A DNA stretch of 64,000 nucleotides from Acidobacteriota bacterium (GTDB lineage: Bacteria > Acidobacteriota > Thermoanaerobaculia > Gp7-AA8 > JAHWKK01), in the NCBI GenBank assembly GCA_019347945.1, contig JAHWKK010000021.1, forward strand, positions 1 through 64,000, written 5' to 3'. Under the pieces are notes generated by a model, which was not told where the DNA came from, did no database searches, and was given only the letters and a program-made list of their open reading frames with translations. The position numbers were made by a program, and so were the translations under genes. Shown in pieces: positions 1-64,000 of this stretch. Each line of letters starts with the position of its first letter. Within the stretch, counting starts at the first letter, position 1.

Positions 1-507
<507 letters not shown>

Positions 508-656
508 ATCTGTTCGCGAGCCCGAAGGCCCGCAATTCGAGTCTGATTCGTTCCGGCACAGCTGATAACGCTTGCTGTTGCATTCGGAAACATGATTACT
601 TCAATTTGGATCGCTGATGCGATCTCAAAGGAATCACGATGGTCCTACTTCCTATT

Positions 657-672
657 CAGTTTTCAAAGAGCC
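657..672 (-). promoter_or_regulatory. boxA-like antitermination element in the rRNA leader
   Basis: On the minus strand the leader reads GGCTCTTTGAAAACTG, which matches the usual GCTCTTTgAAA boxA core bound by NusB/S10. It lies about 150 bases upstream of the 16S 5' end and downstream of the candidate rRNA promoter, which is the expected order. Confidence 0.65.
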
Positions 673-696
673 AACCCCCGTTCAGAAGGGCCGATC

Positions 697-726
697 ATTC
701 TGTCAGCCCCCGCTTCACGGTGTCAA
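697..726 (-). promoter_or_regulatory. Candidate rRNA promoter
   Basis: The minus strand carries a perfect -35 TTGACA (721-726) and an 18-base spacer to CAGAAT (697-702) as -10, followed by a GC-rich discriminator. Its position upstream of the boxA element and the 16S gene supports it as an rRNA operon promoter. The -10 is imperfect and the spacer is one base long, so the start point is inferred. Confidence 0.6.
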
Positions 727-1095
727 GCGAACACTCCCGACTCAGCCGGGCGTTTTCGCCTGCCCCATGACGCCGAAGCGAGGCATCTAACTCCTCCCCG
801 CTCCCTCGTATTCCTCCCGCCTCGCCAACCGGCGAAATCGAGAAGAATCGGGCTCCGATCTCCAGATTTCAAATGAACAAAATTTCCTGATGCGCAAAGA
901 GTCAAAACAAGCTTGCGGCACCCGAAATTCCAGAAGGCCGTGCCGTCCAATCGACCATTTTCCGGCAGGCCCCCCAGCTAACGGTCCACCCCCTCCCCCT
1001 ATTCCATCGATAGCGTTTTCTACCCCCCTCTTCCGTTCCGCCCCTCGTCTGGAATGTTTCACTCGCCGCGAGGCTTCGGATCGCCGAGGAACCGA
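727..1095. other. Gene-free stretch between rRNA promoter and ispG
   Basis: About 370 bases lie between the divergent rRNA promoter and ispG. Open frames that cross it on both strands (for example the long minus frame from 1776 down to 787) run through ispG in antisense and have no recognisable protein content. I see no tRNA, repeat or clear second promoter; the segment probably holds upstream activating sequence for rRNA and the ispG promoter. Confidence 0.6.
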
Positions 1096-2238
1096 ATGCA
1101 ACGAAAAACCCGCGAAATCACGATCGGATCGACGAAAATCGGTGGGTCCAATCCGATCGCCGTGCAGTCGATGGCCGCCACGCGTACCCGTGACATCGAG
1201 GCGACGATCCGGCAGGTACGCGCCATCGAAGCGGCCGGTGCCGACATCATCCGGATCGCCGTGGATACCCCCGCCGACGTCGAAGCACTTCGCGAGATCC
1301 GCCAGCAGACCTCGGCGAACCTCTCGGTCGATCTCCAGGAGAACTACAAGCTCGCCGCCCGCGTGGCGCCCTTCGTCCAGAAGATCCGCTACAACCCGGG
1401 CCACCTCCATCATCTCGATCGGCAAACGCCCGTTCGCGACAAGGTCGCCTTCATCGTCGACACAGCGGTTACGAACGGCTGCGCGGTGCGCATCGGCGTC
1501 AACTGCGGATCGGTCGATCCGGCCAGAAAGGATCAATACGGGCGCGACGACTCGATCAGCCCGATGGTCGATTCCGCCCTCGAGCACGCCGAAATGCTCG
1601 ACGATCTCGGCTTCGCGAACTACTGCGTATCGCTCAAGGACAGCGATCCGAACAAGGTCATCGAGGCAAACACCAGATTCTCCACCCGCCGCCCGGACGT
1701 CCCCATCCACCTCGGTGTCACCGAGGCGGGACTCCCACCGGACGGCATCATCAAGACTCGAGTGGCTTTCGAGCAACTCATCCCGCAGGGGATCGGTGAC
1801 ACGATCCGCGTTTCGCTCACTCTTCCGTTCGATCAGAAGGGGGAGGAAATCACCGTCGGCCGGCAGATTCTCGCCGACATCGCGGACGGACGCTTCCGAT
1901 CGGTCCCCCGTTTCGTCCAGTCAGGGCTGAACATCATCAGTTGCCCCTCCTGTTCGCGCGTCGAGAACGAGGCGTTCATCGATCTTGCCCACAAGGTGAG
2001 AGAGATCACCACATATGCGAAAGACCACGACGTGACGATCGCAGTGATGGGATGCCGCGTGAACGGTCCGGGCGAAACCGACGATGCGGACCTGGGGATG
2101 TGGTGCGCTCCCAGTTTCGTGAACCTGAAGCGGGGAGAGACGACCATCGGTACGTTCGGCTACGACGAGGTTCTCGACGTCCTCCGGACCGAGCTCGACG
2201 AGCTCATCGCTCGCCGACAGACCGAGGTGAGCGTTTGA
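1096..2238 (+). CDS. ispG: 4-hydroxy-3-methylbut-2-en-1-yl diphosphate synthase (flavodoxin)
   Basis: This is the 380-residue single-barrel bacterial form of IspG/GcpE, which reductively opens methylerythritol cyclodiphosphate to HMBPP in the MEP isoprenoid pathway. The N-terminal TIM barrel starts with the typical [18 protein letters not shown] segment. The C-terminal iron-sulfur domain has Cys283-x2-Cys286 (CPSCSR) and Cys320 in CRVNGPGE, the three ligands of the [4Fe-4S] cluster. The in-frame upstream ATG at 1054 adds 14 atypical residues, so the ATG at 1096 is preferred. The stop overlaps the lspA start by one base (TGATG), so the pair is translationally coupled. Confidence 0.95.
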
Positions 2239-2771
2239 TGACGAATGCGCGTCTCCGGGGTCTTTTTCTCCTGATTCCCGTCGCCATCATCATTCTGGAT
2301 CAATGGACGAAGGGACTGGTCCTCCGGAATCTCCGCCAGTACCAGGACACGATCGAGGTCATTCCGGGCTTCTTCCGGCTGGTCCACTACAGGAACACCG
2401 GCGCGGCGTTCGGACTCGGGAACGCGTCGGGGAGCAGCCTCGTACCGACCCTGCTGACGGTCGCGGCAATCGGGGTCATGATCTTCGTCATCGTGTACGC
2501 CTGGCGCTCGTCCCCGAACGAGAAGATTCTCCAGACGGCGCTTCATCTCGTAATGGGGGGAGCGGTCGGAAATCTCATCGACCGGTTCCAGCACGGCTCG
2601 GTGATCGATTTCCTCGACGTTTACGTCGTCACCGGAGGCGAGGCTCATCACTGGCCGGCATTCAATGTGGCCGACTCCGCGATCTGCATCGGTATCGGGC
2701 TTCTGATTCTCGACAGTCTCCGCCGGCCCTCGGAGCGAACCGACCGCGTGGCGGATCCGACCCAGACGTGA
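2238..2771 (+). CDS. lspA: Lipoprotein signal peptidase (signal peptidase II)
   Basis: This 177-residue inner-membrane aspartyl protease cleaves the signal peptide of diacylglyceryl-modified prolipoproteins. Four hydrophobic segments are visible. The family motifs DQWTKG near the N-terminus, YRNTGAAFG, GNLIDR with Asp115 and FNVADSAI with Asp146 are all present, giving the catalytic aspartate pair. Its client proteins are plausible in this window: lipobox-bearing proteins begin at 4367 and 50679. It shares a TGATG overlap with ispG and ends 18 bases before the convergent CoA-transferase gene. Confidence 0.96.
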   Translation: MTNARLRGLFLLIPVAIIILDQWTKGLVLRNLRQYQDTIEVIPGFFRLVHYRNTGAAFGLGNASGSSLVPTLLTVAAIGVMIFVIVYAWRSSPNEKILQTALHLVMGGAVGNLIDRFQHGSVIDFLDVYVVTGGEAHHWPAFNVADSAICIGIGLLILDSLRRPSERTDRVADPTQT

Positions 2772-2789
2772 GGTGGCCGCTTCCGCCCG

Positions 2790-3446
2790 TCAGACGTCGA
2801 TGACGGTCGGCTCGCCCTCGACGATCAGTGCGGGCTCGGTCAACTTCTGCACCTCGTCCACCGAGACGCCGGGCGCGACTTCCACGAGCTTCAACCCTCG
2901 TTCAGTCACATCGAGAACGCAATAGTCGGTGATCACACGATCCACGCACGCGACCCCGGTCAGCGGGAGCGAGCATTCGTTCAGAATCTTCATCTCTCCC
3001 TTTCGCGTGACATGCTCCATTGCGACCACCACCCGCTTCGCTCCGGCGACGAGGTCCATCGCCCCGCCCATCCCTTTGACCATCTTGCCGGGAACCATCC
3101 AGTTGGCGATGTCCCCGCTACCGGACACCTGCATCGCTCCAAGGATCGTGAGATCGATCTTCCCTCCTCGAATCATCGCAAAGGAATCGGCGGAGGAAAA
3201 AAACGCGGCACCCGGTATGACGGTCACCGTCTGCTTTCCGGCGTTGATCAGATCCGCGTCGACCTCGTCCTCTTTCGGAAACGGGCCCATCCCGAGGATC
3301 CCGTTCTCCGACTGGAGGATCACGTCCATCCCATCGGGAATGTAGTTGGCGACCAGGGTCGGCATCCCGATCCCGAGGTTCACGTAATAGCCGTCCCTCA
3401 GCTCTCTGGCCGCCCGCCGGACGATCTGGTCACGATCAAGCGGCAT
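2790..3446 (-). CDS. scoB: 3-oxoacid CoA-transferase subunit B
   Basis: This 218-residue beta subunit of a succinyl-CoA:3-ketoacid (acetoacetate-type) CoA-transferase has the catalytic glutamate at Glu47 in [10 protein letters not shown], the residue that forms the glutamyl-CoA thioester. [11 protein letters not shown] and [12 protein letters not shown] are also family hallmarks. The alpha subunit lies 83 bases upstream on the same strand. The exact acyl substrate (succinyl-CoA with acetoacetate, or another 3-oxo acid) cannot be told from the sequence. A thiolase gene nearby fits ketone-body or amino-acid-derived acetoacetyl-CoA metabolism. Confidence 0.92.
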
Positions 3447-3529
3447 GTGACGCCTCGCTATCGAACGGCCACCGGATTCCGCGAGGGACGACCCGGTTCA
3501 GTCTGGCGCTCCCTGTTCTCGACATCGGC

Positions 3530-4222
3530 TCAGCTCCTCACCGTCCGCTGTTCGATCCGTTTCTCCCGGGGAGCAACGATCAGTCGATGGACATAGATCC
3601 CGGGCACATGGACGAAGTCGGGATCGATCTCCCCGACCTCGACGAGCTCTTCGACCTCGGCAATACAGATTTTTCCGGCGGTGGCGGCCATGGGATTGAA
3701 GTTCCGGGCCGTCTTGCGAAAAATGAGATTTCCCATCCGGTCGGCTTTCCACGCCGCCACGAGCGAAAAGTCTCCGACGATTCCGCGCTCGAGGACGTAA
3801 TGTTTTCCATCGAACTCGCGAGTCTCTTTCCCCTCGGCGACGACCGTTCCATAGCCGGCAGGCGTGTAGAAGGCCGGAATCCCCGCGCCACCCGCCCGCA
3901 TCCGCTCGGCGAGGGTTCCCTGAGGAACGAACTCGACCTCGAGCTCTCCCTCGAGATATTGCCGGGCGAACTCGTCATTCTCACCGACGTACGATGAGAC
4001 CATCTTCCGGATCTGGCGCGTCTGGAGCAGCAGGCCCAATCCCCAATCGTCGACACCGGCGTTGTTCGAGACACAGGTTAGGTCTTTTGCACCGAGCTCG
4101 ACGATCGCCGCAATGAGGTTTTCGGGGATTCCGTTCAGGCCAAAGCCACCGACGACGAGTGTCGCACCATCGCGGAGATCGGCCACGGCTTCCTTCGCGG
4201 ATCCGACGAGTTTGTCGATCAT
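3530..4222 (-). CDS. scoA: 3-oxoacid CoA-transferase subunit A
   Basis: The 230-residue alpha subunit partners the downstream beta subunit. The N-terminus carries the glycine-rich CoA-binding segment [19 protein letters not shown], and [15 protein letters not shown] and [20 protein letters not shown] are typical family sequences. A -10-like TATAAG with TG extension ends seven bases before the ATG and no Shine-Dalgarno sequence precedes it, so the transcript is probably leaderless. The gap of 83 bases to the beta subunit is long for coupling but no terminator is visible there. Confidence 0.93.
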
Positions 4223-4229
4223 CGGGCCG

Positions 4230-4235
4230 CTTATA
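4230..4235 (-). promoter_or_regulatory. -10 element for scoA (leaderless-type)
   Basis: The minus strand reads TGATATAAG, an extended -10 (TGn plus TATAAG), with seven bases between it and the scoA ATG at 4222. That spacing would put the transcription start at or next to the A of the ATG. No convincing -35 hexamer was found. Confidence 0.5.
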
Positions 4236-4366
4236 TCACAGTGATTCCGTCCCGAAGAGAGGACGACATGTCCTTGTTCGAGGGCAAAAGCGAGGGTCGA
4301 ACGCTCAACGGCCGGGCCAGCGGGCGGGTAATTCGTTTGCTATTACGGCTCTCGGAGGGAGTTGCC

Positions 4367-4876
4367 ATGACCGGAATCTCGTATCGAGCTTCATTGGTAA
4401 TCATCACCCTGTTTACGATCGCATGCGTCCCCGGAGCAGGCTCGATCGCCAGCGACGACGTTTCCATCGCCGGCGTCACCGGGAGCGCGACAGACTTCGG
4501 TGAACATCTCGACCTCACCGTGATCCAGACGGCATGGCCGGTCCCGGGGGTGGACGGGGAAGTCAGCGTCCCCTTCGAGCTCACGATGTCCAATCGAACC
4601 GGTGAACTGCTCGAGATCACCCGGGTCACGATGTCGAGCGTCGGTGAAGGCCGCTACCGCATACTCCGAACATCGAGACCGATCGAGGAGTCGCTCGAAG
4701 GTGGTGAAACGTCCACTGTCGATTACTGGGCGAGAGCATCGGTCGTGGGTAGCTCCACCCGAGAGCCTTTGCTGCTGAGGGTCGTCGTCGTGTACGAAAA
4801 GAGGGATCAGAGCTTCGAGGAAGTCTACAGCGTCCGATCGGGGCATCGCTTAGCGGGCGAGATTCCGATCGACTGA
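4367..4876 (+). CDS. Putative lipoprotein of unknown function
   Basis: The 169-residue product starts with a short signal peptide and a lipobox (TLFTIAC, Cys20), so it is predicted to be lipid-anchored after processing by LspA. The mature part is rich in beta-strand-like alternation and hydroxyl residues (for example SVPFELTMSNRTGELLEITRVTM), resembling an immunoglobulin-like or CARDB-like fold, but I do not recognise the family. The ATG at 4367 is chosen over the upstream frame start at 4241 because a GGAGGGAG ribosome site sits just ahead of it and the signal peptide begins there. Confidence 0.7.
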   Translation: MTGISYRASLVIITLFTIACVPGAGSIASDDVSIAGVTGSATDFGEHLDLTVIQTAWPVPGVDGEVSVPFELTMSNRTGELLEITRVTMSSVGEGRYRILRTSRPIEESLEGGETSTVDYWARASVVGSSTREPLLLRVVVVYEKRDQSFEEVYSVRSGHRLAGEIPID

Positions 4877-4904
4877 AGTTAGCCGCAACGCCTCCCGTAG
4901 GATC

Positions 4905-6083
4905 TCAGACCATTTCGACGATCATCGACGTCGCTTCTCCGCCCCCGTTGCAGATTGCCACCATGCCGCGCTTCAGGCCGCGCTCTTCGAGGGCGTGAAT
5001 CAGGGTAACGAGGATTCGCGCTCCGCTCGCCCCGATCGGATGGCCGATGGCGACCGCGCCTCCATGGACATTCAGCTTTTCGTGCGGGATCTTCGCATCC
5101 TTCATCGCTGCCATCGCGACGGCCGCGAATGCCTCGTTGACTTCGACCAGATCGATGTCGTCGATCGACAGACCGCTCTTGTCCAGGATCTTCCGAATCG
5201 CGCCCCCCGGAGCTGTCGTGAACCATTCGGGCTCCTGGGACATCGTCGCCTGCGCGACGATTCTGGCCATCGGCTTCAGATCTTTCTCTTTCGCATGCTC
5301 GTCCGAGCAGATTACGAGGGCCGCGGCGCCGTCACTGATCTTGGATGAGTTCGCCGCGGTGACGCTTCCGCCGTCCGGCTTGAAAGCGGGGCGGAGTCTA
5401 CCCATCTTGTCGAGTGGAGCTGCGAAGGGTTCCTCGTCGTCGGTAACGGTCGTCGTCCCCTTGCGGCCCTCGATCTCGACGACCGCGATCTCCTTCCGGA
5501 ACCTGCCGTCCCTGACCGCGGACTGCGCCCGCTGATACGACTCGAGAGAAAACGCGTCCTGTTCCTCGCGCGAAAAGGAATACTTGTCGACGCAGGCTTC
5601 GGCGCACGCTCCCATGTGCTTATCGCCGTATGGATCCCACAGCCCGTCATGAATCATCAGGTCGAGGGCTTTCGCATTGCCCATCCGGAATCCGTCGCGG
5701 GCTCCCGGCAGCGCATAGGGCGCATTGGACATCGATTCCATGCCGCCCGCGACCGCGAGGTCGTACTCTCCGAGCCGGATGTCGTTGGCCGCCATCATCA
5801 CGGCCTTCAGTCCCGAACTGCAGACCTTGTTCACGGTGACGGCGCCGGCCGAGGTGGGGATTCCGGCTCCGATCGCGGCCTGCCGTGCGGGCGCCTGACC
5901 TGCTCCCGCCTGCAGCACCTGTCCCATGATGACTTCCTGAACGTCCCCCGAGGAGACACCGGCGTTCTGGAGAGCGCATTCGATCGCAATCGAGCCGAGC
6001 TCGGTTGCGGATTTGGGGGCCAGAGCTCCCTGGAATGATCCGATCGGCGTGCGCGCTCCACCGAGAATTAAGATGCTTTTCAT
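4905..6083 (-). CDS. Acetyl-CoA acetyltransferase (thiolase II type)
   Basis: The 392-residue protein matches biosynthetic/degradative thiolases that interconvert two acetyl-CoA and acetoacetyl-CoA. The acyl-accepting Cys88 lies in VNKVCSSGLKAV, the histidine in GGAVAIGHPIGASGAR, and the second cysteine in AICNGGGEATSM. The start at 6083 (MKSILILGGARTPIG) is preceded on the minus strand by AGGAG at good spacing; the longer open frame up to 6335 has no family similarity. It lies near the CoA-transferase pair, and the product acetoacetyl-CoA would be that enzyme's partner metabolite. Confidence 0.94.
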   Translation of the reverse strand: MKSILILGGARTPIGSFQGALAPKSATELGSIAIECALQNAGVSSGDVQEVIMGQVLQAGAGQAPARQAAIGAGIPTSAGAVTVNKVCSSGLKAVMMAANDIRLGEYDLAVAGGMESMSNAPYALPGARDGFRMGNAKALDLMIHDGLWDPYGDKHMGACAEACVDKYSFSREEQDAFSLESYQRAQSAVRDGRFRKEIAVVEIEGRKGTTTVTDDEEPFAAPLDKMGRLRPAFKPDGGSVTAANSSKISDGAAALVICSDEHAKEKDLKPMARIVAQATMSQEPEWFTTAPGGAIRKILDKSGLSIDDIDLVEVNEAFAAVAMAAMKDAKIPHEKLNVHGGAVAIGHPIGASGARILVTLIHALEERGLKRGMVAICNGGGEATSMIVEMV

Positions 6084-6210
6084 CTGGTCGACTCCTTGAT
6101 CAATTTGCCGCACCTTCGCCAAGTCCCTTCCCCTCCACTCCCATTCCCGAGCGAACGCACTCGCGTGGCTTCTCGCGCCACCCCGCTCTGTTCTATGATG
6201 GAGCAACGCC

Positions 6211-6265
6211 GCCGGGCTCGGGTGTTTCGGTGCACCAGCCCGGGCCGGGCCGAGGCCCGCCGGGA
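6211..6265 (+). promoter_or_regulatory. GC-rich double hairpin in the lysine aminotransferase leader
   Basis: CCGGGCT (6212-6218) pairs with AGCCCGG (6237-6243), with an inner GGTG/CACC stem around a TTTCGG loop, and a second GC-rich palindrome (gggccgaggccc) follows directly. The structures lie in the approximately 235-base divergent spacer between thiolase and the aminotransferase gene. No U-tract follows, so this is not a classic terminator; a structured 5' leader is possible. Confidence 0.35.
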
Positions 6266-6318
6266 TCAATCGATCCGACCTTTTCGCAGGCGGCAATCCA
6301 TTCCGAGGGTGAAACGAA

Positions 6319-7665
6319 ATGACAATTACCACCACGATGTCCCAGAGGCTGACGATCGCGCCTCAACAGGTCCACGAGACGCTCGCCACGCACATGCTCG
6401 CCGACGGTTACGACATCGTCATGGATCTCGATCAATCCCAGGGATCCTGGCTGTTCGACGCGAAACGGAATGAGCGCGTGCTCGACTTCTTCTCCAATTT
6501 CGCGTCGATGCCGATCGGCTACAACCATCCGAGTCTCGACAATCCTCAATTTCGGGACCGGATCGCGACTGCCGCCCTGAACAAGCCGGCCAACTCCGAT
6601 CTCTACACGACCCAGATGGCGGAATTCGTCGAAACGTTCGCCCGCGTCGCCGTTCCGTCTCCGTTCAACAAGCACATGTTCTTCATCGAGGGTGGAGCGC
6701 TGGCCGTCGAAAACGCTCTCAAGGCTGCCTTCGACTGGAAGGTTCGAAAGAACCTCAGCCGCGGGCTCCCCGAAACGACCGGATCCAGAGTTCTTCATCT
6801 GAAAGAGGCCTTCCACGGACGGACCGGCTACACCCTTTCGCTGACCAACACGGCCGACCCGAGAAAGACTCAGTATTTTCCAAAGTTCGACTGGCCCAGG
6901 ATCGACAATCCGAAGATGCGCTTTCCGATGACCGAGCGCGTCACGGCGGAAGTCGCCGCGGCCGAACAAAAGGCGATCGCGCAGGCGAAAGCCGCGATCA
7001 CCGAGCATCCCAACGACATCGCCGCGCTCATCCTCGAGCCGATTCAGGGCGAGGGTGGAGACAATCATTTCCGGCCCGAGTTCATGAAGGCTCTCCGTCA
7101 GCTTTGCGACGAGAACGAGATCATTCTGATTTTCGACGAGATTCAGACCGGGCTCGGGCTGACCGGGACAATGTGGGCTTTCCAGCAGCTCGAGGTCGAG
7201 CCCGACATGTTCTGTTTCGGCAAGAAGACACAGGTATGCGGGTTCGCTTCGAACGAGCGGATCTTCGACATCGACAAAAACGTGTTCACCGTCTCCTCCC
7301 GGATCAACTCCACCTGGGGAGGCAACCTCACCGACATGGTCCGCTCACAGCGTTATCTCGAGGTCATTGACGAGGAGAACCTGGTCGAGAACGCCGCTTC
7401 CGTCGGGAAGTTCATACTGGACCGCCTGGCCGGCATGGCCGGTGACGAAGCCGCCGGAATTTCCAACGTTCGCGGCCGCGGTCTGATGATCGCGTTCGAT
7501 CTCGCGTCGGGCGAGCAGCGGGATCAGCTGCTTGAGAAGCTCGAAAAGAAAGGTCTGCTGGTCCTCGGCTCGGGGGAGCGCTCCATCCGGTTTCGCCCTC
7601 ACCTGATCGTGACGGAAGAAGAGGCCTCGGAGGCGCTGGTCCGTCTCGAACAGGCCATCGGCTGA
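6319..7665 (+). CDS. lat: L-lysine 6-transaminase
   Basis: This 448-residue class III PLP aminotransferase removes the epsilon-amino group of lysine, giving 2-aminoadipate 6-semialdehyde. The length and the sequence around the PLP lysine (FGKKTQVCGF, Lys302/Lys303) match the actinobacterial Lat group, as do FNKHMFFIEGGALAVENALK, HGRTGYTLSLTNT and LEPIQGEGGDNHF. The start follows a GAGGGTG ribosome site. Neighbouring thiolase and CoA-transferase genes are compatible with lysine breakdown, but the downstream semialdehyde dehydrogenase is not in the window. Confidence 0.93.
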   Translation: MTITTTMSQRLTIAPQQVHETLATHMLADGYDIVMDLDQSQGSWLFDAKRNERVLDFFSNFASMPIGYNHPSLDNPQFRDRIATAALNKPANSDLYTTQMAEFVETFARVAVPSPFNKHMFFIEGGALAVENALKAAFDWKVRKNLSRGLPETTGSRVLHLKEAFHGRTGYTLSLTNTADPRKTQYFPKFDWPRIDNPKMRFPMTERVTAEVAAAEQKAIAQAKAAITEHPNDIAALILEPIQGEGGDNHFRPEFMKALRQLCDENEIILIFDEIQTGLGLTGTMWAFQQLEVEPDMFCFGKKTQVCGFASNERIFDIDKNVFTVSSRINSTWGGNLTDMVRSQRYLEVIDEENLVENAASVGKFILDRLAGMAGDEAAGISNVRGRGLMIAFDLASGEQRDQLLEKLEKKGLLVLGSGERSIRFRPHLIVTEEEASEALVRLEQAIG

Positions 7666-7680
7666 AGTCGTCCGAAGATT

Positions 7681-10050
7681 TCAGGAAAGCTTTGCCATCA
7701 CCGCCGTCAGGTCGCTGAATTGCCATGGCTTGATCAGCAGGGCCACCGAGGAGTCGCCTTCGACGAACGAGACTCGATCCTCGGTTCCATGGCCGGTCGA
7801 AAAAACGACCTTCTGACCGGGCCGCTCTGCCCGAATCTCATGGAAGAGCTCGACTCCGTCGTAGTCGGGAAGTCCGATGTCGATGATCACGAACTGCGGA
7901 TTCGTTGCGATGATCTCGCCGGTGGCACCTGTTCCTCTGTCGAGCGCGACCACCTCGAACCCTTCCATCTTCAGGAGTGTCGAGATTCCCGCGCGGACGG
8001 CCGCATCATCTTCGATCAGTACCACGCTGGTTCCCTGCTGAGGCTCGGAGAGAGAGTCCTTCCCTGCGGCGAATGAAGGGAAGATCAGGTGGACCGTCGT
8101 CCCATGACCCGGCCGACTGGAGACCTCCACCGACGCATCATGCTCGCGCAAAACGTGATGGACCCAGGTGAGCCCGAGACCCTTCCCCCTGGCGAGTCGT
8201 GTCGTATAGAGAGGATCGAAGATGTTCTCGAGATGTTTCTTTTCGATACCGGTGCCGGTATCAGAGATTCGAATGACGACCTCGTTCTCTCCGTAGGGGG
8301 GCGTTGCGGCATCAAACGTGAGCCGGCCGCCCTCGGGCATTGCCGCGACCGCGTTGGCGGCAATCTCTTCGAAGATCGTCCCGAGCCTGGAGGGGTCGAA
8401 CCAGATCGACACGGGATTCCGTGGAGGCAGCATGACGAGCTCGATATCGGAGGGAAGAACAGCCCGGATGTCCGCTTCGAGCTGGGGAAAGAGCTCCTCC
8501 ACCCGAATCTCGGCCGGTCGTGATTCGGCGGGACTTGCCTGGCTCTGAATCACACGAGTCAGCGATCTCCCCCGATCCACGGCCTCCCGGATCCTGTCCA
8601 GGGCCTCGCTCGACCTCCCGCTGGTCTCTGTGCGTACGATCACTTCGACCTGGGGGAGAATCGCCATCAGGATGTTGTTGAACTCGTGAGCGATCGTGAT
8701 GGCGGCATGACCGAGTCCCGATACACGGTTCGCGCGGCGGAGTTGTCGTTCGAGCCGGACACGATTCGTCACGTCCCGAAGATCCACGAGAATGCCGCCG
8801 ATGAGGGGATCATCGAGCAGGTTTCGTGTGACGCCCTCGACCCATCTCCAGCCGCCCCGGGCACGCCGGATCTGACTTTCGGTCGTTGCGATCTCCTTTC
8901 CGGCGAGCAATTGCCCGAGATCCGCCTTCACCAGTTCACGGTGCTCGGGGTTCACCAGGTCGAGAGCAAACTTGCCGATCAGTTCCTCCGGTCGAAACCC
9001 GAGCATCGGTTCGCAAGCCTGGCTGATGTAGGTAATGTTGAAATTGCGATCGAGCAGGAGAATGACGTCCGACGAGCTGTCGATCAGAGTTCGCGCCCGG
9101 AGCTCGCTCGATCGCAGTTTTTCGGCCATTCTGCGAACATCGGTTTCGTCCGAGACCGCCCCGACGAGCTTCACTGCCGTCCCTGCCTCATTGCGGAGCA
9201 CTCTCCACCGACTGCCGACATACGCATATTCTCCGCACTTCATGCGGATACGGTAGGCATTCTCGAAGCTGGTCCGACCCTCGGACTTCAGGCTTTCGAC
9301 GAACGATTCGCGAACGACCGGGAGGTCGTCCGGATGGATCAGCTCTTCGAAGCGCGTCACGGTTCTTTCGATTTCCCCCGGCCGGTAACCGAGGATCTCG
9401 TAAAACGCCTGGTTCCACCAGACACTGCCTTCGCCGACGTCGACTTCGAAAATGATGTCGCGTGCAGCGAGTGAAGCGTTGCGAAACCTCTGCTCGGCAG
9501 CCTGGAGCGCGAGAGTCTGACGGTGTCTGATCAGGCCACTCAGGATCACTGCGGCGAGAGCGCTGAGGCGCTCCACGTCGCGCCGCTTCCATCTTCTCCG
9601 CTCTCGTACCATGTCCAGGCCGAGAAAACCCAGCGGTTCACCCGCGTGAACTGCGGGGACGACGACACGGGAGGCGACTCCCTGCTGCTCGAACAGCTCA
9701 AATTCCTCCACGGCCTCGGGATCCGGTTTCCCGACATCGGGAATGACGACAGACTCGCCGTCGAGAATCCTCCGGGAAAGCCAGGGGATTCGGTCGCGCG
9801 CCATCTCCCGGCTCAGATCAGGGATGGGCCCGACGTCTTCGGCAGTCCACTGGTGTGCGCTGTTTCCGGCTTCGCCGTTTTTCGAAACGAGGACCGCGTA
9901 GACGCGATCCACCTTCATGAACGAGCCGATCAGACCGAGGGCGTCGTTGATCGCCCGATCGAAGCGAGACGGCTCGACCATGGCCAGACTCGTCGCGAGC
10001 TCCGCGACCAGCTCCACGAACGAGCGCTCGTTCCGCGCCATCCGGATCAC
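7681..10050 (-). CDS. Hybrid sensor histidine kinase (GAF-PAS-PAS-HisKA-HATPase-REC)
   Basis: The 789-residue protein lacks membrane segments. A GAF domain covers about residues 1-175, two PAS/PAC domains about 185-310 and 315-435. The H-box IAHEFNNILMAI sits near residue 460, followed by an ATPase domain with ISDTGTGIEKKHL and GKGLGLTWV. A C-terminal receiver domain has VVLIEDDA, the phospho-acceptor in IIDIGLPDYDG (near residue 720) and the KPW lysine. The start overlaps the stop of the upstream kinase by four bases (ATGA). No DNA-binding output partner is encoded nearby, so phosphoflow may end in the attached receiver or a distant regulator. Confidence 0.9.
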   Translation of the reverse strand: MIRMARNERSFVELVAELATSLAMVEPSRFDRAINDALGLIGSFMKVDRVYAVLVSKNGEAGNSAHQWTAEDVGPIPDLSREMARDRIPWLSRRILDGESVVIPDVGKPDPEAVEEFELFEQQGVASRVVVPAVHAGEPLGFLGLDMVRERRRWKRRDVERLSALAAVILSGLIRHRQTLALQAAEQRFRNASLAARDIIFEVDVGEGSVWWNQAFYEILGYRPGEIERTVTRFEELIHPDDLPVVRESFVESLKSEGRTSFENAYRIRMKCGEYAYVGSRWRVLRNEAGTAVKLVGAVSDETDVRRMAEKLRSSELRARTLIDSSSDVILLLDRNFNITYISQACEPMLGFRPEELIGKFALDLVNPEHRELVKADLGQLLAGKEIATTESQIRRARGGWRWVEGVTRNLLDDPLIGGILVDLRDVTNRVRLERQLRRANRVSGLGHAAITIAHEFNNILMAILPQVEVIVRTETSGRSSEALDRIREAVDRGRSLTRVIQSQASPAESRPAEIRVEELFPQLEADIRAVLPSDIELVMLPPRNPVSIWFDPSRLGTIFEEIAANAVAAMPEGGRLTFDAATPPYGENEVVIRISDTGTGIEKKHLENIFDPLYTTRLARGKGLGLTWVHHVLREHDASVEVSSRPGHGTTVHLIFPSFAAGKDSLSEPQQGTSVVLIEDDAAVRAGISTLLKMEGFEVVALDRGTGATGEIIATNPQFVIIDIGLPDYDGVELFHEIRAERPGQKVVFSTGHGTEDRVSFVEGDSSVALLIKPWQFSDLTAVMAKLS

Positions 10051-11492
10051 TGATCGGCTCCGATCCGTTTGAGGGGGAGACGCACCGTGAAGGTGGACCC
10101 CCGGTCAGGCTCGCTTTCGGCCTGGATCGTTCCGCGGTGCGCAACGACGATCTGGCGTGCGACCGCGAGGCCAAGCCCGGTCCCGCGCGATTTGGTCGTG
10201 AACATCGGCTCGAAGACCAACTTCAGATCTTCCTGCGTGATCCCGACACCGGTGTCGTGCACCTCGATGTCGACCGAGTCGTCCCGAGCCGTAGCCCTGA
10301 TTGTGACTTCTCCCGAGGGCATCGCATCAAGGGCGTTCATCACGAGATTCACGAGAACCTGAATCAACTGATATCGATCGACCTCGAAGATCGAGCCGTT
10401 GGTGAAGTCCTGGATCTTCAATGTGCAGCCGGAGCCGCTCAGAAGGGCCGAAGTCTCTTTTTCGAGGTCCCGCAATATCTGTGAGACCTCGAGACTGGTG
10501 AGGTCCAGCTCCGCAGGGCGGGCAAATCGGAGAATTTCCGAGGTCACTCTGACTCCACGTGCAACCGAGTACTCGATTCGTCGCGCAGCGTCTTCGAGGA
10601 GGGCGTCGCCCGCCGCCCTGCGAAGAATGACCTCCCCAAAGGGGCGGATACCCATCAGCACGTTATTGAACTCGTGAGCAATCTTTCCCGCCGTTTTGCC
10701 GAGACTGTCGAGTCTGGAAATCTCGTCGAAGCGTTCCCGAAGACGCACCTCTTCGGTGAGATCCTGAAACGTGATGACGACGCCTTTCTCGGTTCTGCCG
10801 AGCGGGACCGTTCGAAAGCGAACCAGCGAGGAGCGATCGCGGCCCGTAAACTCCGTTTCGGAAAAAACTGTCCCGGGGAAACGAATCGCCTCGAGCAACC
10901 TGCAATGGTCGACCTGCTCGGGACCATGCACGAGCAGATGAAAGTCGGATCCGACGAGATCCTCCTCGGTCGCTCCGAGAATGGCAACCGCCCGCCGGTT
11001 CGCTGCGGAGCACGTTCCATCCTCGTCGAGCGCAACCACACCGTCCTGGACCGAATCGAGAACCGCTCTCGCAAGCCCCGCGGCTTCGTCCGCGCTGCGG
11101 AGCGCGGCAATTCGCTCCATGTGGGCATCACGCTGAAACAGCTCCCGATCAATCACCAACGGGAGTCGTCCGAGATCGGATCGAAGAACCCAGTCGCAGA
11201 TTCGCCCGGTTCGAATCAACCCTCTGATCAGTTCAACGTCGGTGGAATCGAGTAGCGCGATCACGGGGAGCTCGGCGAACTCGGAGAAAAGAGCGGAGAT
11301 CTCCCGGTCCGGATTCTCCAGCCCGTGCCAGTCGACCAGCGCAAGGTCGTAGCTCCCTCTCAGCCGACCGATCTGGTCGGCGCCGGAGATTCGGTCGAGA
11401 TCAACCTCGAGATCGGACTCGTCGAGACTCTTCTCGATCGCCGAGGAATCGGCCGGGCCGTTCTCTACCAGGAGGATTCGGAGAGGTCGCAC
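10047..11492 (-). CDS. Sensor histidine kinase with N-terminal receiver-like and PAS domains
   Basis: The 481-residue protein starts with a receiver-fold domain (RILLVENGPADSSAIEKSL, with an aspartate in LALVDWHG) lacking several conserved receiver residues, so it may be degenerate. A PAS domain follows (VLDSVQDGVVALDEDG, about residues 145-250), then the H-box AGKIAHEFNNVLMGI near residue 274 and an ATPase domain with VNLVMNALDAMPSG, HDTGVGI and GTGLGLAVARQIV. It is encoded between a fatty acid desaturase gene (26 bases upstream) and a second kinase (4-base overlap), all on one strand. The cytosolic architecture suggests it reads an internal or relayed signal. Confidence 0.88.
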   Translation of the reverse strand: MRPLRILLVENGPADSSAIEKSLDESDLEVDLDRISGADQIGRLRGSYDLALVDWHGLENPDREISALFSEFAELPVIALLDSTDVELIRGLIRTGRICDWVLRSDLGRLPLVIDRELFQRDAHMERIAALRSADEAAGLARAVLDSVQDGVVALDEDGTCSAANRRAVAILGATEEDLVGSDFHLLVHGPEQVDHCRLLEAIRFPGTVFSETEFTGRDRSSLVRFRTVPLGRTEKGVVITFQDLTEEVRLRERFDEISRLDSLGKTAGKIAHEFNNVLMGIRPFGEVILRRAAGDALLEDAARRIEYSVARGVRVTSEILRFARPAELDLTSLEVSQILRDLEKETSALLSGSGCTLKIQDFTNGSIFEVDRYQLIQVLVNLVMNALDAMPSGEVTIRATARDDSVDIEVHDTGVGITQEDLKLVFEPMFTTKSRGTGLGLAVARQIVVAHRGTIQAESEPDRGSTFTVRLPLKRIGADQ

Positions 11493-11518
11493 GGGTTATG
11501 AGCCCAGTATGGCAGGTG

Positions 11519-12508
11519 TCAGCTCTGGTCGGCCAGCTCCAGCTCTCTCTGTGCCGGACTCCCCCCCCAGTTCGTATGCGGTGGCCGGTTCAGGACGATG
11601 TAGTTCCAGAAAAGCCTGGAGTAAGTCGTCGGTTTCATCCCGTGGCTCTCGTACCAGGGCGCCAGCAGCCGCTGCAGTCTCGGCAGGTTGTAGAGGGGCA
11701 CGCCCGGAAAGTAATGATGTTCGAGGTGATAATTCGAGCAGAGATACACCACATCCCAGAACCGCGATCCTCGAACCAGCGTCGCCCATTTCTCCGGCTC
11801 TTCGGCCACGATGTCGTAATGCTGGCCGAGGCGGTTGAGAGCAAAGGCAAAGGGGAAGACGAAAAAGTAAGGGACGATCCAGGCCTTGAAGCTGACCCAC
11901 CACCCGAGGCTCATACCGAGCAGCGCAATCACGAGCACGTGGATGAGGATCGTCAGAATCCTCTCATTTCGGATTTTCCGCTGCATATCCGGCGGATAGG
12001 TCGCGGTCTCCTTCGCAGCCGCCCGAAAATAGATGAGGAACAGTGCGGGGGTGAAATAGAGGAGCTTGAGCCATCGCGCGTTGATCTTAGGCGAGAGGTG
12101 ATGTCTTTTCGGATCGTTCTCGGCCGAACCGAGCTCCGCGTGATGGTCCAGATGCCATCGTGTGAACTGCGTAGCGGAGATTCCGCTGGGGACCGCGTAC
12201 AGCCAGCCGAGCCAGCGACTGAGCCGGTCGTTTCTGACGGGCAGCACGGTGGAATGAACGACCTCGTGCAACAGGATCGTGAAATTGAACAGCGCGAATC
12301 CGGCGATCACCGAGAACGGCAGCCAGAAATACCACGGCTGGACGAGGGCGGCGCCGATCACCCCGATGAGCAGCGCGATCACCAGGCCCGCGACGACCAT
12401 GAAATGCTTCCCTCCGCTCCGCTCGTGGAGCTCCCGCACCACCTCGAGGGGAAGCTCCCGCCCGAGACTGTTTCGCATGGTGACCGTATGTTCGGCGTAG
12501 TGGCCCAT
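11519..12508 (-). CDS. Membrane fatty acid desaturase
   Basis: The 329-residue integral membrane di-iron enzyme shows all three histidine boxes of acyl-lipid/acyl-CoA desaturases: HEVVH, HLDHH and HLEHH. Hydrophobic segments flank the boxes (VAGLVIALLIGVIGAALV; WIVPYFFVFPFAFAL). The product would introduce a double bond into membrane acyl chains; a carotenoid ketolase/hydroxylase-type relative cannot be fully excluded. The gene heads a same-strand run with two histidine kinases, hinting at control of membrane composition by those sensors (inference). A -10-like TTAGAC sits eight bases before the ATG. Confidence 0.86.
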   Translation of the reverse strand: MGHYAEHTVTMRNSLGRELPLEVVRELHERSGGKHFMVVAGLVIALLIGVIGAALVQPWYFWLPFSVIAGFALFNFTILLHEVVHSTVLPVRNDRLSRWLGWLYAVPSGISATQFTRWHLDHHAELGSAENDPKRHHLSPKINARWLKLLYFTPALFLIYFRAAAKETATYPPDMQRKIRNERILTILIHVLVIALLGMSLGWWVSFKAWIVPYFFVFPFAFALNRLGQHYDIVAEEPEKWATLVRGSRFWDVVYLCSNYHLEHHYFPGVPLYNLPRLQRLLAPWYESHGMKPTTYSRLFWNYIVLNRPPHTNWGGSPAQRELELADQS

Positions 12509-12516
12509 TCGTCCCG

Positions 12517-12522
12517 GTCTAA
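12517..12522 (-). promoter_or_regulatory. -10-like element for the desaturase gene
   Basis: The minus strand reads TTAGAC eight bases before the desaturase ATG at 12508, and no Shine-Dalgarno sequence is present in between. This fits the leaderless arrangement seen at several other genes here. The hexamer is weak (three consensus matches) and no -35 is obvious. Confidence 0.35.
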
Positions 12523-12621
12523 CGCGTCGAGAACGACCGAAATTTTCGCCGGGCCTCCCTGCTCTTCCCTTCCGTTCCGCGCGCCGCCCGCCCTACCGGA
12601 TAGAATTCGCTCCGCGAAGCG

Positions 12622-13566
12622 ATGCTCGTCATTCAGGATCCATTCAGAGAAACGGACCTTCCGCACGATTGCGTCTCGACGGTCGGCAATTTCGACGGGA
12701 TCCACGTCGGACACCAGCAGATCGTCGAGCGTGTCGTCCGGCTGGCACGCGAAGCCTCCGTTCCGCCGGTGGTCATTACGTTCGACCCGCATCCGCTCGC
12801 AATCATTTCTCCCGATCGCGTTCCGCCACGGATTCTCACGACGGCGCAGAAAGCCGAAATTCTCGAAGGGATGGGAGTCGAGGCTCTTCTCGTGATTCCA
12901 TTCACACCCGAGCTTTCCAGGATGCATGCCGCCGATTTCGCGAAGGAGCTGTTCGTCGATGCGCTGAAGATCAGGCATCTTCTGGTCGGGAGAGATTTCC
13001 ATTTCGGTGCCGGCCGGAAGGGGGATGTCGCGCTGCTCGAGTCGATGGGAAAAGACCACGGATTCGAGGTTACGCCCATCGACGACGTTACAGTCCGAGG
13101 AATCCGGGTTTCCAGCTCGATCGTCCGGGATGCGATTCGGAAGGGAGCATTGCACGTCGTCCGCCTCGCCCTCGGTCGCGATCATTTCATCGATGGGGTG
13201 GTCGAGACGGGCCGGCGCCTCGGACGAAAGCTCGGCGTGCCCACGGTGAACCTCGCTCCCGACAATGAGCTCTTCCCGGAGTCAGGAGTTTTCGTGACCT
13301 CATCGACATTCGAATCGTTCGGTCGCGCGTTCAAAAGCGTCACGAATATCGGCGTCCGACCAACCCTTTATGAAAACTACGGAAGAACGATCGAGAGTCA
13401 CGTGCTCGATTTTCACGCAAACGTTTACGGCGACCGGGTCAGACTGACGTTCCATCGTCTGTTGCGCAGAGAGCGGCAGTTCGAATCCGCGCTCGAGCTC
13501 TCTGCCCAGATCCAGCAGGACATTCAGCACGCTCATCAGTTCTTCGAAGGAAGGCCTCAAATTTGA
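12622..13566 (+). CDS. ribF: Bifunctional riboflavin kinase / FAD synthetase
   Basis: The 314-residue protein converts riboflavin to FMN and then FAD. The N-terminal adenylyltransferase domain has the nucleotide site TVGNFDGIHVGHQQIVERV and the substrate segment VGRDFHFGAGRKGD, then ISSSxxR-like VSSSIVRDAIRKG. The C-terminal flavokinase barrel has GRRLGRKLGVPTVNLAP and TNIGVRPTLYENYGRTIESH. A TAGAAT hexamer at 12601-12606 could be its -10. The stop codon overlaps the lptD start (TTGA), so the two genes are probably co-translated. Confidence 0.95.
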   Translation: MLVIQDPFRETDLPHDCVSTVGNFDGIHVGHQQIVERVVRLAREASVPPVVITFDPHPLAIISPDRVPPRILTTAQKAEILEGMGVEALLVIPFTPELSRMHAADFAKELFVDALKIRHLLVGRDFHFGAGRKGDVALLESMGKDHGFEVTPIDDVTVRGIRVSSSIVRDAIRKGALHVVRLALGRDHFIDGVVETGRRLGRKLGVPTVNLAPDNELFPESGVFVTSSTFESFGRAFKSVTNIGVRPTLYENYGRTIESHVLDFHANVYGDRVRLTFHRLLRRERQFESALELSAQIQQDIQHAHQFFEGRPQI

Positions 13567-15776
13567 GACTGCCAATTCCAATCACGGTGCTTTGCGTCTT
13601 CGCCGTCACCGCGGGTGCTCAGATGACCGAACAGGGGCCGTCCGCCAGATTCTACGAGACCAATCCCGATTTCACGTTCGAGTTTCCTTCGATCGAGGAG
13701 GGAGGTCAGGTCGTCATCGCGGCGGATACCCAGAGCCTCGACGACGATTACATGATTCTCGAGGGAAACGTCTCGCTCACCTATCAGGATGTGACCCTTT
13801 CGGCGGACTCGATCTCGTACAACCGGAGAACCCGGGATGCATCCGCCCGGGGACACGTCATCCTGGATCAGGGTCCGCGACGGATCACGGCTTCGCGCGC
13901 GATTTACAACTTCGACGCCCGCAGCGGCACCCTGTTCGACGCGACGGCAACCCTCGGATCGTCGGTCTGGGTCGCCGGAAAAACGATCGAAAAGCTCGAC
14001 GATTCCACCTACCGAGTCGTGGACGGGGTGTTCACATCATGCGAGCTTGGCGATCCTTCCTGGATCTTCTCGTTGGATGAGGCTCTCATCGAAGTCGAAG
14101 GTTATGCGCGTCTCCGGGATATCTCGTTCCGCGCCGGAGGGGTTCCGATCATCAGACTGCCGTACATCATCTGGCCGACGAAGCGGGAGCGGGCGCGCGG
14201 ATTTCTGATCCCCAAGCCAGGCTATTCGTCACGCTTCGGCGCGTATCTCCAGAATGCCTATTTCCTTCCATTCAACGAGTGGTCGGACGTCACGCTCAGA
14301 GCCGATCTCTACAGTTCGGGAGTCCTGGCGACCGGCGTTCAGGCGAACTACGTCCCGACGGCAAACACGGACGGGACTCTCGATGTCTTCACAGTCTACG
14401 ATTCCGACACCAACGAGCTCGAGTGGAAGTACGACTACCGACATACGCAGGAGAACCTGCCGGGAGGGTTCAGGGGGGTCATAGACATCAAGGACTACTC
14501 CGACCTCCCCTTCTTTCAGAGATTCGAGCGCGATTTCGACCTCAATACGATCTCGAATATTTACTCGGCGGCCTATCTCACTCGCAACACACCAACCTGG
14601 TCGCTCAACATACGGGCCGACCGCCGCGAGCACTTTCTGGGCCTGTCGGACGTTCAGATCTTCGAGCAGCTGCCGGCCCTGCAGTTGAGGCTCTATCCGA
14701 AAAGAGTGCCCGGAACGCCGCTCTATTTTTCGCTGGACTCCTCTGCCTCGCATCTTCGAACATCCGGCAGCGTGACGCGCAGCGCCGAGTACTTTCGGAC
14801 CGACCTCTTCCCGAAGCTCTCTCTGCAGCTTTCAACTCCCTCGTGGATCTCGGTGAATCCGGAGATTTCCTTCCGTCAGACCGACTACACCAAGAGTCAG
14901 GATCCTCTGACGGGATCGATCGTGGATGAATCTCTATCGCGAAGCTCCGGCCAGGCGAGCATCGACGTCACCGGTCCGAGTTTTTCGAAGGTCTTCGACA
15001 TGACCATCGGCGAATTCACCCGCTTCAAGCACATCATCGAACCGAGGGTGCGATACCGCTACATCACCGACGTCGAGGGTCAGGACCGCGTCATTCGCTT
15101 CGACACGGTCGACTCGCTCGCTCTACCGCTGGTTTCCCAGACGATCGAGTATTCACTGACACAAAGGCTGCTCGCAAAGTCCGACGAGGGTGGCGGCTCG
15201 GCACGGGAGGTTCTCAGTTTCGCAATCGAGCAGTCCCAGGCGATCAGCGAACCGTTTCGGATCTCTGACGGCGAGGAGCAGTTCTTCAGTCCGCTCCGTG
15301 CCTCGCTCCGGTTCAACCCCTACCGCTCCGTTCGCGTCGAAGCAACCGCGGCGATGTCGAATCAGAACGACTATGTCGAACGAGCCAATGTGTCCGCCTA
15401 TCTCTCAGGGGCGAAGTCGTATCTGCAGACGACCCTCTTCTCCACATTCTCTCGGCCGGGATCGATCCTCGAGGATTCGAGCCAGATCCGTATCGCGACC
15501 GGCAGTCCCCTCTGGGGCGAAAAGCTCCGGGGTGATGTCCAGATCAACTGGGACATCACGGAAGGCACTCTCCTCGAGCAGCGCTATCTCCTCGGTTACA
15601 CCGCCTCCTGCTACACTTTCGCCTTCGAGTACCGGGACTTTCAGGAGTTCAGTACCGTGCTCACCCCGGTGCCCTCTCTCGACGTTCGCAGGACTCGCGA
15701 CTATCAGATATCGATCAGCCTGAAGAACGTCGGCACCTTCGTCGACTTCCGCGGCTCGTTCGATCGAACCTTCTAA
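13563..15776 (+). CDS. lptD: LPS-assembly outer membrane protein LptD-like
   Basis: The 737-residue product has a signal peptide (cleavage probably after VTAGA), an N-terminal OstA/LptA-like beta-taco (DADSISYNRRTRDASARGHV-type repeats, roughly residues 50-150) and a long C-terminal beta-barrel ending in an aromatic residue. Single cysteines in VFTSCELGDPSW and YTASCYTFAFEY occupy the positions of the LptD disulfide partners. It would insert lipopolysaccharide at the cell surface. The start is TTG inside a TTGA overlap with ribF, with GAAGGAAGG seven bases upstream. The stop TAA is part of the next gene's AAGGAG ribosome site. Confidence 0.88.
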   Translation: MRLPIPITVLCVFAVTAGAQMTEQGPSARFYETNPDFTFEFPSIEEGGQVVIAADTQSLDDDYMILEGNVSLTYQDVTLSADSISYNRRTRDASARGHVILDQGPRRITASRAIYNFDARSGTLFDATATLGSSVWVAGKTIEKLDDSTYRVVDGVFTSCELGDPSWIFSLDEALIEVEGYARLRDISFRAGGVPIIRLPYIIWPTKRERARGFLIPKPGYSSRFGAYLQNAYFLPFNEWSDVTLRADLYSSGVLATGVQANYVPTANTDGTLDVFTVYDSDTNELEWKYDYRHTQENLPGGFRGVIDIKDYSDLPFFQRFERDFDLNTISNIYSAAYLTRNTPTWSLNIRADRREHFLGLSDVQIFEQLPALQLRLYPKRVPGTPLYFSLDSSASHLRTSGSVTRSAEYFRTDLFPKLSLQLSTPSWISVNPEISFRQTDYTKSQDPLTGSIVDESLSRSSGQASIDVTGPSFSKVFDMTIGEFTRFKHIIEPRVRYRYITDVEGQDRVIRFDTVDSLALPLVSQTIEYSLTQRLLAKSDEGGGSAREVLSFAIEQSQAISEPFRISDGEEQFFSPLRASLRFNPYRSVRVEATAAMSNQNDYVERANVSAYLSGAKSYLQTTLFSTFSRPGSILEDSSQIRIATGSPLWGEKLRGDVQINWDITEGTLLEQRYLLGYTASCYTFAFEYRDFQEFSTVLTPVPSLDVRRTRDYQISISLKNVGTFVDFRGSFDRTF

Positions 15777-15789
15777 GGAGCAACCTCTT

Positions 15790-16872
15790 TTGAACAGACG
15801 CATGAAGGGCCTGATCCTCTCCGGTGGAAAAGGGACCAGGATGAGGCCTCTGACGTTCACGTCCGCAAAGCAGCTCATTCCCGTGGCGAACAAGCCAGTC
15901 CTCCACTACGGAATCGAAGCAATCGTCGCGGCCGGGATCGAGGACATCGCAATCATCGTGTCCCCGGAGACCGGAGGGGAAATCCGCGATGCGATCGGAA
16001 ACGGAGATGCGTTCAACGCCCGGATCGAGTACATCGAGCAGGACGAGCCGAGAGGACTCGCTCATGCGGTACTGATCGCGGAAGAGTTCATGGCGGGAGA
16101 TTCGTTCGTGATGTATCTGGGCGACAATCTGCTGCAACACGGCATCTCCCTGCTGGTGGACGAGTACCGTGAGCTCGGCGTCAACTGCGAGATCCTTCTC
16201 ACCAGGGTGCCGGATCCCTCGCAGTTCGGGGTCGCCGAGCTGGGTCCGGACGGCGAAGTCGAACACCTGGTAGAGAAGCCGCGCGAGCCCAAATCGGATC
16301 TCGCCCTCGTCGGTGTTTACATGTTCGACTCCAATATTTTCGAGGCTGCCCGCTCGATCGAGCCATCATGGAGAAACGAGCTCGAGATCACCGACGCCAT
16401 CCAGTGGCTGATCGATCATGATTTTCGAGTGCACTCCCACATCGTCAAGGGATGGTGGAAAGACACCGGAAAAATCAACGACATGCTGGAGGCGAACCGA
16501 ACTGTTCTCGACACCCTCGAGCCGAGGGTCCATCAAGCTCCGGATCACGACTCCAGCATCGAGGGAAAAGTTCTCATCGATGAGAGCGCACGAGTCGAGC
16601 ATTCCGTGATCCGCGGACCGGTGATCATCGGCCCCGGCTCGGTGATCCGTGAGGCGTTCGTCGGCCCCTATACGTCGATCGGCGCCAACTGCCACATCGA
16701 AACGAGCGAGATCGAGAACTCGATCGTTCTCGAGGGCTCATCGATCATCGGGGTCGACAATCGGATCGAAGCCAGCCTCGTCGGCAGGAACGTCAGGATC
16801 GGGAGGACGAGAAGAAGACCGTGGGCTTATCGCTTCGTCCTCGGGGACAACAGCGAGGTCGGTATTCTCTGA
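15790..16872 (+). CDS. Glucose-1-phosphate thymidylyltransferase-like sugar nucleotidyltransferase (long form)
   Basis: The 360-residue protein has the nucleotidyltransferase domain (LSGGKGTRMRPLTFTSAKQL, YLGDNLLQHG, VEKPREPKSDLALVGVYMF) in the first 240 residues and a left-handed beta-helix of hexapeptide repeats after it. This is the long RmlA form found in antibiotic and glycan pathways rather than the short rhamnose-operon form. The TTG at 15790 is taken as start because AAGGAG lies nine bases upstream; the first ATG at 15802 would sit about 21 bases away. It probably supplies dTDP-sugars for surface glycans. Confidence 0.88.
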   Translation: MNRRMKGLILSGGKGTRMRPLTFTSAKQLIPVANKPVLHYGIEAIVAAGIEDIAIIVSPETGGEIRDAIGNGDAFNARIEYIEQDEPRGLAHAVLIAEEFMAGDSFVMYLGDNLLQHGISLLVDEYRELGVNCEILLTRVPDPSQFGVAELGPDGEVEHLVEKPREPKSDLALVGVYMFDSNIFEAARSIEPSWRNELEITDAIQWLIDHDFRVHSHIVKGWWKDTGKINDMLEANRTVLDTLEPRVHQAPDHDSSIEGKVLIDESARVEHSVIRGPVIIGPGSVIREAFVGPYTSIGANCHIETSEIENSIVLEGSSIIGVDNRIEASLVGRNVRIGRTRRRPWAYRFVLGDNSEVGIL

Positions 16873-17561
16873 GCAGCTCTGACGACACTCGATACGTTTT
16901 CAAGCAATCCTCCCGGAGCAGCCATCAGATCATCCTGAGGATCCTCGGAAAGCTTCACCCAAACCATGTACTCGACCTCGGAGCATGGGACGGCGCACTC
17001 GCATCTCAGATCCGAAACTTCGCCGATGTCGAGACCCTGACCGCAGTGGAAGCTAACGTCGATCAGATCGGCCGGATCGCGAAGGTCTTCGATCGAGCGA
17101 TCATCGCGGATCTCGATCGCCTCACGAGGCTTCCCCGGCCGGTCGATATGATCGTGATGGCCGACGTTCTCGAACACCTCGCCAGACCCGAGGCTCTTCT
17201 CGCTCTTGCTATTGAAGCACTCGACCATGGCGGCGCGATCGTCGTTTCGATTCCGAACATTGCGAATCTAACCAGCCGTCTCGGCCTGCTCTTCGGCCGA
17301 TTCGAATATCAGGATCGAGGAATCCTGGACCGGACTCACCTCCGCTTCTACACGCTCTCATCCGCCCGACGCCTTCTCCGGGAGGCCGGGCTTCGAATCG
17401 AAGCGGAAGAAACATCCTCGGTGCCGCTCGATCTTGCGCTTCCGTGGATGCCCTCGATCCTGCTGCGGCCGCTCGGTTGGATCACGGACGCCCTGACGCC
17501 GCTGCTTCCTCGCCTACTCGGCTACCAGTTCATCTTCGTCGCGCGCAAATTGGAACGGTAG
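16869..17561 (+). CDS. Class I SAM-dependent methyltransferase
   Basis: The 230-residue protein has a Rossmann methyltransferase core with VLDLGAWDGALASQI as motif I, DMIVMADVLEHLARPEALL as the post-motif region and SIPNIANLTSRLGLLFGRF, resembling UbiE/COQ5-like sugar or lipid methyltransferases; the substrate is unknown. No ATG, GTG or TTG lies near the natural N-terminus: the choices are GTG at 16821, inside the previous gene by 52 bases, or CTG at 16869, which overlaps the previous stop as CTGA with GAGG ten bases upstream. CTG is preferred. The 3' end overlaps the convergent YfhO-like gene by 40 bases. Confidence 0.85.
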   Translation: MSSSDDTRYVFKQSSRSSHQIILRILGKLHPNHVLDLGAWDGALASQIRNFADVETLTAVEANVDQIGRIAKVFDRAIIADLDRLTRLPRPVDMIVMADVLEHLARPEALLALAIEALDHGGAIVVSIPNIANLTSRLGLLFGRFEYQDRGILDRTHLRFYTLSSARRLLREAGLRIEAEETSSVPLDLALPWMPSILLRPLGWITDALTPLLPRLLGYQFIFVARKLER

Positions 17562-20032
17562 AGAACCCAGCTCGTCCCGAACAGAAGGATTCCAAGGAGC
17601 GAAGCCGGCCACGCATCGCGCCCGATTCGCCGCCGCAACTCCACGCTGTGATCTCCCGGCGGCACCGGCACTCCTGCGAACAGTCCATTGATGAGGAGCG
17701 GCTCGACGATTCGCCCATCCATTTCCACACGGAGATCTTCGTTGACCTTCTCGGAGGTCGTGAGAAGGAAGCCGCCGGAAGAGCCGACTTCGATCAGCGC
17801 CCCACTGCTCGATCGTTCGACGATCCGGAACCGCGCGGTTCGCTTGGAAAGTGGAACATCCTCGAGCTCGTAATGAGCAACGTCCTCAATCTGCGTCGTT
17901 CGCCCGAAGTCGAAGGTCCGGTCGTCGAGCACCTCGCGGATCGGCCGGCGGTCGAGACGCCACGTCGCTCGATATCTGGGCAGTGCCGTACTTCTCGAGA
18001 AGACCCGGGCCTGATCGAACGTCCGCTGAAGCGTCACACCGCCATACAACCGGCCGGTCAGAATTCGCTCATCCGCATCTGTGACGATCTCGATGCAGCC
18101 ATCCGGCGCGGAGACGCGGACCAGTAACGCTTGGCCTGGCCGTATCTCGTCGGGAACCCCGAGCTGAACACGATCGTGAGCCTCGAGATCGCGTCCGGCA
18201 AGTCTGATCGAATCGACGACTTCGCCCGTCTCCGGAACGACCGTGACAATCTTCAGATGGCACGGCGCAGCCTCGCGCTGCCGGCGATAGAGAATCTCGA
18301 AACCGGTGATCGACTCGTCCATGACGATCAGTCGCTCGGGACTCAGCGCCCCGTCGATCGATCCGAAGGGCGTCGGGCGGGTCATTCCCTCCTCGATCCG
18401 CCAGCGGAGAATGTCGATCGGTGGAGGCTCGACGAAATGGGTCACTCCCAGCAGATCGAGAACCGGATGATCGATGTCCGCCGTGAGCGCGTTGACCGTC
18501 GTCACCGTTCCCGCACGCACCGTCTCCGGGTCGACCCGTTCGAGCATCGATCGATACAGACTCTCCGATGCCCACTGACTTCGGACGTCCTCGACGCCGA
18601 AGATCTGCGCCGAGTTCGGCATGAGCCAGAAAAACATCGGAAGGACTCGCTCGCCGGACGCTTCGAGAAGGTACTCGATCGATGGATCGGAGGGAACCTC
18701 GGCGACCTCGGGCGTGACGAATGGATAGAAAGCCCCGGCGAAGAGGGCGAGCTCGACCGCAACGATCGACACGACGAGAATCGTCAGGAGTTGCCTCCGC
18801 CGGGGAGGCAACCACGCCGCGAACTTCATCATCCCCGCTGCCGCCAGAAATCCGACCGCCAGCGGTACGAGAACTTTCAGACGCGTCAGCGGCGAAAAGT
18901 TCATGCCGGGGAGTCTCTCGATCAGAGCTGCCACGGGTGTCCCGAACATCGCAGCGATGACGACGGCCAGGAAGAGGAGCCAGAAGATAGTATGACGTGA
19001 ACGGCTAAGGATACCGAGAATCGACAAGCCGAGAGCAGCGACGCCGACGTAGATGGTGGCCTCGATGAAATTGTTCGCGGTGCCGAGGTTCTCGACTCCG
19101 CTCCAGTTTCTCGCCATGGGAGAGCCCGCATAGAACGGCCGAACGAAGCCGAGCAGATGCGACCATGGAAAGAAGATGCTCCCCGCGAAATCCTCCCTCA
19201 TCTCCAGATATGCCGTCCGGCTCAGAAACCTGATGAACGGCAGAAGCGCGGGGGAGACGATCAGGAATGCCGTCACCGCCGCAACGACGCATCTCGCCGT
19301 CTCTTTCCAGGCCACGCGTCGAGCTCTGATCGACTTCAGCGTCCAGTAGCCGATCGAAACGTAAAGCCCGTAAAGGATCGCGGCGGGATATCCGCTCAGA
19401 AGAAGAGTGATTCCGAGCAGCACGAGCGCAGGGAACGAGTTTTTCTTCCCGCGGTACATCCGCGCGATCATCCACAGCAGGGCGGGAAAGATGACCGTGG
19501 CATTGGTCATCTGCCAGAGCAACAGAACGGAAGTGGCTCCGGCCGCCGCGATCACCAGCGCTCCGACCGTCGCGCCCGCCCGGCTGAGCTGCTCCTCCCG
19601 CAACCAGCCATAGGCGAAACCAAATGCGAGGATCAGCTTCAAAAAGACGATCAGCTGAAAGAAAAGCGATGGAGGCGCAAGCGAAGGAATCAGGATGATC
19701 GGAGTCAGAACCGCGGAGGCGGCCGAGCCCCAGCCCGGTACCCCGGAAGCGATGTAGGGATTCCAGTGAAAAGACGCGAGGTCTCTCCGAAGCATACGGG
19801 CCATCGGATAGTAGGCAAGAGGGGGGTCGTGGATCTGCGGATTTTGTGCTTCGACGGGATTTTCGCCGACCCACGGCTCGTAGTTTCCATAGACGTCGTT
19901 CGGCGAGAGAACTCGATCCATGAAGATCGTCGGGAAGAAGACAACCCCGAGGAGAATCATCAGCCCGAACATCGGGATCCATGCGGGCTCTCCGGCGGGA
20001 GTGGGCTCGGTCTCGTCGGCGCTGCTCACCAT
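17522..20032 (-). CDS. YfhO-like polytopic membrane protein
   Basis: The 836-residue protein has a long N-terminal set of hydrophobic segments (about residues 15-480) and a soluble beta-rich C-terminal part ending in a final membrane segment. LSPNDVYGNYEPW near the N-terminus and the LQRTFDQARVFSRSTALPRYRATW region are typical of bacterial YfhO/oligosaccharyl-transfer-like membrane proteins implicated in glycosylation of cell-envelope polymers. Catalytic detail cannot be read from sequence. The minus-strand ATG at 20032 has TAAGAT nine bases upstream. The 3' end overlaps the convergent methyltransferase by 40 bases. Confidence 0.75.
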   Translation of the reverse strand: MVSSADETEPTPAGEPAWIPMFGLMILLGVVFFPTIFMDRVLSPNDVYGNYEPWVGENPVEAQNPQIHDPPLAYYPMARMLRRDLASFHWNPYIASGVPGWGSAASAVLTPIILIPSLAPPSLFFQLIVFLKLILAFGFAYGWLREEQLSRAGATVGALVIAAAGATSVLLLWQMTNATVIFPALLWMIARMYRGKKNSFPALVLLGITLLLSGYPAAILYGLYVSIGYWTLKSIRARRVAWKETARCVVAAVTAFLIVSPALLPFIRFLSRTAYLEMREDFAGSIFFPWSHLLGFVRPFYAGSPMARNWSGVENLGTANNFIEATIYVGVAALGLSILGILSRSRHTIFWLLFLAVVIAAMFGTPVAALIERLPGMNFSPLTRLKVLVPLAVGFLAAAGMMKFAAWLPPRRRQLLTILVVSIVAVELALFAGAFYPFVTPEVAEVPSDPSIEYLLEASGERVLPMFFWLMPNSAQIFGVEDVRSQWASESLYRSMLERVDPETVRAGTVTTVNALTADIDHPVLDLLGVTHFVEPPPIDILRWRIEEGMTRPTPFGSIDGALSPERLIVMDESITGFEILYRRQREAAPCHLKIVTVVPETGEVVDSIRLAGRDLEAHDRVQLGVPDEIRPGQALLVRVSAPDGCIEIVTDADERILTGRLYGGVTLQRTFDQARVFSRSTALPRYRATWRLDRRPIREVLDDRTFDFGRTTQIEDVAHYELEDVPLSKRTARFRIVERSSSGALIEVGSSGGFLLTTSEKVNEDLRVEMDGRIVEPLLINGLFAGVPVPPGDHSVELRRRIGRDAWPASLLGILLFGTSWVLYRSNLRATKMNW

Positions 20033-20041
20033 TGGCCGCTC

Positions 20042-20047
20042 ATCTTA
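20042..20047 (-). promoter_or_regulatory. -10-like element for the YfhO-like gene
   Basis: The minus strand reads TAAGAT nine bases upstream of the ATG at 20032, with no ribosome-binding sequence between them. It is another instance of the leaderless arrangement. No -35 could be assigned. Confidence 0.35.
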
Positions 20048-20067
20048 ACTCGCGCGATTTGACGGCG

Positions 20068-21015
20068 ATGCCGCGCTCGCGCAACCATCCGGTCGTGACA
20101 CCCCACCGAATCATCCTGGCAGCCAAGCCCGATCCAGCCTTCATCGATCTCGTCGGAGACGACCCGAGATTCGTTCTCGAGGATCACTCCGAGACACCGG
20201 ATCTGGGGGAAGTTCTGCCGGGAGCTTCCGTCCTCGTCACCCGGTCTCACGTGCGCATCGGCGAATCGCAACTCACGAGGGCGGGAGAGCTCCGCCTCAT
20301 TCTTCAGGGGACGAGCGGGATCGACAATCTCGACGTTTCCGCCGCGAAAATGAGAGGGATCTCGGTGGTCACCGTTCCGGGAGCGAACGCGAATGCAGTC
20401 GCCGAGGCGGTGATCGGGGTGATCATCACTCTCACCCGGTCGATGAGGTCCTACGACTCGACGATGCGCGCCGGTTCATGGGACCGCGCCGGCTGCGCTG
20501 GAAAGCGCGAGCTTCGGTCTCAGTCGGTAGGAATCATCGGCCTCGGAAGAGTCGGCTCGCGACTGGCTCTTCTCCTTCGACCCTTTGGATGCCGCGTTTC
20601 CGCTTTCGATCCGTACATCGACTCGGGCCACTTCGACGAGCTCGGAGTCGAACGGCGAACCGAGCTCGATGAGCTTCTCGCCCGTTCGGATGTAGTCTCG
20701 TTTCACGTTCCGCTCACTGAAGAGACGAACGGGATGGTCACGCGAGACCGGCTCCAGCTGCTTCCGCCGGGATCCGTGCTGATCAACACCAGCCGCGGAG
20801 CCGTCGTCGACTACCAGGATCTGGTCCAGAGTCTCGATGCCGGTCGACTGTCGGCCGCATGGGTCGACGTCTTCGACGCAGAGCCTCCTGACTTTTCGAC
20901 CCTCCCCCATCATCCGAATCTGTTGATGACCCCGCACATCGCCGGCTGCACGAAGGAGGCCCGCGACGAAATCGGCGAAACGATGTATCGAGCTCTGATC
21001 GAACACTTCAAGTGA
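20068..21015 (+). CDS. D-3-phosphoglycerate dehydrogenase-like 2-hydroxyacid dehydrogenase
   Basis: The 315-residue NAD-dependent D-isomer dehydrogenase has the nucleotide motif VGIIGLGRVGSRLALLLRPFG, the substrate arginine in NTSRGAVVDYQDLV, the acidic DVFDAEPP segment and the catalytic histidine in TPHIAGCTKEA. It lacks the regulatory ACT domain of classical SerA and is shorter, so it may act on another 2-hydroxy acid (glycerate, hydroxypyruvate or similar). The ATG at 20068 is preferred over the in-frame upstream start; no clear ribosome site is visible. It lies 23 bases before the symporter gene on the same strand. Confidence 0.86.
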   Translation: MPRSRNHPVVTPHRIILAAKPDPAFIDLVGDDPRFVLEDHSETPDLGEVLPGASVLVTRSHVRIGESQLTRAGELRLILQGTSGIDNLDVSAAKMRGISVVTVPGANANAVAEAVIGVIITLTRSMRSYDSTMRAGSWDRAGCAGKRELRSQSVGIIGLGRVGSRLALLLRPFGCRVSAFDPYIDSGHFDELGVERRTELDELLARSDVVSFHVPLTEETNGMVTRDRLQLLPPGSVLINTSRGAVVDYQDLVQSLDAGRLSAAWVDVFDAEPPDFSTLPHHPNLLMTPHIAGCTKEARDEIGETMYRALIEHFK

Positions 21016-21026
21016 GGCGTGTCGGG

Positions 21027-21032
21027 TAGAAT
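21027..21032 (+). promoter_or_regulatory. -10 element for the dicarboxylate symporter gene
   Basis: TAGAAT (five of six consensus positions) lies six bases upstream of the ATG at 21039 in the 23-base gap after the dehydrogenase gene. There is no Shine-Dalgarno sequence, so a leaderless mRNA start at or next to the ATG is likely. No -35 is apparent, as the upstream region is coding. Confidence 0.5.
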
Positions 21033-21038
21033 CGCCTC

Positions 21039-22295
21039 ATGAGCAAGCGAGCCAGCAATTTCATTCTGATCGGCATCGTCGTGGGGATCATCCTCGCTTT
21101 CCTCGGGGTCTGGCTTTTCGGGGAAGCGATGACATCGGTCCAATGGCTCGGTGACCTGTTTCTCACGGCGCTCAAGATGATCATCATTCCCCTGGTGGTC
21201 GCCTCGATGATCGTCGGCATCACGGGTCTCGGAGACGTCCGGAAGATTGGAAGACTCGGAGGCTCCACGATCCTCTACTACGCCATCACGACCGGCATCG
21301 CGGTGATGCTGGGGCTATTTCTCGTCCAGCTGATCCAGCCCGGTCTCGGCATGGAGATGGGAGCGGACGTCCCCGATCGTGTGGCCGGCAAATCGGAAAT
21401 CGGGTTTACCGACATCATTCTTTCGTTCGTCTCACCCAACATCATGCAGGCGATGGCGAACATGGATATTCTGCCGGTCATCCTGTTTTCGCTGGTATTC
21501 GGTGCCGTTCTGACGACGATCGGTCCGGTCGGCGAACCGGTCATCGCCTTCTTTCGAGGAGTGAACGAGACGATCATGCGGATAGTCGAGCTGCTGATGC
21601 TTTTCGCTCCCGTCGGTGTTTTCGGTCTGGTGGCCGGGAGGTTCGGCGAAGCAGGAGATCTCGGAGTAATGATCGGCGGACTCGGAAAATACATGTTCAC
21701 CGTCATCCTCGGGCTCGGCATCCATGGACTCATCATCCTTCCCCTCATTCTCTGGTTTTTCGCACGGCGCAATCCCTACAGGTACATGTACAACATGTCG
21801 CCGGCTCTGCTGACGGCGTTCTCTACCGCCTCATCCTCCGCGACGCTCCCGCTGACGATCGAGCAGGTCGAGGAGAAGAACCGTGTCTCGCGAAAGGCCG
21901 CCTATTTCGTCCTTCCGCTCGGGGCTACGATCAACATGGACGGAACCGCCCTCTATGAAGCGGTCGCGGCGATGTTCATCGCGCAGGCCGCCGGAATTCA
22001 CATGAGCGGGGCGGAACAGATCATCGTCTTTCTGACGGCAACGCTCGCCGCAATCGGAGCCGCCGGCATTCCGGAGGCAGGACTCGTCACGATGGTCATC
22101 GTTCTCAACGCGGTTGGGTTGCCGCTGGAAGGTATCGGCCTGATCCTCGCCGTCGACTGGCTTCTCGACCGGTTCCGGACGACCGTCAATGTCTGGGGCG
22201 ATGCCTCGGGAGCCGGTGTGATCGACGCCGTCGTGGTCAGGAAAATGGAGGCTGCGGGTCTGGTCGCGGAACCGATCCATCGACCGGAAGTGTGA
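21039..22295 (+). CDS. Dicarboxylate/amino acid:cation symporter (DAACS family)
   Basis: The 418-residue transporter belongs to the GltP/DctA/excitatory-transporter family. It has eight membrane segments, the serine-rich re-entrant loop (STASSSATLPLTIEQVEE) and the TM7 motif GATINMDGTALYEAV that binds sodium and substrate. AGIPEAGLVTMVIVL matches the second re-entrant loop. Substrate could be glutamate, aspartate, a C4-dicarboxylate or serine/threonine. Its C-terminal 59 bases overlap the 3' end of the convergent kinase gene. Confidence 0.92.
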   Translation: MSKRASNFILIGIVVGIILAFLGVWLFGEAMTSVQWLGDLFLTALKMIIIPLVVASMIVGITGLGDVRKIGRLGGSTILYYAITTGIAVMLGLFLVQLIQPGLGMEMGADVPDRVAGKSEIGFTDIILSFVSPNIMQAMANMDILPVILFSLVFGAVLTTIGPVGEPVIAFFRGVNETIMRIVELLMLFAPVGVFGLVAGRFGEAGDLGVMIGGLGKYMFTVILGLGIHGLIILPLILWFFARRNPYRYMYNMSPALLTAFSTASSSATLPLTIEQVEEKNRVSRKAAYFVLPLGATINMDGTALYEAVAAMFIAQAAGIHMSGAEQIIVFLTATLAAIGAAGIPEAGLVTMVIVLNAVGLPLEGIGLILAVDWLLDRFRTTVNVWGDASGAGVIDAVVVRKMEAAGLVAEPIHRPEV

Positions 22296-25200
22296 TGCTG
22301 ATCCGGAGTCCCGGATTGGTGTTCTCGGCCCTGATCGTACCGCCGTGTCGCTCGATGATCTTGCGGGCGTTCGCAAGCCCCAGACCGGTCCCTCCGCTTT
22401 TGGTCGAGAAATAGGGATCGAAAATCTTCGAAAGGTACTCCTCCGGCACCCCTGGCCCATCATCCTCGACACAGATCTCGACCAGTTCGTCGTCGAGTCG
22501 CCTCGCTTTCAATCTGACCGGAGTGTCGCTGCCGGTTGCGTGGAGCGCGTTTTCGATCAGATTGATGACGGCCCGCTGCAGCGACGCAGGGTCGCCTCGA
22601 AGCGAAGATGGAAGACCTTCCGCCTCCAGATCGACTCTCAGACGGTTCCCCGTGTTGTAGCCGCTGGCAATCTGCTCGAGCAGGACAGCCGGGGCCGTTT
22701 CACGAAACGAAGATTCCTCGTTCGCCGAATACTCACCAAACGCGCGTGAGGTCTCCCTCAGGGTCTCAACCTGACGAAGGATGTTCCGGCTGCCCGACCG
22801 AACCGCCTCGCGAAGATTCTCGTCCTCCCGGTCCGCGAGGTTCTCGAGATGCTCCGCAGTCAGCTGGATCGGGGTGAGCGGGTTCTTGATGTCGTGTGCG
22901 ACCTGCCGGGCCATCTCCGCCCAGGCTTTGAGCCGGTTCGACCGCACGATGTCGGTCACATCCTCGATGATGACCATCCGTTCGCTGGACGCAGGAAGGC
23001 CGATGGTCGATATCTGAAAACTTCGGTCTTCGTCCGCCTTTCGCACGATCAGCTCGATGAACATCCGGGGAGTCGCGGACGGCTCCTCGAGAACTGCGGC
23101 GAAGGGTGATTGCCGGATCGCTTCACCATCGGGCCTGCCGTCGAACAGGCGTTCTGCGGCGGCATTGAACTCGAGCACGTCGGCGTGCTCGTCGAGCAGC
23201 ACGACAGCCGCGTCGATGTTCTGAATCAGCGTTCTCAATCGGTCCCTCTGGAGTCGAAGATCGCCCTGCTGGGCTCCGATCGATCGCGCCATTTCGTCGA
23301 AGGTCGTGGCGAGGACGCGAAAATCCGGATCGGAAGGGGGGGAGATCGCAGGACTCAGGTTTCCTCTTCCGATCTGCCGGGCGGCGTCGGCCAGCTCCCC
23401 GACCGGACGCGAGATCGATCGCGCCACCCAGCCCGAGATCAGGGCGGCAATCGTCAGAATAGCCACGACGAGCAGTGACAGGTTCGTGGAGAGGTCGTCG
23501 ATCTGTTCATCGATCTCCTTCGCCTGCACCACCAACGGCAGCCCCAATACCCAATCCTCTCCAGGAACGACGGCCATGGGGCTGTAGATCTCCGCGTAGT
23601 CGCGCTCACGCACACGATGAACTTCGAGAAGCGACTGTGCACCCTCGAACACGATCGCGGAGTAAACGGACCCGGGGAGAATCGAGGGCTCGACCCGTGC
23701 GGTGAACAGATCTCTTCGGCTCGATGCCGCGAGCCGCCCGTCACGGAACAGGTGGAGGTCGTGTCCAACGACGCCTGCGAGCCACTCGAGTATGGAGTCG
23801 TCGAGAGCGAGCTCCGGCTCGAGATCGGTCCGTGATCCCAGGTAGTCCTCCATCACACGCTGCGCGGCATCGAGGGCGTCCTGGCCGCGGAAGAGAAACT
23901 CTTCTTCGAACCGGTCGGCGACCGTGACTCGAAGGAAAATCCCGATTGCAAGAAAGGGGACGATCACGACCAGCGCCATCGCCGCGGAAAGTCTCGCCTG
24001 AAATCTGACGCCCGAAAGTCGGAGCGAGCCGACACCTCCCAGCCGTTCCGTCAGCGCCGGCGCTGAAAACAGAAGAACCAGCACCAGGGCCCACATTGCG
24101 AGAGATCCCGCTCTGCGCATCTCGTCACCCGCCGAGCTCACCTGAACGGGGAAGGCATAGAGCGCTTCGGTCCCTTCGCGAAGATAGACGTCGACATTCT
24201 GGGGAGCCGAGGCTCTCGCCCATACTGACTCGCCCGGCTCGAGATGACGCGAGTAATAGAACGCACTCCGCGCGAGTCTGAAGCCCGGAGGGGACGCTGG
24301 ATTGCCGGAAGCATCGAAGATCGTATGTCGGAGCGCTCTCTCGGCGGCTGCGAGAAGGGGGTCGTGCTCTTCACTGTAATACTCGTAGTAGGGATCCTGC
24401 CCCACCGGTGTGGGTCCCCCGATCGGATCGGCAATCACCACCCTCGCCTCGCCGACGAGGTCGCCGGACCGGACGACCGGGACATGCCGCTCGACCACGT
24501 ACATCCCCTCGAGCTCGGCTTCGGAGGCCGTCCCGAACCGGCTTACTCTCCGACCCGTCAGATCGCGGATCTCGATGCTCGACGGAGTACCCAGCCTGGC
24601 AAGGGTGCTCTCGCGCCATACCGCCCAGGCGAGATCTTCAGGAAATTTCGCGTTTCTCCCCTCCGGCACATGAGGCGTGATGTCGACCTTCTCGATCCGT
24701 TCGATCGTCGTCTCCACAATTCTTCCCAGCTGTCCGCTCTCCCCCATGACCAGCGGAGCCCGGACCTCGCTGACCACACGCCGCGCCGCCTCCGCATCGA
24801 ACAAGGCCACCCCAGGTGAGATGAGCAGCGCGATCACGACCGCTCTGGTGATTCGCAGCCTCGCCCCATCCCGTCTGATCGCCGAGGTCAGAATGTTGCC
24901 GAGAATGCAGATCGCCATCATCACGATCAGCGCTCTTCCTGTCACGGTCGAAGGCCGGGCCAGATAGAACGTCAGGAGCAGAGCGCCCGCGCAGACGACC
25001 GCATAAAGAAGACGCCGGCGGTTCGTGTCGAGTCCCGGCCACCGCCTCACCAGGAGCATCCCCAGAAGGACCAGCGAAAGGGTCAGAAGACTCTGCGAGA
25101 CGGATTCGGGAAGGATGTGCTCGGGAATTGACGAAATCCTCGAGTTCAGAATCAGATTCCGGACGAACTGAACCAGCAGCGGAACACCGACGACCGTGAA

Positions 25201-26118
25201 GACGACCGCCAGGGCGACGGAGTGGCGGCGCGGCACATACCGGACCAGAAGACTTCCGAGGGCCAGGATGACTCCCGCAGTGAGAAACAGGTCGAATGGT
25301 GAGCGGGAAAAAATGCCGAGCGCCCGCGACGCGTAATGGGAGTACCCGAACACCCCGGGATCGGCGTGCGAACCGGCAATCTCGAGGGCGACGAGCCGCC
25401 CTGCGACAATCAGCCCCGCCATCGCGAGGACCGCAGGAATCCCGAGCCGGGTCCTGCGTCCAAGCCAGCCGAGCCACGCCGCGATTCCCCAGAAGAATCC
25501 CGTCACCAGAAGCGGCGCCAGCCGCACACTGCTTCCGGACGGCCGATCGGGAGCTCTGACCGCGTAGATCGGCGGAGCACCCTCCCAGAGGCTCAGTTTC
25601 AGAATCCGACCCTTTTCACCCTCGACGGCTGCGCGTGACGAGGCAATCCGCTCGATCCTTCCGTGCAGCCGCAGCGAGAGCAGATCATCCGGACGTTGAA
25701 GATCCGCTGAGGAAGAGACGATCACCCGCATACCGGACTCGGGCGCCGTGCCTACCGCGTTCAGATGAACTCGGGTCGCCTCGAAGCACAACCGACTGCA
25801 TCCTGCCGGAGGAAGGTCACCCCACCAGGCCAGAAGCTCCCCGCGCGCCGAGAGAACCTCGACTCCCGTTCGACCGGTCTGGGGAAGGGTGGCGAGGATT
25901 CGGAACAGTCCCTCTCGGGAGCTCGCGTCGCTCACGCGCTCCAGCAGGAGCTGCGCTTCGCGGTCGATCCCGGCGGCGCGGTCCCGGATATCGTGGACCA
26001 GCGCCGCTTCGAGATCGGCCTGGACATTGTCGGTCGCACACACGGTCAGCAAAGCGACCCCGAGCACGCCGACGATACTCAATCGCACCGGCCACCCCGC
26101 CTCCCCTTCACTCGCCAC
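22237..26118 (-). CDS. Large NtrY-like sensor histidine kinase
   Basis: At 1293 residues this is unusually long. A large N-terminal region (about residues 1-480) holds many hydrophobic segments and extracytoplasmic stretches. A second membrane pair brackets another external domain (about 690-900). HAMP follows near 905, PAS near 970 (VVLLDEHADVLEFNAAAER), and the H-box ARQVAHDIKNPLTPIQLT near 1080, which is the NtrY/NtrB-type sequence. The ATPase domain has NLIENALHATG, DDGPGVPEEYL and GGTGLGLANARKI. No response regulator gene is adjacent. It starts six bases after a small exported-protein gene, so they form an operon. Confidence 0.9.
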   Translation of the reverse strand: MASEGEAGWPVRLSIVGVLGVALLTVCATDNVQADLEAALVHDIRDRAAGIDREAQLLLERVSDASSREGLFRILATLPQTGRTGVEVLSARGELLAWWGDLPPAGCSRLCFEATRVHLNAVGTAPESGMRVIVSSSADLQRPDDLLSLRLHGRIERIASSRAAVEGEKGRILKLSLWEGAPPIYAVRAPDRPSGSSVRLAPLLVTGFFWGIAAWLGWLGRRTRLGIPAVLAMAGLIVAGRLVALEIAGSHADPGVFGYSHYASRALGIFSRSPFDLFLTAGVILALGSLLVRYVPRRHSVALAVVFTVVGVPLLVQFVRNLILNSRISSIPEHILPESVSQSLLTLSLVLLGMLLVRRWPGLDTNRRRLLYAVVCAGALLLTFYLARPSTVTGRALIVMMAICILGNILTSAIRRDGARLRITRAVVIALLISPGVALFDAEAARRVVSEVRAPLVMGESGQLGRIVETTIERIEKVDITPHVPEGRNAKFPEDLAWAVWRESTLARLGTPSSIEIRDLTGRRVSRFGTASEAELEGMYVVERHVPVVRSGDLVGEARVVIADPIGGPTPVGQDPYYEYYSEEHDPLLAAAERALRHTIFDASGNPASPPGFRLARSAFYYSRHLEPGESVWARASAPQNVDVYLREGTEALYAFPVQVSSAGDEMRRAGSLAMWALVLVLLFSAPALTERLGGVGSLRLSGVRFQARLSAAMALVVIVPFLAIGIFLRVTVADRFEEEFLFRGQDALDAAQRVMEDYLGSRTDLEPELALDDSILEWLAGVVGHDLHLFRDGRLAASSRRDLFTARVEPSILPGSVYSAIVFEGAQSLLEVHRVRERDYAEIYSPMAVVPGEDWVLGLPLVVQAKEIDEQIDDLSTNLSLLVVAILTIAALISGWVARSISRPVGELADAARQIGRGNLSPAISPPSDPDFRVLATTFDEMARSIGAQQGDLRLQRDRLRTLIQNIDAAVVLLDEHADVLEFNAAAERLFDGRPDGEAIRQSPFAAVLEEPSATPRMFIELIVRKADEDRSFQISTIGLPASSERMVIIEDVTDIVRSNRLKAWAEMARQVAHDIKNPLTPIQLTAEHLENLADREDENLREAVRSGSRNILRQVETLRETSRAFGEYSANEESSFRETAPAVLLEQIASGYNTGNRLRVDLEAEGLPSSLRGDPASLQRAVINLIENALHATGSDTPVRLKARRLDDELVEICVEDDGPGVPEEYLSKIFDPYFSTKSGGTGLGLANARKIIERHGGTIRAENTNPGLRISITLPVDGSVPRPDPQPPFS

Positions 26119-26124
26119 ACGGGT

Positions 26125-26550
26125 TTACTGCAGCGAGCGAATCGAAGCGACGTACCAACGGTCGTCGCGGCTCTGAAGCGTGATGTGGACCTCCCGCGTC
26201 TGGGCGCTGTTCTCGATCTGGACTGACCATCGGCCATTGATGTGATACTGGTTCTGAGCACTCACTTTACGAGCATTCATCACTTCGAAACCAGTCGGAA
26301 CCGCGCGGCTGAACAGCTCGTCGAGGACATACGACGCCTGATCGCGCCCGAAGAAGCCGGATTCGTTCACAAGCCCGGGAAACTCGAGCATCACCTGGTC
26401 TCCGATTCCGTTTACGATCGGATGGCTCTCCCCACGCTCGAACCCTCGTGTCAGGCTCGAGACCGCCAGGTCCAGCTCACGGAAACCATCCGCGTGCGCA
26501 GCAACTGCTGCGACGAGAGCGACGATAAACAACAGGCTCTTTTTACGCAT
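26125..26550 (-). CDS. Small exported protein, DUF4783-like
   Basis: The 141-residue product has a clear signal peptide (MRKKSLLFIVALVAAVAAHA) and a compact NTF2-like mature domain: an alpha-helical start (SSLTRGFERGESHPIV), a FFGRDQASYVLDELF segment and a C-terminal strand ending DDRWYVASIRSL. This pattern resembles DUF4783, a periplasmic family. A GGAGG ribosome site precedes the ATG. The gene lies six bases upstream of the NtrY-like kinase and so may supply a periplasmic partner for its sensing domain (inference). Confidence 0.7.
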   Translation of the reverse strand: MRKKSLLFIVALVAAVAAHADGFRELDLAVSSLTRGFERGESHPIVNGIGDQVMLEFPGLVNESGFFGRDQASYVLDELFSRAVPTGFEVMNARKVSAQNQYHINGRWSVQIENSAQTREVHITLQSRDDRWYVASIRSLQ

Positions 26551-26689
26551 TCGAGGCTTCCTCCTTCACTGCACAACCATTCGTGCCGCATGCCTATTCT
26601 AATTTACAAAATAACTCATGTTTCTGGAATAGTTTACGGCGGAAGCGCGCGTTCGACGCCGATCCTCGACCGACCTCTGCCGAAGACAA
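26551..26689. other. AT-rich divergent spacer
   Basis: The spacer between the exported-protein gene and the ArsR-type gene is notably AT-rich around 26590-26640 compared with its surroundings. On the minus strand it includes TAGAAT and TAAATT hexamers that may serve as -10 for the exported-protein/kinase operon. No gene is seen in it. Confidence 0.4.
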
Positions 26690-26724
26690 TTGTCCTGATC
26701 AAGGGTCGGGAATAGATCAATCTA
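26690..26724 (+). promoter_or_regulatory. Promoter and candidate operator of the ArsR-type gene
   Basis: TTGTCC (26690-26695) and TAGATC (26713-26718) with a 17-base spacer form a plausible promoter. The -10 lies inside a palindrome TAGATCAATCTA (26713-26724), and a second interrupted repeat TGCATT...AATGCA spans 26725-26745. Binding of an ArsR-family dimer there would block RNA polymerase, consistent with autorepression. The assignment rests on symmetry and position only. Confidence 0.45.
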
Positions 26725-26737
26725 TGCATTATTGTGC

Positions 26738-27091
26738 ATGAATGCAATGAATGACTCATGCCGCCCATTCGATGTCGAATCCGCTGCCGAGATGCTTCGC
26801 GCCCTCGCCGAGCCGAACCGGCTGCGACTGATCGCGGGGATGACCAGCGACGATACGGGGGGTGCGCCGGTCGGTAGTCTCGCCGAGTGCTGCTCGATCG
26901 ACCTTTCGGTCGTATCCCGCCATCTCAAAGCCCTCAGGGAAGCAGGGCTGGTCTCGTCCGAGAAACTCGGGCGGGAGGTCCGCTACTGCTGCAATCGCAA
27001 CGAGGTCGTGGGATTGCTCCGCGATCTCGCCGACTGGATCGAGAACTGCTGCCCCGGACTCGAGGCGGCGGAGAAAGGAGAAGGAACATGA
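26738..27091 (+). CDS. ArsR/SmtB-family metalloregulatory repressor
   Basis: The 117-residue winged-helix protein has the ArsR core: LRALAEPNRLRLIAGM, then the recognition helix SIDLSVVSRHLKALREAGL and the wing SEKLGREVRYCCNRNE. It is rich in vicinal cysteine pairs: ECC just before the recognition helix (the place of the ELCVC arsenic motif), YCC in the wing and NCC near the C-terminus. These suggest As(III), Sb(III) or another thiophilic metal as ligand. Start codons TTG 26732, ATG 26738 and ATG 26747 are all possible and none has a ribosome site. It overlaps a cysteine-rich micro-ORF by four bases. Confidence 0.88.
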   Translation: MNAMNDSCRPFDVESAAEMLRALAEPNRLRLIAGMTSDDTGGAPVGSLAECCSIDLSVVSRHLKALREAGLVSSEKLGREVRYCCNRNEVVGLLRDLADWIENCCPGLEAAEKGEGT

Positions 27092-27132
27092 GCTGTTGCA
27101 CGAGTGGTACTGGCTGCTGCGACGGAGATTGA
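27088..27132 (+). CDS. 14-residue cysteine-pair micropeptide coupled to the ArsR-type gene
   Basis: ATG at 27088 sits in an ATGA overlap with the repressor's stop codon and is preceded by a strong GAAAGGAG ribosome site seven bases away. The 14-codon frame encodes MSCCTSGTGCCDGD and ends in TGA. Two CC pairs in a flexible Gly/Ser/Thr context are well suited to thiol metal ligation. The coupled start, the strong site and the CC pairs that echo those of the repressor argue for a real peptide rather than chance. A very short leader-like peptide or the remnant of a deleted gene are alternatives. Confidence 0.55.
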   Translation: MSCCTSGTGCCDGD

Positions 27133-27153
27133 GCCTCCGTTTTGATTCGAAAT

Positions 27154-27846
27154 TCAGCCGGAGAGGCGCCCTCCGGCTGTCGATTCGAGCTCTGCTGCAG
27201 CAATCCCCAGTGTTCGGGCCTGTTCGATGAAATCGGACGGGAGCGGAGCCGCGATCACCAGGTCCTCGCCCGATCTGGGATGCTTCATCGTCAGCCGCAA
27301 TGCGTGAAGCATCGGCCGGATCTCGTCGTCCCGAGTACCGTAGAGCCAGTCTCCGATCAGCGGATGACCGACGGCCGCGAGATGGACGCGGATCTGATGA
27401 GTCCTGCCGGTATGGAGGGTGAGCTCGAGAACCGACGCCCGTCGAGAGCTTTTCAGCGGCCGCAGGCTCGTGGTCGCGCGCCTTCCGTGGGGCCGCACCC
27501 CGAAGGTAATCGGGCCGATCCTGGCAATCGGAGCGTCGATCGTCTGTGAGACCGTGACCTCCCCCTCGACGAGCGCGAGATACGTCTTGCGAATTTCCTT
27601 CCGCTCGAATGCTCGATTGAGCTTCGCGTTGAGCTCCTTCTGCTTGGGAAAGAAGATGACGCCGGTCGTTCCCCGATCGAGCCGCTGGAGGAGGTACGCG
27701 GTCTCTCCGGCCGTTTCGAGATGATGTCGGACGGCGGCATGGAGATCCGGCTCGGATGGATCGTGAGCCTGCTGGCTCAGCAGTCCCGCCGGCTTGTCGA
27801 CGAAGATCAGATCGTCATCCTCCCAGAGAATCCGGAGATCGCTCAT
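27154..27846 (-). CDS. RluA-family RNA pseudouridine synthase
   Basis: The 230-residue enzyme isomerises uridine in rRNA or tRNA. It carries the catalytic aspartate in LLQRLDRGTTGVIFF (family RLDxxTSG), the KTYLALVEG strand and TGRTHQIRVHLAAVGHPLIGD. No S4 domain precedes the catalytic domain. It is a short RluA/RluC/TruC-type enzyme whose RNA target cannot be assigned. The start overlaps the stop of the upstream NamZ-like gene by four bases. The stop codon is embedded in the junction hairpin. Confidence 0.9.
   Translation of the reverse strand: MSDLRILWEDDDLIFVDKPAGLLSQQAHDPSEPDLHAAVRHHLETAGETAYLLQRLDRGTTGVIFFPKQKELNAKLNRAFERKEIRKTYLALVEGEVTVSQTIDAPIARIGPITFGVRPHGRRATTSLRPLKSSRRASVLELTLHTGRTHQIRVHLAAVGHPLIGDWLYGTRDDEIRPMLHALRLTMKHPRSGEDLVIAAPLPSDFIEQARTLGIAAAELESTAGGRLSG
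27155..27179. terminator. Hairpin at the convergent junction after the micro-ORF
   Basis: A nine-base-pair stem (CAGCCGGAG with CTCCGGCTG) closes a seven-base loop. It lies 22 bases after the micropeptide stop and contains the last codons of the convergent pseudouridine synthase gene. No U-run follows on either strand, so it may act as a weak bidirectional terminator or 3' stabiliser. Confidence 0.45.
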
Positions 27847-29027
27847 TCGTCATACAGGAGGAACTCGCGACGATCTGCGGCGAACGTGGTGAGATCGTCG
27901 TTCCAGCTCTCGATCCAGTCCGCAAGGTCGCCACCCTCTTCGACGATGCTGCGATAGCGGTCCGTGCCGGCGAGAAGGTCGATTGCGAGCCGGTCGGCTT
28001 CGAACTCGTATGGCTCCTTCCTCCAGTCGAAGTTCTCGGGGTCCATGTCCCGCGCCGTCTTCACGCACCACAGACCGGTGCGATAAGGCTCGAACACCCT
28101 CCGATCGGTCACGTGAAGCTCCACACCGCCGCAGACCTTACCGGCATGCTTCTGAAACGTCGGCAGAAAATAGTGGGGACGAAATCGAATCCCAGGGAGG
28201 TCGAGGCGGTTCAGACGTCTGGCGAGCTCGAAGGCATCCAGCCATGGTGCACCGAAAAATTCGAACGGATGCGTGGTTCCTCGTCCCTCCGAAAGGTTCG
28301 TCCCCTCGACCAGGCACATGCCCGGGTACACTGCAGCGGTATAGACGGTCGGCATGTTCGGGGACGGAATCACCCAGGGAAGGTCGGTATCGCCGTACCA
28401 CATCGCCCGCTTCCATCCTTCCATCGGGACGACTTCGAGATCGCACCCGAGATCGAACTTCGCGTTGAAGTAGCGAGCCAGCTCTCCCGCCGTCATTCCG
28501 TGACGCACGGGAAGCGGGAACAGGCCGACGAAACTCTGATAGCCCTCGCCCCGAATGTTTCCTTCGATGTGAATCCCATCGATCGGATTGGGGCGGTCGA
28601 GCACGACGATCCGGACTCCCAGCGGCGCGGCGGCGCGCATGCAGAGCGCCATCGTGTAGATGAATGTGTAATAACGGGAGCCGATGTCCTGGAGATCGAT
28701 CACGAGGACGTCGAGGCGCCGGAGGATCTCCGGGTCCGGCTCGAGCTTCTCCCGCGTGGAGCCGTAGAGCGAATGGACAGTGAGGCCGGTCAGCGGATCC
28801 TTCGTGTCGGCGACGTGGTCCATGTCCTGAGCTTCGCCCCAGATTCCATGCTCGGGTCCGAAAAGCTCGGTCAGCTTCCAGCCTCGGCCGTTGTAGAGCA
28901 GGTCGAGCGAGTGCCTCAGATCGCTCGTCACCGCACTCTGATGGGTCACCAGGCCGATCTTGGACCCCATGATCGTATGCGGATCGTCGAACAGCACCTC
29001 GAGCCCGGTTCGTACTCTCTGCCTCAT
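27843..29027 (-). CDS. DUF1343 / NamZ-type exo-beta-N-acetylmuramidase
   Basis: The 394-residue protein matches the DUF1343 (NamZ) family, which removes terminal MurNAc from peptidoglycan fragments. Recognisable segments are GLVTHQSAVTSD, FGPEHGIWGEAQDMDHV, DVLVIDLQDIGSRYYTF, LDRPNPI and LVEGTNLSEGRGTTHPFEFF. There is no signal peptide, unlike secreted relatives, so it may act on recycled muropeptides in the cytosol. It lies 50 bases downstream of the thiamine-type kinase gene and may be read from the same transcript, but a functional link is not evident. Confidence 0.88.
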   Translation of the reverse strand: MRQRVRTGLEVLFDDPHTIMGSKIGLVTHQSAVTSDLRHSLDLLYNGRGWKLTELFGPEHGIWGEAQDMDHVADTKDPLTGLTVHSLYGSTREKLEPDPEILRRLDVLVIDLQDIGSRYYTFIYTMALCMRAAAPLGVRIVVLDRPNPIDGIHIEGNIRGEGYQSFVGLFPLPVRHGMTAGELARYFNAKFDLGCDLEVVPMEGWKRAMWYGDTDLPWVIPSPNMPTVYTAAVYPGMCLVEGTNLSEGRGTTHPFEFFGAPWLDAFELARRLNRLDLPGIRFRPHYFLPTFQKHAGKVCGGVELHVTDRRVFEPYRTGLWCVKTARDMDPENFDWRKEPYEFEADRLAIDLLAGTDRYRSIVEEGGDLADWIESWNDDLTTFAADRREFLLYDE

Positions 29028-29077
29028 TCATTAAGTCTCCTCGGCCGCCTGACTCTGCGGCTTTCGTACCGCCGGGA

Positions 29078-29596
29078 TCAGACGGAAAGACGCGCCAGTG
29101 AATCGATTGCGGTCTTCTCGTCGGCTCCCGGAATCTCGGCGAACTGGACCTCCAGCCCGGTCAGCAATTCCCGAAAGCGCCTGGTGATGAGATCCCGGTC
29201 GGCCTCCGGATCCCGAACGCCGTCGGGGATCATCTCCATCGAAGGGAGCAGCATGTAGAGATCCGCACGCCGCTTGCTCGCTTCACTCTCGATCCACTCC
29301 GGACACGATCCGTAGTAATGCCGCGCATACACAATGGTGGAAAAGAGATCCGTGTCGTGAAACACGATCCCTCCCCGAGCGGCTGCCACTGCTCGATCGA
29401 TCAGATGAATCTGTCCGATCGCGATCGGCGGGACGTCCCGTGCCTCGAGCGGTCTTCCCAGATCCCGGGCGTACTCGCGCGCAAACTCACCGCTCCAGAC
29501 GGTTCCAAAGATCTTCGCCAGCCGGGCCGCGAGCGTCGACTTGCCGCTGCACTCGGGACCGACGAGCGTCACCCGCCGCAGCTCCCGCGCCGCCAT
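29078..29596 (-). CDS. NadR-like P-loop kinase, candidate thiamine kinase
   Basis: The 172-residue protein resembles the kinase domain of NadR (AAA_28 type): Walker A GPECSGKSTLAARLA, then SGEFAREYARDLG, HDTDLFSTIVYARHYYG as the second acidic motif and YMLLPSMEMIPDGVRDPE with the lid region. NadR kinases phosphorylate nicotinamide riboside. This gene however overlaps a PnuC-type transporter gene by one base (TGATG) and lies in a TPP-riboswitch operon, so thiamine is the more likely substrate. The ATG at 29596 is used; the longer frame to 29818 lies inside the transporter gene. Confidence 0.8.
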   Translation of the reverse strand: MAARELRRVTLVGPECSGKSTLAARLAKIFGTVWSGEFAREYARDLGRPLEARDVPPIAIGQIHLIDRAVAAARGGIVFHDTDLFSTIVYARHYYGSCPEWIESEASKRRADLYMLLPSMEMIPDGVRDPEADRDLITRRFRELLTGLEVQFAEIPGADEKTAIDSLARLSV

Positions 29597-30210
29597 CACG
29601 CCGGCCGCTCTCCGATGAGGGTTTCGTACCCCGCCGCTGCTCTTGAATCCCGCAGAGACTGCTTCCATCTGAGGAATCCGATGACCGCGAGGACGAGCAA
29701 ACCGACGTGGAGAATCGCCGTCGGAATCAAATCGCGGTTGATGAAGAGAGCGACGTAGAAGACGTCGACGACGATCCATATGATCCAGCTCTCCAGATGT
29801 TTCTTCGCCGTCATCCATTGAGCGACGAGACTGAAGCTGACCAGCGTCGAGTCGGCCCAGGGAACCGCCGCGTCCGTGTACGTCGACAGAACAGACGCGA
29901 GCGAGACCGCACCGATCGCTCCGAGTCCGAGCGCGACCACCAGCGGGAACCGCGGAATTCTGGTCACGCGCAGAACGTCGGCCTCAGTCTCGCCTCGCGT
30001 CCACAACCACCATCCGTAGATCGCGAACAGCCCGTAGAGAAAGTAGAGCCCGGAATCCGCGTAGAGCCGGGCCCGGAAATAGACGACCACATACATCGCC
30101 GTACTCACCAGCGAGACCGGCCAGCACCAGACGCTCTGCCGGGAGGTCAGCCAGATCGCGACCGCGGTGATGATGGCCGCGGAAACCTCGAAGAGGGACA
30201 ACCCAGCCAC
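29596..30210 (-). CDS. pnuT: PnuT-like (PnuC-family) thiamine transporter
   Basis: The 204-residue membrane protein has six to seven hydrophobic segments and the family segments WCWPVSLVSTAMYVVVYF, YADSGLYFLYGLFAIYGWW and SLVAQWMTAKKHLESWIIW. PnuC-type proteins carry nicotinamide riboside; the PnuT subgroup carries thiamine and is known from TPP-regulated loci. The riboswitch and TonB receptor upstream favour PnuT. It starts one base after the receptor's stop codon and overlaps the kinase start. Transport with trapping by phosphorylation is the expected mode. Confidence 0.85.
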   Translation of the reverse strand: MAGLSLFEVSAAIITAVAIWLTSRQSVWCWPVSLVSTAMYVVVYFRARLYADSGLYFLYGLFAIYGWWLWTRGETEADVLRVTRIPRFPLVVALGLGAIGAVSLASVLSTYTDAAVPWADSTLVSFSLVAQWMTAKKHLESWIIWIVVDVFYVALFINRDLIPTAILHVGLLVLAVIGFLRWKQSLRDSRAAAGYETLIGERPA

Positions 30211-30211
30211 T

Positions 30212-32503
30212 TCACAGCCGCCAGTCGAGTGTCAGCGAAAAACTCCTGCCTGACAACGGGTAGTAGAAAGCGATGCCATCGATCGACCTCGAACCGCCCG
30301 AGTCTTCGATCAGAAAGGGATAGCTGTAGCCGCTCGGCTTGAAACGCTCTTCGTCGAGCAGATTGCGAACGCTCCACCGGAGGCGCATTCCGTCACCCAG
30401 CCACCGGTCGAGCGCGACATCTCCCTGGAGGTCAGCGATGAAGTACGCTGGTGTCACCAGATCCGGATTCCCCGTGTTGTCCAGCTGCGACTCGCTCACC
30501 CACCGCGCCAGGAGCTCGGTGCGCAGCCCGTCGTACGGCCGCCACTCGACTGCCCCGTTCAGGATCGTTTCCGGAGTCAGCAGTGGCTCGACATCACGAT
30601 GAACTATCGGGACCGTTTCGACGAAACCGAAGTTTTCGTCGTAGACGTCATAAAACTGCTCCCACTCGCGAATGCGATTCCGGCTGAAGCTGGATGCGCC
30701 ACTCACGCTCCAACGGTCGCTGAGCATCCAGTCCACCTCCAGCTCGAGACCTCGACGGGAGGAGCGGTCGACATTGCGCCGCGTCGGCAATCCGATCTCC
30801 GAGAGCTCTCCGGTCAGTGCGATCTCGTCGCGAAACTCCATCGCGTAGACATTTGCAGCGAGCCTCAGAGCTGCCGTCACGTGATCGACGCCCAGCTCGA
30901 CGTCCACGACACTCTCGGGACGGACGGCCCGCAGATCGTAACGGATCGAAGCATTGTCTTCGCCGAAGAGCATGTCGCTTCGAGCCGGTTCACGCTCGGA
31001 ACGTCCGATCGAGCCGTATGCCGAGACCGCGGGCGTCAGCTGGTAGCGGGCCCCGACTTTCGGATTGAAAAATGTCCAGTCGACACTACCGAGATCGAGA
31101 TCGCCGATGTACGTGAATGACGCCCATCTCACCTGGCCATCGCCAAAGAGGGTCCAGTCCCCCACCTTTCTCGAAAGCTTCACGAATGCATTCGCTTCAT
31201 TTTTTTCGGCGGTGTTCAGGTACTGGCGAGCGCCCTCGATATGAAGCTGATGATCCCGCGTGAAATCGGTCAGGTGGAACCCGACGTCGACGTTCGTCGC
31301 TCCTCTGATTTCGTTGTAGACCCCGATCAGACCAATCTGATGACCATCGATCGAAAACCGGAGCACCGAATCGGGCACCGCCACATCGAACCATCCATCG
31401 GCTCCGTTGTAGTAGGCGGTAGCCGAGACGGTTCGCGTCTCGCTCAGCGGGCGGATCAATTCGACCTTCAGCAGGTCCTGTCCGAAATCGTCGCGATCGT
31501 CGGCCCCGAGTGGATTGAAACGGCGATTCCCTTCGAGAATGTCGTCCTCGACCGCCAGATACGAAAGCTCGCTCTTCTCGTTTCCCGAGAATCCGAACAC
31601 ACGAACGAGGGTCTCGCCCACCGTCCCGTCGAGCCCACCCCAGAAGGCGACCTGCTCGACTCCCGAGTTGTCGCGGTAGCCGTCACTCTCGTTCAGGGAG
31701 ATGCTCGAATAGCCTCTCCAGTCATCGAGAAAACTTCCCGTATGCCAGGCGACCCTTGCGCGACGATGGTCGAACGAGCCGAGCCCGACATAGCCGTCGA
31801 TCCTCGAGTCATCGGCGGGAGTGAGCGATAGGAAGTTGACCGACCCGCCGAACGAAGGCGAACCGAGCGTGGAGGTCCCGACGCCCCGCTGCATCTGCAG
31901 CGAGCTCGTGTTCGACGCCAGATCGGCAAAGTTCGCGAAATAGATCGCGTTCTCGGCTGGATCGTTCAGCGGTACACCGTCCAGTGTGACGTTGATTCGC
32001 GTCGTGCCGATTCCTCGTATCGAAAAGTACGAGTAGCCGCTTCCACCCGAACCGGCGTCCGCCCAGCTCACAACCGAGGGAAGTCTCTCGAGAAGCAATG
32101 GAATGTCCTGTCCCCGATCGTTCTCGAGAATCTCCTCACGGGACATCTCGCTCGACGCTACCGGTGCCTGATCCGAGGCGCGGATTGCCGTGACGGTCAC
32201 AGACTCCCGATATCCGGCAGAACCCTCGAATCGAATCTCCAGGTACTCATCCGGATTGTCGACGCTAATCCTCTCCGTGATTCCGCGGTACGACACGGTC
32301 AGGACATCCACGCCAACGACGGGCAGCATGAACGATCCATCCTCCCCAGTGGTTCGTGTCACTCCCGCCGCACTGACTCGCGCACCTTCGACGCCGAGTC
32401 CTGCGCCGTCGATTACCCGACCGTTCAGTCCGCTCTGAGCAACGGACGAAAGAGAGAACGCGAGACTGATGCAAAGAAAAGAAAAAATCGAAAGCCGCTT
32501 CAT
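30212..32503 (-). CDS. TonB-dependent outer membrane receptor, probable thiamine receptor
   Basis: The 763-residue protein has a signal peptide, a carboxypeptidase-like regulatory domain (GLNGRVIDGAGLGVEGARVS, about residues 25-105), a plug domain (DIPLLLERLPSV, SIRGIGTTRINVTLDGVPLND, about 120-240) and a C-terminal 22-strand barrel ending FSLTLDWRL. The ATG at 32503 is chosen because GGAGG lies five bases upstream; the in-frame GTG at 32509 is inside that site. The TPP riboswitch in its leader indicates thiamine or a thiamine precursor as cargo. It is the first gene of the transport operon. Confidence 0.9.
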   Translation of the reverse strand: MKRLSIFSFLCISLAFSLSSVAQSGLNGRVIDGAGLGVEGARVSAAGVTRTTGEDGSFMLPVVGVDVLTVSYRGITERISVDNPDEYLEIRFEGSAGYRESVTVTAIRASDQAPVASSEMSREEILENDRGQDIPLLLERLPSVVSWADAGSGGSGYSYFSIRGIGTTRINVTLDGVPLNDPAENAIYFANFADLASNTSSLQMQRGVGTSTLGSPSFGGSVNFLSLTPADDSRIDGYVGLGSFDHRRARVAWHTGSFLDDWRGYSSISLNESDGYRDNSGVEQVAFWGGLDGTVGETLVRVFGFSGNEKSELSYLAVEDDILEGNRRFNPLGADDRDDFGQDLLKVELIRPLSETRTVSATAYYNGADGWFDVAVPDSVLRFSIDGHQIGLIGVYNEIRGATNVDVGFHLTDFTRDHQLHIEGARQYLNTAEKNEANAFVKLSRKVGDWTLFGDGQVRWASFTYIGDLDLGSVDWTFFNPKVGARYQLTPAVSAYGSIGRSEREPARSDMLFGEDNASIRYDLRAVRPESVVDVELGVDHVTAALRLAANVYAMEFRDEIALTGELSEIGLPTRRNVDRSSRRGLELEVDWMLSDRWSVSGASSFSRNRIREWEQFYDVYDENFGFVETVPIVHRDVEPLLTPETILNGAVEWRPYDGLRTELLARWVSESQLDNTGNPDLVTPAYFIADLQGDVALDRWLGDGMRLRWSVRNLLDEERFKPSGYSYPFLIEDSGGSRSIDGIAFYYPLSGRSFSLTLDWRL

Positions 32504-32511
32504 CTTCACCT

Positions 32512-32537
32512 CCGAGTCGTTTTGGCCGGAGACTCAG
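32512..32537 (-). promoter_or_regulatory. Possible Shine-Dalgarno-sequestering stem below the TPP aptamer
   Basis: On the minus strand CTGAGTC (32531-32537) can pair with GACTCGG (32512-32518), a seven-pair stem with one G-U that captures the first two bases of the GGAGG ribosome site at 32509-32513. This is the expected expression platform for translational control by ligand, though alternative pairing with the aptamer was not modelled. Confidence 0.4.
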
Positions 32538-32559
32538 AGATGATTCGCTCTCTTGCCTT

Positions 32560-32633
32560 TCCCTACGCCGGTTCAAACCGGATCAGGTTCTAAGGGTTTG
32601 ATCTCAGGCCCGCATGGGCCACCCCCAAGGCTC
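32560..32633 (-). promoter_or_regulatory. TPP (THI-box) riboswitch
   Basis: The minus strand shows the conserved aptamer elements in order: GGGGGTG stem, CTGAGAT (32601-32607), ACCCTTAGAACCTGATC (32581-32597) and the closing CGTAGGG (32561-32567). These are the pyrimidine- and pyrophosphate-sensing arms of the thiamine pyrophosphate riboswitch. It lies about 60 bases upstream of the TonB receptor start and should turn the receptor-transporter-kinase operon down when TPP is plentiful. Confidence 0.95.
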
Positions 32634-32726
32634 CCGCCATCCATAAGAACCCAACTCGATCAGAGTGCGGGTTGTTCCAGACTCCGTCTACACGACTGAG
32701 CCGAAGCGAATCGAAAGCTCACCGAC

Positions 32727-33230
32727 TCACTCCTCGTGCACGGTCTTTCCTGCAAGGAGGTCGAGGGCATGGGGAACGAGCTCGATCACCGCCTCGAGAT
32801 TGTCGATTGCTCCCGCGCGGCTTCCGGGAATATTAATGATGAGCGAGTCCCCGGCCGCCCATCCTCCCGCTCTGGACAATGGCGCCATCGGGGTCTTCTC
32901 CAACGAGCGGTCTCGCATCAGCTCACCGAACCCCGGAATCAGACGGTCTCCGATCCGCGCCGTTGCTTCGGGTGTCACGTCACGGGCGGAGATACCCGTT
33001 CCACCGACCGTCACCACGAGTCTGATCTCCGGCGTTCGCACTGCCGCGATCAGAGCTGCTTCGATCGCCTCGACGTCGTCGGGGACCACGACGGCATCCG
33101 CACAGTCGTACCCGCGCGAACGGAGATAGTCGACGACATCAGGGCCCGAGAGATCGTCCATCGTTCCGCTGCTCACACGGTCCGAGCACGTGATGACCAC
33201 AGCCTCGGGCTTCTGCGCCGGCCGGCTCAT
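32727..33230 (-). CDS. Molybdopterin adenylyltransferase / MoaB-type protein
   Basis: The 167-residue protein has the MoCF-biosynthesis fold: ITCSDRVSSGTMDDLSG, then VTVGGTGISARDVTPEAT and IPGFGELMRDRSL, which bind molybdopterin and nucleotide. It therefore adenylates molybdopterin before metal insertion (MogA) or is the related MoaB; the two cannot be separated from length alone. It is the last gene of a same-strand run and overlaps the preceding QueD-like gene by four bases. The TPP riboswitch transcript begins downstream of it. Confidence 0.9.
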   Translation of the reverse strand: MSRPAQKPEAVVITCSDRVSSGTMDDLSGPDVVDYLRSRGYDCADAVVVPDDVEAIEAALIAAVRTPEIRLVVTVGGTGISARDVTPEATARIGDRLIPGFGELMRDRSLEKTPMAPLSRAGGWAAGDSLIINIPGSRAGAIDNLEAVIELVPHALDLLAGKTVHEE

Positions 33231-33637
33231 CCTCTGTAGACGACCGAGTTGTTCTCCGTCTCTCGAAGCCTGATCTCGTCGAGTCGCACGCCGTCGAGCT
33301 CGCCCGATAGACGGTTCCAGAACGCTACGATGAGATTCTCCGCGGTCGGATTGATCCCGAGGAGGAAGTCGACGTCGACGTTCAGGTTGCGGTGATCCAC
33401 CTCGTCGATGATCACACGGCGGACCACGTCCTTGAGATCCTTCAGATCGATGACCATGCCGGTCACTGGATCCACCTGCCCCTTTACGCTGACCTCGATC
33501 GTGTAGTTGTGTCCGTGCCCGGCCGGGTTGTCACACTTGCCGAAGACTTTCTTGTTCCACTCGTCGTCGAAATCGTCGTTGTGCAGCCGGTGAGATGCCG
33601 AAAACTGCAGCCGCGCGGTAACCCCCACTTCAGTCAC
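33227..33637 (-). CDS. 6-pyruvoyl-tetrahydropterin synthase / QueD family protein
   Basis: The 136-residue protein has the zinc-binding histidines in FSASHRLH and GHGHNY and the catalytic cysteine in GKCDNPAGHG. EVDHRNLN and RLRETENNSVVY are typical of the family. It could be QueD (6-carboxytetrahydropterin synthase, queuosine and deazapurine pathway) or PTPS (biopterin synthesis). QueA is encoded in the window at 42330, favouring the queuosine role. It overlaps the upstream TPR protein gene and the downstream MogA/MoaB gene by four bases each. Confidence 0.9.
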   Translation of the reverse strand: MTEVGVTARLQFSASHRLHNDDFDDEWNKKVFGKCDNPAGHGHNYTIEVSVKGQVDPVTGMVIDLKDLKDVVRRVIIDEVDHRNLNVDVDFLLGINPTAENLIVAFWNRLSGELDGVRLDEIRLRETENNSVVYRG

Positions 33638-35616
33638 GTCATCCCCCCTTGCTCAACACTGTTCAGGCCGGACATCCGCTCCCGGATCTCGGCGCGCCGG
33701 CCATCCAGAACCCTCAACGAGTTGCGATACCGAGGATCGGATCGCAGATGCTCGAAAAGAGGACTCGTCTCGATCGCTCCGGCATGCGGCTCCGCCGCCT
33801 CGGCTGCCCGCTGGATCGCATCGAGTGTTCCCCTCGTGTCCCGCATCAGACTTCGTATTTCGGCAATCCGCGTGTAAGGCGAATCGTACCAGCTGGCTCC
33901 GCTGATCGCGTTCTCGATCAGCCTCTCAGCCTCGGAATTGTCCCCCGAGTCAGCAGCGATGTATGCCGCGAGAAGCGACGTTTTCGGCTCCGCGCCGAGC
34001 CCGCGAAGTTTGTCGAGCTCGAGGTTCGCGACCGGTCTCGATCTCCGAAGGATCCCGATCCGCCCTACGCGAAAAGCGAGCTCCGGGTCGTTCGGATCGA
34101 GCTTCTCCGAGTCGTAGTATTGATTGACCGCCCCCCTGAGGTCGCCATCCCGGGCCGCGAGATCACCGGGATGAAGGCCGAGCGACCCATGCAGGTCGAC
34201 CAGGCGCATGAAGATCCCGTCCTCTCGCGCGAGCAGAGCGGCATGCGCGAGCCCCTTCCGTGCGGTCTCGGCATCCGAATTCGCTTCGTAAATTCTCGCC
34301 CAGGCCCCTACTGCATCCGAAACGAGCCCGTATTGCAGACTCCTTCGGGCAATCTCATTCCAGATCTTTTCGCCAGCGCGCGTGATCTCGGCGGCTCGAG
34401 CCAGCGCCTCGACCTCTCTCGACGGCGTTTCGCTCGACGCATACAACCTCGCCAGGCGCAGCCACGAAAGGTAATCGCCGCTCTGCTCGGCCTCCGTTCG
34501 GAGGCTGGTTGCAAGCCGCTCGAGATTTCCGCTCGGATCGAACGAGCGAAGATAGGCCTCGCTGGCCGGGCTCGTGACCGGAGGGATCGTCCGCCGAAAG
34601 CCGAGCGCTTCCGCGATCCAGGTGACGATCTGATCGGCCGCCAGGACCGGGTCGTCCACCGGCACGGGCGGGCTCGAAGCGGGACGGCCCTCGATCGTGG
34701 CCTGAATCATCGGCGCAGCCGGCTCCCCCGGTTCGATCGCCTGATCGCCATCCGGCTCGAATCGTTGAATCCGGATCTCGAGAACACCTGATGACGCCTC
34801 CGCGACAACATCTGTCGCCGGCTCCAGCATGAGCATCATTGCGACAGTTTCGACGACGACTTCGCGAGCGTCCGCCTCTGCGCTTTCGATCGCCGCATCC
34901 CTCGTAAGGAACAGTCGGAACGCCTCCGCTTCCTGAGCGATCCGATCCCCCGTCTCGCTACCAGTTTCCAGCTCCGCTCCTCTTTCACTCGCCGGGCGGA
35001 GAACGAGAAACAGGACGGCCACGACGGCAATCAGAACCACTCCGGCAATCCCGGCGATCATGAGGCTGCGCCTGCGACCACCCGTTGTTCCGGCCGTCGG
35101 AGCTGCGGAAACCGAGGCTCGCGGCGGGCGAGCCTGTCCCGCCACGGGCTTCGGAGGTTCGGCCGGGCTGACGGCGGCGGCTTGCGGCGCCGCTGCGACG
35201 ACGAACGTCCTGCCGACGAGGGTGCCGAGCTCGCTCTCGACGTCGAGACCGGTCTCCGCGGCAATTTCCGAGGTGGTCACGAACTGTCCCGGTTTGATCG
35301 CATCGAGAACCAGAAGCGACGTTCGGAGCGCTTCACCGCCGATGGTGAAATCCCTGTCGACCACTTCCCCATCGCCGACGACGACCTTCAGGTCGGACGA
35401 TCCTTCCGCAGTCAGCGTTTCCTGGTGGATCCGGCGGCTCGCCGCGATGGCTTCCCGATTGGTCGCGAACTCGGCGATGACGATTGGCCCGGTCGTCTCG
35501 ACGATCTTTCCACCGGTCAGATAGATGCTCTGACTCACGACATCCCCACCGGGGGAAGATGTCTGGTCGGAGAAGCCAGTCGTGTCCGCCACGAGTACGG
35601 TAGCGCGTCGACCCAT
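33634..35616 (-). CDS. Nucleotide-cyclase-like domain protein with membrane segment and TPR-like region
   Basis: The 660-residue protein begins with a class III cyclase-like fold (RATVLVADTTGFSD, about residues 1-135) but the second metal aspartate and the catalytic Asn/Arg residues are not recognisable, so it is probably inactive. A Pro/Ala linker, a single membrane segment (about 187-210) and a long helical tetratricopeptide-like region (about 360-640) follow. The role is unknown; it may scaffold a membrane complex. It lies ten bases after the biotin carrier gene and overlaps the QueD-like gene by four bases. Confidence 0.72.
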   Translation of the reverse strand: MGRRATVLVADTTGFSDQTSSPGGDVVSQSIYLTGGKIVETTGPIVIAEFATNREAIAASRRIHQETLTAEGSSDLKVVVGDGEVVDRDFTIGGEALRTSLLVLDAIKPGQFVTTSEIAAETGLDVESELGTLVGRTFVVAAAPQAAAVSPAEPPKPVAGQARPPRASVSAAPTAGTTGGRRRSLMIAGIAGVVLIAVVAVLFLVLRPASERGAELETGSETGDRIAQEAEAFRLFLTRDAAIESAEADAREVVVETVAMMLMLEPATDVVAEASSGVLEIRIQRFEPDGDQAIEPGEPAAPMIQATIEGRPASSPPVPVDDPVLAADQIVTWIAEALGFRRTIPPVTSPASEAYLRSFDPSGNLERLATSLRTEAEQSGDYLSWLRLARLYASSETPSREVEALARAAEITRAGEKIWNEIARRSLQYGLVSDAVGAWARIYEANSDAETARKGLAHAALLAREDGIFMRLVDLHGSLGLHPGDLAARDGDLRGAVNQYYDSEKLDPNDPELAFRVGRIGILRRSRPVANLELDKLRGLGAEPKTSLLAAYIAADSGDNSEAERLIENAISGASWYDSPYTRIAEIRSLMRDTRGTLDAIQRAAEAAEPHAGAIETSPLFEHLRSDPRYRNSLRVLDGRRAEIRERMSGLNSVEQGGMT

Positions 35617-35626
35617 TTGTCCGATC

Positions 35627-36124
35627 CTAAACGATCTCGATCAGGTCTGCACCCGATTCGACCGTCTGGCCGTCGGTTACGAAAACACTCTCGACTGTGC
35701 CATCTCGCGTCGCCCGGATCTCGTTTTCCATCTTCATGGCTTCCAGCACGACGAGGGGGGCGCCTTTTTTGACCGAATCACCCTCGGCCACCAGCACGCG
35801 AGTCACCCGCCCGGGCATGACCGCACGAATCCTGCTGTCTCCCTGGACGTCGGATTCCCTGAGCGATCGTTGCATTTGAAGCGGGTCGCGCACCTCGACG
35901 CCGACTCTCGCGTTGTCGAAAAAGACGTGGTGCGACGCACCATCTCGAGCATCCACTACGGCGTACTGGCGTCCATCGCCTAAACGGATCGAGACGAGAA
36001 GGTCGTTCGCCTTCAGAAAGTCGACCTCGTACTCCGTGTCGCCGACCTTCGCATGAAATCCGTCCCCCGCTCTCGAGATCTCGACTGGAATCAGATCCTC
36101 CCCATGTTTCGCAACGAGTTTCAT
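35627..36124 (-). CDS. Biotin carboxyl carrier protein subunit of an acyl-CoA carboxylase
   Basis: The 165-residue protein has an N-terminal beta-rich portion like the region before the biotin domain in propionyl- or acetyl-CoA carboxylase alpha chains, then a C-terminal biotinyl domain with the EAMKMEN biotin lysine. It overlaps the biotin carboxylase gene by four bases, so it is a split form of an alpha chain. The carboxyltransferase partner is not in the window. The acyl substrate (acetyl, propionyl or other) is not determinable here. Confidence 0.9.
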   Translation of the reverse strand: MKLVAKHGEDLIPVEISRAGDGFHAKVGDTEYEVDFLKANDLLVSIRLGDGRQYAVVDARDGASHHVFFDNARVGVEVRDPLQMQRSLRESDVQGDSRIRAVMPGRVTRVLVAEGDSVKKGAPLVVLEAMKMENEIRATRDGTVESVFVTDGQTVESGADLIEIV

Positions 36125-37620
36125 GGACGCCTTCCCGACACCGACATCAGCCGGGCCGATCGTCTCCAGGCGGAATCCTTCCGCACGTCGACCTGAACAC
36201 GCTCGGCGTTCTCCAGCTCTCGAATCGCGGAAACGATGATCGCGACATCGCGAAGCTCCTCCTCCACCCCGGATGCCCTCGTCAGCGCGTCGAGCATCCG
36301 ATCGATGGTCCCGGTATCGAACTCGCCGCGCCTGAAATCGCTGTCATCCATGAGCCGGAGATAAAAGGGAATCGTCGTCTGGATGCCATCGACCCGGTAC
36401 TCTCCGAGTGCTCTCTTCATCCGGGCGATCGCTTCATCACGACTCTTTCCCCACGTGATCAGTTTGGAAAGCATCGGATCGTAGTGGAGCGGCACCTCAT
36501 ATCCGCTGTAGACGCCGTTGTCGTTTCGAACGCCTGGGCCCTGCGGCAACATCAGATTCCGGATCAGACCCGGCGACGGCGCGAAGCCCGAGAACGGATC
36601 TTCGGCATAGATTCGCGCCTCAATCGCGTGCCCCGACATCGTGACGTCCTGCTGGCGAATCGTCAGACGCTCTCCGAACGCGATTCCGATCTGCTCTTTG
36701 ACCAGATCGATGCCCGTCACGAGCTCGGTGACCGGATGCTCGACCTGAAGCCTTGTATTCATCTCGAGAAAGTAGAACTCACCGGAGCTCGCCCGCAACA
36801 GCTCGATGGTCCCTGCCGAGTCGTAGTCGACTGCTCGCGCGGCGCGAATCGCAATCTCACCGATCTCCGCACGGGTTTCCTCGTCGAGAACTGGCGAGGG
36901 ACATTCCTCGATGACCTTCTGATGCCTTCGCTGGAGCGTGCACTCCCGCTCGCCGAGATGGATGATGTTCCCGTGCTTGTCTCCGAGGACCTGGACCTCG
37001 ATGTGGCGGGGGGCCTCGAGCGCTTTCTCCGCGTAGACGGCGGAATCACCAAAGAACGCGAGTGCCTCGCTGCTCACACGCTCGAAAGCCGCTCTCAGAC
37101 TCTCCTCATCGCCAACGACACGCAGTCCTTTCCCACCACCCCCAGCACTCGCCTTCACCATGATCGGGTAGCCGGACTCGCGCGCGAATGAAACGAGATC
37201 CTCGACCGATTCCACCGGCTTCTGAAGCCCGGGAACGATCGGAACTCCCGCCGCCGCCATCCGGGTACGACTCTCGGTCTTCGACCCCATGGCGCGGATT
37301 GCCGATGACGACGGGCCGATGAAGACGATGCCGGCTTCGGCGCATGCGTCCGCGAAGTCGGCGTTCTCTGCCAGAAAGCCGTATCCCGGATGGATCCCGT
37401 CCGCACCACAACGTTTGGCAACTTCGATGACGCGGTCGATCCGAAGGTAGCTTTCCGAAGAGGGCGCGGGCCCGACGGGAAAAGCCTCGTTGGCATAGAG
37501 CACGTGGAGAGACCGGCGGTCCGGCTCGGAGTAGATCGCGACCGACGAGTGGCCGAGCTCGCGGCACGCGCGTATCACCCGGAGCGCAATTTCGCCCCGA
37601 TTGGCGATCAGGATTTTCAA
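36121..37620 (-). CDS. accC: Biotin carboxylase subunit
   Basis: The 499-residue ATP-grasp enzyme carboxylates the biotin of the carrier protein encoded just downstream. It shows KILIANRGEIALRVIRACRE, the glycine-rich ATP loop KASAGGGGKGLRVV, EAPRHIEVQVLGDKHGN, ERECTLQRRHQKVIEE, EMNTRLQVEHPVTELVTG and AFGERL. The C-terminal extension past about residue 450 is slightly longer than in E. coli AccC. The start overlaps the upstream small gene by four bases, and the end overlaps the carrier gene by four bases. Confidence 0.94.
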   Translation of the reverse strand: MKILIANRGEIALRVIRACRELGHSSVAIYSEPDRRSLHVLYANEAFPVGPAPSSESYLRIDRVIEVAKRCGADGIHPGYGFLAENADFADACAEAGIVFIGPSSSAIRAMGSKTESRTRMAAAGVPIVPGLQKPVESVEDLVSFARESGYPIMVKASAGGGGKGLRVVGDEESLRAAFERVSSEALAFFGDSAVYAEKALEAPRHIEVQVLGDKHGNIIHLGERECTLQRRHQKVIEECPSPVLDEETRAEIGEIAIRAARAVDYDSAGTIELLRASSGEFYFLEMNTRLQVEHPVTELVTGIDLVKEQIGIAFGERLTIRQQDVTMSGHAIEARIYAEDPFSGFAPSPGLIRNLMLPQGPGVRNDNGVYSGYEVPLHYDPMLSKLITWGKSRDEAIARMKRALGEYRVDGIQTTIPFYLRLMDDSDFRRGEFDTGTIDRMLDALTRASGVEEELRDVAIIVSAIRELENAERVQVDVRKDSAWRRSARLMSVSGRRP

Positions 37621-37952
37621 CTCTCGTCTCCCGACCGCCTGTGATCGACCTCCCCGGCGCGCTCCAGATACGATTCGATCGAGCGGCCGAGCGCCAGCCG
37701 GTCGACGAGATTCTCGGTCGAGTCGAACTCCTCACGCTTCCGCTTCGCTTCCGCGAGATAGTAGGCCCTCAGCCCCGCCTCGATTCCGAGCGACGGATAC
37801 TTGTCGCGCAGCGCGCGAAGCCAGTCTTCAGTCTGCTTTCGCTGGCTCTCGTCGCCGGTGCCGGTCTCCAGGTCCTTCAGCAGCTCCGCAACGACCCCTT
37901 CGAGCACATCCCCGTTGGGCAACCCGGTCTTCTTCGACTCTTTGTCGGCCAT
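37617..37952 (-). CDS. Small hypothetical protein heading the carboxylase operon
   Basis: The 111-residue product is acidic and helical (for example VVAELLKDLETGTGDESQRK and LRALRDKYPSLGIEAGLR), without signal or membrane segments. I do not recognise a family. A start at ATG 37952 is preferred, with GGAGGGG three bases upstream; an alternative GTG at 37979 is possible but would use that site as coding. Four-base overlap with accC suggests it belongs to the carboxylase operon, perhaps as an accessory or the epsilon-type subunit, but this is untested. Confidence 0.6.
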   Translation of the reverse strand: MADKESKKTGLPNGDVLEGVVAELLKDLETGTGDESQRKQTEDWLRALRDKYPSLGIEAGLRAYYLAEAKRKREEFDSTENLVDRLALGRSIESYLERAGEVDHRRSGDES

Positions 37953-37996
37953 CAGCCCCTCCGCCGCCGTAGTGTACACAGAGCGCGCCTGTCCCG

Positions 37997-39027
37997 TTCA
38001 TCCCACCGGAATCCAATCCCTGATCGGTTCGTAACCCATCGACGCGAGCCGCGGCGCAATCAGCTCCCGCGCACCGTAGTTTCGAACGTAGACTAGAACG
38101 AACGGGCGCGGCGTCCGCGAAGCGAGCCACTGCGGGGCGTGAACCGGGATACCTCCAGCCTCGCGGCCGATCTTGCGGGGATCGACGTCGATCCAGGATT
38201 CAATCGAAGGACCGGAGAAGATGTCGCGCGCGCTGCCGGGTCCTACGTCCTGCGCCCCAGATCACCAGCGGCCGCGAGCCTGCGATACGAGGATCCCGGG
38301 CAAGATGACGCGCTCGCAGCCGGTCGAAGGCTTCGCGTGAATAGCGAGGATCAACGCGGGAAGTCCGATCCGGTCGCTCACGCCAGTGAACCAGCACCTC
38401 TTTGCATTTCCTCATCTCCAGTCCCTCCGCATGCATCCGCAACCAGAGCTCGTAATCCTCTGGAAACGGGCCATCGCGATATCCACCAATTGCATGGAAC
38501 ATCTCGCGGCGAAACATCACCGTTGGATGGGTGAACGGAGATTCGAAGAAGATTTCGAAACCGATCTCCTCGGGGGTGATGATCGCGTTCTGCCAACGCT
38601 CGTATTCGCGGTATCCGGCACGGAGAAGCTTGCGGGGGAAGATCCGAACCCGGGAAGCGACCAGGGCGGTTCTCGGATTGTCGTTCAGGGCTCCGGCCTG
38701 AACCTCGAGCCTGTCCGGAGTCATCAGGTCGTCGGCATCCATCCGGGCAACCAGAGGTGCGCGCGCACGAGAGAAGCCGTACTGCAGAGCGGCGACGAGC
38801 CCGTTTCCATGATTCGACGACAATCTGATCCGTCGGTCGACAGCCGCCGCGGCGCGGAGAATCGAGGCCGACCCATCGCTCGATTGATCATCGATTGCGT
38901 GAAGCTCCCAATCGTCGATCGACTGGTCGAGGATCGATTTCAGCGAATCCTCGATGAATTTTTCTTCGTTCCGGAACGGAAGGACGATCGAAATCCGGGG
39001 ATTCAGTCGGGAAGAACGGTTTTTCAT
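37997..39027 (-). pseudogene. Glycosyltransferase family 2 gene interrupted by a frameshift
   Basis: Residues from 39027 to 38200 form a GT2 domain (ISIVLPFRNEEKFIEDSL, DDQSSDGSASIL, ARMDADD, FPEDYELWLRM) followed by WGAGRRTRQRARHLL, the start of a C-terminal Rossmann-like domain. The frame then meets TGA at 38202-38200. In the +1 frame the domain goes on without interruption as IESWIDVDPRKIGR, GGIPVHAPQWL, VLVYVRNYGARELI and a natural stop at 37997-37999. A one-base indel near 38203 explains this. It may be a real pseudogenising mutation or a sequence error. ATG 39027 is preferred over upstream frames. Confidence 0.8.
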
Positions 39028-39044
39028 CGTTGGCACCCGGACCA

Positions 39045-39050
39045 TACAAT
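39045..39050 (+). promoter_or_regulatory. -10 element for the DksA-like gene
   Basis: TACAAT (five of six consensus matches) lies eight bases upstream of the ATG at 39059 and no ribosome-binding sequence is visible, again consistent with a leaderless mRNA. It sits within the divergent spacer against the glycosyltransferase gene. Confidence 0.5.
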
Positions 39051-39058
39051 GAGATTCG

Positions 39059-39409
39059 ATGTCGAACCTCACTCCCGAGAAGCTCGAACAATTCCGAGAG
39101 ACGCTTCTGCTCGCGAAGGCCTCCGCGGAAGCGCTTCTGACGCAGACGTCAAACTCGCAACCGATCGAGCGGAGCGGATCGGCGATTGGGCGGCTGACTC
39201 GGATGGATGCGATCCAGATGCAGGCGATGGAGCAGATGAGCCGAGGCCAGCTCCAGGTCCGGCTCCAGCAGATCGAAGCCGCGCTGAAATCATTCGATCG
39301 CGGGACTTACGGAATGTGCCGCCTCTGCAAGGAGCCGATCGGAATCCACCGTCTCGAGGCTTTGCCCGAGGCGCCGTTTTGCGTTTATTGCCAGGAGGGT
39401 TTCGAATAA
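39059..39409 (+). CDS. DksA/TraR-family C4 zinc-finger protein
   Basis: The 116-residue protein has an N-terminal coiled-coil helical pair (EKLEQFRETLLLAKASAEAL and the QLQVRLQQIEAALKSF helix) and a C-terminal C4 zinc finger CRLCKEPIGIHRL...CVYC. The finger is preceded by FDRGTYGMC, typical of DksA/TraR regulators that enter the RNA polymerase secondary channel. The coiled-coil tip DxxDA motif of E. coli DksA reads here as RMDAIQM, so its exact role is unclear. It is convergent with the alkaline phosphatase gene 38 bases away. Confidence 0.88.
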   Translation: MSNLTPEKLEQFRETLLLAKASAEALLTQTSNSQPIERSGSAIGRLTRMDAIQMQAMEQMSRGQLQVRLQQIEAALKSFDRGTYGMCRLCKEPIGIHRLEALPEAPFCVYCQEGFE

Positions 39410-39447
39410 AAGTCACCCGCGAATCCGACCTGACGGACCGGGTCCGC

Positions 39448-40521
39448 TTATTTCTCGACCATTTCCTTCAACCACTTCCCGATGTCGGTGTTGTCGATCC
39501 AGCCGCTGAATCGCTCGGAGCCGGGGCCGTAGGCCAAAACTGGAAGCGCCTGCCCCGTGTGGTGGCCGGAGAACCATTGCAGCCTCAGCTCGCCGCTCGC
39601 GCCGGGAGGAGCAATCTGGAACGCGCCGGTCTCATGATCGCCGGTGAACACGACGAGCGTCTCACCGTTTGCTTCGGCATAGTCGAGAGCAACCGCCACA
39701 GCTTCGTCGAGTGAGCGGAGGCTGTCGAGCACGGCCCCGGTCTCGTTCTGATGACTCGCCGTGTCCGTCCCCTCGCTCTCGATCATCAGGAAAAAGCCGT
39801 CCGGATCACCTGCGAGCTGCTCGAGCGCATAACGAGTCAGAACGGGAAGCGGCGCTTCGGGATGATCGAGGTCGAGATCGTTGCCCGGAAACACCGCGAG
39901 CACCTTCCCGGGAGTCGGCGCGAGACCCGCGGGGTTTGTGACCGGCAGATATCCGAATCGATCCGAAATGTCGCCGATCGACGGGATCCCGTCGACTCCG
40001 AACTTCTCCGAACCGTTGCTGATCACCAGATCGACTCCGCTGGTCAGCATCTGGGGAACGATGCCGAGTGCGTCACCACGGTCGAGCGTATGGGATGCGA
40101 ATGCCGCCGGTGTCGCATCCCAGAATCCCGTCGTGGTGACGAGCCCCGTCATCATCCCACGCTGTTCGGCGATCTCGAGAACCGTCTCGACCTCCCGGCC
40201 GTCCGGAGTCACTGAAAGAGCGGCGTTGGTCGTCTTGATCCCCGCTGCCATCGCCGTGGCGGCAGCCCCCGAATCGGTCACGCTCGAGCTGGCGGAGTGG
40301 GTCGTGACGAGCGCCGCACTCGTAAATCGCGGCAAGGTCGACTCCGATCCTCTCAGATGATCGAGGACGGTGAAATGCGTGGAGCCCATCCCGTCACCGA
40401 TCAACAGAATGATGTTCTTCGGTACCGCCTCGTCAATCGACCGAACCGGTGCGCGATCCGCCGTACGGCAGTTTCCCAGAAAAAGCGGAATCAACAGGAG
40501 CAGACTGAGTTTTCGCGTCAT
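39448..40521 (-). CDS. Alkaline phosphatase
   Basis: The 357-residue exported metalloenzyme matches the PhoA family. It has a hydrophobic signal, IILLIGDGMGSTHF (first metal aspartate), the nucleophilic serine in SVTDSGAAATAMAAG, ESEGTDTASHQNE, FTGDHETGAFQI and SGHHTGQALPVLAYGPG with the zinc histidines. A cysteine follows the signal (FLGNC) but the lipobox is non-canonical, so lipid anchoring is uncertain. The second ATG at 40521 is used, with GGAGG four bases upstream; the first ATG at 40524 would be too close to it. Confidence 0.92.
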   Translation of the reverse strand: MTRKLSLLLLIPLFLGNCRTADRAPVRSIDEAVPKNIILLIGDGMGSTHFTVLDHLRGSESTLPRFTSAALVTTHSASSSVTDSGAAATAMAAGIKTTNAALSVTPDGREVETVLEIAEQRGMMTGLVTTTGFWDATPAAFASHTLDRGDALGIVPQMLTSGVDLVISNGSEKFGVDGIPSIGDISDRFGYLPVTNPAGLAPTPGKVLAVFPGNDLDLDHPEAPLPVLTRYALEQLAGDPDGFFLMIESEGTDTASHQNETGAVLDSLRSLDEAVAVALDYAEANGETLVVFTGDHETGAFQIAPPGASGELRLQWFSGHHTGQALPVLAYGPGSERFSGWIDNTDIGKWLKEMVEK

Positions 40522-40616
40522 CATTCCTCCGAGGCATCGCGATCATATCGAAGGGGTCCCGGAAGTTGAGACTCCTCCGCGCGAGTCGAAAGGAGTCAAT
40601 CGGACAAGAGCTTGCG

Positions 40617-42221
40617 TCAGGGACTCGAGCGTGAAAACTCGCGGCCGGGGTTCTTCTGCCTCAATGTTTCCTCGGCCCACGGACCCTCGATCATCGCGAC
40701 GGACCGCCCCTCGCGGTCGTGCGCGAGATTCACACCATAGTTCGGCCAGTCAATCTCTTCGGAATCCTCCGTTCCGTTCTGTGCGACGGGCCAGAGTGCG
40801 TATCGGAACGGCAGCCGGTCGAGAACGGTTTCCACTCCATATTCCGAAGACAGCCGCGACCGGATGAGGTCGAACTGCAGCTCACCCACCGCGGCGAGAA
40901 TCGGGTCCCGGCGCATCGGATCCCTCAGGATCTGGATTGCGCCTTCCTCCTCGAGCTGACGAAGCCCCTTCTGAAAGCTCTTCTGACGATCGACCGATTT
41001 TGCCCGCAGAGTCGCGAACTGCTCCGGAGCGAAGCGCGGAAGCGGAGGAAAGCGCAACGGCCTTCCCTCGCAAACGGTATCGCCAATCACGAACAGACCC
41101 GGATTGACGAGCCCGACGACATCACCCGGGAAAGCCTCCCCGGTCGATTCCCGCTCGCGAGCAAAGATCCGATGAGCCCGCGGCAGGCGGAGCGAGCGAC
41201 CGAGCCTCGGGTGCTCCACGGTCATACCAGTCTCGAAGCGGCCCGAAACGACCCGCATGAACGCCATGCTGTCGCGGTGCATCGGATCCATGTTCGTCTG
41301 GATCTTGAAGATGAATCCGGAAAATCGGTCGCTCACGGGATCGATCATCCCCTGGTCGCTCGCCCTGGGCATCGGCGGAAGCGCAAGGTCTCCGAGAGCG
41401 TCCAGAAATGCCCCGACCCCGAAATTGTTCAACGCGCTTCCGAAGTAAACGGGCGTCTGCCGGCCAGCTTCGAAGGAAGCTCGATCGAAAGTCGTTCCGG
41501 CTTCGCGCAACAGCTCGGCCTCTTCGCTCAGCTCCCGGAAGAGCCGCTCGCCGAGCTCCTCGCGCAGCCGTTCGTCACCGAGACTCGCGGGAATGATCGG
41601 AATGGCACGGTCCCCACGCTCACCCCGTTCGAATCGGAGCACGCGCTCGCCCTCGAAATCGTAGACGCCCTGGAACTCCGGTCCGGCACCGATCGGCCAG
41701 TTTCGAGGAACGGCCGACATCCCGAGCACCCGTTCGATCTCATCGAGCAGCTCCATCGGATCCCGTCCGGGCTGATCGAGCTTGTTGACGAAGGTGACGA
41801 TCGGAACGCCGCGATCGCGGCAGACGGCGAACAGCTTGAGCGTCTGGGGCTCGACACCCTTGGCCGCATCGAGAACCATCACCGCCGTATCGACCGCCAT
41901 CAGAACGCGGTATGTGTCTTCGCTGAAATCCTGGTGGCCTGGCGTATCGAGCAGGTTGAAACGGCAACCGTCGTGATCGAACTGGAGCGCGGTCGAAGTC
42001 ACGGAGATCCCACGCGCCTGCTCGATCGCCATCCAGTCCGAGCGTGCATGCTGCTGTCTCGCCTTGCGGCGCACCGCTCCCGCAAGATCGATCGCTCCCG
42101 CGTACAGCAGCAGCTTCTCCGTCAGAGTCGTTTTCCCGGCATCCGGATGCGAAATGATCGCGAAGCAGCGCCGCCGCGCCACCTCCTGCGCAATCCCGGA
42201 TGGCGGTTCGTGTAGATTCAT
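40617..42221 (-). CDS. prfC: Peptide chain release factor 3
   Basis: The 534-residue GTPase recycles RF1/RF2 from the terminated ribosome. It has the G1 motif SHPDAGKTTLTEKLLL, G3 DTPGHQDFSEDTYR, G4 FVNKLDQPGRDPMELLDE and the RF3-specific FGSALNNFGVGAFLDAL and AVGELQFDLIRSRLSSEYGVE. Length is close to E. coli RF3 (529). Four in-frame ATGs (42251, 42245, 42230, 42221) lie close together; 42221 begins at the family's usual N-terminus and has GGAG nearby, but an earlier start is possible. Confidence 0.92.
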   Translation of the reverse strand: MNLHEPPSGIAQEVARRRCFAIISHPDAGKTTLTEKLLLYAGAIDLAGAVRRKARQQHARSDWMAIEQARGISVTSTALQFDHDGCRFNLLDTPGHQDFSEDTYRVLMAVDTAVMVLDAAKGVEPQTLKLFAVCRDRGVPIVTFVNKLDQPGRDPMELLDEIERVLGMSAVPRNWPIGAGPEFQGVYDFEGERVLRFERGERGDRAIPIIPASLGDERLREELGERLFRELSEEAELLREAGTTFDRASFEAGRQTPVYFGSALNNFGVGAFLDALGDLALPPMPRASDQGMIDPVSDRFSGFIFKIQTNMDPMHRDSMAFMRVVSGRFETGMTVEHPRLGRSLRLPRAHRIFARERESTGEAFPGDVVGLVNPGLFVIGDTVCEGRPLRFPPLPRFAPEQFATLRAKSVDRQKSFQKGLRQLEEEGAIQILRDPMRRDPILAAVGELQFDLIRSRLSSEYGVETVLDRLPFRYALWPVAQNGTEDSEEIDWPNYGVNLAHDREGRSVAMIEGPWAEETLRQKNPGREFSRSSP

Positions 42222-42269
42222 CGTCTCCATACTGACCGTGTGCATAAACATCCGCGCTCGAACCCGATT

Positions 42270-42285
42270 CCCCGGAAGTCCGGGG
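42270..42285. repeat. Short GC palindrome between prfC and queA
   Basis: CCCCGGAAGTCCGGGG forms a six-base-pair stem with a four-base loop in the divergent spacer upstream of both genes. No U-tract follows. It could be a leader hairpin of the prfC transcript or a protein-binding site. Confidence 0.35.
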
Positions 42286-42314
42286 TTGACCGTGGCGGGG
42301 AGCAACGATCCTGC

Positions 42315-42320
42315 TAATCT
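42315..42320 (+). promoter_or_regulatory. -10-like element for queA
   Basis: TGCTAATCT, an extended -10 with TAATCT at 42315-42320, ends nine bases before the queA ATG at 42330. There is no ribosome site. A TTGACC further upstream (42286-42291) is too far (23 bases) to be a standard -35. Confidence 0.4.
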
Positions 42321-42329
42321 CCAGCGCTG

Positions 42330-43373
42330 ATGAAGAGATCGGACTTCAGCTACGAGCTCCCGGCAGAGCTGATCGCCCAGACAGCCGGGGAGCGAGGGAC
42401 GTCCCGGATGCTGGTGGTACGGCCTGAAACCGGAGCGCTCGAGCATCGTTCGATTGTCGATTTCCCGTCCGAGCTCAATCCGGATGACCTCGTCGTTCTG
42501 AACGACACCCGGGTCATCCCCGCGCGCCTTTTCGCGGATCCCCTCCCCGGAATGGAGAGGCGGATCGAGATTCTCCTCGCCCGCGATCGCGGCGACGGAG
42601 TCTGGGAGGCGTTGGCGAAACCGGCCCGACGCATCGGCGAAGGTGACGTGCTTCGATTCAGCGCAGACCTGACTGCCCGAGTGATCACGAAGCTCGACCG
42701 GGGGCGGGTCGTCGTCGCATTCGAAAAGACCGCGGAAGAGCTACTCTCCCTTATCGAGACCGTCGGCCGCGCCCCGCTCCCCCCATACATCCGGCGCGAC
42801 GCGACCGACGCCGACCGCGAGCGCTACCAGACCGTCTACGCCTCCGCACCGGGTGCCGTCGCCGCCCCGACCGCGGGTCTTCATTTCACCGACGACATTC
42901 TCGCCGCAATTCGTAAGCGGGGCATCCCGATCGAACGCGTCACCCTCCACGTCGGCCTCGGGACCTTCCGCCCGGTCGAAGCCGAGAATATTCAGGATCA
43001 CGTCATGGATGTCGAGCGCTTCGAGATCCCGGAATCGACTGCGGAGGCCGTGCGGCGGGCGAAGGCTGCCGGAGGACGGGTCGTCGCGATCGGAACCACA
43101 ACCGTGCGCGCCCTCGAGAGCGCCGCGGACGAAGAAGGCCGGCTGAGTCCCGGCAGGAGCGAGACCGGCATTTTCATCGTTCCGGGATACTCGTTTCGAG
43201 TCGTCGACGCGCTGCTCACCAACTTCCACCTGCCGGAAAGTACGCTCCTGATGCTCGTCTCCGCGTTCGCGGGGGTCGAGACGATCCGCCACGCCTATCG
43301 GGAGGCGATCGCCCGGCGCTACCGTTTCTACAGCTACGGCGACTGCATGTTCATCGAGAGGGGCGGGAGTTAG
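42330..43373 (+). CDS. queA: S-adenosylmethionine:tRNA ribosyltransferase-isomerase
   Basis: The 347-residue enzyme transfers and isomerises the ribosyl group of SAM onto preQ1 in tRNA to give epoxyqueuosine. Family segments include FSYELPAELIAQTAGERGTSRMLV, VVLNDTRVIPARLFA, GAVAAPTAGLHFTDDIL, LHVGLGTFRPVEAENIQDHVMDVE-type sequence and TNFHLPESTLLMLVSAF. It is a stand-alone gene next to prfC (divergent). The QueD-like gene at 33227 supports a queuosine pathway in this organism. Confidence 0.95.
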   Translation: MKRSDFSYELPAELIAQTAGERGTSRMLVVRPETGALEHRSIVDFPSELNPDDLVVLNDTRVIPARLFADPLPGMERRIEILLARDRGDGVWEALAKPARRIGEGDVLRFSADLTARVITKLDRGRVVVAFEKTAEELLSLIETVGRAPLPPYIRRDATDADRERYQTVYASAPGAVAAPTAGLHFTDDILAAIRKRGIPIERVTLHVGLGTFRPVEAENIQDHVMDVERFEIPESTAEAVRRAKAAGGRVVAIGTTTVRALESAADEEGRLSPGRSETGIFIVPGYSFRVVDALLTNFHLPESTLLMLVSAFAGVETIRHAYREAIARRYRFYSYGDCMFIERGGS

Positions 43374-43410
43374 GAACTTTGCTGCGAGCTTGCGCGATGC
43401 AACGTTCGAA

Positions 43411-43439
43411 CGGGAGGGCGAGCCTCTGGCGAGCCGCGA
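43411..43439 (+). repeat. REP-like element, left arm of a 29-base perfect inverted repeat
   Basis: The GC-rich sequence begins CGGGAGGGCGAGCCTCTGGC and its exact reverse complement occurs at 43510-43538, 70 bases away. Together they could form a long hairpin or reflect paired REP/BIME units. A further related unit lies at 43573-43599. All three are in the 304-base gene-free gap after queA. Confidence 0.75.
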
Positions 43440-43509
43440 GCTGGCGGGATTGGATGGCCGACGGCAAACCTGCCCGGATGGTTGCGGGTTTCAGGTTCGG
43501 TTTCGAGGA

Positions 43510-43538
43510 TCGCGGCTCGCCAGAGGCTCGCCCTCCCG
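43510..43538 (-). repeat. REP-like element, right arm of the inverted repeat
   Basis: This is the exact reverse complement of 43411-43439 (29 of 29 bases). The 70-base spacer between the arms shows no coding potential. The arrangement is typical of head-to-head REP pairs inserted in intergenic space. Confidence 0.75.
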
Positions 43539-43572
43539 GTGATGAGACTCGATTCAGCAAGCTCGTCACGGT

Positions 43573-43599
43573 GCGGCTCAGCAGGAGCTTCGCCCTCCC
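43573..43599 (-). repeat. Related REP-like unit
   Basis: The segment gcggctcagcaggagcttcg and the following CCCTCCC share both ends (GCGGCTC and CGCCCTCCC) with the right arm at 43510-43538 but differ in the middle. It looks like a divergent copy of the same repeat in the same orientation. Confidence 0.6.
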
Positions 43600-43664
43600 C
43601 TGCGTTTCAACACGTTGTACTTGAAGGGGATTGCCCACCTGCTCCATCCGGGCCGGAATCCTGC

Positions 43665-43670
43665 TATCGT
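43665..43670 (+). promoter_or_regulatory. -10 element for the DUF1573-like gene
   Basis: TGCTATCGT is an extended -10 with TATCGT at 43665-43670, seven bases before the ATG at 43678. No ribosome-binding sequence is present, so the mRNA probably starts at the initiation codon. Confidence 0.5.
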
Positions 43671-43677
43671 GTAAATT

Positions 43678-44499
43678 ATGGAGCCCGATCCCGAAGATCG
43701 AGAGCTGGGGAGTCTTCTCAGGCGGTACGAGGAGCATCGAAACGCGCTCAGGAGGCTCTCCGCCTCCGCGCCTGACGGTCGTCTGGCACGGAGATACGAG
43801 CGCTTCATCGAGGATCTGAGTCGCACCATCGACTACCTGGTCGATCTTCAGGTCGATGACGAGACCGACGATGGCTGGGAAGCCGAGGAGGACGATTCCG
43901 ATACTATCGCCGCGCCCCCACCGGAGCAGCAGCCTCGAGCCGACGACTTCGAAACGATGAACATCAAGCGTTGGAACGAGCCGCTCGTGCACGACCGGAC
44001 CCAACCAGTCCCGGAGGAGACGCCCAGCCGGACACGCAATATCCCGATGGCGGTGATCCTCATCGCGATCGTTGCACTGATCTCCGCTCTGATCTGGTGG
44101 TCGGCGGGAGACCAGCCGGGGGAGCAGCCTGCAGTCGAGGAGTCTGAAGCGCCGGCGGTCATCGAGGAAACCCCGGAGCCCGTCCCGATGACGATCTCGC
44201 CGGCCGATTTCGATTTCGGCACCGTCCGCGAAGGCACCCGAGCCTCTCACCAATTCACCGTCACCAATGCCTCCGACGCCCCGATCGAGATCGAGTTCGA
44301 ACGATCGAGTTGCCGTTGCCTCTGGTATCAGCCGGGCTCAGCGATACCCCCCGGCGAGTCGGGCGAAGTCGCGATCACGATCGATGGTTCGAGAGTGGAA
44401 CCCGGTCCTCTGACCGAAACGGTCGTGATCCGCAACAAGCTGAATCCCGAGCTGACGGCCTCGGCCGTCGTCACGGCAGAGATCGTCGGAAGGAACTGA
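43678..44499 (+). CDS. Membrane-anchored DUF1573-like protein
   Basis: The 273-residue protein has an N-terminal cytosolic helical segment (about residues 1-60), an acidic Pro/Glu-rich linker, one membrane segment (about 123-142: MAVILIAIVALISALIWW) and a C-terminal Ig-like domain of the DUF1573 type (FDFGTVREGTRASHQFTVTN, about 185-270) facing the periplasm. The signature CxC-like SSCRCLW, normally preceded by a thiol-containing pattern in this family, is present. The role is unknown; similar domains occur in envelope and secretion-associated proteins. It is followed eight bases later by nadE. Confidence 0.78.
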   Translation: MEPDPEDRELGSLLRRYEEHRNALRRLSASAPDGRLARRYERFIEDLSRTIDYLVDLQVDDETDDGWEAEEDDSDTIAAPPPEQQPRADDFETMNIKRWNEPLVHDRTQPVPEETPSRTRNIPMAVILIAIVALISALIWWSAGDQPGEQPAVEESEAPAVIEETPEPVPMTISPADFDFGTVREGTRASHQFTVTNASDAPIEIEFERSSCRCLWYQPGSAIPPGESGEVAITIDGSRVEPGPLTETVVIRNKLNPELTASAVVTAEIVGRN

Positions 44500-44507
44500 G
44501 CTCCCGT

Positions 44508-46142
44508 TTGAAGATCTACATCGGTCAGATCAATCCGACTGTCGGTGCCATCCGATCGAACGTCGAAAAGATTCGATCAACCTACCGCGACGGTACAGCC
44601 GCCGGGGCCGATCTCGTCGTCGTGACGGAACTGGCCGTAACGGGTTATCCACCGCGGGATCTCCTCGACAAGCGTGTCTTCGTGGATGCCAGCGTCGCGG
44701 CCCGTGACGAGCTCGCGGCGTCCACCGGAAAAACCGCCCTCGTATTCGGCTGCGTCACCTGGAACGACGAGCACGACGGCAAGCCCTTCCGCAACACGGC
44801 AGTCGTCGCCAGCGAAGGAAAAGTCGTGCATGAACAGCATAAATCTCTCCTCCCGACGTACGATGTGTTCGACGAGCTTCGTTACTTCGAACCGGCGTCC
44901 TCCGTGACGACCGTGGAGATCGCAGGAAAACGAACCGGCGTCCTGATCTGTGAGGACTTCTGGTTCGACGACAAAGTGTTCGGCCGCCGTCTCTACGAGA
45001 GAAACCCGGTGCGCGAAGCGGTCGAAGCCGGAGCCGAGCTCCTGATCAATATTTCCGCGTCACCCTTCAACGCCGGAAAGAAAAGATCGAGGCGCGGGCT
45101 TTTTTCGGCCATCGCCAGGAACAACGGAATTCCGCTGCTCTACGTCAATCAGGTCGGCGGCAACGATGAGCTGCTCTTCGATGGGTCGAGTCTCGTTTTC
45201 AACGAATCCGGCGAGACGGTCTTCTGCGGGCCTTCATTCAGAGAAAGCGCCGCTCTGGTTCCGTTGGACGGTCCGCCCTGCGACTCGATCGCCTCACTGT
45301 CGCTCGAGGAAGAGATCGCCGAAGCGCTCACGATGGGACTTCGGGACTATCTCCACAAAGTCGGCTTTTCGGATGTCGTACTGGGCCTCTCCGGAGGCAT
45401 CGATTCGGCAGTTGCTGCCGCGCTCGCGGTCCGGGCGCTGGGCCCGGAGCACGTCACCGGGATCGCCATGCCTTCGCGGTTCTCTTCGCAATCGAGTATC
45501 GACGATGCCCGCTCACTCGCCGAAAACCTCGGGATTCGATTCACGATCGTTTCGATCGACGACATCTTCGAGAGCTACCTCCGGCGTTTCGAAGAGATGT
45601 TCGAGAATCCCGACTTCGGGCTGACCGAGGAGAACGTTCAGGCGAGAATACGAGGCAATCTGCTGATGGCCTGGTCCAACGAGAATGGGTCGATGGTGAT
45701 CGCGACGGGCAACAAGTCGGAGCTCGCGGTCGGCTATTGCACTCTCTATGGGGACATGTCCGGAGGCCTCTCGCTCATCGGCGACGTCTACAAGACGATG
45801 GTCTACCGGATCGCGCGGTGGCTCAACTCGGACGGCGCGGTCATCCCGGAGTCCTCGATCGTCAAGCCGCCGTCGGCCGAGCTCCGCCCTGATCAGACGG
45901 ACCAGCAATCTCTTCCCCCTTACGAGGTTCTCGATCCGATTCTGGTTCACTACATCGAAGACTGGCTCGAGGTCGACGAAATCGTCGCAAAGGGCTTCGA
46001 TCCGGCCGTCGTCGAACGGATTGTCAGAATGGTCGACGGCAACGAGTTCAAACGCCGTCAGGCTGCCCCTACACTGCGGGTATCGTCGAAGGCCTTCGGA
46101 AGCGGCCGGCAGATGCCGATCGCTCAGCGCTGGAGAGGCTGA
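44508..46142 (+). CDS. nadE: Glutamine-dependent NAD+ synthetase
   Basis: The 544-residue enzyme amidates nicotinic acid adenine dinucleotide. The N-terminal glutaminase (nitrilase) domain has the Glu-Lys-Cys triad in ELAVTGYPPRD, HKSLLPTYDVFDE and LICEDFWF. The synthetase domain has the ATP pyrophosphatase loop LGLSGGIDSAVAAALAV and MAWSNENGSMVIATGNKSELAVGYCTLYGD in part. The start is TTG at 44508 (LKIYIGQINPTVG); the frame upstream lies inside the DUF1573 gene. The 3' end overlaps the convergent gene by 19 bases. Confidence 0.94.
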   Translation: MKIYIGQINPTVGAIRSNVEKIRSTYRDGTAAGADLVVVTELAVTGYPPRDLLDKRVFVDASVAARDELAASTGKTALVFGCVTWNDEHDGKPFRNTAVVASEGKVVHEQHKSLLPTYDVFDELRYFEPASSVTTVEIAGKRTGVLICEDFWFDDKVFGRRLYERNPVREAVEAGAELLINISASPFNAGKKRSRRGLFSAIARNNGIPLLYVNQVGGNDELLFDGSSLVFNESGETVFCGPSFRESAALVPLDGPPCDSIASLSLEEEIAEALTMGLRDYLHKVGFSDVVLGLSGGIDSAVAAALAVRALGPEHVTGIAMPSRFSSQSSIDDARSLAENLGIRFTIVSIDDIFESYLRRFEEMFENPDFGLTEENVQARIRGNLLMAWSNENGSMVIATGNKSELAVGYCTLYGDMSGGLSLIGDVYKTMVYRIARWLNSDGAVIPESSIVKPPSAELRPDQTDQQSLPPYEVLDPILVHYIEDWLEVDEIVAKGFDPAVVERIVRMVDGNEFKRRQAAPTLRVSSKAFGSGRQMPIAQRWRG

Positions 46143-48616
46143 GCAGGATCACTCGGTGCTGCTTTCTCCACCAGGCGAGATTCGAGAATCGAGAGGTGCC
46201 GCAGAAAGCGCTCCCGCCTGAGCCGCTCGGCCTCAGCGATCGCTTCGGGATTCGCATCGCGAAAGGCTCGTCGCAGAGGCGTGGACTCGAGAACCAGCAT
46301 CCGGAAATTGCGATACCAGCTCAGATCGCGGCGCATCAGACGCCCACTCTCGTACTCGATCGTCGGCCGGTCGTCCCGGTGAGGCGCGACATCCCTGGTG
46401 ATTTTTTCGACCCCGAACGGATCGAGAACGAGCATACTCGCGAGCTCGGCTGAACCGTCGACGCCGATCTCACCCAGTTGCGACGCCGCCTCGCCCTTCA
46501 GCTGAGCGCCCAGCTCAGCGAGGGGTAAAGGACCCGGCGACATCTTTCCGATGACGATCGTGAACGCGTTGAGCGTGTCCGGTACGTACCAGACGGTCGT
46601 GTCCGGAAAAACCTCCCGGAACGCCGCGAGAATCTCGAGGTAATTTTTCGTCGTCATCGTATAGATCGGCAGCCACATCGAGACCACGCCGCTTTCCTCG
46701 AGCCGGTCGCGGCAGAGTCGGAAATAGTCGAGCGTGTAGAGCGAGCCGTTACCCGCAAAGCGCGGATGAATCGAGTCGGAGAGAATCACATCGAACTTCT
46801 CCGGGGTCGCAAGCACGAAGTTTCGGCCATCGTTAATGACCGTCTCGACGCGGGGATCTTCGAGAACCCCGTGATTCACACTCCTCAGATAGCGATCCGA
46901 CGACTCCAGGACTTCGGGTGAAATCTCAGCGATGACGATCTCTTCGACGGGATGTCGCGAAACGGAGTAAGCCGTGCCTCCGCTGCCGAAGCCGATGTGA
47001 AGGACTTTGCGGGGATCCTCGTGAATCATCAGAGGAAGGTGGCCCTGCAGCATCTGGGTGCCGACCAGATCGCGGGCGGTGCCCGCCACGTTGACCCCAT
47101 TCAGCTCGAGCCAGAGACCGTCGCCCACTTCCCGCAGGACCACGGTCGCGGAGGTGTCCTCGCGCATCATTCGGATCTTCGAGCGTTCGCCCTCGTAGAT
47201 GCCGGCCGTGTAGATCACCGCGTCGCGGTCGATCAAAACCCAGCCGATCGAGAGAGCGCCGGCGGCAACGATCAGCATCGTCACCAGCGCTCTCCGCGTG
47301 GAACCGGCCAATCTTCCGGACGGAATGATGAGAAAGGCGGCGAGCATCATCGAGACCACGGCCGTTGCAAAAATCCCGTTCTGTGACCCTAGAGTACGAA
47401 TCAGAAGGAAGCCCGCCGCGAGAGATCCCGCGATGCTTCCGAGCGTGTTCCAGAGATAGACCGAGCCGGTCGCCCTGCTCTCGGAATTCTTCGTGATGAG
47501 CTCATACAACAGGACCACGAGCGGAAACGTCGCGCCCATCAGAAGCGTCGGAGGGATCACCGCCGTGAGCACCCCTGCAAGAAGAACGAGAAACGTTTCC
47601 GCGTATCCGGTGGGTCTCACGATCTCAGCGAGATGGCCGAGAACATCCGACAGTTTCGTGAAGTACCAGACCTGGAAGGCGAGAACGACTCCGAGGGTCG
47701 CCTGCAGAGCCCCGAGAGCGGCGACCGGATGCGTTCTTGGCCATCGGGTTCGCGCGGCCGCACTCCCGAGGGCGATACCAATCAGAAATCCGAACAGCAT
47801 CAGCGAGAACGCGTAGACGCTGCTTCCGAGGTGAAGCACGAGGATTCGCGTCCAGAAGATCTCGTTCGAGATCGCGACCATCCCGGTCAGAAAGGCGACC
47901 AGCAGAACGGCGCGGGCACCGAGTCCGTAAGCGGAGCCGATCTCTTCCTGCAGGGTCGCGGTCTCCTCCGCTCCGCGGGACGACGATCGGATGCGCGCAA
48001 TCAGTACTGCGGCAACCGCCAGGACGAAGTTGGTCGCGACCGCGACGACGAGCGTTCTGACCAACCCGAGCCTCGGAATCAGAACGAAACCGCCCATTGC
48101 GACCCCTGCGGCGGCACCGAACGTATTGATCGAGTAGAGCGAAGCGATCGCGCGACCGCTGCTCTCGACTGCCTCCTCCCACCACCGGATCAGAACGGGA
48201 AGCGTCCCCCCCATCAGGATCGTGGGCGGAAGGAGAAACAGGCTCGACACGGCGATCCGCATCAGCGAGACAGCGCCGGGAGCGTCGGCCAGTGAGCTCC
48301 AGGTCGAAACATAGATCGCGTCGAGAAGCCTGAAAATCCACGGCGAGAACGCACCGATGACTCCGATGAAGGCCTCGACGACGGCATAGACGAGAAGCGG
48401 GGATCGGGACCGGAACCGCTTGCCGAAAATCCAGGCGCCGATTCCCAGTCCGCCGAGAAAGATCGCAACGAGCGTGGCCGTGGCGTAGACCGTGTTGCCG
48501 AAGACGTAGCCGAGATTTTTCAGCCAGACCGTCTGATAGAGCAGCGAGCTCGCACCGGAAAAAAAGAAAATCGCGGCCACCAGCACCCGCCGGCGCAATC
48601 GTCCCCGGTCGATCAC
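46124..48616 (-). CDS. Fused membrane / spermidine synthase-like protein
   Basis: The 830-residue protein has an N-terminal set of about 12 membrane segments (residues 10-470) and a C-terminal aminopropyltransferase-like SAM domain: VLHIGFGSGGTAYSVSRHP (motif I), VIAEISPEVLESSDRYL, VINDGRNFVLATPEKFDVILSD and MWLPIYTMTTKNYLEIL. The polyamine-specific Asp/Gln/Tyr residues are only partly recognisable, so the methyltransferase substrate is uncertain. The family of membrane-fused spermidine synthase-like proteins is often of unknown function. It overlaps selA by four bases and nadE, convergently, by 19. Confidence 0.85.
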   Translation of the reverse strand: MIDRGRLRRRVLVAAIFFFSGASSLLYQTVWLKNLGYVFGNTVYATATLVAIFLGGLGIGAWIFGKRFRSRSPLLVYAVVEAFIGVIGAFSPWIFRLLDAIYVSTWSSLADAPGAVSLMRIAVSSLFLLPPTILMGGTLPVLIRWWEEAVESSGRAIASLYSINTFGAAAGVAMGGFVLIPRLGLVRTLVVAVATNFVLAVAAVLIARIRSSSRGAEETATLQEEIGSAYGLGARAVLLVAFLTGMVAISNEIFWTRILVLHLGSSVYAFSLMLFGFLIGIALGSAAARTRWPRTHPVAALGALQATLGVVLAFQVWYFTKLSDVLGHLAEIVRPTGYAETFLVLLAGVLTAVIPPTLLMGATFPLVVLLYELITKNSESRATGSVYLWNTLGSIAGSLAAGFLLIRTLGSQNGIFATAVVSMMLAAFLIIPSGRLAGSTRRALVTMLIVAAGALSIGWVLIDRDAVIYTAGIYEGERSKIRMMREDTSATVVLREVGDGLWLELNGVNVAGTARDLVGTQMLQGHLPLMIHEDPRKVLHIGFGSGGTAYSVSRHPVEEIVIAEISPEVLESSDRYLRSVNHGVLEDPRVETVINDGRNFVLATPEKFDVILSDSIHPRFAGNGSLYTLDYFRLCRDRLEESGVVSMWLPIYTMTTKNYLEILAAFREVFPDTTVWYVPDTLNAFTIVIGKMSPGPLPLAELGAQLKGEAASQLGEIGVDGSAELASMLVLDPFGVEKITRDVAPHRDDRPTIEYESGRLMRRDLSWYRNFRMLVLESTPLRRAFRDANPEAIAEAERLRRERFLRHLSILESRLVEKAAPSDPAQPLQR

Positions 48617-50004
48617 GAAACAGCCTCTTCGCCTCTCCTGAGAGCGATTCCGAGATCGCTATCCTCTTCTTCCAGCACCGTGCGGAGATCGACGATCACC
48701 GAGCCTTCCTCAACGCGTGAGACGACGCCGAGATCGCGAAGCGTCGAAGAAACCGTGGTTTCGCGTCCAGCCTTCGCGAGACCTCTCGATTCGATCGACT
48801 CGTCAGGAGTCGTTCCTCCTCCGAGCACGGCCTTCGTCTCGATGAGCTTCCATTCCTCGAGACCCTGCCGCTCGACGATTCGCCGTCCTCTCTCTTCGAG
48901 CGCAGCGTTTTCTGCCTTCATCATCCTGTAGATCGGGATGCGCTCTTCGTGCGCCTCCCGGAGAAACTCCCGAAGGGTCAGCGTGACGATTGCAAATGTT
49001 TCTTTCCCCGGTCGGAAAGCCCTCATGAGCGGATGCCGGCGGCACCGTTCGACCAGTTCACGACTTCCGAGGATCAATCCTCCCTGGATCGCTCCGATGA
49101 GCTTGTCGGTCGAACAGGTAACGACGTCGGCCCCCATCCGCAACATCTCGCCGACCGTCTCTTCCCGGGAGAAGCCGTAACCGCTCAGATCGACCACCCG
49201 TCCGCCGCCTTCGTCGACGACCAGTGGAATATTCGACTCCCCGGCGATACCGATCAGCTCTCCAAGGCTCGGATGCTCGGTAAATCCGACAATTCGGAAA
49301 TTCGAGGCGTCAACCCGCAGCAACGCTCCTGTTTCTCCCGACACGGCGTCTCTGTAATCCGCCGCACGGGTTCGATTCGTGGTACCGACCTCGCGCAGCC
49401 GGGCTCCTCCCTGACGGATCACGTCAGGGACACGAAACGAGCCGCCGATCTCGACCAGTTCTCCTCTCGACACGACGACTTCCCGTTCGGCGGCGAGGGC
49501 CGCGAGCACCAGCGTGACCGCCGCGGCATTGTTGTTGACGAGTATCGCGGCTTCGCACCCGAACAGTTCCTCGCAGATCCGTCCGAGATGGATCTGACGC
49601 GAGCCTCGGGAGGCAGATTCGATGTCGTACTCGAGGTTCGAGTATGAGGTCACGAGCCTGGCGGCCTCCGCCCAGATGGACGGATCGATGGGGGAACGGC
49701 CGAGGTTGGTGTGGATCAGAACCCCGGTGCCGTTGATCATCGGTCGGAGGGACATCGATGCCCTCGCCGCGAGGTCGCCCGCGACCCGAGCCCGGACGAG
49801 CTCGGCATCGAAGATCTCTCCATCGCTTCTGACCCGATCGAGCGCGCGCCTGATGCCCTCCACGACTCTCGATCTTCCGAAATCCTCGACCAGCGGCTCG
49901 TACGACGAAGAGGAGATCATCTTCTCGACCGACGGGATCCCCGAGCGCGAACGTCCTTTCGATCCCCGACTCCTCCTTACTCCCCTCGATTTTTCACTGG
50001 CCAT
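48613..50004 (-). CDS. selA: L-seryl-tRNA(Sec) selenium transferase (selenocysteine synthase)
   Basis: The 463-residue PLP enzyme, exactly the E. coli length, converts seryl-tRNA(Sec) to selenocysteinyl-tRNA(Sec). Diagnostic segments are INGTGVLIHTNLGRSPI, YSNLEYDIESASRGSRQIH, NNNAAAVTLVLAALA, VDEGGGRVVDLSGYG and the PLP lysine in CSTDKLIGAIQGGLI. The start at ATG 50004 (MASEKSRGVR) is taken; longer frames enter the divergent gene's promoter area. The organism should therefore make selenoproteins; selB, selD and selC are not in the window. The 3' end overlaps the membrane methyltransferase gene by four bases. Confidence 0.93.
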   Translation of the reverse strand: MASEKSRGVRRSRGSKGRSRSGIPSVEKMISSSSYEPLVEDFGRSRVVEGIRRALDRVRSDGEIFDAELVRARVAGDLAARASMSLRPMINGTGVLIHTNLGRSPIDPSIWAEAARLVTSYSNLEYDIESASRGSRQIHLGRICEELFGCEAAILVNNNAAAVTLVLAALAAEREVVVSRGELVEIGGSFRVPDVIRQGGARLREVGTTNRTRAADYRDAVSGETGALLRVDASNFRIVGFTEHPSLGELIGIAGESNIPLVVDEGGGRVVDLSGYGFSREETVGEMLRMGADVVTCSTDKLIGAIQGGLILGSRELVERCRRHPLMRAFRPGKETFAIVTLTLREFLREAHEERIPIYRMMKAENAALEERGRRIVERQGLEEWKLIETKAVLGGGTTPDESIESRGLAKAGRETTVSSTLRDLGVVSRVEEGSVIVDLRTVLEEEDSDLGIALRRGEEAVS

Positions 50005-50064
50005 AGGCTGGTCATCGTGGCCTTCGCGCCCCGAGTCGTTCGTGTATTGTATTGCCTTGTAGAG

Positions 50065-50682
50065 ATGAGAAATCCAAAGCTCGAGATGCTGGCTCAGCTG
50101 GAGGAGAAGCTGCGCCAGCTCAAAACCCAATACGATATGTTTTTCGCCGGCTCCCGCCCCTTGCCTCCCACCGAGGACCGGAAGCGGTTCGAGACCGATC
50201 TTCGCGAGCTCGAAAAGTCGCGGATTCGCGACAATACGGTGCGGTTCCGCTTCAACAACCTGATGAATAAGTACACGATGATGCGGGAGCTGTGGGGACG
50301 CCGCCTTCGGGAAAAGGAAGAGGGTCCGGTCGACTACCGCAAGAGAGCCGCCGCCCTCAATATGGATGTCTCGGATCGACCCGATCGCTCCGCTGGCGCT
50401 CAGCGACGCGCGGAACGCGTAACTTCGACTGACGGCCGTTCGTACATCAGAGTGGAAGGCTCAGGAGATGCGGACCAGTTGCTCGAGCTTCACCGCGACC
50501 TTGCAGCGGCGAGCCGCGAAGCAGGAACACGCGAGATCACCGTGGGGCAGCTCTCAGCGATGATCGACACTCAGGTTTCCGGCCTTCGAGAGAAATACGG
50601 ATCGGCCGACATCGGATTCAGGGTCGAGGTCGTCGACGGGAAGGTCAAGCTCAAAGCCAGACCCTTGCAGGAGAAACCATGA
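50065..50682 (+). CDS. Helical protein resembling the MXAN_5187 C-terminal domain family
   Basis: The 205-residue product is helical and charged with a coiled-coil N-terminus (EMLAQLEEKLRQLKTQYDMF), the segment RIRDNTVRFRFNNLMNKYTM and a C-terminal domain with the pattern LREKYGSADIGFRVEVVDGKVKLKA. The RFRFNNL pattern recalls the MXAN_5187 C-terminal domain found in myxobacteria and Acidobacteria; function is unknown. The stop overlaps the downstream TPR lipoprotein start by four bases (ATGA). The ATG at 50065 lies 60 bases from the divergent selA start. Confidence 0.72.
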   Translation: MRNPKLEMLAQLEEKLRQLKTQYDMFFAGSRPLPPTEDRKRFETDLRELEKSRIRDNTVRFRFNNLMNKYTMMRELWGRRLREKEEGPVDYRKRAAALNMDVSDRPDRSAGAQRRAERVTSTDGRSYIRVEGSGDADQLLELHRDLAAASREAGTREITVGQLSAMIDTQVSGLREKYGSADIGFRVEVVDGKVKLKARPLQEKP

Positions 50683-51389
50683 AATCCCGAATTGCCGCCA
50701 TCGCAGTGATCGCCCTCTTCTCGGCAGGCTGCACAGCCTACCTCGCCGACCGCTTCGACGGCGATCCTTATGTGGATCCCTTCTGGGAGAAGTATCTCAA
50801 TCCTGCCGAACCCCTCGATCGACGAATCACCGACATCCTCGAGGACATTCGGTCGAATGGCCCGAACCCGGTTCTTCAAAACGAGCTCGGCGCGCTGCTG
50901 GTCGAAAAAGGTTTCCCCAAGGACGCCGAGCGCGAGTTCCGGCGAGCGCTCCGGGAAGATGACCGCTACTACCCGGCCATGTACAACCTCGCTCTTTCCC
51001 GCCAGGCTCGTGGAGACGAGGCCGGCGCTCGGCGCGCACTTCGACGAACCCTTCAGGTGAAACCGGGCCATGCCGCGGCGCACTTTCAACTCGGCCTGTC
51101 GTACGAGCAGGAAGGACTGATCGAGCCGGCTCTCGAACAATACGAGAAGGCATATCGGATCAACGAGGCGCTGCTCGATCCGGGTGTCAATCCGAGAATC
51201 CTCGACACGGAGCTGGTCGATCTGGCGCTGCTGCGAATCTATCCGGCCGAGCACGTCATCAGAAGTCTCGCGTTCGAGAAACAGCCGTACTTTCCGGAAA
51301 GAACGGAGGCTACCGAACCCGCGCCATCCGACGTGCCGGAACCGGAGGAGATCGTGACGCCAGCCCCTCCTCCGACCGATCCGCAGTAG
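50679..51389 (+). CDS. TPR-containing lipoprotein
   Basis: The 236-residue protein has a signal with lipobox LFSAGC and a mature part with about three tetratricopeptide-type helical pairs (NELGALLVEKGFPKDAEREF, AMYNLALSRQARGDEAGARR, AHFQLGLSYEQEGLIEPALE; residues about 60-165), then a Pro/Glu-rich tail. It is likely an inner- or outer-membrane-anchored periplasmic scaffold. It overlaps the upstream MXAN_5187-like gene and is convergent, two bases apart, with the polysaccharide deacetylase gene. Confidence 0.85.
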   Translation: MKSRIAAIAVIALFSAGCTAYLADRFDGDPYVDPFWEKYLNPAEPLDRRITDILEDIRSNGPNPVLQNELGALLVEKGFPKDAEREFRRALREDDRYYPAMYNLALSRQARGDEAGARRALRRTLQVKPGHAAAHFQLGLSYEQEGLIEPALEQYEKAYRINEALLDPGVNPRILDTELVDLALLRIYPAEHVIRSLAFEKQPYFPERTEATEPAPSDVPEPEEIVTPAPPPTDPQ

Positions 51390-51390
51390 A

Positions 51391-52137
51391 TCAGACCAAC
51401 CGGTCCATCTCCGGGATCACACATCGGTAGCCCTCGCGGCTCAAACCGCCGACGACCGCGTCGATCATCTCCGAGCCGCGGAGCCCCGAAACGAGGTCCC
51501 CCTCGTGAAGCAGGACGATGGCCCCCGGTGCGACCTTTCCAACGATCCTTCGCCCAACCTGCTCCGGGGACTTCGAGACCGTGTCCCACGCTCTGGCGGT
51601 CCAGGCGACCAGCACCATCCGCTCCGATTCGAGAACCGGGTGTACGAACGGATTCTTCATCCCGACCGGCGCCCGGAAAAGAACCGGACGAGCTCCCAGT
51701 ATTCGTTCGATCGCATCGTTGGCTCGCCGGATCTGTTCTCCGATCGCTCCCGGCGGCAGGCACCAGAAGGTTCCGCTGGGATGGGACCAGGAGTGGTTCC
51801 CGACGGAATGGCCCCGTTCAACGATCTCTCGAAGGAGATTCGGATGCGCGTCGGCCCTCTCCCCCTTGACGAAGAACGTCGCCCGCGCGCCATACGCGTC
51901 GAGAAGATCCAGCACTTTCGGTGTATCGTCGGGATCGGGTCCGTCGTCGATCGTCAGCCATACCTCTTTTTCATCGGAGCGAAACCGGCGGACCACCGGA
52001 CCGAGGAGACGCGACGCCGGCATCAGAGTCGCCCATACGAGGATCGCATGCGCAACGAGCATGACCAGCAGCGACACCGGCCCTATGACCGGCCACAGCA
52101 CGAGCGTCACCAGAGGCGCTGCAATGGCTGCTGTCAG
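51391..52137 (-). CDS. Membrane-anchored polysaccharide deacetylase (NodB-type)
   Basis: The protein has one or two N-terminal hydrophobic stretches and a NodB domain with the metal/catalytic motifs TIDDGPDPDD, the HxxxH-like NHSWSHPSG and the RAPVGMKNPF and LLHEGDL segments. It deacetylates N-acetylated glycans (peptidoglycan or polysaccharide). No standard start fits near the mature N-terminus: the CTG at 52137 overlaps the upstream stop as CTGA, GTG at 52110 is the next option and a start in the upstream gene (52278) is less likely. I report the CTG. It is the last gene of the same-strand envelope cluster. Confidence 0.85.
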   Translation of the reverse strand: MTAAIAAPLVTLVLWPVIGPVSLLVMLVAHAILVWATLMPASRLLGPVVRRFRSDEKEVWLTIDDGPDPDDTPKVLDLLDAYGARATFFVKGERADAHPNLLREIVERGHSVGNHSWSHPSGTFWCLPPGAIGEQIRRANDAIERILGARPVLFRAPVGMKNPFVHPVLESERMVLVAWTARAWDTVSKSPEQVGRRIVGKVAPGAIVLLHEGDLVSGLRGSEMIDAVVGGLSREGYRCVIPEMDRLV

Positions 52138-52676
52138 GATGACGACTCGGATCGTCCCCTCCCTTTCGTGAATGCCGATTCCATGACTCGGACCATCGCA
52201 TTCAGTATCACCGCACCGATATAGACGACCGCCACCCACCGCGCGACGGGCCCCCCGAACGCGACGAGAAACGCGCATACAGCGAGCATGAGGACCTGCT
52301 GAATCCGGCTCTGCAGGTCCGGCCTTCGCCGAAGATCGGTGTCGGCTCCCGGTGCGAAAATCCGGACCAGAAGAGTCCCCAGCGCAATGCTCGCGATCAC
52401 CGCAAAGAGCATGAACGGAAGGGCGGCGACGAAAAGAATCACCGCCGAGACCATTCCGAGGCCGAAAGCCCTCGTGATCAGTTCCGTCAGCAGGACGTCG
52501 AGCACCAGGTAGAACGCAATCCCGAGAGTCCAGGCTTCGAGAGGATTGTGTCGGGGCCGGTCGGTCAGCATGACGACATCCGCGACCGGGTCGGAGCCGC
52601 AGCCAATGCCCAGCCGGGCAAGAGCTCGGAAGATCGCAAGGCGGCTTCGTACCGGATCGCAGACGCTCGTGATCAC
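52134..52676 (-). CDS. Membrane protein of unknown function
   Basis: The 180-residue product has four to five hydrophobic segments (for example LGIAFYLVLDVLLTELITR, AALPFMLFAVIASIALGTLLV, MLAVCAFLVAFGGPVARWVAV) and no domain that I recognise. It overlaps the acyltransferase gene by four bases and the deacetylase gene at its 3' end, so it belongs to this envelope-biogenesis operon. A role in transport or membrane anchoring of glycolipid intermediates is a guess. Confidence 0.7.
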   Translation of the reverse strand: MITSVCDPVRSRLAIFRALARLGIGCGSDPVADVVMLTDRPRHNPLEAWTLGIAFYLVLDVLLTELITRAFGLGMVSAVILFVAALPFMLFAVIASIALGTLLVRIFAPGADTDLRRRPDLQSRIQQVLMLAVCAFLVAFGGPVARWVAVVYIGAVILNAMVRVMESAFTKGRGRSESSS

Positions 52677-53572
52677 GTCCTCACCTCATAGAACGAGGCC
52701 CACTGATGCCACCATCGGGTCAGAATCCGTTCGAGAACTGCTGCCCATGAGCTCGCGGCGCGTTCGAGAGCAGGCTCCCTTCCGCCTTCCTCGGGGCGCG
52801 CCACATGAATCGGATCGAATGCGATCACCCGGTACCGATGGAGCCCGGATCGAACGACGAAGAGGGGAATGATGGGAACGCCGGCCACCAGGGCGAGCTG
52901 GAAGGGCCCCGACGGGATCGACCATTCACATCCGAAGATGGAGACCATCCGCGATGCGACACCCGGATAGCTGCGGTCTCCCTGAATGGCGACGATCTCC
53001 CCCGCACGCAACCGGTTGAGGAGCTCGATCCCCATCGACTCCGGACTCAGGTTGTAGGCGACCGAGAGACCGTCACCGCCAAACGTCTTGCGCTTTTCTC
53101 TCGCGAGCTCTTCGGTTCTTCGGTCGACCTCCGGCAAGCGGACCACCGAAAGACGCCGGCCTGTTCGCTCGGTGAAGATATAGGCCCCGAGATCGTAGTT
53201 GCCCATGTGCGCGGTCAGAAGAATCGCACCGCCTTCGATTCTGGAGAGGGCTTCGAGCTGATCCTCCCCTTCGATCTCCCAGTCGACCGGCTCTCGCCTG
53301 TCGATGAACGACCAGGTATCCGTCATCGACCACGAGAAGTTCCAGACCACTCGCGCTCCACGAAAGAAGTTCCGGACCGGCTGCTCTGGAAAAATGATCG
53401 CGAGATTTCGCGTCAATCCTCTTCGTCCGCTCGACCACGCCAGGTAGAAGGCCAGCGAGATCCAGACAATCGAGATCGGCATGAGCCACGGAGGGAAGTT
53501 GTTGACGCCCCAGAAATGCAGCTTGCGCCAGAAAACACTCCGAACCGACAGAAAGCGAAGCCAGTTGCTCAT
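52673..53572 (-). CDS. LpxL/HtrB-type lysophospholipid acyltransferase
   Basis: The 299-residue inner-membrane acyltransferase has an N-terminal hydrophobic anchor and the catalytic HX4D motif TAHMGNYDLGAYIF, then VAIQGDRSYPG and VAGVPIIPLFVVR segments typical of the lipid A late acyltransferase superfamily. Its acceptor could be lipid A or a phosphatidylinositol-mannoside-like or other glycolipid. It overlaps the upstream glycosyltransferase gene by four bases. LptD elsewhere in the window makes a lipid A substrate plausible. Confidence 0.88.
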   Translation of the reverse strand: MSNWLRFLSVRSVFWRKLHFWGVNNFPPWLMPISIVWISLAFYLAWSSGRRGLTRNLAIIFPEQPVRNFFRGARVVWNFSWSMTDTWSFIDRREPVDWEIEGEDQLEALSRIEGGAILLTAHMGNYDLGAYIFTERTGRRLSVVRLPEVDRRTEELAREKRKTFGGDGLSVAYNLSPESMGIELLNRLRAGEIVAIQGDRSYPGVASRMVSIFGCEWSIPSGPFQLALVAGVPIIPLFVVRSGLHRYRVIAFDPIHVARPEEGGREPALERAASSWAAVLERILTRWWHQWASFYEVRT

Positions 53573-54747
53573 CCGGCGTTCATGTCCTCGAGAGCGCCGG
53601 ATTCCTTCGCGACGTCGGGCCAGAGAGCTTCGAAAAGCTTCGACGAGAAGAGCCGGTCGTCGCCGTGGTAGGTCGGGACGACGAAGGGCGGAAAGCGAGC
53701 GAAGATTTCACGGTCGGAGACACGGCGCTTCGCCTGAACCCGTTCACGCTTATCCATGATCCGGTCATTGTTGGCGAAGAACCACTCTACCGCCCGGAAC
53801 TGCATCGCCGTCAAAGGATCGTCGATTGTCGCCTTACCGGATTGCGTCGACTTTCCTGAGTCAGGGGCATCGAGCGGCGGCCGGGAAAGCAGGCCCGCCC
53901 TCGCGTTTCGTTCGGTCGAGTAGCGATGGAGACGATGAAGCAACGTCAGGAAAATCGGGCCTGACAGCCTGCCGAGCATTTCGTCGTCCAGATTCTTCAC
54001 GACCATCTGAATCGCATTCCTCTCGAAAAGCACCCCCCTCTCGAATGCTCCCAGCCGGTTGCTCGTAGAGGACGATCGATGCCGAACCACCGCCGCAGGG
54101 TTCCAGACCGTGCGGTACCCCGCCTGCCACGACCTCCAGCCGAAGTCGACGTCCTCCAGATAGGCGAAGAAGTCGTCGTCGAAGCCGCCGAGCTCCAGAA
54201 ACTCCCGTCGCCTGACCACCATGTTGCCCCCGCACGCAAAAAAGAGCTCCGTTCCCGGCTCCGGCTCGTCAATTTCATCGAGAGAGCGACCGTAGCCCGG
54301 CTGGAAGCCATGACCATCGAAGGTCATCACGCCGCGTACGAAATCGGCTTTCGTTCCGCTCGGATCGACGATCTTTCCTGCGGCTGCCACCACGTCAGGA
54401 TCGGAGCCGGCGAGCGCATCGAGCGACGCTCCAATCCAGCCGGGCTCCGGGATGGCGTCGTTGTTGAGGAGGATCAGCAGATCCGCGGCCGACCGTCGTG
54501 CCGCTGCCATCACGCCGCCCGTGAAGCCTCGATTCTCTTCCAGCCGAATGACACGCACGGTCGGAAATCTCCGATGGACCATCTCCTGGATTCCGTCGGT
54601 CGAACCGTTGTCCACGACCGTGATCTCGACGTTTTCACGCCGCCCTTCGCCGGCCCCGGTCTGCAGAAGACAGGCTTCGACCGCCCGGATCGTGTCTTCA
54701 CGACCATTCCAGGAAACGACCACGATCTCGGCCGCTGGGGCGCTCAG
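53569..54747 (-). CDS. Glycosyltransferase family 2
   Basis: The 392-residue enzyme has a GT-A fold: VVVSWNGREDTIRAVEA, VDNGSTDGIQEMV, LLNNDAIPEPGWIG (DxD-like), ACGGNMVVRRREFLELGGFD and YLEDVDFGWRSWQAGYRT. The pattern resembles rhamnosyl or other deoxyhexosyl transferases of surface polysaccharides. No ATG/GTG/TTG is near the N-terminus. CTG at 54747 lies in a CTGA overlap with the upstream stop codon and has GAGGAG six bases upstream, so CTG is the most likely start; the in-frame start at 54891 is inside the previous gene. Confidence 0.87.
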   Translation of the reverse strand: MSAPAAEIVVVSWNGREDTIRAVEACLLQTGAGEGRRENVEITVVDNGSTDGIQEMVHRRFPTVRVIRLEENRGFTGGVMAAARRSAADLLILLNNDAIPEPGWIGASLDALAGSDPDVVAAAGKIVDPSGTKADFVRGVMTFDGHGFQPGYGRSLDEIDEPEPGTELFFACGGNMVVRRREFLELGGFDDDFFAYLEDVDFGWRSWQAGYRTVWNPAAVVRHRSSSTSNRLGAFERGVLFERNAIQMVVKNLDDEMLGRLSGPIFLTLLHRLHRYSTERNARAGLLSRPPLDAPDSGKSTQSGKATIDDPLTAMQFRAVEWFFANNDRIMDKRERVQAKRRVSDREIFARFPPFVVPTYHGDDRLFSSKLFEALWPDVAKESGALEDMNAG

Positions 54748-55958
54748 AGGATGCTCCTCAATTTCCGTCGGACTCGCTGGCCGACAGTCAGCGGAATCCT
54801 CATATCGGGAAACGCCGAGGCGATCCGCTTCGTGCGATCGACCGCGGGCTTCCGGAGAAACCGGAGCAGCGGCTCGGCAAGAGCCGGCCACTGATACTCC
54901 CTGACGAAATCCCGCGCCCCCGCGCGCAGCCTCTCCATTTCCGACGGACTGTTCAGAATGTCGATCAGCACTCCCGCCAGGTCATCGGGATCATTCGACG
55001 GCACGCTGACGCCGGCGCCGAATCGCGTCAGAATCGCGTCGGTCTCGGGAGCAGAGCTCGAGACCACCGGCAGCCCACCCCAGAGATAGTCGAGGATGCG
55101 GGTCCGGTAGGAGAGGTCGGTCTCCAGCGAGCGGTCGAATGTCAGCAAAGCGAGCTGGTGGCTCGCATACAGGGCCGATCGTTCCTCGTAACGAACCCAT
55201 GGAAGAAAGTCGATCACGGCCTCGGCGCCGCTTTTCCGCACTACCGATCGCGCCTCCTCGAACCTCTGCCGTGGCGCGTCGGGATTCGGATTCTCGAGAA
55301 AGGTCAGCTTCGTGGACGCTCCTCGACGATTGGCCCGCATGACCGCCTCGATCGCGAGCTCCGGACGGTACCAGTCGTAGACGGAGCCGAAGAGCACCCG
55401 GTGCTCCCCGCTTCTCTCTCTCTGGAGCTCTACCGGCCGGGGAACGCCGAACGGAACGATCGCGAGCAGATTGTCGAGCCGGGGAGAGCCGTTGAATCTC
55501 TCGGGATTGATTCGTCCCGTTGCGGAGAGCATTCCGGTATAGAACATCTTCTGCGTCTCCGAGGCGCAAAGAAAAAAATCCCCCCGGCGAAGAGACCGGA
55601 GAATCGTCTCGTAATCGTGACTGAAGGCATCGGGATGTGCCTCGGCGTAGTGAAGATTCTCGATGAAGTAGGGGTCATAAAGATCGATGACGAGCGGTTG
55701 GGTGGAACCATGTTCCAGGACGTCGTTGACCGCGTGACCCTGTGTGTAGATCGAGTCTGAACGCCGGGATTCAACGTCGAGATTCTCTGCGGAGGAGACG
55801 ACCGGACGCCACGGTCCATCCGGCGCCCCGTCCGGACTGGCCAGCACGACTTCGATTCCTCCGTCGGTCGCGGCCTTCGCCAGTTCGAGGAACCTGATGC
55901 CGATCCCGGCGGGCGATCCCGACCTGAGCTTCTCGGGACAGACGAAGAGCGATCTCAT
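54744..55958 (-). CDS. Glycosyltransferase family 4
   Basis: The 404-residue protein has a GT-B fold: an N-terminal SLFVCPEKLRSGSPAGIGIRF, and a C-terminal domain with RVLFGSVYDWYRPELAIEAV, VIDFLPWVRYEERSALYASH and the YRTRILDYLWGGLPVVSSSA nucleotide-sugar-binding region with an EX7E-like acidic spacing. The sugar donor is unknown. It overlaps the upstream PIG-L/GT2 gene by four bases and the downstream GT2 gene by the CTGA junction. Confidence 0.87.
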   Translation of the reverse strand: MRSLFVCPEKLRSGSPAGIGIRFLELAKAATDGGIEVVLASPDGAPDGPWRPVVSSAENLDVESRRSDSIYTQGHAVNDVLEHGSTQPLVIDLYDPYFIENLHYAEAHPDAFSHDYETILRSLRRGDFFLCASETQKMFYTGMLSATGRINPERFNGSPRLDNLLAIVPFGVPRPVELQRERSGEHRVLFGSVYDWYRPELAIEAVMRANRRGASTKLTFLENPNPDAPRQRFEEARSVVRKSGAEAVIDFLPWVRYEERSALYASHQLALLTFDRSLETDLSYRTRILDYLWGGLPVVSSSAPETDAILTRFGAGVSVPSNDPDDLAGVLIDILNSPSEMERLRAGARDFVREYQWPALAEPLLRFLRKPAVDRTKRIASAFPDMRIPLTVGQRVRRKLRSIL

Positions 55959-57844
55959 TCGCGTCCGATACCCTTCAGCTTCTGGAACAGATCGTGAGCG
56001 CGCCAGGCTTTCGTGCCGCGCATCTGGTCGATGAGCGAATTGAGCCGGGAAATCTCATTGAACTGCGCCTGCATCGTCCGGTCGCGATCGTCCATGGCGT
56101 CGGCGAATCGTTTCCGGTCTGCCTCCACTCGAGCCAGCTCTGCGCGAAGTGTTCGAACTTCTCCTTCCAGAGCAAATCGGCGAGTTTCGCTTTCCTGGAG
56201 CCGGCCCCCGAGATGGTGTGCGTTGGCAGCGGCGGTCTCGTGAGATTCCCTCACTCTGGACGCGAGGGTCCTGGTTTCCTGCTCGAGGTGTCGCGCCCGC
56301 CCCGATTCCGTCCAGCCGATCGATTCGAGCTTCTGCCGGCGTGCGTGCTCGGCGCTGATGTACCGGGCCAGCACCCGCAGATCGATGAGCTCCTCGTGTT
56401 TCTGCCACACCGCGAGTTTCGCATCGAGAAATCGATCGCTGCCCGCACCTGCGCCGAGGATCGCCGACCCGATATTCTCAATGTGCCGGATCTCACAGGT
56501 GATCCGCGGAATCCGCCTCAAGGGCCCTCTTCGTGACAGGCGAATCAGAAAATCCCAGTCCTCGAAAAGATCGAACGCCGGATCGAACCCCTTCAGATCG
56601 AGATAATCGTCGCGCCGCATGAGAAGCGTCGGCAACGGAATGTAGTTGTCGAACAGCAGTGCGTCGGGATCGTAGTCGCGCGCGTACGTCCTGAGCGTCT
56701 TGTCGCGCATGAGTCTCCCGGAGGCTTCCATCGACCAGAAGGCCGAGAGCGCATCCGAATAAATCGCGACCTCTTTTCCGTCCCACTCCGATCCGAGCTC
56801 GTCTATGTGCTCCGGATAGTGGAGATCGTCGTCGTCGAGAAACATCAGGAAGCCGGTGGCAGCAGAATCCACCCCGATGTTCATCGCCACGCTGCGTCCA
56901 CGGCTTTGTTCGTTCTCGACCAGGCGGACGCGATTCCGGGACCCGATCACGTCGCGTGGCGATGCACCGCCGTCGTTCACCACGACGATCTCGCTCGCTG
57001 GCGTCCCGAGCCGGATCGAGTCGAGAGCCTCGCGAAGAAGATCGAGCCGATCTCGGGTCCTGACGATCACCGAGATGTCCAGCGGATCCCGGAGAACGCG
57101 GATCTCGGGTTTCGGCCCGAGCTCATCGATCAGCCCGCTCCACGGCATCGAGGCGAGGTCTCCCACAGAGATCAGATGAAAGGCTTCGACGAATCGCACG
57201 TCCGATCCGAGAGTGAGCGCGCGATACTGGGCGAGTCCCCTCGCGAACCACTCGTAGTCACGGTGGCCTATCTGCGACTCGTGCGCCCGTATGGCGGCGA
57301 ACTTTTTCTCGGCGACTCCGGTGATGTCGACCAGCACATTCGGACGGAACGGGACCGAAGTCTCGTAGAAAGCGACGGATGCGGACCCGAGCCGGGGGAG
57401 CGAATCGGGTACCGCGACGAAAATCCTCCAGAGCACTCGGGCGACCGCGCGGTGATCCGGATGGATGTCGAGCGGGCTCGGGACGAGAATGAGATCGGGC
57501 GAAAGCTCCTCGATGATCTCCCGCAGCTCGGTACGAAGAGAATCGGATGCCCCGGCCACCCCCCTGTCGGAATAGCCGAGAAAGCGGGGGGAGCCGGTGA
57601 TCCCGATTGTTGCGAGCCCCCTTGCCATTTCGGAGGCGCGAACGTGCTGTCCATCTTCGCCGGCTGCCGCCGACCCATCCGTCACCGCGACCACCGAGAT
57701 TTCCTTCTCCTCCGCCGCGGCGAGAGCGAGAAAGCCACCGCAGCCGATTACCTCGTCATCGGGGTGAGGTGCGAGCACGAGGATCTTCTGACCTGGCAGC
57801 GTGCCGGCCTGGAACGGAAGGTGCTCATTTTCCTCGCTTCGCAT
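55955..57844 (-). CDS. PIG-L-type deacetylase fused to GT2 glycosyltransferase and coiled coil
   Basis: The 629-residue protein begins with a PIG-L/LmbE deacetylase domain (LVLAPHPDDEVIGCGGFLAL, then SPLDIHPDHRAVARVLW with the metal His, residues about 18-240). A GT2 domain follows (ISVIVRTRDRLDLLREALD, VVNDGG, FLMFLDDDDLHYPEHI as DxD, FEDWDFLIRL, about 260-480), then a C-terminal coiled-coil tail of about 100 residues. Deacetylation plus glycosyl transfer in one chain fits two consecutive steps on an N-acetylated sugar. The ATG has GATAAT nine bases upstream. Confidence 0.86.
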   Translation of the reverse strand: MRSEENEHLPFQAGTLPGQKILVLAPHPDDEVIGCGGFLALAAAEEKEISVVAVTDGSAAAGEDGQHVRASEMARGLATIGITGSPRFLGYSDRGVAGASDSLRTELREIIEELSPDLILVPSPLDIHPDHRAVARVLWRIFVAVPDSLPRLGSASVAFYETSVPFRPNVLVDITGVAEKKFAAIRAHESQIGHRDYEWFARGLAQYRALTLGSDVRFVEAFHLISVGDLASMPWSGLIDELGPKPEIRVLRDPLDISVIVRTRDRLDLLREALDSIRLGTPASEIVVVNDGGASPRDVIGSRNRVRLVENEQSRGRSVAMNIGVDSAATGFLMFLDDDDLHYPEHIDELGSEWDGKEVAIYSDALSAFWSMEASGRLMRDKTLRTYARDYDPDALLFDNYIPLPTLLMRRDDYLDLKGFDPAFDLFEDWDFLIRLSRRGPLRRIPRITCEIRHIENIGSAILGAGAGSDRFLDAKLAVWQKHEELIDLRVLARYISAEHARRQKLESIGWTESGRARHLEQETRTLASRVRESHETAAANAHHLGGRLQESETRRFALEGEVRTLRAELARVEADRKRFADAMDDRDRTMQAQFNEISRLNSLIDQMRGTKAWRAHDLFQKLKGIGRE

Positions 57845-57853
57845 TCGGGTCGA

Positions 57854-57859
57854 ATTATC
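57854..57859 (-). promoter_or_regulatory. -10 element for the PIG-L/glycosyltransferase gene
   Basis: The minus strand reads GATAAT (five of six consensus matches) nine bases upstream of the ATG at 57844, with no Shine-Dalgarno sequence between. This is the likely leaderless promoter of the five-gene glycosyltransfer and acyltransfer cluster. Confidence 0.5.
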
Positions 57860-57958
57860 TCGTATGCATCAGACCTTCGGAATCGCTCGATGAACAACAG
57901 CTCCGCGAACCTCCCCGGGGGGGCCGCGTTATAGGATACTTTGCGGCACGACGACACC

Positions 57959-58966
57959 ATGACCACGTGGGCTCAAGACCAGAAGACGAGCGACGAACTC
58001 ATCGAGTTCCTCACTCGCCTCGCCCGGACTCTTGCAAACGCACAAACGCCGGCTGACGCTTTCGATACGGCTTTCGTCCAGATTTCGTCACAGATCCCGG
58101 TAGGCGTCGCGGTCGCGGTCATCCTCGAGCAGAATCTCAGCATCTATCTCTCACGGAACCCCATAGTCAAAATGGAGGAGAAGGGGCTACTGGACAGGAT
58201 CCGCGATTCCCTGATCGCGACCGTTCATCTTCCGTTCAATACGACCGAAGCGTTCGTGGTGACCGATCGCGCCAGTCTTCAGGGGCAACACGGGGGCGAG
58301 CCGATCGCGGCGGCTACGGAAACGATTCTCGAGATTCAAGGCTCGATCGCAGGGATTCTCGCGATCTACCGTTCCGGGCCTCCGTTCGACGAGACCGAAA
58401 ACCGGATCCTCGAGCTCGTCTCCGGCATTCTGTCCGTCGCAATCGCCGGAATTACCGCCAGGGGCCAGCTCCAGCAGCTCGCCGACATGGACGAACTGAC
58501 CGGCGTCGGAAACAAACGCTCGTTCAGGAACCGCCTCGTCTCAGAGGTCGACCGAGCTCAAATTTATAACGTACCTCTATCGCTGATCATGTTCGACATC
58601 GATGATTTCAAGGAAATCAACGACGTTCAGGGACATCTCATCGGAGACGTCGTGCTCTCCGAGCTTTGTGGCTGCATCAAGGAAACGCTCCGCCCCACCG
58701 ACTTTTTTGCGCGATTCGGAGGAGACGAGTTCACGATCATTCTTCCCCACACTGACCGCGCGGGCGTGGCATCCGCGGCGCAGCGCGTGATGGAGAAGGT
58801 GAGAGAACTGAGGATACCAACGGATGACGGCGCCTTCCTCACCCCGACGGTTTCTCTCGGAGCTGCAACCCTCGAAGGGAAGGAAGACTACAAGTCGATT
58901 CTCAAGCGCGCCGATGATCACCTTTACGAGGCGAAACGAAGCGGCAAGAACCGGACGAGCATGTGA
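57959..58966 (+). CDS. GAF-GGDEF diguanylate cyclase
   Basis: The 335-residue protein has a GAF-like sensory domain (about residues 15-165) and a GGDEF domain with the intact active site ARFGGDEFTIIL and an RxxD inhibitory site (RPTD) five residues ahead, so it probably makes cyclic di-GMP under product control. MDELTGVGNKRSF begins the domain and LSLIMFDIDDFKEIND holds the metal aspartate. A TTG at 57941 may be the start instead of ATG 57959. It ends as ATGTGA, overlapping the tpiA start. Confidence 0.9.
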   Translation: MTTWAQDQKTSDELIEFLTRLARTLANAQTPADAFDTAFVQISSQIPVGVAVAVILEQNLSIYLSRNPIVKMEEKGLLDRIRDSLIATVHLPFNTTEAFVVTDRASLQGQHGGEPIAAATETILEIQGSIAGILAIYRSGPPFDETENRILELVSGILSVAIAGITARGQLQQLADMDELTGVGNKRSFRNRLVSEVDRAQIYNVPLSLIMFDIDDFKEINDVQGHLIGDVVLSELCGCIKETLRPTDFFARFGGDEFTIILPHTDRAGVASAAQRVMEKVRELRIPTDDGAFLTPTVSLGAATLEGKEDYKSILKRADDHLYEAKRSGKNRTSM

Positions 58967-59691
58967 AACGTCTGATCGCGGCAAACTGGAAGATGAATGT
59001 TCCTCCGGAGGGAATCGAAGCGTGGTGCCACGCACTGACTTCGCTGCGGTTCGATGATCGGGAGATCTTCGTCGCTCCTCCGTTTCCTTTTCTCAGCCAG
59101 ATCGTCGACAACCTCGGCACGAGTGGAATCGCGACCGCCGGCCAGACATGCTCCTGGACCGAACATGGAGCGCTCACCGGTGAGGTGTCCCCCGGAATGA
59201 TCCGGGCCACCGGGGCAAAAGCAGTCCTCGTCGGTCATTCGGAACGACGCGCGTCCTTCGGCGAGAACGATTCGATCGTCGCCAGGAAGCTCGTTGCAGC
59301 GGCGTCCGGCGGCCTCACCCCGATTCTCTGCATCGGCGAGACCGCGGATGAGCGGAGCGAGCAAAAGACCGCAGCCGTGCTCGAACGACAGCTCGAAAGC
59401 GTCATTCCCTCGATCGATTCGCGCGGCACCCGGCTGGTCGTTGCATACGAGCCCGTCTGGGCGATCGGCACGGGAGAGAACGCGACCCCGGATCAGGTCG
59501 CCGAAGCTCACGAGCTCATCGCACGGCTTCTCGGCAGCCTCGGCTGGACCGATGTCCCGATACTCTACGGCGGAAGCGTCAAGCCCTCGAATGCCGGCGA
59601 GCTCGCGGCCGTGGACCAGGTCTCGGGATTTCTCGTCGGTGGAGCCAGCCTCAGCTCGCAATCGTTCATCGAGATCATCCGAAGCACCTGA
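58963..59691 (+). CDS. tpiA: Triosephosphate isomerase
   Basis: The 242-residue glycolytic enzyme has all hallmark segments: AANWKMN (catalytic Lys), VGHSERR (His), AYEPVWAIGTG (Glu) and YGGSVKPSNAGEL and FLVGGASL at the phosphate site. The start is GTG at 58963 in a GTGA overlap with the diguanylate cyclase stop. The linkage of a c-di-GMP cyclase to a glycolytic gene is likely positional. Confidence 0.95.
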   Translation: MKRLIAANWKMNVPPEGIEAWCHALTSLRFDDREIFVAPPFPFLSQIVDNLGTSGIATAGQTCSWTEHGALTGEVSPGMIRATGAKAVLVGHSERRASFGENDSIVARKLVAAASGGLTPILCIGETADERSEQKTAAVLERQLESVIPSIDSRGTRLVVAYEPVWAIGTGENATPDQVAEAHELIARLLGSLGWTDVPILYGGSVKPSNAGELAAVDQVSGFLVGGASLSSQSFIEIIRST

Positions 59692-59757
59692 CACGGGAAG
59701 AAACCCCTCTCGGGGCGCGTTAGGCTGGCTCGTAGTTGATCCGGAGTTTACTTTCGA

Positions 59758-60117
59758 ATGGTTGCTTTCCTTGTCGCAGTTCACATCATCATCAGTATCC
59801 TTCTGATTCTCATCGTCATCATGCAGCCCGGAAAGGGTGCAGATCTGGCCGGAGCATTCGGTGGCGGAGGGTCCCAGACGGCCTTCGGTGCGCGCGGAGC
59901 GGCAACGCTGCTTCACAAGCTGACGGTCGCGTTCTTTGTACTTTTCATCCTGACGTCCGTGGCCCTCGCGGTTCTTCAGGCCAGACCCAGAGCGTCCGTC
60001 ATGGAGAACCAGCCGCCGGTTACGCAGACCCAGCCGGCCGCGGTCGAGCCGGACGCTTCGGAAACGCCAGCGGTCCCCGTCGAAGCTCCACCGGTCGACC
60101 CCGCGGACGAGCAGTAA
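59758..60117 (+). CDS. secG: Preprotein translocase subunit SecG
   Basis: The 119-residue protein has two membrane segments (about residues 3-20 and 50-76) joined by the signature QPGKGADLAGAFGGGGSQTA, plus a Pro-rich C-terminal extension. It forms part of SecYEG. It follows tpiA with a 66-base gap (CCCCTCTCGGGG hairpin at 59704-59715), the classic tpiA-secG arrangement. A tRNA-Leu gene follows it. Confidence 0.94.
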   Translation: MVAFLVAVHIIISILLILIVIMQPGKGADLAGAFGGGGSQTAFGARGAATLLHKLTVAFFVLFILTSVALAVLQARPRASVMENQPPVTQTQPAAVEPDASETPAVPVEAPPVDPADEQ

Positions 60118-60138
60118 GAGCATTTCAGGAGTACGTCA

Positions 60139-60223
<85 letters not shown>

Positions 60224-60239
60224 CTCACCAAACCCGTCC

Positions 60240-61094
60240 TCACTGCAGGTGCAGCCAGGACCTCAGCGTCGCGATCTCATCTCGAATCTTGCGTGCATCC
60301 TCCGCATAGGGCGCTGACCGGAGATACTGTTCGAGATCCTCCACCGCAGCCTCGTAATCGTGGAGCCGGACTCGGAGCAGCCCTCGCTCACGAAGTTCCC
60401 ACGGGTCCCGCTCGTCGAGAATCAGAATCCGGTCGATTGCCGCAACGGCCGCCTCGAAATCCCCTTCCGCCAGCCGGATCGCCTTGATGTGTGAGAGCAG
60501 CCGGCCCAGAATCTCCCGATCAGAAAAGGACCGGAGGTGATGCTCCCGCAATGAGACTCCGCCCCCATAGAGCCGGTGAAGAATCTCCTCGCACTCCCCC
60601 CGAGTCAGCACTCGCCCCTCGTCCTGCGGATCGATCAATACCTCTCCCCACGGCCCCGACAAACGCACCAGCGTCAGACCGGGAAGTGCCACGCCGGTCG
60701 ATGTAAACCCCGCCGAGCGGCAGACTTCGATGTATACGATCGAAAGCGCGATCCCGAGCCCGCCATGCCGATCGAGTACTTCGTTGAGGTACGTGTTGCG
60801 AGGATCCCAGTATCCATCCTCGGCGTGAAAGCCCTCCTCGTCGAAAAGCAGCCGGTTGATCTCGCTGACGAAGCGGTCGAGATCATGGGAGCCTTCCGTT
60901 CGATCGCGTACCACCGCTCCCCACTCGCCCAGCACTCCGCAATAAGTCGCGACGTCGATCCCCGGGTACTCTTCCTGAGCGATGACGAGAGCCGCCTCGG
61001 AAAGCCACGCCTCCCCTTCGCGCGCGACCATCAATTCCCGGAAACGCTCCCGTGCAGCGGCAGGATGCGTCAGTAACCGTCCATCCGTCATCAC
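60240..61094 (-). CDS. SirB1-like transglutaminase-core protein with TPR tail
   Basis: The 284-residue protein has a transglutaminase-like core of the SirB1/YchA type (RNTYLNEVLDRHGGLGIALS and VALPGLTLVRL, WGEVLIDPQDEG), then TPR-like helices (LRVRLHDYEAAVEDLEQYLRSAP). The catalytic Cys may be absent or in VCRSAGF. Such proteins are often next to prfA/hemK; the role here is unknown. The start overlaps the stop of the upstream thioesterase-like gene by four bases. Confidence 0.85.
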   Translation of the reverse strand: MMTDGRLLTHPAAARERFRELMVAREGEAWLSEAALVIAQEEYPGIDVATYCGVLGEWGAVVRDRTEGSHDLDRFVSEINRLLFDEEGFHAEDGYWDPRNTYLNEVLDRHGGLGIALSIVYIEVCRSAGFTSTGVALPGLTLVRLSGPWGEVLIDPQDEGRVLTRGECEEILHRLYGGGVSLREHHLRSFSDREILGRLLSHIKAIRLAEGDFEAAVAAIDRILILDERDPWELRERGLLRVRLHDYEAAVEDLEQYLRSAPYAEDARKIRDEIATLRSWLHLQ

Positions 61095-61531
61095 CTACCC
61101 CCTTCCTGCTGGAACGTCCGGATGGTAGCTCTCAAATCGTCCTCGATCGGGAGTTTTCTGTTCTCTGACCAGGAGTAGAGCACAGCGATGACCTTCCCTT
61201 TTGCCACCAGTTCGTCGGTCGGGAAGCGCCGAATCTCGGAGACAAAGTCGAACGACGAGCTCCGGATCTCGCCGATCCTGACGAGGATATCGATGTCGTC
61301 GGCGAGGGAGAGCTGGCGGAGGAAGTCGCATTCGGCGTGAGCCACGATGAACTCGACGGATTCGGGGCCGGGCCGGGTCTCCCCTCGCAGCGTGAGCCAG
61401 TACATGGTTCGAGCCCACTCGAAGTAGCTGAAAAAGACGGCGTTGTTGACGTGTCCGATGCCATCGAGATCGCGCCACCGCACCTGACAGGGAACTCTGA
61501 ACCAGCCGTTCTCCCATCTCGCCTCTCTCAT
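61091..61531 (-). CDS. YbgC/4HBT-type acyl-CoA thioesterase
   Basis: The 146-residue protein has the hotdog motif RWRDLDGIGHVNNAVFFSYFEWAR with the catalytic aspartate, then ECDFLRQLSLADDIDILVRI and SSFDFVSEIRR. It hydrolyses a thioester such as an acyl-CoA or acyl-ACP. The ATG at 61531 is selected because family alignment begins there and GGGATGGG precedes it; the longer frame to 61669 crosses the upstream gene's end. It overlaps the SirB1-like gene by four bases. Confidence 0.88.
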   Translation of the reverse strand: MREARWENGWFRVPCQVRWRDLDGIGHVNNAVFFSYFEWARTMYWLTLRGETRPGPESVEFIVAHAECDFLRQLSLADDIDILVRIGEIRSSSFDFVSEIRRFPTDELVAKGKVIAVLYSWSENRKLPIEDDLRATIRTFQQEGGR

Positions 61532-61562
61532 CCCATCCCATTCTAGCGGATGTGGCGGCTGT

Positions 61563-63185
61563 TCAGAGATAGCCGAGGGAACGGAGGCTTTCGTAGTAGT
61601 CGTCGTCCGGCTCGCCGGAGCTTTCCGTGGCCGAGCGGGCACCGTAGGACGAGATCCTCTCTCCGCCACTCCCCACCATCGAATCTCCCCTCATTTCGTG
61701 AGATGCAGGAAATCCGAAGAGGTCGAGGATCGTCGGTGCTACATCAGCCAGCGATTCGGGCTCGGAGTCGAGATCGAGCGTCGACGCGAGCACGCCGTCG
61801 ACCCCCCGAGCCGGTACACCGAGCAGGATCACGTCGTAACCGAGTGCCCGCAACGAGGTTGTCACTGCCGTCAATCGGTCGAGAGTCTGAAGCGTGACTG
61901 CCACGAGCGCTCGATCGTCGATCTCGAGCCGGTTGAAGGCGATGTCGAGTCCCGGAAGGTAGACGGTCACGAACCGCGGCTGTCGCCCGACGGCAGCGCT
62001 CATCAACTCCTCCAGAGAGATGTCATCAATTTCGGTCGCCCGCGCTGCCGGCGATGAAGCCCGGTCCAGACGCGTGTGAATGTCCGCCTGTGCAACCGAG
62101 GTGAGAGCATCTCCAGCCGCGCTTTCGGCCGTCCACCAGTTGACAGCTACAACCGGGATCCCACGATCTGCGAGGATCTCCCAGACGTAATCGCGATTCC
62201 GGGCAGACGGTGGAAGGGGACTCGATGCGGCCAGACCGAGTGCGGGAGCAACGCTTCGCAAAACGAAGTCGGACGGCGGAACGTTCTGCAGAAAACGCGA
62301 TCCTGCGAACTGCACGCCCTCGATCGAGCGAACCTGGTGAGCATTACTATCGGTACCGGTTCCGATGTCGGCCCATCGTTCCGCCGGGGAGTCGACCACT
62401 CCACTCCCGATCCTGGTGAAGGAGCGGAAGTGCTGTTTGAGCGGATCGGCAAGATCGGCGGTCTCGAACGAGAGTCCATCGACGGCAATCAGGGCGAGCC
62501 GAGCGTCCGAGGGGTGGACCACGATCTGGTCCGGAACCGCCGTCGCGTCCTGCCCGTCTCCGAACGCCAGAAAGAGCACCAGCACACCCAGGATCACCCC
62601 TCCCGTGATGAGGGGTCCCGTCCATGATCGTCGGTGAAGTGCGGGAATCCGCCCGGTCTCGTGAATACTGAAAGAGAGGAGTGCTGCCGAAACCACGACG
62701 GCGGTGGAGGCGAACGTGGCGACGAGCGCCGAAACGAAAACGATCAGTCCGCCTGGCGTGGCGTCTCCGCGGAATCCCGACCACCACCAGAGAATCAGCC
62801 CCGCGACAGCCGCGGCGACCGCAAGGGCGGCAAGGGTGAGAATGCGCGGCTCGTCGACCGCAAGCTGAACGCGCGTCCTCAAAAGCAACGCCCCGACGAT
62901 GAAGCCCGCAACCACCAGAGCGAACACGACGAGGAGATAGAGCAAAGCGGGTATCACGAGCACGCTCGCGCCAACGGTATCGTTTCTCAGCGAGAGAGCC
63001 GCGCTCATGGTGAAGGAAGCGAAAAGAGCGATGACGATCCCGGCCTTGGCCGAAACGATCAGAAGTTCCGACCAGAACTTCCGGGACGACCAGGGGTCGT
63101 GTGCGAACCACCTCTCCAGCCCTCGCCTCAGGTAGCCCCGCTCGCGCAGCTCTTCCCTCAGTCCTTCGACCCCGTTCTGGCCCAT
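61563..63185 (-). CDS. Polytopic membrane protein with a phosphodiesterase-like domain
   Basis: The 540-residue protein has an N-terminal set of about six membrane segments (residues 40-210) and a C-terminal alkaline phosphatase superfamily-like domain (LIAVDGLSFETADL as the first metal site, YLPGLDIAFNRLE, LADVAPTILDLFGFP with the metal Asp/His region, ending DDDYYESLRSLGYL). The tail LRSLGY is typical of type I phosphodiesterase/sulfatase-like membrane proteins. The nucleophile appears altered (ADIGTGTDSNAH), so activity is uncertain. It may transfer or release phospho-groups on surface glycolipids. Confidence 0.72.
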   Translation of the reverse strand: MGQNGVEGLREELRERGYLRRGLERWFAHDPWSSRKFWSELLIVSAKAGIVIALFASFTMSAALSLRNDTVGASVLVIPALLYLLVVFALVVAGFIVGALLLRTRVQLAVDEPRILTLAALAVAAAVAGLILWWWSGFRGDATPGGLIVFVSALVATFASTAVVVSAALLSFSIHETGRIPALHRRSWTGPLITGGVILGVLVLFLAFGDGQDATAVPDQIVVHPSDARLALIAVDGLSFETADLADPLKQHFRSFTRIGSGVVDSPAERWADIGTGTDSNAHQVRSIEGVQFAGSRFLQNVPPSDFVLRSVAPALGLAASSPLPPSARNRDYVWEILADRGIPVVAVNWWTAESAAGDALTSVAQADIHTRLDRASSPAARATEIDDISLEELMSAAVGRQPRFVTVYLPGLDIAFNRLEIDDRALVAVTLQTLDRLTAVTTSLRALGYDVILLGVPARGVDGVLASTLDLDSEPESLADVAPTILDLFGFPASHEMRGDSMVGSGGERISSYGARSATESSGEPDDDYYESLRSLGYL

Positions 63186-63331
63186 CGGGGCAGGCTAACA
63201 CCCCGATGTGGCGAGTTGTTCGCACCGGGTCGAAATTGTTCACCGCCGGAACCCCGTTTCCATTGGCCGCAGACTGAGATCGGGGCCGGCGACCTGGCCG
63301 GAGGTGACCTGCTCAGCTGAGGCAACCAGAC

Positions 63332-64000
<669 letters not shown>

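Follow-up and report, generated by a model that had tools for sequence, protein, structure and literature searches.

A predicted thiamine kinase with the NadR ribosylnicotinamide kinase fold in a TPP riboswitch operon of Acidobacteriota

Introduction

Pairs of PnuC and NadR combine the uptake of nicotinamide riboside (NR) with its metabolic trapping by a kinase of the ribosylnicotinamide kinase (RNK) type. In this study, we analysed a stretch of 64,000 nucleotides from an Acidobacteriota bacterium (contig JAHWKK010000021.1; the whole stretch is referred to here as the window), in which the same kind of permease and an RNK-type kinase are encoded downstream of a TPP riboswitch. This raises the question of whether the compound that is imported and phosphorylated is NR or thiamine. 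With a probability of about 0.8, we read the locus as a thiamine-scavenging operon, in which the kinase would trap imported thiamine as thiamine monophosphate (TMP) and ThiL would make TPP from it; substrate, product, transport and switching are all predicted here.

It has been reported that the thiamine operon of Bacteroidetes has the gene order OMthi-pnuT-tnr3, where tnr3 encodes a thiamine pyrophosphorylating enzyme (PMC5613172), and that E. coli converts thiamine to TPP by the successive action of ThiK and ThiL (PMC12632268). The operon described here shares with OMthi (Omr1)-pnuT-tnr3 the TPP riboswitch, the TonB receptor, PnuT and a following gene for an enzyme that is predicted to phosphorylate thiamine. 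It differs in that this third gene encodes a NadR-like kinase instead of a pyrophosphorylating enzyme, with ThiL encoded elsewhere in the genome, and the predicted route, from thiamine to TMP and then through ThiL to TPP, is the one that ThiK (YcfN) and ThiL follow in E. coli.

Results

Organization of the operon

The initial annotation described a TPP aptamer, a TonB receptor, a PnuC-family gene and a NadR-type kinase gene with one-base junctions, and this layout was confirmed by the Rfam and Pfam matches and by the coordinates (Table 1). One base lies between the genes for the receptor (2.3 kb) and the permease, and the permease and kinase genes overlap by one base in the sequence TGATG. The combination that characterizes thiamine uptake operons of the Omr1-PnuT type, namely a TPP riboswitch, a TonB receptor and PnuT, was thus found in the window, as it was in relatives.

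Table 1. Features of the predicted thiamine uptake operon (positions in the window)
Feature	Position	Strand	Evidence
TPP riboswitch aptamer (THI element)	32543..32636	-	RF00059, 72.6 bits, full length (1-105 of 105)
Predicted 13-bp hairpin	32506..32543	-	minimum-energy fold of 32485-32645
TonB-dependent outer-membrane receptor, Omr1/OMthi-like role	30212..32509	-	PF00593 1.3e-22, PF07715 1.3e-12
PnuC-family permease, predicted thiamine transporter (PnuT)	29596..30210	-	PF04973 2.3e-49; riboswitch context
Stand-alone NadR-RNK-type P-loop kinase, predicted thiamine kinase	29078..29596	-	PF13521 3e-32

The aptamer, which scores above the gathering score of 54.3 bits (E 2.3e-12) and could be aligned with 27 relatives taken from kinase loci, is the sole TPP riboswitch match in the entire genome (3.72 Mb, completeness 99.65%). 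The hairpin starts at the end of the aptamer, and the GGAGG ribosome-binding site of the receptor gene (32509-32513) is paired within it. This suggests that the hairpin is the likely translational expression platform, as judged from the minimum-energy fold. From its place behind GGAGG, the ATG at 32503 is probably the start codon of the receptor rather than position 32509.

The permease exceeds the cut-off of the PnuC model TIGR01528, a point in favour of NR as the imported compound, and is a weak relative of the PnuC structure 4qtn. A residue rule tried for telling PnuT from PnuC, WxxWxxxD against N, does not separate the two here, since WxxWxxxD is also present in several NadR-linked PnuC proteins; it is the genomic context that favours an assignment as PnuT.

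A stand-alone kinase related to NadR

The kinase of the window is a protein of 172 aa that begins with the Walker A strand, and no NMNAT domain was found in it by a Pfam domain search. It shares PF13521 and the P-loop fold with the RNK domain at the C terminus of NadR (fold match with about 24-30% identity), but it lacks both the NMNAT and the HTH part, scores 90 bits against the NadR equivalog TIGR01526, far under the cut-off of 341, and stands in the context of TPP rather than NAD. In a sequence search of solved structures the only convincing relatives were RNK domains of NadR (8x7f, E 2e-13; 1lw7; 9x6f; 6gye), which would fit a kinase acting on NR. An AlphaFold model built from 65 sequences (mean pLDDT 91.1) likewise matched the fold of NadR first (8x7f, E 9.4e-12) and thymidylate kinases next. 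The Walker A motif GPECSGKS, D81-T-D83 and R128 are retained. The established thiamine-phosphorylating enzymes did not appear: the ThiK (YcfN) family TIGR02721 was not among the NCBIfam matches of the protein, and the TPK catalytic domain PF04263 was absent from it and from the whole genome. ThiK itself is a member of the aminoglycoside phosphotransferase/choline kinase group, unlike the operon kinase.

A maximum-likelihood tree calculated from 100 kinase domains splits all the stand-alone operon kinases from all the PnuC-linked NadR domains with a support of 100/93. Residues that are conserved in the stand-alone clade and different in these NadR domains (L84, S86, V89, Y90, H93, C98, P99 and W101) sit directly after the DTD motif, and the clade can be recognized by the motif DTDLxSTVVYARHYYGxCPxW. 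Because residues of the corresponding helix in thymidylate kinases contact the acceptor base, a kinase that had changed its acceptor would be expected to differ in the stretch after DTD. The copy in the window has the longest branch and is the most divergent member of the clade, having lost D119, W122 and R162, residues that hardly vary in the clade; its reading frame is open with coding base composition.

Conservation of the operon in other genomes

A search among 297 genomes of the phylum Acidobacteriota gave matches in 32. Flanks of 1.5 kb are too short to span the receptor gene as far as the riboswitch, and longer stretches were therefore scanned, upon which most of the loci fell into two kinds. 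In the first kind, a TPP riboswitch, a TonB receptor, a Pnu permease and a stand-alone kinase occur together; this operon is found whole in the window and roughly 11 further genomes, most of them backed by whole-genome Rfam matches, and it is split in two others (G221 and G054), as is the uptake operon in some Bacteroides genomes (PMC5613172). In the second kind, PnuC is followed by a full NadR with an NMNAT motif such as GKFMPPHNGH. When these PnuC-NadR loci were scanned with 1.5 kb flanks, no riboswitch of any class exceeded the Rfam threshold, and no TPP-like pattern was seen in the 13-kb stretches. The NR operons of the same phylum therefore differ from the operon of the window in carrying a full NMNAT-RNK NadR and in that no TPP riboswitch was found beside them.

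A profile of the kinase alone was then scanned against one genome per species (84,980 species), and the best 80 loci were taken without reference to a riboswitch, some of them from genomes of the first search. They belong mainly to Acidobacteriota and Gemmatimonadota, and single bins labelled otherwise may be misbinned. The kinase gene adjoins a PnuC-family gene in 78 of the 80 loci, and of the 76 pairs with both genes on one strand, 72 overlap or abut, an arrangement that is kept across the two phyla. With the covariance model, a TPP riboswitch was found within 47 of the 80 loci, 32 times upstream on the same strand (2.2-3.3 kb), 11 times divergent and just upstream, and 4 times elsewhere nearby. 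As these genomes usually hold one TPP riboswitch in several megabases, we estimate that less than one riboswitch-bearing locus would be expected by chance; the genomes behind the co-occurrence counts are related to one another, so that the counts are not independent. The initial annotation would have been contradicted by homologous operons that lack TPP riboswitches, and the clade-wide search did not bear this out. Among the 33 loci without a TPP element, 14 have less than 4 kb of upstream sequence, and in the other 19, with at least 4 kb, the covariance model found no TPP riboswitch nearby. Many loci of Gemmatimonadota consist of PnuT and the kinase without an adjacent riboswitch, and most such genomes have one elsewhere. 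At one locus (L119) the kinase is still under the riboswitch despite the loss of PnuT.

The hole in the thiamine pathway

The genome of the window lacks ThiC, ThiE, TPK and ThiK and has kept ThiL (213 bits). We then looked at a first set of 17 genomes of the phylum with the kinase clade, including one with a fused form (G222), and at a second set of 50 further genomes reached through the loci of the kinase profile, many of which are metagenome bins, where single absences may be gaps. In the first set TPK was found in none, ThiL exceeded the cut-off in all 17, and ThiC and ThiE were absent from the same 13 genomes, while the remaining 4 still have both. The second set also gave no TPK (0/50); ThiL exceeded the cut-off in 43, and ThiE was matched in 9 and absent from 41. 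Over both sets this amounts to TPK in 0/67 and ThiL in 60/67 genomes, and ThiK (TIGR02721) exceeded the cut-off in none of 36 genomes scanned.

Since ThiL requires TMP and ThiE is absent, TMP must come either from a thiamine kinase or from the uptake of TMP. Judged from gene content, the obvious candidate for its source is the riboswitch-controlled kinase beside the transporter, which would form TMP from thiamine and ATP. The mirror case is seen in three genomes of the same class (G067, G135 and G254), in which TPK is present, the kinase, ThiC and ThiE are missing, and the best ThiL-like scores stay below the cut-off. It therefore seems that there are two alternative complete routes, one with TPK only and one with the operon kinase together with ThiL. 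One genome (G005) has the same pathway hole and lacks an operon-type kinase.

Discussion

The preference for thiamine over NR that the initial annotation had suggested for this kinase is supported by the absence of TPK from all 67 genomes, the retention of ThiL in nearly all of them and the absence of ThiE from most. The gene content argues for thiamine rather than NR or HMP as the substrate, and for TMP rather than TPP as the product. That the operon is simply a PnuC and an NR kinase that happen to be under a TPP riboswitch appears very improbable. The PnuC model match, the NadR domains as closest solved relatives and the NMNAT domain retained in fused copies (see below) would all be consistent with it, but it does not account for the TPP riboswitches at more than half of the loci, nor for a kinase without NMNAT in a phylum whose PnuC operons carry full NadR, and under this reading the genomes that have ThiL but no ThiE would have nothing to supply TMP.

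It is about equally improbable that the kinase is a thiamine pyrophosphokinase making TPP in one step. The Bacteroidetes counterpart Tnr3 is a pyrophosphorylating enzyme and TPK is missing from the kinase genomes, which would speak for such an activity. However, ThiL would then be idle in the 60 genomes that have kept it despite the widespread absence of ThiE, and in the genomes that do have TPK the ThiL-like scores stay below the cut-off. In addition, the RNK/NMP-kinase fold transfers a single phosphate.

Slightly less probable still is the idea that the kinase acts on an imported precursor of thiamine, either HMP or the thiazole alcohol. TPP riboswitches also control precursor importers, and 4 genomes of the first set still have ThiC and ThiE, both points in its favour; in the window genome, in 12 others of the 17 and in 41 of the 50 genomes of the second set the precursors could not be joined because ThiE is absent. 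Least likely of all is a hitchhiking or degenerating kinase without a role in thiamine metabolism next to a ThiL acting on imported TMP. The divergence of the window copy and its lost residues would speak for it; an open frame with coding composition, a kinase-PnuT overlap kept across two phyla and the locus where the kinase has outlasted PnuT under the riboswitch speak against it.

According to the thiamine-scavenging reading, low TPP would free the translation of the TonB receptor, through which thiamine would pass the outer membrane, and PnuT would then let it cross the inner membrane by facilitated diffusion. The stand-alone NadR-like kinase would trap it as TMP, the ThiL of the genome would turn TMP into TPP, and TPP would in turn shut the riboswitch. 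The host, a member of the Acidobacteriota and probably of the class Thermoanaerobaculia, is predicted to be a thiamine auxotroph.

It seems quite probable to us that these proteins form an unnamed family of thiamine kinases with the NadR ribosylnicotinamide kinase fold, unrelated to ThiK and TPK, which serves in salvage in auxotrophs of the Acidobacteriota and Gemmatimonadota, has a second stand-alone subgroup in Bacteroidota and takes the place of the pyrophosphorylating enzyme in the known operon of Bacteroidetes. We found no paper in the openly readable literature searched that puts forward a thiamine kinase of the NadR type. The operon is best filed as a known uptake layout with a non-orthologous kinase of known fold and newly predicted substrate. 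Apart from Palauibacterales, the large orders of Gemmatimonadota have been reported to synthesize thiamine much more rarely (PMC10469786), which fits kinase-based thiamine salvage.

Our genome comparisons indicate that the kinase fills an otherwise absent thiamine-trapping step in many bacteria of soil and water. External thiamine appears to be needed by two abundant phyla that are represented mainly by metagenomes, and would be used through a kinase that automatic annotation labels as an ATPase of NAD metabolism or just as an AAA family ATPase. If this is correct, a missing enzyme of vitamin B1 salvage can be named, wrong calls of NR salvage can be corrected in many genomes, and the kinases provide an example of a family that has switched its vitamin.

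At two loci (L097, which is from G222, and L133) a kinase domain of the clade type shares one protein with an intact NMNAT domain, the architecture of NadR. These fused kinases are transcribed towards the PnuT gene and are nested within the stand-alone clade in the tree, which means either that the domain can also act on NR or that the fusion arose secondarily. In Persicobacter, a cultured member of the Bacteroidota, PnuT, a TonB receptor and a stand-alone kinase that is related to that of the window and has a different motif are grouped around a TPP riboswitch. Its score is 62.7 bits in strain JZB09; in P. psychrovividus it reaches 46.1 bits (E 1.3e-6), short of the gathering score. As Persicobacter is in culture, this similar cluster is amenable to a direct test. 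On plasmids of Leptospira and Leptolyngbya, relatives of roughly double length are encoded next to PnuC, and their annotation goes no further than AAA family ATPase.

Variant loci and surroundings of the kinase

No other kinase of the clade is as divergent as the one encoded in the window (29078-29596), which lacks D119, W122 and R162, each of them near-invariant among the other members. The gene for NamZ starts about 50 bases downstream, and it is possible that the two are co-transcribed. Two Persicobacter clusters carry a similar set of genes (see table), with a kinase motif different from that of the Acidobacteriota clade.

In the two fused proteins the NMNAT domain is intact, with the motif GKFMPPHAGH in that of L034. 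The fused gene is convergent with the TPP riboswitch-TonB receptor-PnuT locus in L034/L097 and with PnuT in L133. Its product may act on two substrates, or it may be a NadR of secondary origin. In L119, the kinase ATG lies at 7001 and the receptor stop at 6996.

In three genomes (G067, G135 and G254; loci L067, L068 and L069) the TPP riboswitch heads a distant TonB receptor, beside which PnuT was undetected, and the TPK gene is on a different contig. The riboswitch of L080 (genome G005) likewise heads a distant TonB receptor, together with what looks like a sodium-solute symporter. Family searches of G005 showed ThiC, ThiE and TPK to be absent and ThiL to be present, and its only NadR-type kinase is a true NadR.

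Coordinates of variant loci and of window features
Locus	Position	Feature	Remark
L165	4420-8184	PnuT, stand-alone NadR-like kinase and TonB receptor around TPP riboswitch	cultured Persicobacter (Bacteroidota)
L168	3346-7083	as L165	cultured Persicobacter (Bacteroidota)
L034	5792-6775	NMNAT and thiamine-operon-type kinase domain, one protein	same record as L097
L133	3632-4129	as L034	
L119	4779-7528	TPP riboswitch, TonB receptor and kinase; PnuT gene absent	
Window	27843-29027	exo-beta-N-acetylmuramidase NamZ gene	same strand as kinase
Window	1-506	16S rRNA gene, 5' part	minus strand; at window edge
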